Assembly (NCBI GenBank): GCA_020725405.1
Contig: DYFB01000015.1
Location: 1-32,156, forward strand
Direction: 5' to 3'
Source of the DNA: Symbiobacterium sp.
GTDB lineage: Bacteria; Bacillota; Sulfobacillia; UBA995; UBA9673
DNA length: 32,156 bases
The notes beneath the pieces were generated by a model. It was not told the origin of the DNA. It did no database searches and saw only the letters and a list, made by a program, of their open reading frames with translations. The position numbers and the translations under genes were made by a program. Below, one piece after another: positions 1 to 32,156 of this stretch (the stretch's first letter is position 1; every line of letters begins with the position of its first letter).

Positions 1-82
1 CAAGCCAGTCTCTCGGGGACGGCGGAAGCAGCATGATCTGATCGGCCGGGTTGTAGTCTCTGAACTTCTTCGTCTTGGTCAT
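1..82 (-). mobile_element. IS transposase, N-terminal fragment cut by the window edge
   Basis: Read on the minus strand from an ATG at 82, the frame is open to the window edge and gives 27 residues. They include FRDYNPADQIMLLPPSPRDW. The order F-R-x-(Y/W)-(N/D)-P-x-x-Q-x-x-LLPPS-x-R-DWL is the characteristic N-terminus of IS1182/IS5-like DDE transposases. This is recognition by motif, not by search. The catalytic domain lies outside the window, so intactness cannot be judged. The IS end should fall between the ATG and ftsK, but I could not define a terminal inverted repeat from one end. The fragment points away from ftsK. Confidence 0.7.
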
Positions 83-367
83 GACCAAGGATTCTACGCC
101 CGGAATCGAAGTCCTGTACCTTAGTCACACAAGCTGCTAGAGGCGGGCGGGCGGGGCGCGGGCGGCGAGGCCTGCCGCCCGATGGACCGGAAAGGGTTTC
201 CCGGCTGGACCGTAGAAGCGTCGGGCCATCGAGCCGGGTGGACCCGGGGCGGTAGGGACGCCGAGCGGCCGGGCGCCCGGCGCCGAAGGGGACGCGGGTG
301 CCGGAACGACGCCCCGGGGTGGTGGGCGGATCCGGGCGCCGGAACGCAGGGGAAAAGGGGGCGACCG

Positions 368-2899
368 TTGTTCTCCGACCTGAAGGACGAAACTAGGCAG
401 GAGATCTGGGGAGTCGTCCTGGTCTCGCTCACGGTCCTTTCCTACATCTCTCTCTCGACGACAGCGGCCGGCGGCTTCGGGGAGCTTGTCCGCTACGCCA
501 TGAACACGGTCTTCGGTACGGCGGCCTGGTTCATCCCGGCCCTGGCCGGCCTGGCCGGCCTCTTATGCATCTTCCAGAAGGGCTACGTTCTCGCCGGCTC
601 GCGTCTCGCGGGATGGCTCATCGGTCTCGTGACGGCTCTCGGCTGGCTCCACCGCCTTGAGCCGCATCTTGAGGGTTACGAGTTCATGAACATAACCTCC
701 GGGCCGGGTCTCGGCGGGGGACTGGTGGGGGCCGTGGTGACCTGGGGGCTGAGGGAGGTCTTCGGCCCGGTCGGGCGCGACGTCCTGCTGGGCAGCCTGA
801 CCCTCATCTCTTTCCTCCTGGCCTCCGACCTATCGCTCCTCCGCTTTCTCCGCGGCCTGCGGGACATCGTGGTCGCTTCGGCGCGGTGGGGCGCCCGCAC
901 GGCCGCCCGGGTAATCGGGCTTTTCGAGGCCCCGCCTCGACCGGTCCGGACGGGAAGCGCGGCCGGGCGCGAGGGCCGGCTACGTCTCCGTGGCGCTCTC
1001 GACAAGCCCGCGCCGCCGGGCCCTGGCCGGCTGCGGATCGGAGAGTCCGGGCACCTCGAGGCCCCCGAGCCCTCCGAACGGCACGGGCCGCCCAGGTCCG
1101 AAGCTCCGACCGCCCCCACCCGAGGCGCGGCCGCCCTCCCCGGCCCGGACCTCAGCCGGCGGGGTTACGAGCAGATAACCCTGACCGACGACGTCCTGTA
1201 CCAGCTCCCACCCCTGACCCTCCTTGATGCGACCCCGTCGGGCAAGGGACGGCGGGTACGGCAGGACCTTGAGGAAAAGACCCGCGTCCTCGAGGAGACC
1301 CTCGAGAGCTTCGGTGTCCGGGGCAAGGTCGTCGAGGTGAAGCGGGGGCCGGTGGTGACCAGGTTCGAAGTCCAGCCCGCGCCGGGCATCAAGGTCGCCC
1401 GCATCGTCAGCCTCGCCGACGACATCGCTCTGGCCATGGCCTCGCACGATGTCAGGATCGAGGCCCCCATCCCCGGGAAGCGCGCGGTGGGTATCGAGGT
1501 CCCGAACCTCGAAGTGACCACGGTGACTCTCCGCGAGGTCCTGGAGGAGCCCGAGGTCGCGGCCTCGACCTCTAAGCTGACCATCGTGCTGGGTAAGGAC
1601 ATCACCGGGCGTCCGGTGACCGGCGACCTGAGCCGGCTCCTGCACGTCCTCATCGCCGGCGCGACGGGGTCGGGCAAGAGCGTCTGCATCAACTCCATCA
1701 TCGCCAGTCTTCTCTTCCGGGCCAAACCCGGAGAGGTGAAGCTTCTCCTCATCGACCCGAAGGTGGTCGAGCTCAGCGTCTACGAGGGTATCCCCCACCT
1801 GGTGGCGCCCGTCGTCACCGACCCGAAGAAGGCGGCCGGTTGTCTCAGGTGGGCCGTCAAGCAGATGGAGGACAGATACGAGCTGTTCGCCGCTGCCGGG
1901 GTCCGTGACATCGGGCGCTACAATGCCCTGGTCGGGCAGGCTCGGGCGGACGCGGCCAGGGCGGCGACGCCTCCCGCGACGGCCGGTGGCAAGGCGGCCG
2001 CGGGTCGGACCGTCGAGGCCGGGGAGGACCCGGGCCGGGCCGGGGCGGCCCCGGCTGTGCCCTCCGGTCCTCTTCCTTTGCCGTACATCGTAATCGTCAT
2101 CGACGAGCTGGCCGACCTGATGATGGTCGCCCCCGTCGACGTCGAGGACGCTATCTGGCGTCTGGCCCAGATGGCCCGGGCGGCGGGCATCCACCTGGTC
2201 GTTGCCACCCAGCGCCCTTCGGTCGACGTGATCACCGGGACGATCAAGGCCAACATCCCGACCCGGGTGGCCTTCGCCGTCTCTTCCCAGGTGGACTCGA
2301 GGACCATTCTCGACATCCCCGGAGCGGAGAAACTGCTCGGTCACGGGGACATGCTCTTCCTGCCCGTCGGGGCGACGAAGCCGACCCGGGTCCAGGGAGC
2401 CTACGTCTCGGACCGGGAGATCGAGGACCTCGTCGCCTTCGTCAAGGCCCAGGGCCGTCCGCGGTACGCGCCTGACGCCCTGGCCGCGGAGGAGGCGGCT
2501 GAGGGCCAGGAGGCCGCTTCGGAGGACGACCTCTTCGACGACGCCGTTCGGGTGGTCATGGAGACCGGACAGGCCTCGATCTCCATGCTCCAGCGGAAGC
2601 TGAGGGTGGGCTACACCCGGGCCGGGCGGCTTATCGACATGATGGAGGAGAAGGGCATTGTCGGACCCTTCGAAGGGTCCAAGGCACGGGAGATCCTGAT
2701 GACCTTCGAGCAGTACCGGCGGATGAAGGAGGCCGCCCGCCGGGCCGGAGAGGCCGCACGGTCCGAGGAGCAGGCCCGTGTGGGCGCCGCCCCGCTTCCG
2801 CGGGGACGCGGGCCGGTGCTGACTCTTCCCGGCTCGGGCCGTCGGCTGAATCCGCCCGTCCTGGAAAGCGGGGACGATCAGCCGGAGGGACAGAGCTAG
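368..2899 (+). CDS. ftsK: DNA translocase FtsK/SpoIIIE
   Basis: This is a membrane-anchored, ATP-driven double-stranded DNA pump that clears chromosome ends through the division or sporulation septum. From the TTG at 368 (843 aa), [11 protein letters not shown] leads into about four membrane segments within roughly the first 170 residues, then a Pro/Arg-rich linker. The motor follows, with Walker A GATGSGKS at about residues 431-438 and Walker [14 protein letters not shown] with D579/E580. The C-terminal winged-helix gamma domain runs from about [14 protein letters not shown] to [13 protein letters not shown]. The frame is open back to 182, but those 62 codons are Arg/Gly-rich and unlike the family. 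The TTG at 368 follows a purine-rich AAAAGGGGGCG and fits the FtsK N-terminus, so I chose it. An Ala/Pro/Gly-rich insert of about 45 residues sits between the Walker motifs. The gene converges on the L,D-transpeptidase with a 4-base gap. Confidence 0.95.
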
Positions 2900-2903
2900 G
2901 CGG

Positions 2904-3878
2904 TCAGCCGGACCCGAGCGCCCGCCAGGTCGCGGGCCCGACGATGCCGTCGACGGCGAGTCCCCGGGACTGCTGGAAAGCCCGGACAGCCGCCTCGGTC
3001 GCCGGCCCGAACCGGCCGTCCACGGGGCCGCTGTAAAGGCCGAGCTGCCTGAGCCTATTCTGGAGGTCGACCACGTCGGACCCGGACGAGCCCCGGGAGA
3101 GAACGGGACGGCCCCCTTCGCCGCTGCCTGAGCCGCCCTGACCGCCCCGATTGCCGCCCTGACCGCCCCGATTGCCGTCCTGACCGCCGGGGGGCTGAGG
3201 TTGCCCGCTGCCGCCTCCGCGGACGATCCGCACCGGCGTTCCGATGCGGGCCCACTCGAAGAGCTCCTCGACGTTCTCGTTGTGCAGGCGGATGCACCCG
3301 TTGGACACGGCGTGTCCGATCGAGGCCGGGTTGTTCGTGCCGTGAATGCCGTAGTTTCCATGAGGGATGCTGAGGCCCATCCAGCGCGTCCCGAGGGCGT
3401 TCCAGTCGGGGTTGACGATCTTGGTCATGATCCGCCAGTCGCCGGGGGGCGTCGGGGTGCTCGGCTTACCGACGGCGACGGGGTAGACCCGGAGGACCTG
3501 CCTTCCCGAATATACGGTCATCCGCCGGGCTCCGGTGTCGATGAGGATGGATATCTCCTTCGGCCGTCCCCACGGGCCGCCTGGGGCCGGCGGCGTGGGT
3601 CGGGGCGGCGCAAAGCCGAGGGCCCGGAAGGTGCGGTCGTCGACCACCCCGTTCGGCTCAAGGCGCCGGGAGCGCTGGAAGGCCGCGACGGCTTCCTCGG
3701 TGATCGGGCCGAAGAGGCCGTCGATGACCTGGGGGTCGAAGCCGAGTTCCTGGAGCCGTCTTTGCACGGCCAGGACGTCGGGACCCTCGAGGTAGGGGCG
3801 GGTCAGGTAGAGCTGCCTGTGTCCGGGCTGGAGCGACCCGAGAGTGTCCTCGTCCAACTCCATAACCTCCCGGGCCAT
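2904..3878 (-). CDS. L,D-transpeptidase (YkuD) with two peptidoglycan-binding domains
   Basis: A predicted cell-wall cross-linking enzyme of 324 aa. An N-terminal peptidoglycan-binding domain (about 23-88, VLAVQRRLQELGF to DDRTFRALGF) is followed by a Pro-rich linker. The YkuD catalytic domain (about 108-219) has H179 in GIHGTNNPASIG and the nucleophile C195 in SNGCIRLHN. A Gly/Asn/Arg/Gln repeat linker (about 221-256) leads to a second peptidoglycan-binding domain (about 257-321). No signal peptide or transmembrane segment is visible, so export is unexplained unless the start is wrong. The ATG at 3878 lacks a well-spaced ribosome site; GGGAGG lies 2 bases before an internal ATG and 8 before a TTG, so the true start may be a few codons inside. 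L,D-transpeptidases make 3-3 cross-links and often act on spore or stationary-phase wall; the role here is inferred. Confidence 0.9.
   Translation of the reverse strand: MAREVMELDEDTLGSLQPGHRQLYLTRPYLEGPDVLAVQRRLQELGFDPQVIDGLFGPITEEAVAAFQRSRRLEPNGVVDDRTFRALGFAPPRPTPPAPGGPWGRPKEISILIDTGARRMTVYSGRQVLRVYPVAVGKPSTPTPPGDWRIMTKIVNPDWNALGTRWMGLSIPHGNYGIHGTNNPASIGHAVSNGCIRLHNENVEELFEWARIGTPVRIVRGGGSGQPQPPGGQDGNRGGQGGNRGGQGGSGSGEGGRPVLSRGSSGSDVVDLQNRLRQLGLYSGPVDGRFGPATEAAVRAFQQSRGLAVDGIVGPATWRALGSG
3133..3188. repeat. 21-bp tandem repeat inside the L,D-transpeptidase gene
   Basis: The unit CCGCCCTGACCGCCCCGATTG occurs at 3133-3153 and 3154-3174. A third, partial and slightly diverged copy (CCGTCCTGACCGCC) follows at 3175-3188. 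On the coding strand it encodes a seven-residue Gly/Asn/Arg/Gln unit in the linker between the catalytic domain and the C-terminal peptidoglycan-binding domain. Being in frame, copy-number change would alter linker length without breaking the gene. Confidence 0.9.
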
Positions 3879-4007
3879 CGTATGCCCGGCGCCGGCCGGG
3901 CGTTAGGCGGCCCGGGCCCGGCCGCCCGCAGGCTGGCACGAGAGGTGGAAGAACCCGGCCGCCTGAGGGCAGGATAAGAGAACCCCGGGGAAGAAAGTCA
4001 AAGGGTT
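3879..4007. other. Divergent intergenic region with a short GC hairpin
   Basis: This stretch separates the 5' ends of the L,D-transpeptidase (minus) and the LysE-type gene (plus) and must hold both promoters. I see a 7-bp inverted repeat, GGCGGCC at 3906-3912 and GGCCGCC at 3920-3926, around a CGGGCCC loop. AAAGGG just before the ATG at 4008 serves as ribosome site for the exporter. No convincing -35/-10 pair was found for either strand. Confidence 0.4.
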
Positions 4008-4688
4008 ATGACCCTTGGTGCGCTCTTCCTCACGTCGTGGGCCATCGGTTTCTCCGGGGCGGTGACCCCCGGCCCTCTCCTCGTGGCCTGCATCTCGCAG
4101 TCGGCGCGTCAAGGGTTCCGGGCGGGCTGGTACGTGGTTGTGGGCCATGTGCTGCTGGAGCTCTTGCTGGTGGTTCTTCTCTCTCTCGGCCTCGGAGCTG
4201 TGCTGGTCCGGCAAGGAGTGGTGGTCGGCGTCAGGGTCCTTGGTGGACTCATGCTGGTCTGGATGGCGTGGGGTACGGCGGCTCCGGCCCTTCGGAACTC
4301 GATTGCCCTGCCCTCGCCGGAGCACGGCGGGCTCGACCCCCGTGCGGCCGGGGCCCGGCCCCGCGCCGGAGCGCTCGAACCGGCGCTGGCCGGCGTGGCC
4401 GCAACGGTCGGCGGCCCCTTCTGGCTGTTGTGGTGGGCCACGGTCGGGCTCTCCTACCTCACCCTGGCGGCGCCGCTCGGAGCACCGGGCATCGGAGCGT
4501 TCTACACCGGGCACATAGCCGCCGACCTGGTCTGGTACTCGGCCGTGGCGGGCGCGGTGGCCGGCGGCCGGCGACTCCTGACGCCCGGGGTCTACCGGAT
4601 CGTCCTGGTCGCGTGCGGCCTGTGCCTGGCCGTCTTGGGTCTGGTCTTCGTCGGTTCCGGCTTCCTGGGTGCGGCCGGCGGGGGATAG
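4008..4688 (+). CDS. LysE/RhtB-family amino-acid exporter
   Basis: A predicted inner-membrane exporter of 226 aa. The N-terminal signature of the LysE/RhtB superfamily is present: GFSGAVTPGPLLVACIS followed by a G-rich turn (RQGFRAG). About six hydrophobic segments follow, at roughly residues 4-24, 43-62, 69-88, 130-155, 165-190 and 198-220. A hydrophilic loop with several prolines (about residues 98-125) lies between segments three and four, as in the family. Relatives export basic or neutral amino acids or related solutes; the substrate cannot be told from sequence. The ATG at 4008 follows AAAGGG. UPF0182 starts 52 bases downstream on the same strand and may share the transcript. Confidence 0.8.
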   Translation: MTLGALFLTSWAIGFSGAVTPGPLLVACISQSARQGFRAGWYVVVGHVLLELLLVVLLSLGLGAVLVRQGVVVGVRVLGGLMLVWMAWGTAAPALRNSIALPSPEHGGLDPRAAGARPRAGALEPALAGVAATVGGPFWLLWWATVGLSYLTLAAPLGAPGIGAFYTGHIAADLVWYSAVAGAVAGGRRLLTPGVYRIVLVACGLCLAVLGLVFVGSGFLGAAGGG

Positions 4689-4740
4689 GACGGCGCCGGC
4701 GCGGGTCCCGGCGACAGAGAGAATGTGTGGAGGTGCAGCG

Positions 4741-7479
4741 ATGAGACGTGTCTTCAGCCCGAGGAACATCCTCCTGTTCCTTGCCGTCCTGGTGGCCGTG
4801 TCCTACTACGGGTCGTACATCTTCACCGACTACCTCTGGTTCTCCAACCTCGGGCTAGAGGGGGTCTACGTGACCACCCTCGTCGCGCGGACGCTCGTGG
4901 CCGTGGCCGCCGGTCTGGCCGCCTTCCTCTTCATGCTGGTCAACCTCCTTGTGGCCAGGCGCGACGGGCCGCCGCGGGCGGTCGAGTACATCCTCGCTGG
5001 AGAGGTTGAGATTCCCATCACCATCCCGCCGACGGTCGTTAGTCGGCTGACCTGGCTCGGTCCCCTGGTCATCGCCGTCCTGGTGGGGGCCGCGGCCCGG
5101 GAGGGGTGGATGACTGTCCTGCAGTTCATCCACCAGACGCCGTTCGGCCTGTCCGACCCCTTCTTCAAGCGGGACATCGGGTTTTACGTCTTCACCCTGC
5201 CGTTCCTCCGCTGGCTGTACCATGGGGCGATGTTCGTCCTGGTGGCGACGTTCGCGGCGACAGCCGTCTACTACCTCGCCAACCGCGGGCTCGATTTCGC
5301 CCGGGGATATCCCGTCGGTTCCCGCCAGGCCTGGCGTCATCTCTCCGTCCTCGGGGCCGCCGGGTTTGTCCTAAAGGCGGGCGGCTACATCCTCGCCCAG
5401 TTCAACCTTCTTTACTCGCCGCGGGGGGTGGCCGTCGGGGCGAGCTACACCGATATCCACGCCCAGCTTCCGGTCCTGCGGATCATGGTCGTTCTCGCCC
5501 TGGTCGTCGCCGGAGTCGTGGTGGCCGCGGGGTGGATGCGCCGGACGAGCTACGTGGTCGCCGGGGTGGGGTTCCTCCTGGCCGCCTCGCTCGTCCTTGG
5601 GACAGCCTACCCGGCCTTCGTCCAGCAGTTCCAGGTCGAGCCGGACGAGATCAACAAGGAGACACCCTACATCCTGCACAACATCGCCTACACGCGGGAG
5701 GCCTACGGGCTGAACCGGATAGAGGAGCAGGAGTTCCCGGTTACCTACAATCTGGTCCTGGCCGACATTCAGGAAGAGGCGGCGACGATCAACAACATCC
5801 GCCTCTGGGACTGGCGGCCCCTCCGTGAGAGCTACTGGCAGCTTCAGGCCATCCGGCCCTACTACGATTTCGCCGACGTGGACCTCGACCGCTACGTTCT
5901 CGACGGCCGCTACCGGCAGGTGATGATCGCGGCGAGGGAGATGAACCTCGATAACCTGACGGCCGAGGCCAGGACCTGGATGAACCTTCACCTGAAGTAC
6001 ACGCACGGCTACGGCGTGGTCATGAGCCCCACGACCCTGGCCACCCGCGAGGGCATGCCGGTCTTCTTCCTTCGCGACATCCCGCCCGTGTCCAGCGTCC
6101 CGGGCCTGAGGGTGACCCGTCCGGAGATCTACTTCGGTGAGATGACCAACACCTACGCGATAGTCAACACCGAGGCCGGGGAGTTCGACTACCCGCTCGG
6201 CGACCAGAACCAGTACACGAACTACGCCGGCCCCGGCGGCGTCCAGCTCTCGAATCCGCTCATCCGCCTGGCTTTCGCGATCCGTCTCGGGAGCTACCAG
6301 GTCTTCCTGGCCGACACCATCACGACCGAGAGCCGGGCGATGATCTACCGGAACATCCACGAGATGGTCAGGAAGATAGCCCCGTTCCTTCGCTACGACC
6401 AAGACCCCTACCTGGTCATCGGGGACGACGGGCACCTGTTCTACATCCAGGACGCCTACACGGTGACGAGCCTCTACCCCTACTCGGAGCGGCACCCGCT
6501 GGGGCTCAACTACATCCGCAACCCGGTCAAGATATCCATCGACGCCTACGCGGGAACCGTCCGCTACTACCTTGTGGACGAGGCCGAGCCCATCGCCCGG
6601 ACCATCGCCGGCATCTTCCCGAGTCTCTTCACGCCGGCCTCGGCCATGCCGGACGACATGCGCCGGCACGTCCGCTATCCGGAGGACCTGTTCTCCATCC
6701 AGGCCGACATGTACACGACCTACCACATGCGCGACCCGCTCGTCTTCTACAACCGGGAGGACCTCTGGGTCCGCCCGACCCAGCTCTACGGGGACGCCGA
6801 GCGTCCGCAGCCCGGCCGCGGTAACGCGGTCCAGCCGCACTACATGATAATCCGGCTGCCGGGTGAGGAGCGCGAGGAGCTCGTCCAGATGCTTCCCTTC
6901 AGCCCCCGCGAGCGGCGGAACATGATAGCCTGGCTGGCGGCCCGCTCCGACGGGGAGAACTACGGCGACCTCATCGTCTACAAGTTCCCCAAGCAGGAGC
7001 TCATCTACGGACCCATGCAGATCGAGGCCAGGATCGATCAGGACACGACCATATCCCAGCATCTCACCTTGTGGAGCCAGGCCGGGTCGAACGTCATCCG
7101 CGGCACCCTCCTGGTCGTCCCCATCAAGGACTCCATCCTGTACGTCGAGCCGCTCTACCTCCAGGCGGCCGGCAACCGCCTGCCGGAGCTCAAGCGGGTC
7201 ATCGTGGCCTACGGGGACCGCATAGTCATGGCCGAGACGCTGGGCCAGGGGCTCCAGGCCATCTTCGGCGGAGGAGCCGTGGAGGGTCCGGACGTCACCC
7301 CCGGCGTCCCGGGCGAGAGGCCGACCGTGGGCGAACTCGCGAGACAGGCCAACACCCTCTTCGCACAGGCCCGGGAAGCGGCCTCGCGAGGGGACTGGGC
7401 CGCCTACGGTCAGTACCTCTCCGAACTCGAGTCCATTCTGGAGCAGCTCCAGGCTCTGGCCGAGCGGGAGGGGAGATAG
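4741..7479 (+). CDS. UPF0182 family large membrane protein
   Basis: A 912-aa protein of the UPF0182/COG1615 type, whose biochemical function is unknown to me. Seven hydrophobic segments occupy roughly the first 285 residues (for example NILLFLAVLVAVSYYG and VLALVVAGVVVAAGW). A long Tyr- and Asp-rich extracytoplasmic region follows, with family-like stretches such as YTREAYGLNRIEE, RTWMNLHLKYTHGYG, TNTYAIVNTEAGEFDYP and PHYMIIRLPGEEREE. The C-terminal 60 residues are acidic and helix-forming (ELESILEQLQALAE). The frame is open from 4669, but the ATG at 4741 has GGAGGTG six bases upstream and begins just before the first membrane segment, so I chose it. The length is normal for the family. A GC hairpin follows the gene. 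Confidence 0.9.
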   Translation: MRRVFSPRNILLFLAVLVAVSYYGSYIFTDYLWFSNLGLEGVYVTTLVARTLVAVAAGLAAFLFMLVNLLVARRDGPPRAVEYILAGEVEIPITIPPTVVSRLTWLGPLVIAVLVGAAAREGWMTVLQFIHQTPFGLSDPFFKRDIGFYVFTLPFLRWLYHGAMFVLVATFAATAVYYLANRGLDFARGYPVGSRQAWRHLSVLGAAGFVLKAGGYILAQFNLLYSPRGVAVGASYTDIHAQLPVLRIMVVLALVVAGVVVAAGWMRRTSYVVAGVGFLLAASLVLGTAYPAFVQQFQVEPDEINKETPYILHNIAYTREAYGLNRIEEQEFPVTYNLVLADIQEEAATINNIRLWDWRPLRESYWQLQAIRPYYDFADVDLDRYVLDGRYRQVMIAAREMNLDNLTAEARTWMNLHLKYTHGYGVVMSPTTLATREGMPVFFLRDIPPVSSVPGLRVTRPEIYFGEMTNTYAIVNTEAGEFDYPLGDQNQYTNYAGPGGVQLSNPLIRLAFAIRLGSYQVFLADTITTESRAMIYRNIHEMVRKIAPFLRYDQDPYLVIGDDGHLFYIQDAYTVTSLYPYSERHPLGLNYIRNPVKISIDAYAGTVRYYLVDEAEPIARTIAGIFPSLFTPASAMPDDMRRHVRYPEDLFSIQADMYTTYHMRDPLVFYNREDLWVRPTQLYGDAERPQPGRGNAVQPHYMIIRLPGEEREELVQMLPFSPRERRNMIAWLAARSDGENYGDLIVYKFPKQELIYGPMQIEARIDQDTTISQHLTLWSQAGSNVIRGTLLVVPIKDSILYVEPLYLQAAGNRLPELKRVIVAYGDRIVMAETLGQGLQAIFGGGAVEGPDVTPGVPGERPTVGELARQANTLFAQAREAASRGDWAAYGQYLSELESILEQLQALAEREGR

Positions 7480-7545
7480 CCCGCGGGTCCTCCCGGCCGC
7501 CCCGGCGGCCTGGGCGAAAACGGGCTGGCCCGTAAGGACCGGACG

Positions 7546-7590
7546 GGACGCGGGCCGGCGGCGGTAAAGCCGCCGGCCCGCGTCCGTCTC
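7546..7590 (+). terminator. 17-bp perfect hairpin after the UPF0182 gene
   Basis: GGACGCGGGCCGGCGGC (7546-7562) pairs perfectly with 7569-7585 around the loop GGTAAA. Only a weak pyrimidine stretch (GTCTC) follows, so it is a strong hairpin but a poor classical intrinsic terminator. It lies 66 bases past the UPF0182 stop and about 180 bases before asnS. The remainder of 7480-7769 holds no gene I can support, and I saw no T-box motif ahead of asnS. Confidence 0.6.
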
Positions 7591-7769
7591 CGAGCGGCCG
7601 AGGCGGTCGCCCGCCTGCGACCAGGGGGTGGGTCGGAGACCGAGGCCTGGCGAGCCGCAGCCGGCCCGGGGCGGGAGGGTTTCTGAGGCAGGCTGCGAAA
7701 AGGCTCAAGACTCCGGGCCTAGCTCCAAGCGGCCGGGGGAAAGATGGTAGGAGAGGTGGCCCGCCAGCC

Positions 7770-9080
7770 ATGACAGCCTCTGCTGACGTTCCTCTGGTTC
7801 ATATCTCCGACCTGCCGGCCCACGCGGGCCGGATAGTCCGGCTCCGGGGGTGGGTCTACAACCGCCGCTCGAGCGGGAAGATCGAGTTCATCATCCTCAG
7901 GGACGGCACGGGCTTCGTCCAGGTGGTGGTCGTGGCCTCGGACGTGCCGGACGATGTCTTCAGAGTTGCGGCCTCCCTGGGGCAGGAGTCGGCCGTCGTT
8001 CTGACCGGAGAGGTGCGGACGGACCGGCGGGCTCCCGGCGGCTACGAGGTCTCGGCGCGCTCGTTGGAGCTCCTCGCCCCTTCGGAGGACTACCCGATAA
8101 GCCTCAAGGAACACGGCGTGGAGTTCCTCATGGACAACCGGCACCTCTGGTTCCGGACGCCACGTCAGACGGCCATCCTGAAGCTCAGGGCCGAGCTCAT
8201 CCGCGCCCTGCGCGACTTCTTCGACGACCGGGGGTTCGTCCTGGTCGACTCGCCGATCCTCACCCCGGCGGCCTGTGAGGGGACGACGACCCTCTTCAAG
8301 ACTGACTACTTCGGAGATCCGGCCTACCTCAGCCAGAGCGGTCAGCTGTACCAGGAGGCGGCGGCCATGGCTCTCGGGCGGACCTACTGCTTCGGGCCGA
8401 CGTTCCGGGCCGAGAAGTCCAAGACGCGGCGACATCTCATCGAGTTCTGGATGGTCGAGCCGGAGATGGCTTTCGTGGAGTTCGAGGAGAATCTGCGCAT
8501 CCAGGAGGAGATGGTCTCCTTCGTTGTCCAGCGCATCCTGGAGAGGCGCCTCCCCGAGCTCGAGACGGTCGGACGGGATACGGCCCCCCTCCGGAAGGTG
8601 AGGCCGCCCTTCCCGCGCCTGTCCTACGACGAAGCCGTGGAGCTCGTCCGGAGTAAGGGCCTCGACATGGAGTGGGGGGACGACTTCGGCGCCCCGCAGG
8701 AGACGGCGGTGGCCTCGGAGTTCGACCGGCCCGTCTTCGTCCACCGCTACCCGACGGCCGTGAAGGCCTTCTACATGAAGCCCGACCCCGACAGGCCCGA
8801 GGTCTGCCTGTCCGCCGACCTCCTGGCTCCCGAGGGCTACGGGGAGATCATCGGCGGCGGCCAGCGCATAGACGATATCGAGCTTCTGAAGCGGCGACTC
8901 GCCGAGCACTGCCTCCCCGAGGAAACCTACCGCTGGTATCTCGACCTCCGCCGCTACGGTTCCGTGCCCCACTCCGGCTTCGGGCTGGGGGTCGAGCGGA
9001 CCCTGGCCTGGATCGCGGGTCTGGAGCATGTTAGGGAAACAATACCGTTTCCACGTATGTTGCACCGGCTGTACCCCTGA
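7770..9080 (+). CDS. asnS: Asparaginyl-tRNA synthetase
   Basis: This enzyme charges tRNA-Asn with asparagine. It is a class IIb synthetase of 436 aa. The N-terminal OB-fold anticodon-binding domain (about 8-100) carries [18 protein letters not shown]. The catalytic domain shows motif 2 in [20 protein letters not shown] followed by WMVEPEMAF, and motif 3 in [14 protein letters not shown]. The ending [17 protein letters not shown] is typical of AsnRS. The short length and lack of a GAD insertion separate it from bacterial AspRS; an archaeal-type AspRS is the main alternative and less likely. The ATG at 7770 follows GGAGAGGTGG with about ten bases of spacing. Firmicute asnS genes often have T-box leaders, but none is visible. 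Confidence 0.95.
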
Positions 9081-9096
9081 TGTCAGAAGCAGGGAA

Positions 9097-9173
9097 GCTA
9101 GCCCTCCAGGTCGAAGCATGCCCGCTGGGGCCCGCGATACCCTGGCGATACCCTCTAGCTGGGGTTGGAGGGC
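9097..9173 (+). other. Structured spacer with competing inverted repeats before the RodZ-like gene
   Basis: In the 136-base gap after asnS, GCCCTCCA (9102-9109) can pair with TGGAGGGC (9166-9173), while AGCTAG (9097-9102) can pair with CTAGCT (9155-9160). The two pairings cross, so they exclude each other or form a pseudoknot. Between them a 10-base direct repeat GCGATACCCT occurs at 9134-9143 and 9145-9154. No T-run follows either pairing. This could be a leader, a processed spacer or chance. Confidence 0.3.
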
Positions 9174-9216
9174 GGTTGAGTGACGACCCGCGGGCGGCGG
9201 GAAAGGAGACCGCGCG

Positions 9217-10173
9217 GTGAAGGAACTGGGCCGGCGCCTCAAGGCCAGACGGGAAGAGCTCGGGCTGAGCATCGAAGAGGTCCAGGCCGAGACGAAGATC
9301 AGACGTAGGTACCTCGAGGCGCTCGAGGCTGGGGACGAAGGGCCGATCCCGGGCGAGGTTTACGTGAAGGGATTCCTGCGTTTCTATGCCAATTTTCTCG
9401 GGTTGGACGGCCTGGAGATGGTCCTGGAGTACCGGGCCTGGAAGGAGGCTCTTGCCCAGGAGGAGGCGGGCTCCGTAAGGAAGGGCGGGTCTTCCGAGTC
9501 GGCCGGCGGCCTGCGGGGGCCGGCCGGGCCCTCGGGCGGCCGGGCCGGGAGAGCGTGGCTCCGCGCGACGGGGGCCACCCGGGGGCCGGCCGGCCTGAGG
9601 CGCTACGTCCTCTACATAGTGATCGTGGCCGCTCTCGTCGCCGCGGCCGGGGTGTGGTACGCGTGGAGCCAGTCCTCTGAGCCGGCGACCGGTCCCGACG
9701 GCCAGCTCCCACCCGGTAGTGGGGACGGAGGGGCCCCGGGGGGCGGAGGCGAGACCGCTCCGCCGGGAGGCGGCGACCCGGGGGACCCGGGTCCCGGCGG
9801 CGGGAACCCGCCGGGTTCCCCGGGAGGGGCGGAGCCCGGTCCTGGGTGGCGCCTCGCCGAAGAGTCTGCCTCGGTGGTCACCTACGTAGTATATGGTGCC
9901 CCCTTCACCGTGGGTCTCGAGGTCACCGGGGACCGATGCTGGGTTAGAGTCACCGTTGACGGGAAGGTCGTCCTCGAGCGGACACTCGACCCGGGGACGA
10001 CGGGCGAGTGGACGGCCCAGCGTGAGCTGGTTATCCTCCTCGGACGGCCTCACCTGGTAAGGCTAACCGTCGACGGCCAGGATGTCGGCCGGGCCGGGAC
10101 GGTTGACAGCCCTCGGACCGCTCGGTTCGAGGCTGGTGCGCCCGGCGGGAGCGGTTCGAACGACGGCGGATAG
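9217..10173 (+). CDS. rodZ: RodZ-like membrane protein (HTH_25 and DUF4115)
   Basis: A 318-aa protein with the architecture of RodZ (Bacillus YmfM). The cytoplasmic N-terminus is a helix-turn-helix of the HTH_25 type (residues 1-68: LGRRLKARREELGLSIEEV, then RRRYLEALEAGD and YVKGFLRFYANFLGLDG). A basic, Gly-rich linker leads to one transmembrane segment (about 130-150, YVLYIVIVAALVAAAGVWYA). A long Gly/Pro linker (about 160-207) precedes a C-terminal beta-rich DUF4115-like domain (FTVGLEVTGDRCWVRVTVDG). RodZ links MreB filaments to the envelope and supports rod shape; that role is inferred. The start is the GTG at 9217 behind GAAAGGAG. It sits between asnS and a D,D-carboxypeptidase, consistent with a wall-growth cluster. 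Confidence 0.88.
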   Translation: MKELGRRLKARREELGLSIEEVQAETKIRRRYLEALEAGDEGPIPGEVYVKGFLRFYANFLGLDGLEMVLEYRAWKEALAQEEAGSVRKGGSSESAGGLRGPAGPSGGRAGRAWLRATGATRGPAGLRRYVLYIVIVAALVAAAGVWYAWSQSSEPATGPDGQLPPGSGDGGAPGGGGETAPPGGGDPGDPGPGGGNPPGSPGGAEPGPGWRLAEESASVVTYVVYGAPFTVGLEVTGDRCWVRVTVDGKVVLERTLDPGTTGEWTAQRELVILLGRPHLVRLTVDGQDVGRAGTVDSPRTARFEAGAPGGSGSNDGG

Positions 10174-10241
10174 GCCCCGGGGGACGGGGAGGAGGCCGGG
10201 GGAGGGTCGATCCGGGACCCCCCGGTGGGAGGGAACGCCCC

Positions 10242-11471
10242 GTGGGCACCTGGAGCGAGCTGGGCCGGCTCCTCCGCTCGTCCGGCCTTGCCGTCGTCCT
10301 TATCTTCAGCGTCGGCCTTCCGGCTGTGCCGCCCCTCTCGGTGGCAACGCCCCCCGCCGCAGACGAGCCCGGGGTCATCCCGGGGGCGGCGCCCGCCCGG
10401 AGAGACCCGCCGCTCATCTCGGCCGACGCGGCCGTCCTGATCGAATGGCGGACCGGCCAGGTTCTCTACGCCCGGGAGGCGTTCGGCCGCCGCCAGCCCG
10501 CGAGCACGACCAAGATCCTCACGGCCGTAGTCGCTTTGGAGAACGCCCGTTTGACCGACGTTACCCGCGTGAGCGCCAACGCGGCCTACACCCCCGGCTC
10601 TTACATGCCGCTCTACGAGGGACAGGAGATCACCATCGGCGAGCTGGTCTGGGGGGCCCTGCTGGAATCGGGCAACAACGCCTGCGTGGCCATCGCCGAG
10701 CACATCGCCGGCTCGGAGCGGGCTTTCGTGGAGCTGATGAACAGGCGGGCCCGCGCGCTCGGGGCCCTGGACACGCACTTCCGCAACGCCCACGGGATAG
10801 ACGACCCGGACCATTACACCACAGCCTACGACCTCGCCGTCATCGCCCGTCACGCCCTGGCCATCCCGGCCTTCTCAGCCATGGTCCGGACCCGGGAGGC
10901 GACCCTGCGCGGCGGTGAGTGGGAGGTCCATCTGGTCAACACCAACGGCCTCCTGTGGACTTTCGCCGGCGCCGATGGGGTCAAGACCGGGACGACCGAC
11001 CTCGCCGGCAGGTGCCTGGTAGCCTCGGCCACGCGCGGAGGACGGCGCCTTCTCTCGGTCGTTCTCCACTCGGACGACCGCTACCGTGACTCCGCCCTTC
11101 TCCTGGACTGGGGGTTCGGGTCCTTCGAGGCGGTCCGTCTGGCCGAGGCCGGCGAGGTCCTGGCCCACGCCCGGGTGAGCGGCGGGGCGGCCCTCACGGT
11201 CCCCCTGGTGGTCCCGGAGGACTTCTGGGTGTCAAGACCCCGGTGGGACAGGGGAACCCTGGAACTCGAGGTCCATTTCCGGCAGCCGGTGAGCGCGCCC
11301 GTCAGGCGGGGTCAGGTCGCCGGGGTTGTCGAGGCCGCTCTCGGGGACCGTATCCTCCGGGCCGTCAATCTCATCGCCGCCGAGGACGTCCCGGCGCGCA
11401 CCCTCGAGCGCCTGATCCTCGCCTCGGTCCTCCGGCTCATCCGCTTCCTGGCGGCCCACGGGGTGGGTTAG
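10242..11471 (+). CDS. D-alanyl-D-alanine carboxypeptidase (peptidase S11, DacA/DacF type)
   Basis: A penicillin-binding protein that trims the terminal D-Ala from wall peptides. It has 409 aa. An N-terminal signal segment (about 13-36, GLAVVLIFSVGLPAVPPLSVA) is followed by the S11 domain with all three motifs: SxxK as S88-T-T-K91 in QPASTTKIL, SGN at 143-145 in LLESGNNACVAIAEHI, and KTG at 248-250 in DGVKTGTTDLAG. A beta-rich PBP5_C-like domain and a C-terminal helix (LERLILASVLRLIRFLAAHG) that may dock on the membrane complete it. The start is the GTG at 10242 behind GGGAGG. Sporulating Firmicutes have vegetative and spore-specific paralogues (DacA, DacF, DacB), and the sequence alone does not decide which this is. 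It converges on the PdaB-like gene. Confidence 0.93.
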   Translation: MGTWSELGRLLRSSGLAVVLIFSVGLPAVPPLSVATPPAADEPGVIPGAAPARRDPPLISADAAVLIEWRTGQVLYAREAFGRRQPASTTKILTAVVALENARLTDVTRVSANAAYTPGSYMPLYEGQEITIGELVWGALLESGNNACVAIAEHIAGSERAFVELMNRRARALGALDTHFRNAHGIDDPDHYTTAYDLAVIARHALAIPAFSAMVRTREATLRGGEWEVHLVNTNGLLWTFAGADGVKTGTTDLAGRCLVASATRGGRRLLSVVLHSDDRYRDSALLLDWGFGSFEAVRLAEAGEVLAHARVSGGAALTVPLVVPEDFWVSRPRWDRGTLELEVHFRQPVSAPVRRGQVAGVVEAALGDRILRAVNLIAAEDVPARTLERLILASVLRLIRFLAAHGVG

Positions 11472-11486
11472 CCCCCAAAGGAAGGG

Positions 11487-11511
11487 GGGGTGCGGCCCGC
11501 AGCCGCACCCC
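11487..11511. terminator. Hairpin between convergent carboxypeptidase and deacetylase genes
   Basis: GGGGTGCGGC and GCCGCACCCC form a perfect 10-bp stem around CCGCA. It sits in the 74-base gap between convergent genes, where it could end transcription from both sides. There is no clear T-run on either strand, so this call rests on the hairpin and its position. Confidence 0.55.
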
Positions 11512-11545
11512 GCCAGGTGGGGGGAAAGACTCGGAGGGATCCCGG

Positions 11546-12289
11546 TCAGTCGCCGGACGCGCCGGCCTCGAGGAGCCGGCTCACGGTGACGAGCTGGAAG
11601 CCCTTGGCCGCCAGCCCCTCGATTATCGCCGGGAGGGCCTGGTCCGTCTGCTTGCAGGTGTCGCTGGCGTGGAAGAGGACGATGTCTCCCGGCCGGACCT
11701 TGCCGAGCACCCGGTCGACGATGTAGGAGACCCCGGGGTTCATCCAGTCGTGCGAGTCGAGCCCCCAGTTGACCACCTTGTAACCCATGGCCTCGGCCGT
11801 CCGGATGACCAGGTCGTTGTAGTCGCCGTTGGGCGGCCGCAGGAGGCGCGGACGCTCGCCGCCGGCGGCGGTGATGGCCTCCTCGGCCCGGCGGAGGTTC
11901 TCGCGGATGCCTTGCTCGTCGAGAGAAGAGAGGTTCACGTGGCGGTACCCGTGGCTGGCTATCTCGTGCCCGTCAGCGACGAGCTCGGACACGAGATCCG
12001 GGTGGCTCGACGCCCAGGGTCCGGAGAGGAAGAAGGTGCACTGGAGGCCGTGCTCCCTCAGGACGGCCAGCACCTTGGCTGGCATGACTTCGCCCCAGGA
12101 GAGGTCAAAGGTCAGGGCGACCATGTTCTGGGCCCCAGGGACGGTCCTTATCGGCTGGAGGCGGCCGATGACGGCCACCTCGCCGGTTGTCACGGCCAGG
12201 CCCAGCCGGGCGATGACCACCACGGCGACCAGAAGCACGAAGAGCCGGACGGCTCTCTTGGCGCGGTGACTGACGGTGACGAAGTACAA
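11546..12289 (-). CDS. pdaB: PdaB-like polysaccharide deacetylase (spore cortex type)
   Basis: A membrane-anchored NodB-fold deacetylase of 247 aa. One N-terminal membrane segment (about 15-33) is followed by the catalytic domain. Motif 1 reads TFDLSWGE, as in the PdaB/YbaN subfamily, in place of the usual TFDDG: the first Asp is kept and the second, a metal ligand in PgdA-type enzymes, is replaced. The tract FFLSGPWASSHPDLV is also characteristic of PdaB. Motif 2 is HEIASHGYRH and motif 3 RPPNGDYN; HASD stands in the motif 5 region. PdaB in Bacillus is a sporulation protein required for long-term spore maintenance. The TTG at 12289 follows GGAGG at 8 bases. It lies 39 bases downstream of mrfB and is probably the last gene of the mrfA-mrfB operon. 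Confidence 0.85.
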   Translation of the reverse strand: MYFVTVSHRAKRAVRLFVLLVAVVVIARLGLAVTTGEVAVIGRLQPIRTVPGAQNMVALTFDLSWGEVMPAKVLAVLREHGLQCTFFLSGPWASSHPDLVSELVADGHEIASHGYRHVNLSSLDEQGIRENLRRAEEAITAAGGERPRLLRPPNGDYNDLVIRTAEAMGYKVVNWGLDSHDWMNPGVSYIVDRVLGKVRPGDIVLFHASDTCKQTDQALPAIIEGLAAKGFQLVTVSRLLEAGASGD

Positions 12290-12328
12290 GGGTCACCCCT
12301 CCCCGGCGGACGGTCGATTCGCTTGAGT

Positions 12329-13633
12329 CTATTCGGGGGGCCGGGGGGCTATGACCATGGCCTCGGGGCAGGTTGCCTCGCTCGGCCGCCGGGGCGCTCG
12401 GACCCGGCGCCCCCCCCGGCGTCGCCGGAGAAGCCGGTCCCGCCGCCACTCGAGGGCGGGGAGAAGGCTGTCCTCTCTCACAGGAGGACGGGCGGAAGGG
12501 CGGGCGGGGCCCCCGGGGAGAGCGGACCCGGGAACCTCCGTCAGAAGCCCGAGGGCCCGGTCGACGACGGCCAGGGCCCGGTCGTAGTCGCGGAGACGGT
12601 GCTCGAGGTCCTTGGACAGTTCGACCAGGGCCCAGACCCGGGGCGGGTGGCCGTCGGCGAGCCTGGTCGCGACCGCCATGGCCTCGTGGGTGCGCCTTAG
12701 GCGTCTGAGGAGCCGGATAAGTTCGAGGCCGACCCGGTCGATCTCCTCGGCCGGACCCGCTCCGAGACAGGCCTCGTAGCACCGCACCGCCGGCTCGAGG
12801 AACCCAACCGAGCGGTAGAGACGGGCGAGGGCGAGGAGGTCGAGCGGGTCGAGGTCATCCTCGCCTGGCGGCCGGGTGAGGAAGGACTCGAAGCGGCGGG
12901 CCGCCTGTCCGGTCAGGGCGAGGAGGGATAGGACGTCCAGCCGGTTGTGCTCGAACACGGGCCGGAGGTACCAGGCGTCCTGGGTCCGTAGATAGGCGAA
13001 GTAGTGCTGGGGGACGAGCCATCCCGGGACGTCGCCGACGCGGGACTCCCCGAGGACAGCCTCCTCGAGGGCGGCCAGCCGGCAGCTCTCCAGGCGCAGG
13101 CCCCAGAGGCGGCGGGAGGCCGCGAGAAGGTCGAGGTGGGGCCTCTCCCGCAGGGGCGGGCGCCGGCGGGAGAGGATGAACCTCGTCTCGATGAGCGGGA
13201 GGTCGAAGGCCTTGCCGTTGAAGGTCACCACGGCTTCGAAGGCCTGGAGCCGCTCCTCGAGGGCCGAGAGGAGAGCCGGCTCCCGGTCGTAGTCCTCCAT
13301 GAAGAACTGCTCGACGCGGAAGAAGTCTCCCTCGAACGCGCCCAGGCCGACCAGGAAGACGTGGGTCCCGGTCCCTCCGGCGAGTCCGGTCGTCTCGGTG
13401 TCCAGAAAGCAGGCCCGGTCGAGGGTCAGGCCGGAGAGGCCTTCGTCCCGGGCGAGGGCGGCCAGTGTCGCCCCAGCCGTCGAGCGGGCCTCCTCGAGCG
13501 GCCCGCCGCCGTAGCGGTAAGTGACAGGGTACTCACGGCTGACGACATAGCAGGTCCCGTCGGGGGTCTCCACTCTCGTCCCCGGGACGACCTCGGTGAG
13601 GTCACGCGGGCCCTGCGCGGCCGGGCGGGTCAC
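12329..13633 (-). CDS. mrfB: MrfB/YprB-type DEDD 3'-5' exonuclease
   Basis: A predicted RNase H-fold exonuclease acting with the adjacent helicase. From the GTG at 13633 it has 434 aa. DEDD residues are D78 and E80 in CFLDTETTGLAGG, D144 in VVTFNGKAFDLPLIETR, and H229/D233 in FEHNRLDVLSL. The C-terminal 190 residues are helical, Leu/Arg-rich and TPR-like (DPLDLLALARLYRSVGFLEP). In B. subtilis MrfB (YprB) works with the helicase MrfA (YprA) in repair of mitomycin C damage. The frame extends upstream to 13753, but that part only shadows mrfA. The GTG at 13633 overlaps the mrfA stop as GTGA, indicating translational coupling. Confidence 0.88.
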   Translation of the reverse strand: MTRPAAQGPRDLTEVVPGTRVETPDGTCYVVSREYPVTYRYGGGPLEEARSTAGATLAALARDEGLSGLTLDRACFLDTETTGLAGGTGTHVFLVGLGAFEGDFFRVEQFFMEDYDREPALLSALEERLQAFEAVVTFNGKAFDLPLIETRFILSRRRPPLRERPHLDLLAASRRLWGLRLESCRLAALEEAVLGESRVGDVPGWLVPQHYFAYLRTQDAWYLRPVFEHNRLDVLSLLALTGQAARRFESFLTRPPGEDDLDPLDLLALARLYRSVGFLEPAVRCYEACLGAGPAEEIDRVGLELIRLLRRLRRTHEAMAVATRLADGHPPRVWALVELSKDLEHRLRDYDRALAVVDRALGLLTEVPGSALPGGPARPSARPPVREDSLLPALEWRRDRLLRRRRGGRRVRAPRRPSEATCPEAMVIAPRPPE

Positions 13634-16038
13634 GGGGCCGACCCCGCTCTTCCCGGCTCCACCGGCGGCCCGGCCGCGACCCCCCCAAGGAAGCGGGCCG
13701 TGGCCGGCTTGGCCGGACCGACCTCGGCAGCCGGCCCAACGCAGGACGGGCACCCCTCCTCACAGGGACAGCATTCGAGGAGCTGCCCGGCAGCCGCCCA
13801 GAGCTCCGGCAGGATGTCGTAAAGGCGTCTCGAGAGCCCCACGCCCCCGGGGTAGCGGTCGTAGAGGAAGACGGTCGGGAGATAGGTGAACGGCGACCGG
13901 ACCTCGGTGAAGGCCCTGATGTCGCGGGGGTCGCACATGAGGTGGAGGGGAGCGATGTTGGCGAGCAGTGTCCCTAGACCGACGAGCCCCGCCTGGACCT
14001 CGCTCGTCGGGAGCCCGGCTGTCAGAGTCGGGGACAGGGCGAGCCAGGCGGCCTCGGTGTGCATGGTCTGCTCGGGCAGGCTGATGCGCCCCCAGCCGAC
14101 GTTCTCGTGGGTGTGGAACCTGATCTTCTTGAAGACCGTCGCCAGCGCGGTGACGCTCACCTCGCCGTGGAAACGGGCGACCCCGGGAATCCCCCTTCCG
14201 GCGGAGCCGCCCTCGGCCCGCTCCAGGACCTCGAGGACCTTCACCTGAACGGCCAGATTCGCGTCGGTGTAGTGGTCGACGTCGACCTCATGGGCGTAGG
14301 CTTTCTGCTCCTCCCATTCGAGCCGGTCGATGTGGTACTGCCGTCCCTCGTGTAGGTAGATGGCCTCCTCGTGGATGAGCATGGGGGCCGAGAAGCGGTC
14401 GACCTCAGCGAGGACCCGGGGCTGCGGGTGGGTCGTGTCGATGACCACGAAGTTGTCCGCGGCCGCTGAGCGAAGGCTGACCTCCTCGGCCGGGAAGGAC
14501 TCGGCCGACCAGTGCCAGCGGCCGCCGGCGTGGCGGAGGATGCCGGACCGCTCCAGCTCACCGAGGATGCGGGCGGTGGGGAGACGCTCGTCCCTGCCGA
14601 AGGTTTCTCCATCCTCGAAGGGCAGTTCGAAAGCCGCGCACTTCACGTGCTCGGCGCGGATGAGCGGGTTGTCGGGGTCGATGAGCGCCGTCTCGGGGCT
14701 CCTGGTCAGGAGGTAGTCCGGCCGGGAGACGAGGAACTGGTCGAGCGGTGAGGAGGTGGCGACAAGGCAGGCGACCGACTCGTCGAGGCGCCTTCCGGCC
14801 CGCCCGGCCTGCTGCCAGGTGCTGGCTATCGTGCCCGGGTAGCCCGTCATGACGGCGGCCTGAAGGCTCCCGATGTCGATCCCGAGCTCGAGCGCGTTCG
14901 TGCTGACCACACCGAGGAGCTCCCCGGACCTGAGGCCACGCTCGATCTCTCTCCGGGTCCCCGGGAGGTAGCCCCCGCGATAGCCCCTCACCCGGGAGGG
15001 TCGACCGGCGTCCTCGCGCCCCGCCGGCTCTCCCAGGGCCTCCTTGACGTAGCTGAGGAGAACCTCGGTCGTCACCCTGCTCCGGGCGAAGACGATGGTC
15101 GGGACCTCGCGGCGTAGGAAGGTTTCGGCCAGCCGAGCGGCCTCGAGGACCGCGCTCCGGCGGATGCCGAGCTCGCGGTTGACGACCGGCGGGTTGTAGA
15201 AGATGAAGTGCTTGCGCCCGGCCGGCGCCCCGTTCTGGTCGATGAGGGTCATCCCGGTCCCGGTCAGCTCCGAAGCCAGCTCCCGGGGATTGGCGATGGT
15301 GGCCGACGAGCAGATGAAGCGCGGGGAGGAGCCGTAGAAGGAGGTGACGCGGCGAAGGCGGCGGATGACATTGGCCACATGGCTCCCGAGAACGCCCCGG
15401 TAGTTGTGGATTTCGTCGACGACCACGTAGGAGAGGTTCTCGAAGAGCTTCACCCACCGGGTATGGTGGGGCAGGATACCGGTGTGGAGCATGTCGGGGT
15501 TGGTGATGACGATGTGCCCGGCGGCTCGGACGGCGCGGCGGGCGGTCGGGGGGGTGTCCCCGTCGTAGGTGAAGGTCTTGATGTCGAGTCCGAGGAGGGT
15601 CACGAAATCGTGGACCTCACTGAGCTGGTCCTGGGCGAGGGCCTTGGTCGGGAAGAGATAGATCGCCCGGGCCTCGGGGCGATCCAGTATTCCTTGAAGG
15701 ACCGGCAGGTTGTAGCAGAGGGTCTTGCCCGAGGCGGTGGGGGTGACCACGACCACGTCCCGACCGGCGCGGACGGCTTCGAGGGCCTCGGCCTGATGGC
15801 TGTAGAGCCGGTCGATGCCCCGGGCGGAGAGGCCGCGGACGAGCCGGTGGTCGAGCCAGGCGGGGAAGGGGGCGTAGCGGCCCTCGCGCGCCGGAAGCAC
15901 CGCCCAGTGCGCGATGCGGTCCCCGGCGACCGGGTCGTTCTTGAGGGCGGCCAGAGCCGCATCCAGGCCGACAGGGCCGCCGGGTGCGTCAAGGCCGTCG
16001 AAGGTGCCGGCGGCCCGGCGCGGAACCGTCGATGTCAC
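13630..16038 (-). CDS. mrfA: MrfA/YprA-type DExH helicase with C-terminal cysteine cluster
   Basis: A superfamily 2 helicase of about 802 aa. Walker A is TPTASGKTLCYNLP (near residue 100), motif II VVVDEIHNY (DEIH), motif III SSATIANPRE, and motif VI GYPGTIASTWQQAGRAGR. The second half has a DUF1998-like region ending in the metal-binding cluster CCPCEEGCPSCVG, as in YprA/MrfA. B. subtilis MrfA is a 3'-5' helicase needed, with MrfB, to repair mitomycin adducts. An ATG at 16044 touches its GGAGGG, whereas the GTG at 16038 stands 7 bases from GGAGG, so I prefer the GTG. The upstream promoter carries an SOS box. Lhr-type helicases are the nearest alternative, but the Cys cluster and the mrfB neighbour favour MrfA. 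Confidence 0.9.
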   Translation of the reverse strand: MTSTVPRRAAGTFDGLDAPGGPVGLDAALAALKNDPVAGDRIAHWAVLPAREGRYAPFPAWLDHRLVRGLSARGIDRLYSHQAEALEAVRAGRDVVVVTPTASGKTLCYNLPVLQGILDRPEARAIYLFPTKALAQDQLSEVHDFVTLLGLDIKTFTYDGDTPPTARRAVRAAGHIVITNPDMLHTGILPHHTRWVKLFENLSYVVVDEIHNYRGVLGSHVANVIRRLRRVTSFYGSSPRFICSSATIANPRELASELTGTGMTLIDQNGAPAGRKHFIFYNPPVVNRELGIRRSAVLEAARLAETFLRREVPTIVFARSRVTTEVLLSYVKEALGEPAGREDAGRPSRVRGYRGGYLPGTRREIERGLRSGELLGVVSTNALELGIDIGSLQAAVMTGYPGTIASTWQQAGRAGRRLDESVACLVATSSPLDQFLVSRPDYLLTRSPETALIDPDNPLIRAEHVKCAAFELPFEDGETFGRDERLPTARILGELERSGILRHAGGRWHWSAESFPAEEVSLRSAAADNFVVIDTTHPQPRVLAEVDRFSAPMLIHEEAIYLHEGRQYHIDRLEWEEQKAYAHEVDVDHYTDANLAVQVKVLEVLERAEGGSAGRGIPGVARFHGEVSVTALATVFKKIRFHTHENVGWGRISLPEQTMHTEAAWLALSPTLTAGLPTSEVQAGLVGLGTLLANIAPLHLMCDPRDIRAFTEVRSPFTYLPTVFLYDRYPGGVGLSRRLYDILPELWAAAGQLLECCPCEEGCPSCVGPAAEVGPAKPATARFLGGVAAGPPVEPGRAGSAP

Positions 16039-16071
16039 CCGCATCCCTCCGGGCTCCCTGGTCTTCTGGGA

Positions 16072-16097
16072 GAGCCCCGGCCACGTGGTCGGGGCTC
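16072..16097. other. 26-base hairpin between mrfA and bshB1
   Basis: GAGCCCCGGCC (16072-16082) pairs with GGTCGGGGCTC (16087-16097), with one G-U wobble, around ACGT. It lies in the 5' leader of mrfA, just downstream of its predicted -10 on the minus strand. It may affect the mRNA 5' end or be the footprint of a second regulator. There is no T-run beside it. Confidence 0.4.
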
Positions 16098-16104
16098 CGG
16101 GAAA

Positions 16105-16133
16105 AGGCTACCACGAACACCTGTTCCCGTCAA
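16105..16133 (-). promoter_or_regulatory. Sigma-A-type promoter of mrfA-mrfB-pdaB
   Basis: On the minus strand, -35 TTGACG (16133-16128) is followed by a 17-base spacer and -10 TAGCCT (16110-16105). The -35 matches the consensus at 5 of 6, the -10 at 3 of 6. The spacer contains the LexA-type box, the arrangement expected of a repressible SOS promoter. Confidence 0.6.
16114..16127. promoter_or_regulatory. LexA (DinR) SOS box
   Basis: CGAACACCTGTTCC matches the Bacillus LexA consensus CGAACRNRYGTTYC at 13 of 14 positions, with the GAAC-N4-GTTC core intact. It lies inside the spacer of the predicted mrfA promoter, so bound LexA would block RNA polymerase. On the other strand bshB1 starts about 110 bases away and is a less likely target. 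I saw no comparable box upstream of recA or elsewhere by eye. Confidence 0.75.
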
Positions 16134-16166
16134 CGTCTCCGGCGCTTTCCGCCGGCGCGCCCCGGG

Positions 16167-16195
16167 AGAGGAAACCCAACGCCCGGTTAGAATAG
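16167..16195 (+). promoter_or_regulatory. Possible sigma-H-like promoter upstream of bshB1
   Basis: AGAGGAAAC (16167-16175) fits the sigma-H -35 RNAGGAWWW at all but the last position. After 11 bases, TTAGAATAG (16187-16195) carries the GAAT core of RNNGAATWW but misses the first R and the last W. TAGAAT within it also resembles a sigma-A -10, without a matching -35. This is tentative. Confidence 0.3.
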
Positions 16196-16238
16196 ATGCT
16201 CGCCCCGCTGGTCCCGGCCGGGAAGGGAGGAGATGCGG

Positions 16239-16925
16239 GTGGCCGACATCCTTGCCTTCGCCGCGCATCCGGACGACGCGGAGATTGGGGCGGGGGGGGC
16301 CCTCGCCCGGCACGCCCGTCAGGGCTACGAAGTGGTCGTGGTCGACCTCACCCTCGGGGAGCTCGCCTCGAACGGAAGCCCCGAAGAGCGTCGGCGGGAG
16401 TCCACCGAAGCCGCGCGCATCCTCGGGCTGGCGGCCCGGGAGTGCCTGCGGCTCCCCGACCGGGACCTCGAACCGACGGCGGAGCGGGTGCGGACCGTGG
16501 CCGAGGCCGTCCGCAAGTGGCGTCCTCGTCTCGTCCTCGGCCCGTCCACCGAGGACCGCCATCCCGATCACGCGGCGGCCGCCCGCCTTGTCCGCGAGGG
16601 CGTCTTCAGCGCCGGGCTCCCGCGCTACCCGGCGCGGGGAGAGGCCCACCGGGTCGGGCGACTTGTGCGGTACTTCGTCAACGCTCCTGGACGCCCGGAC
16701 TTCGTCGTCGACGTGTCCGAGGTCTACGAGGTGAAGCTCGCCGCCCTGGCCGCCTACTCTTCGCAGTTCGGGCCCGGCTGGCACGCGACTCCTCTGAACC
16801 GGGGCTATCTCGAGTGGGTCGAGCTCCGGGACTCCTGGTACGGCAGTCTCGTCGGCGCGGCGAGGGCCGAAGGGTTCGAGTGGGACGGTACGCTCGCCGT
16901 ATCCGACCTGGTCACACAGCTCTGA
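16239..16925 (+). CDS. bshB1: Bacillithiol biosynthesis deacetylase BshB1
   Basis: A PIG-L/LmbE-type zinc deacetylase that removes the acetyl group from GlcNAc-malate, the second step of bacillithiol synthesis. About 228 aa. The metal and catalytic motif AHPDDAEIG lies at residues 9-17, the downstream HPDH is in STEDRHPDHAAAARL, and TLGELASNGSPEERRRES matches the family's T-x-GE-x-(G/S)-x-x-G-(T/S)-x-x-x-R pattern. The C-terminal EVKLAALAAYSSQF is typical of BshB1. An ATG at 16233 lies only 2 bases from GGGAGG; the GTG at 16239 is 8 bases away and is preferred, with little effect on the protein. bshA follows after 68 bases and confirms the pathway. bshC is not in the window. Confidence 0.9.
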   Translation: MADILAFAAHPDDAEIGAGGALARHARQGYEVVVVDLTLGELASNGSPEERRRESTEAARILGLAARECLRLPDRDLEPTAERVRTVAEAVRKWRPRLVLGPSTEDRHPDHAAAARLVREGVFSAGLPRYPARGEAHRVGRLVRYFVNAPGRPDFVVDVSEVYEVKLAALAAYSSQFGPGWHATPLNRGYLEWVELRDSWYGSLVGAARAEGFEWDGTLAVSDLVTQL

Positions 16926-16993
16926 ACCTGCCCGACCCCTCGGGTTCCGGGCTCGATCCGCGCGCTCCGGGGTGGTCTGGAAGGAGGAGAACC

Positions 16994-18154
16994 GTGAGAA
17001 TCGGCATCACCTGCTACCCGTCTTACGGGGGAAGCGGGGTGGTGGCCTCCGAGCTCGGGCGGCACCTTGCCCGCCGGGGTCACTCCGTCCACTTCATAAC
17101 CTACGACCTGCCGTTCCGCCTGGCCCGCTTCGAGCAGAACATCGTCTTCCACGGCGTCGAGGTTCCGAGCTATCCCCTTTTCAAGTACCCGCCGTACCTC
17201 CTGGCGCTGGCGAGCAAGATGGTCGAGGTCGCCCGCTACGAAGAGCTCGACATCCTGCACGTTCACTACGCGATACCCCATGCGGCGAGCGCCTACCTCG
17301 CCCGACAGATCCTGGCTTCGGCGGGGAGCGGCCGACGCCCGGCGGTCGTTACGACCCTCCACGGGACCGACATCACCCTGGTGGGCTCGGACCCCTCCTT
17401 CGTGGACATAGTCGCCTTCAGCATCGACCAGAGCGACGGCGTGACCGCGGTCAGCCACGACCTCCGGAGGCGGACCCTCGAGAGGTTCCGGGTGCGGGGC
17501 GATATCCGAACGATCCACAACTTCGTCGACCCCGACGATTACCGGGACCTCGGCCGGGAAGCCTGCCGGCGCTATCTCGCGGGCCCCGGGGAACTGGTCG
17601 TGACCCACATCTCGAACTTCCGGGCGGTGAAGAGGATCGAGGTCGTCATCGGGGTCTTCGCGTCCGCCTGCCGGGACCTGAAGGCCCGGCTCCTTCTGGT
17701 CGGAGACGGCCCGGACGTGCCGAAAGCCCACCAGGAGGCTGCGCGCCTTGGCGTCGGCGACCGGGTGCGCTTCATGGGTCGCCAGGAGCAGGTCACGGAG
17801 ATACTGAGCTGCTCGGACGCGTTCCTGCTCCCCTCGCTCGAGGAGAGCTTCGGCCTGGCCGCCCTGGAGGCCATGGCGGCCGGGGTCCCTGTCGTCGCGT
17901 CCCGCGTCGGTGGGCTGCCTGAGGTCGTCGGGGAGGGAGAGGGCGGCTTCCTTTACCCTCCGGACGATACGGAGGCGATGGCCGCCGGACTCAGAGCCCT
18001 TCTGACCGACCCGGATCTGCGCCGGAGCTGCGGGAGCCTCGCGCGCGAGCGCGCCTTCCGCCTTTTCTCGAGCGAGGTGATCGTCCCGCGCTACGTGAGC
18101 TTTTATGAAGAAGTCCTCTCCGCCCGAGGGACCTCAGGCGAGGGTCCTGGGTGA
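16994..18154 (+). CDS. bshA: GlcNAc-malate synthase BshA
   Basis: A GT4-family glycosyltransferase joining UDP-GlcNAc to L-malate, the first step of bacillithiol synthesis. 386 aa from the GTG at 16994, behind AAGGAGG at 6 bases. The N-terminus MRIGITCYPSYGGSGVVASE is near-diagnostic for BshA. HYAIPHAASAYLAR, TTLHGTDITLVGSD and HISNFRAVKRIEVVI are also family stretches. The donor-site motif EESFGLAALEAMAAGVPV carries the E-x7-E pair. The frame is open back to 16196, but that part shadows bshB1. It lies between bshB1 and rimO, and its stop overlaps the rimO GTG (GTGA). Confidence 0.95.
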   Translation: MRIGITCYPSYGGSGVVASELGRHLARRGHSVHFITYDLPFRLARFEQNIVFHGVEVPSYPLFKYPPYLLALASKMVEVARYEELDILHVHYAIPHAASAYLARQILASAGSGRRPAVVTTLHGTDITLVGSDPSFVDIVAFSIDQSDGVTAVSHDLRRRTLERFRVRGDIRTIHNFVDPDDYRDLGREACRRYLAGPGELVVTHISNFRAVKRIEVVIGVFASACRDLKARLLLVGDGPDVPKAHQEAARLGVGDRVRFMGRQEQVTEILSCSDAFLLPSLEESFGLAALEAMAAGVPVVASRVGGLPEVVGEGEGGFLYPPDDTEAMAAGLRALLTDPDLRRSCGSLARERAFRLFSSEVIVPRYVSFYEEVLSARGTSGEGPG

Positions 18155-19677
18155 GGCCGGGGAGGGGTCCGGTCGCCGTCATCGCCCTAGGCTGCCCCAA
18201 GAACCTGGTCGACAGCGAGGTCATGGCCGCGCTGGTGGGGCGGGCGGGGCTGACCCTGACTTCCGACCCGGCCGAGGCCGCGGCCATCATCGTCAACACC
18301 TGCGCCTTCATCCGACCGGCCCGTGAGGAGGCCTGGGAGCGCATCGCCGAAGCGGCCGAGCTCAGGCGGAGGGGCTCCTGCCGGGTGCTGGTCGTCGCCG
18401 GCTGCCTGGCCGAGCGGTTCGCCGAGGAAATCCGGGAGAGGTTCCCCGAAGTCGACGGCGTGTTCGGGACCGGCGAGGTCGAGGAGGCCGCCGCGGCGCT
18501 GGCTCTGGGGCTGGGCCGCGGTCCCGGCACGGCCGGCCTACCGGCACGTTCGGCGGGGTCCCGTCTGCCGCCGGGGTACCTCCCAGGGTCGGACATCCCG
18601 CGGCTGGTCAGCACCCCGCGGCCCTACGCCTACCTCAAGATTGCCGAAGGCTGCGGGCACCGCTGCTCGTTCTGTCTCATCCCCTCCCTCCGGGGCCCGT
18701 ACCGGAGCCGGCGGCCGGAGGATATCGTGGCCGAGGCCCGCGCTCTCGGGGACCTGGGAGTCCGGGAGCTCATCCTCGTCGCTCAGGACACCACGGCCTA
18801 CGGGCGGGATCTCGCCGGGAAGCCGCTTCTGGCTCCCCTTGTCCGAAGGCTGCTCGACTCAACGGACCTTGCCTGGCTGAGGGTCCTCTACGCCCACCCG
18901 GGCTCGCTGCCCGACGAATTCGTCGACCTTCTGGCCGAGGAGAGCGGGGCGGTGAATCCGGCGGGTGGCCGGCGACGGCTCTGCCGTTACCTCGATCTCC
19001 CCATGCAGCACGCCAGCGACCGGATCCTGCGGGCGATGCGGCGATCGGAGACCCGTCGCTCTCTGACGGCTCTCGTCAAGCGTCTCCGGGACCGAGTCCC
19101 GGGGCTCACCCTTCGCAGCACGTTCATCGTCGGCTTTCCAGGCGAAACCGACGACGACTTCCACGTCCTTCTCGACTTCCTTCGCGAAACGCGGCTCGAA
19201 CACGCCGGCTTTTTCGCTTACTCCCCCGAGGAAGGCACGGCCGCGGCCGGGCTCCCGGGGCAGGTGCCCGAGGACGAGAAGGCGGAGCGGCTCGCGGCCG
19301 CTTCGGCCCTTCAGCGGGGGATCTCGCTCGAGTGGAGGCGTCAACTGGTCGGCCGGCGGCTTCGGGTCATCGTCGACGGGGAGGTCGTCCCCGGCCGCAG
19401 GGGACGGTCGCCGGGGTCGCCAGGGTCAGGTCCCGACGGCGCGGTAAAGGAAGCCGGGGCCGGGTCGCGGCGAGGTGTCCGGCGGCCCGTCCGCGTGGTG
19501 GCCCGGGCCGAGAGCGACGCCCCGGAGATCGACGGTCGGGTTATCGTGACGACGCCGGCGGACCGGACCTCCGGCCCGTGGCCGCCGGCGCCCGGGGATT
19601 TCCTGGAGGTGACAGTGACCGGCGCCGGCCCGTACGACCTCACGGCCGTCCACGAGCCGGGAGGCTCCTCTTCATAA
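18151..19677 (+). CDS. rimO: Ribosomal protein S12 methylthiotransferase RimO
   Basis: A radical-SAM enzyme that adds a methylthio group to an aspartate of ribosomal protein S12. 508 aa. The N-terminal UPF0004 domain carries three cluster cysteines: C15 in LGCPKNLVDSEVM, C51 in VNTCAFIRPAREEA and C85 in VVAGCLAERF. The radical-SAM CX3CX2C is C168/C172/C175 in EGCGHRCSFCLIPSLRG. LGCPKNLVDSE separates RimO from MiaB. A C-terminal TRAM domain follows, interrupted by about 30-35 Gly/Pro/Arg-rich residues (around 415-450), which explains the length against the usual ~440. The GTG at 18151 overlaps the bshA stop by 4 bases, suggesting coupled translation. Confidence 0.95.
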   Translation: MRPGRGPVAVIALGCPKNLVDSEVMAALVGRAGLTLTSDPAEAAAIIVNTCAFIRPAREEAWERIAEAAELRRRGSCRVLVVAGCLAERFAEEIRERFPEVDGVFGTGEVEEAAAALALGLGRGPGTAGLPARSAGSRLPPGYLPGSDIPRLVSTPRPYAYLKIAEGCGHRCSFCLIPSLRGPYRSRRPEDIVAEARALGDLGVRELILVAQDTTAYGRDLAGKPLLAPLVRRLLDSTDLAWLRVLYAHPGSLPDEFVDLLAEESGAVNPAGGRRRLCRYLDLPMQHASDRILRAMRRSETRRSLTALVKRLRDRVPGLTLRSTFIVGFPGETDDDFHVLLDFLRETRLEHAGFFAYSPEEGTAAAGLPGQVPEDEKAERLAAASALQRGISLEWRRQLVGRRLRVIVDGEVVPGRRGRSPGSPGSGPDGAVKEAGAGSRRGVRRPVRVVARAESDAPEIDGRVIVTTPADRTSGPWPPAPGDFLEVTVTGAGPYDLTAVHEPGGSSS

Positions 19678-19764
19678 CTTTGCCTGGTCAGGAGGGCGGG
19701 ACCTCGCCAGGGTATCATTCCCGCCGCGAAACGCGGGGGAGCCGGCAGGTAGGGCAGTGGGGCG

Positions 19765-19773
19765 TGCTATAAT
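19765..19773 (+). promoter_or_regulatory. Extended -10 promoter before the membrane protein/AAA protease pair
   Basis: TGCTATAAT is a perfect -10 hexamer (19768-19773) with the TG extension one base upstream. The -35 position (GCAGGT at 19745-19750, 17-base spacing) is poor, as is usual for extended -10 promoters. It is a local AT-rich island in GC-rich DNA, about 180 bases before the next start. The gap 19678-19949 otherwise shows only a small hairpin near CCGCGAAACGCGG and no gene. Confidence 0.65.
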
Positions 19774-19949
19774 TATGTGAACTTGCAGGTCGCGTCCGCG
19801 TCTTGCCGGCGGGGCGGATCGCGTGCCGCGCTCCGGCGCCGGCTCCACGACGACCACGCTCCGGGTCCTCCTGGCGAGTCGCTCCCCCGACGTCGACGGT
19901 CGGCGGTCCCAGCCAGGGAGGCTCTGGAGAGCTTCGAAGGGGGCTCCGG

Positions 19950-20525
19950 ATGAGCTTCCGAGGAATGCGGGTCCCGGTCATCGCTCTCGTCCTTGTGGTC
20001 TGCCTCGGGTTTCTCTTCGGGGCAAGGTGGGTCTACCAGAACCAGGCCCTGAACCGACCCCTCGAGCAGGCTATCGGCGCGGTTCCCGGCGTTCTCGACG
20101 TTGCCGTCACCCAGCGGAGTGACGCTCTGGTCGTGCGGGTCCGGGTGGGCGAGACGCCGAGGCTCGAGGAGTTCGTCTCCGCCCTCTCCCGGGTCATCCT
20201 GGCCGTGGAGGGGGACCAGCGGGTCGAGCTTCGCTTGAGCGACAGCCGGACCGAGTCCCTTCAGGACGTCTACTACGATTTCCACTTCCACCTCCAGGAG
20301 GCCGCGGCCACGGGCCGCTACTCAGCTCTCCCGGCCCGGCTGGAGGAGGTGGCCGCCTCGAACCGCCTGACGAGGTACAGGGTCTTCGTCGGCCCCGAGT
20401 ACGTCTACGTTCAGCTTCACCAAGAGGCGGCTTCGTTCTACGAGATCCTCCCGCGTGACCCGGGCCGTTCGTCGCCGTCAGCGGCCTCGTCGCTGAAAGT
20501 GACCGTCTGTCCCTGGGAGGGATAG
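19950..20525 (+). CDS. Single-pass membrane protein of unknown function, paired with the AAA protease
   Basis: I do not recognise this 191-aa protein. From the ATG at 19950, preceded by GAAGGGGG, it has a short basic N-terminus, one hydrophobic segment (about 7-25, RVPVIALVLVVCLGFLFGA), then about 165 soluble residues predicted outside the membrane. The soluble part alternates beta-like (VLDVAVTQRSDALVVRVRVG) and helical stretches and contains a His/Tyr-rich patch, DVYYDFHFHLQEAA. One Cys lies near the C-terminus (VTVCPWEG). An extended -10 promoter lies upstream. The FtsH-like gene starts 5 bases after its stop, and that gene's ribosome site is inside this gene. I infer a partner, adaptor or substrate receptor of the protease; a lone sporulation membrane protein is the alternative. 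Confidence 0.7.
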   Translation: MSFRGMRVPVIALVLVVCLGFLFGARWVYQNQALNRPLEQAIGAVPGVLDVAVTQRSDALVVRVRVGETPRLEEFVSALSRVILAVEGDQRVELRLSDSRTESLQDVYYDFHFHLQEAAATGRYSALPARLEEVAASNRLTRYRVFVGPEYVYVQLHQEAASFYEILPRDPGRSSPSAASSLKVTVCPWEG

Positions 20526-20530
20526 GCCGT

Positions 20531-22117
20531 TTGATCAAAGAGATCGCCATCGGGAGCAGCCTGGCCCTGGTCATTTTCCTGACCTGGCAGGGGTACAACG
20601 TGATGCCGGTCATCTTCCTGGCCGGGCTTCTCTTCGTCCTGCTCCGGACGGCCGGCCTGTCCAACCTCCTCGGCAGTTCCCGAACGGGCACGGTGGTTGA
20701 GAAGTCTTCGACGAGCCGGGTCACCTTCGACGATATCGGCGGCCAGGCGGCAGCCAAGCGCGAGCTTCTCGAAGCCCTTGAGTTCATCACCGATCGGGAC
20801 CGGATAAGGCGCCTGGGGATAAGACCGCTGAAGGGCATCCTCCTCACCGGCCCGCCAGGGACGGGCAAGACCCTGATGGCCAAGGCGGCGGCCCACCACA
20901 CGAACTCGGTTTTCCTCTCGGCTTCCGGGAGCGAGTTCATCGAGGTCTACGCCGGGGTCGGGGCCCAGCGGGTAAGGCAGATCTTCGCCCGGGCCCGCGA
21001 GAGCGCCCGCCGGCAGGGCGGGGCGAGCGCCATCGTTTTCATCGACGAGCTCGAGGTCCTGGCCGGGCGACGGGGCCAGCACTCGGGTCACCTCGAGTAC
21101 GACCAGACCATAAACCAGCTTCTTGTGGAGATGGACGGCCTCGGCAACGACGACGAGGTGACCGTCCTGGTCATCGGGGCCACGAACCGCTTCGACCTCC
21201 TCGATCCGGCCGTCCTCCGCCCAGGGCGCTTTGACCGGGTGGTCCGCGTGGACCTTCCCAACCGCGAGGAGCGCCTGGCGATTCTCAAAATCCACACGGC
21301 CGGTAAGCCGCTTGACCCGGCGGTCGACCTGGACGACGTTGCCAAGCAGACCTTCGGGTTCTCCGGGTCGCACCTCGAGAGCGTGGCTAACGAGGCCGCC
21401 ATCCTGGCCTTCCGCGAGGAGGCCTGGGTAATCAGGCAGGAGCACTTCGTCGAGGCGGTCGACAAGGTGATAATGGGCGAGAAGGTCGCCCGACAGCCGC
21501 GGGCTGAGGAGCTTGAGCGGGTGGCTGTCCACGAGCTCGGACACGCGGCCGTGGCCGAGCTCCGGCGCCCGGGATCGGTGTCAATGGTCAGCATCGCCCC
21601 GCGCGGGGGAGCCCTCGGCTACGTGCGGCAGACGCCCGAGGTCGACCAGTACCTCTACTCCCGCGAGGAGCTTGAAGAGCAGCTCGATATCGTTCTCGCC
21701 GGGTGTGTGGCCGAGGAGCTCTTCTGCGGGAGCCGCAGCACCGGGGCCATGAAGGACCTGGAGCAGGCTGTGGCCCTGGCCAAGCTGGTCGTCTCCGGGG
21801 GGATGTCCGAACTCGGCATCGTTCCGCAGGATCTCGTCCCGGCCTCGACGATGCATGAGGCCATCAGGGCGATCATCACCTTCCGGGAGGAGAAGGTCAG
21901 GGAGCTCCTGGGTGAGCGCAAGACGCGGCTCATGGCAGCCCGGGCCGTTCTTCTCGAGCGGGAGAGGCTCGAGGGCGACGAGTTCCGGGCGCTCCTGGGC
22001 ACAATGAAGCCGGGCCGGAAGGTCCGCTCGAGCCGGAGACGAAACCATCGCACCGATGATCGGCGAAGTCGTGTCCGTCGGGACCGAGCTCCTGCTCGGT
22101 CAGATAACCAACACTAA
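20531..22117 (+). CDS. FtsH-like AAA+ membrane metalloprotease lacking the extracytoplasmic domain
   Basis: A 528-aa AAA+ protein with an M41-type peptidase domain. Two hydrophobic segments (about 4-20 and 23-41) are separated by only a few residues (GYNVMP), so the roughly 70-residue extracytoplasmic domain of classical FtsH is absent. VTFDDIGGQAAAKREL opens the AAA module. Walker A is GPPGTGKT (107-114), the pore loop VYAGVGAQRVRQIF (FtsH usually has FVG), Walker B IVFIDE (168-173), and the arginine-finger region LRPGRFDR. The zinc site is HELGH (334-338) with a likely third ligand D409 in AMKDLEQAV; SIAPRGGALGY matches FtsH. The start is a TTG behind GGGAGGG at 9 bases. The Arg-rich C-terminus overlaps cinA by 62 bases. 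It is probably a paralogue of the housekeeping FtsH. Confidence 0.85.
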   Translation: MIKEIAIGSSLALVIFLTWQGYNVMPVIFLAGLLFVLLRTAGLSNLLGSSRTGTVVEKSSTSRVTFDDIGGQAAAKRELLEALEFITDRDRIRRLGIRPLKGILLTGPPGTGKTLMAKAAAHHTNSVFLSASGSEFIEVYAGVGAQRVRQIFARARESARRQGGASAIVFIDELEVLAGRRGQHSGHLEYDQTINQLLVEMDGLGNDDEVTVLVIGATNRFDLLDPAVLRPGRFDRVVRVDLPNREERLAILKIHTAGKPLDPAVDLDDVAKQTFGFSGSHLESVANEAAILAFREEAWVIRQEHFVEAVDKVIMGEKVARQPRAEELERVAVHELGHAAVAELRRPGSVSMVSIAPRGGALGYVRQTPEVDQYLYSREELEEQLDIVLAGCVAEELFCGSRSTGAMKDLEQAVALAKLVVSGGMSELGIVPQDLVPASTMHEAIRAIITFREEKVRELLGERKTRLMAARAVLLERERLEGDEFRALLGTMKPGRKVRSSRRRNHRTDDRRSRVRRDRAPARSDNQH

Positions 22118-23330
22118 CGCCCGGTTCCTGGCCGAGACGCTGGCCGGACTGGGCATCGAGGCCTACTTCCAGCAGACCGTCGGTGACAACCGGGCGAGGC
22201 TGAGGCAGGCTCTCGACCTCGCTCTGGCCCGGAGCGACCTCGTTATCACCGTCGGCGGGCTCGGCCCGACCGAGGACGACCTGACGAAGGAGGTCGTCGC
22301 CGAGGCCCTCGGCCTACCGCTCGTCGAGGATGAGAAGGTGGCCGCGGCCGTGCGGTGCGTCGTCCGACGTCACGGGAGCCAGCCCCCCACGGCCGCCGTC
22401 GCCAAGCAAAGCCTTGTCCCCCAGGGGGCCGTCGTCCTTCCGAACCCTTCCGGCACGGCCCCCGGTCTGCTCCTGGCCGCGGGAGCCAAACTCGTAGCCT
22501 TGCTGCCGGGCCCGCCGCCCGAGCTCGAGGCCATCGTCAGGCAGCACCTGGTGTCCCGGCTGGAGGGACTCCTGGCCCGCCGGGAGGCGGAAGGGACCCG
22601 GCGCGTCTATCTGAGGTCGCGGGTCGTCAAGCTCTGCGGCATCGGCGAAGCGGCAGTCGAGGACGCCGTCAGGGACCTTGTCCGCTCGCCCAACCCGACC
22701 GTGGCCCCGCTGGTGGGTGTCGGCGAGGTCCACCTCCGTGTGACGGCTCGGGCGAGCCGTCCGGAGGAGGCCGCGCGTCTGGCCCAGGAGATGGTGGGGC
22801 GCGTCCGCGGGAGGCTCGAGGCCCACATCTTCGGTTACGACGAGGAGACCCTGGCCGGGGCCTGCGGAGAGCTCCTTCGGCGGGCCGGCCTGACTCTGGC
22901 TGTGGCCGAGTCGCTCACCGGAGGATTGGTGGGCCACCTCCTGACCGAAACCCCGGGCTCGAGCGCCTATTTCGACCGCAGCCTCGTTCTTTACAGCAAC
23001 GCCGCCAAGATCGAGCTCGCGGGCGTAGACCCGGAAGTCCTGCGCCGACACGGCGCCGTCAGCCCCGAGGTCGCCCTGGCCATGGCCGAGGGGGTTCGCC
23101 GGGCTTCCCGCACCGACCTAGGTCTCGCCCTGACGGGTATCGCCGGCCCGTCGGGGGCAAGGCCCGGCAAGCCGGTAGGCCTCGTCCATATCGCCCTCGC
23201 CGGCGGGCGGAAGGAAGGTCTGCCGGTCCTGGTGAGGTGCGAGTTCGGCGGGGACCGGGGCCTGGTCAAGCTGCGGTCGGCCCAGCGGGCCCTCACCCTG
23301 CTCTGGGAGAGTCTGAAGGCCGGACGGTGA
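22056..23330 (+). CDS. cinA: CinA: molybdopterin-binding-like plus NMN amidohydrolase-type domains
   Basis: A 424-aa protein with the two-domain CinA layout. The N-terminal MoCF-like domain has VSVGTELLLGQITNTNARFL and the signature TVGGLGPTEDDLTKE; this part carries ADP-ribose pyrophosphatase activity in some members. The C-terminal CinA domain, associated with nicotinamide mononucleotide deamidation, has VAESLTGGLVGHLLTETPGS and LALTGIAGPSGARPGKPVG. B. subtilis cinA precedes recA and is linked to competence. The ATG at 22056 has no good ribosome site and lies inside the end of the AAA protease gene, so translation may depend on that gene. thpR and recA follow on the same strand. Confidence 0.94.
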   Translation: MIGEVVSVGTELLLGQITNTNARFLAETLAGLGIEAYFQQTVGDNRARLRQALDLALARSDLVITVGGLGPTEDDLTKEVVAEALGLPLVEDEKVAAAVRCVVRRHGSQPPTAAVAKQSLVPQGAVVLPNPSGTAPGLLLAAGAKLVALLPGPPPELEAIVRQHLVSRLEGLLARREAEGTRRVYLRSRVVKLCGIGEAAVEDAVRDLVRSPNPTVAPLVGVGEVHLRVTARASRPEEAARLAQEMVGRVRGRLEAHIFGYDEETLAGACGELLRRAGLTLAVAESLTGGLVGHLLTETPGSSAYFDRSLVLYSNAAKIELAGVDPEVLRRHGAVSPEVALAMAEGVRRASRTDLGLALTGIAGPSGARPGKPVGLVHIALAGGRKEGLPVLVRCEFGGDRGLVKLRSAQRALTLLWESLKAGR

Positions 23331-23458
23331 GGGACGGGACGGGCGCCCCGCCGGGCAGGGAACAACTTCCGGGCTGTCGAAGGTCTAGACGCCGGCGGCG
23401 AGGCCGGGCGGCGCGGCGGACGGGGCGGCGCGCGGGTGGGAAAGGCAGCGGGGCTGTT

Positions 23459-24067
23459 GTGGCCGGTATACGGAGCTTTGTCGCGGTGGAACTGGACGAG
23501 GCCGCCCGCCGGGAGCTCGGCCGGGTCTCGGCGGAGCTCCAGCGGTGCGGCGCCGACGTGAAGTGGGTCGACCCGGAGAACATGCACGTCACCCTGAAAT
23601 TCCTGGGGGACGTGCCCGAGGAACGGATCGCCGCGGTCGGTGCGGCGCTCCGACAAGGGCTGGCCGGGGTCGGCCCGATCACGTTCGTCCTGGGCGGGGT
23701 GGGAGCCTTCCCTTCGGTCGCAAGACCTCGGGTCGTCTGGGTCGGACTGACCGAAGGCGCCGGCGCCCTAGCGGCGGCCGCAGCCCGTGTCGACGAGGTC
23801 CTCAAGGGCCTCGGGTTCCCTCCGGAGAACCGCCCGTTCTCGGCCCACCTTACCCTGGGTCGCCTCCGCTCGGACAGGGGTGTCGGCGGGCTCAGGAGGG
23901 CCATGGACGCGCTCGGCGGCTACCGGGGACCGAGCGTGACCGCCGCGAGGGTCGTTCTCTTCTCAAGCGTCCTTCGTCCGACCGGTCCGGTCTACAGGCC
24001 TCTTTGCGCCATAGAGCTGCAGGTCGGCGGGCCGAACCAGGGAGGTGGTTTCCGTGGACAGAAGTAA
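23459..24067 (+). CDS. thpR: RNA 2',3'-cyclic phosphodiesterase (2H family)
   Basis: A small 2H phosphoesterase of 202 aa that opens 2',3'-cyclic phosphates on RNA ends (formerly called 2'-5' RNA ligase). The two catalytic HxTx motifs are H43-VTL in [15 protein letters not shown] and H130-LTL in [12 protein letters not shown]. The N-terminus [12 protein letters not shown] matches the family. I chose the GTG at 23459, which has only a weak ribosome site (GCGGGG). A GTG at 23327, overlapping the cinA stop as GTGA, is also in frame and would add 44 Arg-rich residues that look non-native. The gene overlaps recA by 14 bases. Confidence 0.9.
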
Positions 24068-25091
24068 GGCTCTCGATCTGACCCTGGCCCAGATCGAGAA
24101 GCAGTTCGGCCGAGGCTCCATCATGCGCCTGGGCGAGGCTTCGGCGCGGACCAATCTCGAGGTGATTCCCACGGGTTCGATAGCCCTCGATCTGGCCATC
24201 GGGGTCGGAGGGGTCCCGCGGGGCCGCGTCATCGAGATATACGGACCCGAGGCCTCGGGCAAGACGACCGTCGCCCTGCACCTCATCGCCGAGGCCCAGA
24301 AGCTCGGCGGGGTGGCCGCCTTCATCGATGCCGAGCACGCCCTCGACCCGCACTACGCGGCGAACGTCGGGGTGAACATCGACGACCTGCTTATCTCCCA
24401 ACCCGATACCGGGGAGCAGGCGCTCGAGATCGCCGAGGCCTTGGTCAGAAGCGGGGCCGTGGACATCGTCGTCATCGATTCGGTGGCCGCTCTTGTCCCG
24501 AAGGCCGAGATAGAGGGAGAGATGGGCGACTCCCACGTCGGCCTCCAGGCCCGGCTCATGTCTCAGGCCCTGCGTAAGCTTACCGGGGCCATCTCGAAGT
24601 CGAGAACATCGGCCGTGTTCATCAACCAGATCCGCGAGAAGGTCGGTGTCCTTTTCGGCAATCCGGAAGTCACCCCGGGTGGCCGGGCCCTGAAGTTCTA
24701 CGCGTCCCTGCGCCTTGAGGTCCGGCGGGTGGAGGCGCTGAAGCAGGGTACCGAAAGTATCGGGATGAGGGTCCGGGTCAAGGTGGTCAAGAACAAGGTG
24801 GCTCCACCCTTCCGTCAAGCTGAGTTCGACCTCATCTACGGACAGGGCATCTCCCGCGAGGGGAGCCTTCTCGACGTCGGGGCCGATGTGGGGGTCATCG
24901 AGAAATCCGGGGCCTGGTACTCCTTCGGCGAGCAGCGCTTGGGCCAGGGCCGGGAGGCGGTCCGGGACGCCCTGCGGCAGAACCCGGAGCTGGCCCGAGA
25001 AATCGAGGCCAGGATACGGGAGAAGCTCCAGCTGGGTCAGGTCAAGGCCCAGCCCGCTCAGGACAGTGCCGAGCCGGAGACCGGCGTCTGA
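24054..25091 (+). CDS. recA: Recombinase RecA
   Basis: The strand-exchange recombinase and LexA co-protease, central to homologous repair and the SOS response. 345 aa, the usual length. [20 protein letters not shown] opens the protein. Walker A is GPEASGKT (64-71), [13 protein letters not shown] and the Walker B region [20 protein letters not shown] follow, then loop L1 ([18 protein letters not shown]) and loop L2 ([17 protein letters not shown]). The start is the GTG at 24054, set behind AGGGAGGTGG; an in-frame GTG at 24045 is too close to that site. No SOS box was found by eye upstream of recA, so it may be read from a promoter further up. Confidence 0.98.
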
Positions 25092-25665
25092 AGGGGACGA
25101 CCGGGCGGCGACCGAGGCCTACGCCCTCGACCTCCTTGCCCGGCGGCCCCGGTCGGTGCGGGAGATGACCGACCGGCTGAGAGCCAGGGGCTTGACCGAA
25201 TCGGCCGTCGAGGAGCTCGTGGCCCGGATGCTCCGGGTCGGTTACCTCGACGACCGGCGGTTCGCCGAGTTCTGGGTCGAAAGCCGTTCGCGCCACCGGC
25301 CTTGCGGACCGGCCCGCCTGCGCCGGGAGCTCCGCCAGAAGGGCGTTCCGGCGGCAATCGTCTCGGAGGTCCTGTCCGAGGCGATGCCGCCCGAGACGGA
25401 GGAGGAGCTGGCCGTGCGGGCGGCCGTCCGGAAGGCGAGCCGGGGCGGCCTGGCTCCGGGTGGGGAGCGACGGGTCTGGGAGTTTCTTCGCCGCAGGGGC
25501 TTCGGGGCGGCGGCCTGCCGGGCGGCCCTCCTGGCCGTGGCCGGCCCCGGCGCGGACGACGAAGAGGTGCCCGAGGAGCTCCCTGACGAACTCGGGCCGG
25601 AGGAGTCCGCGGACGAGCCGGTCCCGGACGACCTTGACTCGACAGGGCAGGCCGGCTCACCTTGA
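25066..25665 (+). CDS. recX: Regulatory protein RecX
   Basis: RecX binds RecA filaments and modulates their activity. Predicted 199 aa, built from the three-helix repeats of the family: [60 protein letters not shown] and [15 protein letters not shown]. The C-terminus is an acidic tail rich in Glu, Asp and Pro (about residues 165-199), longer than usual. The GTG at 25066 overlaps the end of recA by 26 bases and is the only start that keeps the first helix; its ribosome site is weak, which suggests coupling to recA. The stop codon lies within the -35 of the next promoter. Confidence 0.9.
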
Positions 25666-25690
25666 CAGTGCTGATAGTAGGGGTTAGAAT
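25662..25690 (+). promoter_or_regulatory. Strong sigma-A promoter downstream of recX
   Basis: A perfect -35 TTGACA (25662-25667), a 17-base spacer and -10 TAGAAT (25685-25690; 5 of 6) form the best sigma-A promoter in the window. The -35 overlaps the recX stop. Initiation is expected near 25696-25698, about 200 bases before rny, which leaves a long leader. Confidence 0.85.
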
Positions 25691-25696
25691 TTTCCA

Positions 25697-25890
25697 AAGG
25701 GAATAGGCTTACTGAGTAAGCTGCTACCGTTATACGGTTAGATCGGGCGTAAGCTTTCGTTTCTGGTGGGCAGGCAGGAGAGGCGGCACGCGTTGGGCCG
25801 GACACCGGCCCGCCGCGCCTGTTTGCCTTCGCGCCGGTCGAGGGTACGGTCGTGGCTTTCCCGGAGCCGACTTCCTGTCGGCTCCTTTCT
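25697..25890 (+). ncRNA. Structured leader or small RNA between recX and rny
   Basis: About 190 nt run from a near-consensus promoter to an intrinsic terminator and contain no convincing ORF. Visible stems are GCTTAC/GTAAGC (25707-25721) and ACCGT/ACGGT (25726-25738). A long rod is built from 25769-25778 with 25818-25827 (10 pairs, two G-U), 25783-25787 with 25812-25816, and GGGCCGG/CCGGCCC (25795-25811) around ACA. A second ACGGT (25846-25850) could compete for ACCGT at 25726-25730. This may be a regulated 5' leader (attenuator or riboswitch) of rny or an independent small RNA. I could not match it to a known class. Confidence 0.55.
25863..25890 (+). terminator. Intrinsic terminator 12 bases before rny
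   Basis: GGAGCCGAC and GTCGGCTCC form a perfect 9-bp stem around TTCCT, followed by TTTCTATAT. This is the most canonical intrinsic terminator in the window. It ends the 190-nt structured region and lies just upstream of the rny start, so rny expression from this promoter requires read-through. Confidence 0.85.
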
Positions 25891-25901
25891 ATATAGAGGG
25901 G

Positions 25902-27455
25902 ATGAAAAGGGACATGAGCACAGGGCTAGTCATCCTCACTGCCCTAGTCGCGCTCGCGCTGGGAGGACTCGCCGGATACCTCGGACGCAAGCTCCTGGCT
26001 GAAGCGCGGCTGGCTTCAGCCGAAGAGGCGGCGAGACGTGTCGTCGAGGAGTCCAAGCGCGAAGCCGAACGGATCCGGCGTGAGGCACTGGTCGAGGCGA
26101 AAGAAGAGGCTATCCGCCACAAGAATGAAGCCGAGCGGGAGATACGGGAGCGCCGGAACGAGATCCAGAACCGCGAGCAGCGACTCGCCCAGCGGGAGGA
26201 AACGCTGGACCGGAAGACGGAGGCCGTCGAGCGGAAGGAGGAGCAGCTGCGGGCCAGAGAGGGAGCGGTCGAGCGGCTCCAGGCCGAGGTCGAGCATCTA
26301 AAGGCCAGACAACTGGCCGAGCTTGAGCGCATCTCCGGCCTTGAGCGCGAAGAGGCGAAGGCCATTCTCATGAAACACGTGGAGGATGAGAGCCGTCAGG
26401 AAGCGGCCGCTCTGGTCAGGGAGATCGAGGCGACGGCCAGGGAAGAGGGGGAGAAGAAGGCCCGGGACATCATCTCCCTGGCCATCCAGCGCTGCGCGGC
26501 CGACCACGTGGCCGAAACCAGCGTGTCGGTCGTGGCCCTCCCGAACGACGAGATGAAGGGCCGCATCATCGGGCGGGAGGGTCGGAACATCCGGGCCTTC
26601 GAAACCCTCACCGGCATCGACCTTATCATCGACGACACCCCGGAGGCGGTCATCCTCTCCGGTTTCGACCCGGTCAGGCGGGAGATCGCCCGGGTCGCTC
26701 TGGAGAAGCTCATCGCCGACGGGCGCATCCACCCGGCCCGGATAGAGGAGACCGTTGAGAAGGCGCGCAAGGAAGTCGAGGCCCGCATCCGCGAGGAGGG
26801 CGAACAGGCGGCCTTCGAGGCCGGCGTGGCCGGGCTTCACCCGGAGATCATCAAGCTTCTCGGCCGCCTGAGGTTCCGCTCGAGCTACGGGCAGAACGTC
26901 CTCAGGCACAGCCTCGAGGTGACGCACCTTGCCGGGGTCATGGCCGCCGAGCTCGGGGCCAACGTGGCCGTGGCCAAGCGCGCCGGCCTCATCCACGATA
27001 TCGGAAAGGCCGTGGACCACGAGGTCGAGGGGACGCACACCGATATCGGGGTCGAGCTCGCCCGCAAGTACCGGGAGCCGGCCGAAGTGGTCCAGGCCAT
27101 CGCCGCCCATCACGGAGACGTCGAGCCTGGCTCGGTGGAGGCGGTCCTCGTCGCGGCGGCGGACGCGATTTCGGCGGCTCGCCCGGGTGCGCGGCGCGAG
27201 ACTCTCGAAGCTTATATAAAGCGTCTGGAGAAGCTTGAGGAGATAGCCGACTCCTTCGACGGTGTGGACAAGGCCTACGCCATCCAGGCCGGCCGGGAGG
27301 TGCGGATAATCGTCAAGCCCGAGAAGATCGACGACCTGACCTCGGCCCGCCTGGCCAAGGACATCGTGAAGCGCATTGAGAACGAACTCGAGTACCCTGG
27401 TCAGATCAAGGTCACGGTCATCCGGGAGACGCGGGCTGTAGAGACGGCTAAGTAG
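25902..27455 (+). CDS. rny: Ribonuclease Y
   Basis: A membrane-anchored endoribonuclease that initiates mRNA decay in Firmicutes. 517 aa, the usual length. One N-terminal membrane segment (about 8-27) is followed by a long charged coiled coil (about 40-190; [19 protein letters not shown]). The KH domain has [19 protein letters not shown] at 220-238, and the HD domain has the metal-binding pair H365-D366 in [20 protein letters not shown] and a later [11 protein letters not shown]. The ATG at 25902 abuts GAGGGG; an ATG four codons on (25914) follows AAAAGGGAC, so the start is uncertain by four residues. It is separated from recX by its own promoter, a structured leader and a terminator. Confidence 0.96.
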
Positions 27456-27471
27456 ACCGCGGGCGGAGGCG

Positions 27472-27508
27472 GCCCTCGCCGGGTCCGGTGAGGGCTCGTC
27501 TTCCTTTG
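27472..27508 (+). terminator. Intrinsic terminator after rny
   Basis: GCCCTCGCC (27472-27480) pairs with the arm ending GGTGAGGGC (27487-27495) with one G-U, followed by TCGTCTTCCTTTG. It starts 17 bases past the rny stop, so the following gene probably needs its own promoter within 27509-27709. I see no clear promoter there. Confidence 0.65.
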
Positions 27509-27709
27509 CGACCGACCCCGCCTTGCGCCCCCGCCGGCGCCTGGCCTCCCGTGGGGCCGGCCGGGCATCGTCGGTCGACCCGCGTCCGCCCCGAGGCGCC
27601 CCGGGGAAGATTAGGAAGGCGGTCCCCGGAAGGGAATGTGGGGGCCTGGGAGAATTAGCCCGTGGCCGTGCGGCTCACCCGCCGGGGTCGCGGTTAAGGA
27701 GGGTTGCTC

Positions 27710-28255
27710 TTGGTCGGCAGTCGGGGGGCTCACAACCCCACAGCGGTTATCAGCGACGCCTCACCCCACCAGGGCACGGTCGGCCTGTTCGTCTCGATCC
27801 TCGTCCGATATCCTGAAGTCGCCAGCGTAACCTACCGGCGGGAGTCCCACAGCCTCAAGCTGACGGTCCTGGTCAAGTCGCGACTCGACGAGGGACGTCT
27901 CGCGGTTCTCCGGGACCTCCTTCACAAGTCCGTGACCGCGTACTCCCGTCTGGTCAGGCGGGCCATCCGGCTCTGCGAGCTCCAGGTCAAGACAAGACAG
28001 GGGCTGACCGTGCTCGAACTCCGCCGGGACGTCGACTCTCTCACCCAGAACGAGATATCGATGGTCCTCGGCCTGACGCGGCAGTTCTTCGGGGAGGAGC
28101 TCGTCGTGGATCACATCCCGAACGTGGCCGGCGACGAGCTTGCCGTCCAGGAGGAGCTCATCGAGGAGATGCTGGACGACCTGCGCGACTCGACGGCTCA
28201 GCCTAACCTCATCGCCTTCCGCGAGGAAGGCCGCGTCCTGGTCTTCAACCAATGA
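27710..28255 (+). CDS. Conserved-looking protein of unknown function between rny and ymdB
   Basis: I do not recognise this 181-aa protein. The TTG at 27710 has AAGGAGG at 7 bases and is preferred to the TTG at 27704, which touches that site. No signal peptide or membrane segment is seen. The first half looks alpha/beta (TVGLFVSILVRYPEVASV, then HSLKLTVLVKSR). A helical, basic middle follows (LRDLLHKSVTAYSRLVRRAI with one Cys in RLCELQV), then a second alpha/beta unit and an acidic helix (VQEELIEEMLDDLRDS) before the ending IAFREEGRVLVFNQ. The stop overlaps the ymdB ATG (ATGA), so the two are translationally coupled. The position between rny and ymdB suggests, without proof, a link to RNA decay or sporulation and biofilm control. 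Confidence 0.8.
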   Translation: MVGSRGAHNPTAVISDASPHQGTVGLFVSILVRYPEVASVTYRRESHSLKLTVLVKSRLDEGRLAVLRDLLHKSVTAYSRLVRRAIRLCELQVKTRQGLTVLELRRDVDSLTQNEISMVLGLTRQFFGEELVVDHIPNVAGDELAVQEELIEEMLDDLRDSTAQPNLIAFREEGRVLVFNQ

Positions 28256-29034
28256 TCGCGCTGGCCATCGGGGACATCGTCGGCCGCCCCGGGCGCCGGG
28301 TCCTGTCCTCCCTTCTGCCTGAGGTGGTCCGTGAGTTCGGGGTCGACTTCGTGGTGGCCAACGCCGAGAACTCGGCGGGCGGGGTCGGCATCACCCCCGA
28401 GATCGGAGCCGAGATCCTGGGCAAGGGTGTGGACATCCTGACCATGGGCAACCACGCCTGGGGGAAGAAGGATGCCTACGAGTACCTCGACGCGGAGCCC
28501 CGCGTCGTCCGTCCGGCGAACTACCCCGAAGGGGCGCCGGGCCGGGGGTTCTCGGTCGTCCGCTCCAGGTCCGGCCTACCCGTCGGAGTCCTCAACCTCG
28601 GTGGGCGGGTGTTCTTCGCCACCGACCTCGATTGCCCCTTCCGCACGGCGTCCAAGGCTGTCGACGAGATGCGGACAGCGACAAGGATCATCCTCGTGGA
28701 TTTCCACGCCGAGGCGACCTCGGAGAAGATAGCCCTGGGCTACCACCTTGACGGCCGCGCCAGCGCGGTCTTCGGCACCCACACCCACGTCCAGACCTCC
28801 GATGCCCGTGTCCTTCCGGGGGGCACGGCCTACATCACCGACCTGGGCATGACCGGCCCGGTCGATTCGGTCATCGGCATCAGGAAGGAGATCGTTCTCG
28901 AGCGCTTTCTCACCCAGCTTCCTTCCAGGTTCGAGGTTGCCTCCGGCCCGGCGTGCCTCTCCGGTGCGCTTTTCGATATCGACGAGGCCACCGGGCGGGC
29001 CCGGTCGGCCCGGGCCGTCCAGGTTACGGAGTAG
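28252..29034 (+). CDS. ymdB: YmdB-type metallophosphoesterase
   Basis: A 260-aa calcineurin-like phosphoesterase of the TIGR00282/YmdB family, which hydrolyses 2',3'-cyclic nucleotides and affects biofilm and motility choice in Bacillus. The conserved dimetal ligands are visible: D8 in AIGDIVGRPGRR, E-N in VVANAENSAGGVG, N-H in LTMGNHAWGKKDA, H in ILVDFHAEATSEK, and two H in VFGTHTHVQTSDA. The family usually has HTWD after GN; here it is HAWG, a small deviation outside the ligands. The ATG overlaps the upstream stop as ATGA. Its position after rny is conserved in Bacillus and Staphylococcus. Confidence 0.94.
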   Translation: MIALAIGDIVGRPGRRVLSSLLPEVVREFGVDFVVANAENSAGGVGITPEIGAEILGKGVDILTMGNHAWGKKDAYEYLDAEPRVVRPANYPEGAPGRGFSVVRSRSGLPVGVLNLGGRVFFATDLDCPFRTASKAVDEMRTATRIILVDFHAEATSEKIALGYHLDGRASAVFGTHTHVQTSDARVLPGGTAYITDLGMTGPVDSVIGIRKEIVLERFLTQLPSRFEVASGPACLSGALFDIDEATGRARSARAVQVTE

Positions 29035-29096
29035 GCCGGGCCGCTCCCCCCAGTCGGCGTCGGCTCTTCCGGGTTCGGAAAAGTTTTGTGAAAATT

Positions 29097-29126
29097 ACAG
29101 GAAAAGACTTGGATCGTGGCGAATTC
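29097..29126 (+). promoter_or_regulatory. Sigma-H-type promoter of spoVS
   Basis: ACAGGAAAA (29097-29105) matches the sigma-H -35 RNAGGAWWW perfectly. After 12 bases, GGCGAATTC (29118-29126) matches RNNGAATWW at all but the last position. Spacing and distance to the spoVS ribosome site are right. B. subtilis spoVS is known to be sigma-H dependent, so the prediction agrees with family knowledge. Confidence 0.75.
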
Positions 29127-29175
29127 CCCGAACTCCATAAGGCCTCAGCACCCATCGGCTAAGGAGGTCCCACAA

Positions 29176-29436
29176 ATGGAGGTTCTTAAGGTCTCGTCCA
29201 AGTCAAAGCCGAACTCGGTGGCCGGCGCACTTGCCGGGGTCCTGAGAGAGAAGGGGGCGGCGGAAATCCAGGCCATCGGGGCGGGAGCCCTGAACCAAGC
29301 GGTCAAGGCCGTCGCCATAGCCCGCGGTTTCGTCGCTCCGAGCGGGCTTGATGTCATCTGCATTCCGGCCTTCACGGATGTCGAGATAAACGGGGAGAAG
29401 AGGACGGCCATAAAGCTGACGGTCGAGCCCCGCTAG
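29176..29436 (+). CDS. spoVS: Stage V sporulation protein S
   Basis: A small (86 aa) Alba-like protein, highly conserved in spore formers and some relatives. It is needed for normal spore coat and cortex assembly and affects septation. The sequence is near the family consensus: MEVLKVSSKSKPNSVAGALA, IQAIGAGALNQAVKAVAIAR and INGEKRTAIKLTVEPR. The ATG at 29176 lies 8 bases after a perfect AAGGAGG. It is flanked by a sigma-H-type promoter and an intrinsic terminator, so it is probably a single-gene transcript in addition to any read-through from ymdB. It is the strongest marker of sporulation in the window. Confidence 0.97.
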   Translation: MEVLKVSSKSKPNSVAGALAGVLREKGAAEIQAIGAGALNQAVKAVAIARGFVAPSGLDVICIPAFTDVEINGEKRTAIKLTVEPR

Positions 29437-29465
29437 GGGCCAGGCCCCAGCCTGCTGGGTAGGAC

Positions 29466-29514
29466 GCGGCCGCCCGGAGACGTATAGACGGTCTGCGGGG
29501 GGCCGCTTTGGTTT
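29466..29514 (+). terminator. Intrinsic terminator after spoVS
   Basis: A long hairpin runs from 29466 to 29506: GCGGCC/GGCCGC, then CCCG/CGGG, then AGAC/GTCT, with single G-G mismatches between the blocks. It is followed by TTTGGTTT. It isolates spoVS from the acyl-CoA dehydrogenase. Confidence 0.75.
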
Positions 29515-29616
29515 CCGTAGGGCCGGTCGGGCGGGCAGGTTTTGGGCCCGGTGCGCAGAATGGCTTAGGGCCGGCCACGTTCCAGCCGGTCTACTTGTGT
29601 TGGAGGGGGATAGAAC

Positions 29617-30825
29617 GTGGATTTCGCGCCTAGCGAGGACCACCGTATGGTCCGTCGGATCGCGCGGGAGTTCGCCGAGAAGGAGGTTGCCCCGCACATC
29701 AGGGAACACGATGAGGCGGGTTACTTCGACCGGCGCTACCTTGACCGCATGGGCGAACTCGGCCTCCTTGGCCTGTGCCTGCCGGACAAATACGGCGGCG
29801 GGGGGCTGGACTACATCAGTCTGGCCGTGGCCTCCGAGGAGCTCGAGCGGGTCGATACCTCGCTCCGAGTGGTTCTTTCGGTGCACATCGGCCTCGCGAG
29901 CCTGGGCATCCTGCAGTGGGGCACGGAGGAGCAGAAGAGCCGTTACCTTCCTGACCTGGCCACCGGCAAGCGCGTCGGAGCCTTCGGCCTGACCGAGCCG
30001 AACGCCGGCAGCGACGTGGCCGCCCTGGAGGCGACGGCCGTCCGGGATGGTGGCGAGTATGTCCTGAACGGCGAGAAGACCTGGATCTCTCTCGCTGACG
30101 TCGCCGACACCTTCCTCGTCTTCGCCTACACCGACAAGAAGGCGCGGCACCGCGGGATATCGGCCTTCATCGTCGAGCGAGGGTTCCCGGGCTTCTCGTC
30201 GAGCTCCATCCACGGGAAGATGGGGGTGAGGGCGGGGAACACCGGCTCCTTCGTTCTCCAGGACTGCCGCGTCCCGGCCTCCAATCTCCTCGGAGAAGAA
30301 GGCGAGGGCTTCAAGATTGCCATGTCCTGTCTGGACAACGGGAGGTTCACGGTGGCGGCCGGAGCAACCGGACTCATCCAGGCCTGCATCGAGGCTTGCG
30401 TGAGGTACGCCACTGAACGGCGCACGTTCGGCGTCCCCATCGGTGAGCACCAGCTCGTCCAGAGAATGATCGCTCACATGGTCCGCGATGTCGAAGCCTG
30501 CCGCCTGCTGGTCTACCGGGCCGGGTGGCTCAAGAACCGCGGGGAGCGGAACACCCGGGAGACGGCGCTGGCGAAGTGGTACGCCACCACTGCCTCTTTT
30601 GAGGCGGCGGCGAACGCCGTCCAGATTCACGGGGCCTACGGCTACTCGAACGAGTACCCGGTCGAGCGGTTCCTCCGCAACTCCAAGGGGGCCGTCATCT
30701 ACGAGGGGTCCCGAGAGATTCTCGAGATCATGATCGGGCAGTACGCCCTGGGCCTCAGGCAGGACAGGCCCCTGCGGCGCTCCCTGCCCGGCTGGCCCTT
30801 CGAGGAGGACGGGCGCCAAGGATGA
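29617..30825 (+). CDS. Acyl-CoA dehydrogenase
   Basis: An FAD enzyme of 402 aa that introduces a 2,3 double bond into an acyl-CoA, passing electrons to an electron-transfer flavoprotein. SEDHRMVRRIAREFAEKEV opens the helical N-terminal domain, FGLTEPNAGSDVAALEA and NGEKTWISLADVADTF form the FAD/substrate-binding beta domain, and RRTFGVPIGEHQLVQ, HGAYGYSNEYPVERFLR and IYEGSREILE close the C-terminal domain. The Glu in YEGS is the likely catalytic base (short-chain type position). Substrate length is not decided by this reading. The GTG at 29617 follows GGAGGGGGATAGAAC. The stop overlaps the korA ATG as ATGA. No etfAB genes are in the window. Confidence 0.94.
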   Translation: MDFAPSEDHRMVRRIAREFAEKEVAPHIREHDEAGYFDRRYLDRMGELGLLGLCLPDKYGGGGLDYISLAVASEELERVDTSLRVVLSVHIGLASLGILQWGTEEQKSRYLPDLATGKRVGAFGLTEPNAGSDVAALEATAVRDGGEYVLNGEKTWISLADVADTFLVFAYTDKKARHRGISAFIVERGFPGFSSSSIHGKMGVRAGNTGSFVLQDCRVPASNLLGEEGEGFKIAMSCLDNGRFTVAAGATGLIQACIEACVRYATERRTFGVPIGEHQLVQRMIAHMVRDVEACRLLVYRAGWLKNRGERNTRETALAKWYATTASFEAAANAVQIHGAYGYSNEYPVERFLRNSKGAVIYEGSREILEIMIGQYALGLRQDRPLRRSLPGWPFEEDGRQG

Positions 30826-32051
30826 CCCGAAAGGCATTCTGGCAGGGTAACGAGGCGGTCCTGGAGGGGGCCGTGGCTGCCGGAGCGCGCTTCTACGCGG
30901 GCTACCCCATCACCCCGTCCTCGGAGATAGCCGAGCTCGCGTCCAGGCGCCTACCGGCCCTGGGCGGAGTCTTCATCCAGATGGAGGACGAGATCGCCAG
31001 TATGGCCGCTCTGGTCGGGGCCTCCCTGGCCGGCGCCAAGGCCTTCACGGCGACCAGCGGTCCGGGATTCTCCCTCATGCAGGAGAACATCGGTCTGGCG
31101 ATCATGGTCGAAGCGCCCTGCGTCGTGATCAACGTGATGAGGAGCGGACCCAGCACCGGCCTGGCGACCAAACCGGCTCAGGCCGACGTCATGCAGGCGA
31201 GGTGGGGGACGCACGGAGACCATCCGGCCGTGGCCCTGGTCCCCGCGAGCGTCTCCGAGTGCTTCTCGCTGACCGTGGCCGCTTTCAACCTCGCCGAAAG
31301 GCTCAGGATGCCGGTGTTCGTCCTCAGCGACGAGATCATCGGGCACATGCGGGAGAGAGTCGAGGTTCCGCCCGAAGGGTCCCTGGAGATCTGGGAGCGC
31401 CCGCGGCCGTCAGGAGACCCGAGCGAGTACCGGCCCTACCGGCCGGGCCCCGACGGGGTTCCCCCCCTGGCCGAGTTCGGCGGGCCGTACGTGTTCCACG
31501 CCACGAGCTCCATGCACGATGAACGGGGGGTCTCGGCCAACGACGCCGGCACGGCCGCCGCTCTCATCGCCCGATTGGGGGCGAAGGTCCTCCGGAACTG
31601 GGAGCTCCTTCCGCCTCCGGAGATCGTGGACACCGCCTCGCTGCTGGGGAGCGGACACGACCGTCCGGGGAAGGGAGCGAAGCCGGCCGGCGGCGTCCTC
31701 CTGGTGGCCTTCGGCTCGAGCGCCCGCTCGGCGAGGCAGGTCCTCGTGGATCACCCGGAGCGCTTCGTGACACTCTTCCGCCCCCGGACGCTCTGGCCGT
31801 TCCCGGAGGCGGAACTCTCAGCCCTGGTCGAAGACCATGAGAGCGTCGTCGTGGCCGAGATGAACACGGGACAGCTCGTGCTCGAGGCCGAACGGGTCGT
31901 CGCCGGGCGCCGCCCGGTAAGGGCCGCCCTCCGGAGCGACGGAGAGATCATCACCCCCGAGGAGATCTGGGAGGTCGTCTGCGGGCGGAGGGACGCCCGG
32001 GCGGGGCGGACCGGAGAATCCTGGAGCGGGACGGGAGGGAGCGGCCGGTGA
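30822..32051 (+). CDS. korA: 2-oxoacid:ferredoxin oxidoreductase, alpha subunit (KorA type)
   Basis: The alpha subunit of a thiamine-diphosphate, ferredoxin-linked 2-oxoacid oxidoreductase, probably acting on 2-oxoglutarate. 409 aa. FWQGNEAVLEGAVAAGARFY leads into AGYPITPSSEIAE, IQMEDEIASMAALVGASLAG, TATSGPGFSLMQENIGLA and RSGPSTGLATKPAQADVMQA, all characteristic of KorA. The C-terminal transketolase-like domain includes LLVAFGSSARSARQV and VAEMNTGQLVLE. A Gly/Ser/Arg-rich tail of about 25 residues follows. It starts in an ATGA overlap with the acyl-CoA dehydrogenase, and its stop overlaps the korB GTG. Confidence 0.93.
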   Translation: MTRKAFWQGNEAVLEGAVAAGARFYAGYPITPSSEIAELASRRLPALGGVFIQMEDEIASMAALVGASLAGAKAFTATSGPGFSLMQENIGLAIMVEAPCVVINVMRSGPSTGLATKPAQADVMQARWGTHGDHPAVALVPASVSECFSLTVAAFNLAERLRMPVFVLSDEIIGHMRERVEVPPEGSLEIWERPRPSGDPSEYRPYRPGPDGVPPLAEFGGPYVFHATSSMHDERGVSANDAGTAAALIARLGAKVLRNWELLPPPEIVDTASLLGSGHDRPGKGAKPAGGVLLVAFGSSARSARQVLVDHPERFVTLFRPRTLWPFPEAELSALVEDHESVVVAEMNTGQLVLEAERVVAGRRPVRAALRSDGEIITPEEIWEVVCGRRDARAGRTGESWSGTGGSGR

Positions 32052-32156
32052 AAGACCGGACAGCCGGTCCGACCCGGAGCCGGGCCCGGGGCTACACGGA
32101 CTATCTCGATGAGGCGGCGCTGCCGCACATCTGGTGCGCCGGCTGCGGGAACGGGA
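32048..32156 (+). CDS. korB: 2-oxoacid:ferredoxin oxidoreductase, beta subunit (KorB), 5' part only
   Basis: The gene runs off the right edge; about 36 codons are visible. From the GTG at 32048, in a GTGA overlap with korA, a basic leader of about 15 residues is followed by YTDYLDEAALPHIWCAGCGN. The LPHIWC-x-GCGNG sequence is the KorB N-terminus, where the cysteines bind an iron-sulfur cluster in relatives. GGGAGGG precedes the start. KorA and KorB form the working enzyme. Confidence 0.9.
   Translation, partial: MKDRTAGPTRSRARGYTDYLDEAALPHIWCAGCGNG

Follow-up and report, generated by a model that had tools for sequence, protein, structure and literature searches.

A short FtsH-like protease without an extracytoplasmic domain and its near-obligate membrane-protein partner in Bacillota

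Gene organization of the locus

The window analysed here is a stretch of 32,156 nucleotides from Symbiobacterium sp. (contig DYFB01000015.1), in which bshB1, bshA, rimO, the two genes of this study, cinA, thpR, recA, rny, the gene of a TIGR00282 phosphoesterase and spoVS all run in one direction. The first of the two genes (19950-20525) encodes a 191-residue protein, named UP here, and lies upstream of the second, which encodes a short FtsH-like protease. An earlier reading, made from the letters of the DNA (the sequence-only reading), had placed the pair between rimO and cinA, in agreement with the gene order of the window. It had also reported a gap of 5 bases between UP and the protease, as well as a protease ribosome-binding site inside the UP gene, and both lie where it had put them. 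The features of the locus are listed below.

19765-19782, + strand: putative promoter of the pair, an extended -10 (TGcTATAAT, 19765-19773) fused to TTATGTNAAC (19773-19782); from conservation upstream of UP
19937-19943, + strand: putative ribosome-binding site of UP, AAGGGGG; from the sequence
19950-20525, + strand: UP, single-pass membrane protein of 191 aa, ATG to TAG; from the ORF and a model
20515-20521, + strand: ribosome-binding site of the protease, GGGAGGG, within the last codons of UP; from the sequence
20531-22117, + strand: short FtsH-like AAA+/M41 zinc protease, TTG start; from the ORF, Pfam, NCBIfam and a model
20534-20650, + strand: transmembrane hairpin, helices 2-19 and 25-40, turn GYNVMP; from AF2 and alignments
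21530-21544, + strand: HELGH zinc motif, residues 334-338; conserved in 78/78
near 21755, + strand: third zinc ligand, D409; conserved in 78/78

The bacillithiol synthesis genes bshB1 and bshA (16233-18154) stand immediately before rimO, as they do in several related genomes. At the other end of the block, spoVS (29176-29433) lies downstream of rny and the phosphoesterase gene, an order that preserves a gene neighbourhood of Bacillus.

The short protease lacks the extracytoplasmic domain of FtsH

A Pfam search of the protease returned matches above cut-off to AAA (1.7e-36), AAA_lid_3 and Peptidase_M41 (2.2e-27). The zinc site H334-E335-x-x-H338 and the third ligand D409 are identical in 78/78 relatives, as are Walker A K113, Walker B D172/E173, R230/R233 (arginine fingers) and the pore residue Y140, conservation of the pore motif being partly by construction because the loci were chosen on that motif. 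The AAA motor and the HELGH zinc site recognised in the sequence-only reading are thus both present, and what the gene encodes is a complete AAA+/M41 zinc protease with intact catalytic residues. With the NCBIfam FtsH equivalog model (TIGR01241) it scores 425 bits, below the cut-off of 600, and we therefore refer to it as FtsH-like and not as a standard FtsH.

In the AF2 model of the protease (pLDDT 86.8) the two N-terminal membrane helices, residues 2-19 and 25-40, are joined by a turn of 5 residues, whereas 70-81 residues separate the two membrane segments in the canonical FtsHs of related genomes (n=30 proteins). The extracytoplasmic domain, of some 75 residues, is therefore missing, as the sequence-only reading had concluded from the nearly adjacent membrane segments, and the Pfam search found no PF06480 (FtsH_ext) match in the short protease. 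A separate, full-length FtsH does exist in the same genome: on another contig we found a canonical protein whose M41 domain is complete and which has both membrane segments and a normal extracytoplasmic domain. Residues 490-528 of the short protease, ~40 at its end, are unconserved, disordered in the model and overlap cinA (ATG at 22056), the conserved portion stopping near residue 489 (about 21997).

The protein is a member of the M41/FtsH superfamily that lacks the outside domain, one of the defining traits of FtsH, and falls short of the curated FtsH score. It shares with FtsH (HflB), the housekeeping AAA+ membrane protease, the AAA module, the second region of homology, the M41 HExxH plus Asp and the two membrane helices, and it differs in having a hairpin turn in place of the extracytoplasmic domain, a different pore loop (EVYAGVGAQRVR, against EMFVGVGASRVR in FtsH), a shorter C-terminal part and a small, near-obligate partner gene. 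In the tree, moreover, 56 short proteases group in one separate clade that includes 0 other M41 proteins (stem support 0.64). An altered N-terminal region is found too in the Yme1/i-AAA proteases, which are M41 AAA proteins whose N-domain is replaced in cis and which have one membrane helix; the short protease differs from them in keeping the hairpin and in probably having its outside part encoded separately.

UP and the short protease occur together

Among the 61 related genomes UP is present in 52, and the short protease comes directly after it in 28 of the 30 loci read, one of the 28 (L018) having a truncated protease. The two exceptions belong to one family: in G004 the protease lies 1.75 kb beyond UP, with an inserted nucleotidyltransferase-type cassette between them, while the M41 match of G005 lies on a different contig. 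Two or more M41 matches were found in 52/52 UP genomes and exactly one in eight of the nine UP-less genomes, the ninth (G024) having M41 fragments only; the association between UP and M41 copy number in the 61 related genomes, with G024 set aside, has a p of 4e-10. In G004 (L106:1792-5640) UP is preceded by PIN-domain and HicA genes, which are of mobile type, and by a 75-residue partial copy of UP. At L077 (genome G059) UP adjoins a short protease cut down to ~198 residues, which is either an assembly error or a pseudogene, and a second contig has another M41 fragment.

Since no part of the UP alignment is conserved well enough for a direct search, the named genomes were searched with the pore region of the protease alone, a search that is blind to UP. 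It yielded 80 loci, some of them from the same genomes as in the related set, which include Moorella, Sulfobacillus, Candidatus Fermentithermobacillus, Hydrogenispora and many other Bacillota. UP stands before the protease on the same strand in 80/80, and adjoins it directly in all except L106 (the G004 locus, 1.75 kb before), that is, in 79/80. The two genes overlap by 1, 4 or 8 bases in 62 of the 77 pairs whose starts could be placed, which is the mark of translational coupling.

In the phylum-wide set UP was detected in 272 of 398 genomes. The pore motif YAGxGAQ[KR] of the short protease, searched as a DNA pattern, occurs in 199/398 genomes, all of them UP-positive, and in 0/126 of the UP-negative ones, and in 29 of 30 UP-positive genomes without the pattern UP still adjoins a short protease. 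The single clear exception is L203, where UP stands beside rplU/rpmA and the short protease does not adjoin it. Some UP-negative genomes with spoIVA carry extra M41 genes, and 16 such loci were read, 3 of which proved to be fragments or a different protein. A diverged, overlapping UP of ~165 residues, with one N-terminal membrane helix, was found beside 9/9 of the short proteases in these genomes; as a control, UP was found beside 0/4 M41 paralogues in which the spacing of the outside domain is normal. The divergent paralogues of L223, L224, L225 (estimated 100% complete) and L238, which have 577-598 residues, normal outside-domain spacing and no UP, are a further FtsH lineage.

The same gene pair recurs in well over 100 genomes, far beyond chance, and its co-occurrence is class- and phylum-wide and near-obligate. 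Whether the two genes keep company elsewhere was left by the sequence-only reading as a matter to check, and UP adjoins nearly all homologues (28/30, 79/80 and 29/30 loci). The two-gene proteolytic module proposed in that reading is partly supported: the pairing is near-obligate, a separate FtsH exists and M41 proteins with an outside domain of their own have no UP beside them, and the two products are predicted to work together. Distance-matrix covariation between UP and the protease (partial Mantel) was uninformative, with an r of 0.17 after control that is not above that of neighbouring genes.

UP has a two-domain outside part in the model

No Pfam or NCBIfam family was found for UP. Its AF2 model, made with 76 relatives (pLDDT 90), contains one membrane helix (residues 8-33) and about 158 residues outside the membrane, in line with the single-pass protein with ~165 outside residues of the sequence-only reading. 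Two domains are seen in the modelled outside part: domain 1 (35-99), with an alpha-beta-beta-alpha-beta topology (H35-43, E48-56, E59-66, H72-87, E92-99), and domain 2 (102-168), with two helices and three strands. Domain 1 resembles domain 2 of PrgK (probability 1.00, target TM-score 0.69 at 2.8 A, though with E 0.05) and also the ring-building domain of EscJ; the fold matches of UP are all at E 0.02 or worse, these two lying at 0.02-0.05, and unrelated small alpha-beta folds (MamM, ribosomal S3) match it too. A PDB sequence search with the UP profile gave weak or low-complexity matches only.

In its modelled topology, domain 1 is like the ring-building-motif proteins (PrgK/EscJ, FliF, SpoIIIAG). 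UP differs from them in that no sequence relation was found and in carrying a single motif on a single-pass protein; moreover, the known members form much larger rings, whereas a predicted UP ring would presumably need 6-fold symmetry. Ring-building motifs form rings in FliF and related proteins (PMC8786727), and the ordinary FtsH outside domain is itself a hexameric ring, built of two helices and five strands (PMC13097134). Given this background and the modelled fold of UP, the natural reading would be that one ring has been replaced by another, a putative UP ring standing in for the outside ring of FtsH.

The pair is associated with the sporulation gene spoIVA

Of the 398 phylum genomes, 336 have spoIVA: 265/272 of those with UP and 71/126 of those without (odds ratio 29, p 1e-24, Fisher), several of these 71 carrying a diverged UP. 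Fisher tests ignore relatedness and the p-values are therefore too small, repeated co-loss being the better argument. Within the class, five of the eight spoIVA-less genomes (G006, G014, G036, G039 and G052) lack both UP and a second M41 gene, and only 4/53 spoIVA-positive genomes lack UP, against 5/8 of the spoIVA-less (p 0.001). Since G007, a congener of G006, and G011, from the family of G036 and G052, retain both UP and spoIVA, the two seem to have been lost together on separate occasions in G006 and in G036/G052. For thpR, a gene of the same neighbourhood that the class has mostly retained, there is no spoIVA-linked pattern (p 0.35). Seven UP genomes have no spoIVA, one of them estimated to be 100% complete (G163), and the pair is absent from some spore-former lineages, so that the link with sporulation is statistical and partly phylogenetic.

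A sporulation gene, spoVS, is also part of the gene block of the pair. Degradation of SpoIIE by FtsH in the mother cell has been reported for B. subtilis (PMC10990147), and by analogy a sporulation role for an FtsH-type protease seems reasonable. Spore formers keep the pair, and it tends to vanish together with spoIVA; its main job is therefore probably the turnover of membrane proteins in sporulation, and a two-subunit FtsH would probably be used in sporulating cells.

A two-subunit FtsH as the favoured interpretation

On balance we hold, with moderate confidence, that UP and the short protease make up one machine, a two-subunit FtsH in which UP is the extracytoplasmic part and which probably serves mainly to turn over membrane proteins during sporulation. 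The short protease would form a hexameric AAA+/zinc-protease ring, with nothing more than a helical hairpin as its membrane anchor. The single helix of UP would lie alongside the protease hairpins, and its two-domain outside part, with the domain resembling the ring-building motif, would be placed above the protease ring. There UP would take over in trans the tasks that ordinary FtsH performs in cis with its outside domain, organising an outer ring and gating or selecting membrane-protein substrates, and the housekeeping FtsH of the same cell would be separate from this machine. We infer a physical complex, and likewise its contacts, stoichiometry, ring geometry, gating, substrates and timing or stage in sporulation. 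A more specific version, which we put forward only tentatively, is a dedicated two-gene sporulation protease of spore-forming Bacillota, in which a separate ring-forming subunit caps a hairpin-anchored FtsH hexamer and an operon-specific promoter element (see below) drives the pair.

UP could instead be a dedicated adaptor or inhibitor and not a structural subunit, engaged part-time to bind membrane or cell-wall-side clients or to block the protease until a signal arrives. Small membrane proteins are among the known regulators of FtsH, and HflKC, LapB, YqgP and SpoVM are thought to act on ordinary FtsH as part-time adaptors or inhibitors. Like UP, HflK/HflC (SPFH) and other FtsH partners are separate single-pass membrane proteins that act from outside the membrane; UP differs from HflK/HflC in having no SPFH domain (no match at E 1) and in being paired with a protease that has no outside domain of its own. 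Domain 2 of UP (102-168) has no evident counterpart in FtsH and the gene overlap is compatible with roughly equal amounts of the two proteins, both of which would suit an adaptor. Adaptors, however, are not usually tied one-to-one to the loss of an enzyme domain, and UP accompanies only the domain-less protease, being absent beside M41 paralogues that keep the domain, so that we regard this explanation as rather unlikely.

A different origin would be gene fission, in which the outside domain that FtsH once carried became a gene of its own, UP, and was then enlarged. UP is expected to share with PF06480, a hexameric ring, its role and its position above the protease ring, and a weak profile alignment of UP residues 46-101 with the domain core is collinear; one of 76 UP relatives matches FtsH_ext, at E 0.023. 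The same profile comparison, however, has a probability of 14% and an identity of 2%, which is not significant and made us reject the idea that UP is this domain relocated. The best 50 fold matches of UP include no FtsH outside domain, and UP differs from PF06480 in standing as an independent protein that has a membrane helix as well as a second domain. Fission is on these grounds improbable. Least likely of all, and in our opinion very improbable, is that the two genes act independently and are merely neighbours in a conserved block (rimO-pgsA-cinA-recA-rny-spoVS), old and syntenic in many genomes as this block is; pgsA, cinA and thpR come and go while the pair persists, UP and the protease are lost together, and both are kept where a cassette splits them (L106).

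A second, shortened FtsH and its partner are carried by hundreds of Bacillota, mostly spore-forming, and the pair is apparently an undescribed, two-part version of a well-known protease. We found no description of an FtsH without outside domain plus a partner in the open-access literature, which is weak evidence of novelty; the searched passages of a review of FtsH evolution (PMC9020784) do not describe such a pair, nor do those of a census of sporulation genes (PMC3533761), in which FtsH is not mentioned. The role of the FtsH outside domain is still unsettled. With the outside part as a separate gene, it can be removed, swapped or restored without touching the protease, and what it contributes to assembly, to gating and to the choice of substrates would be open to direct tests. 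Should the link with sporulation be true, the pair would be an apparently undescribed protease of spore formation in Bacillota lineages distant from Bacillus (Moorella, Sulfobacillus, Candidatus Fermentithermobacillus and many uncultured ones); if UP does cap the protease as a ring, this would be the first FtsH with its extracytoplasmic ring as a separate, obligate subunit. UP itself is a family without a name, present in hundreds of species.

A putative promoter element upstream of the pair

The pair has its own conserved promoter-like element. Of 118 regions upstream of UP (which include duplicates of one genome), 49 contain the sequence TATGTNAA, where simple shuffles would give 1.8; it lies only in the sense orientation and at a varying distance from the -10. 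Exact TATAATTATGTNAAC has 15 occurrences in 121 genomes, and 12 of these precede UP. In the genome of the window TTATGTNAAC has 14 copies, against about 2 expected from composition (a rough estimate), and the reversed pattern has 0. The other TTATGTNAAC sites that were inspected mostly have no preceding TATAAT and no clear gene set downstream, and a general regulon operator was rejected on these grounds. It is the extended -10 TGnTATAAT joined to TTATGTNAAC that appears nearly operon-specific genome-wide. A direct repeat of the WalR/PhoP type was rejected because the spacing is not constant. A scan for consensus sigma-70 sites gave no match, in keeping with a promoter that lacks a consensus -35. 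In two related genomes (L241 and L252, near position 1500) a second TATAATTATGTTAAC precedes a gene that starts MSVDKAKKLEALTNFTAMAGQNPAFAYLLGFLTGQ and has no Pfam family, and the promoter element may therefore have another target there.
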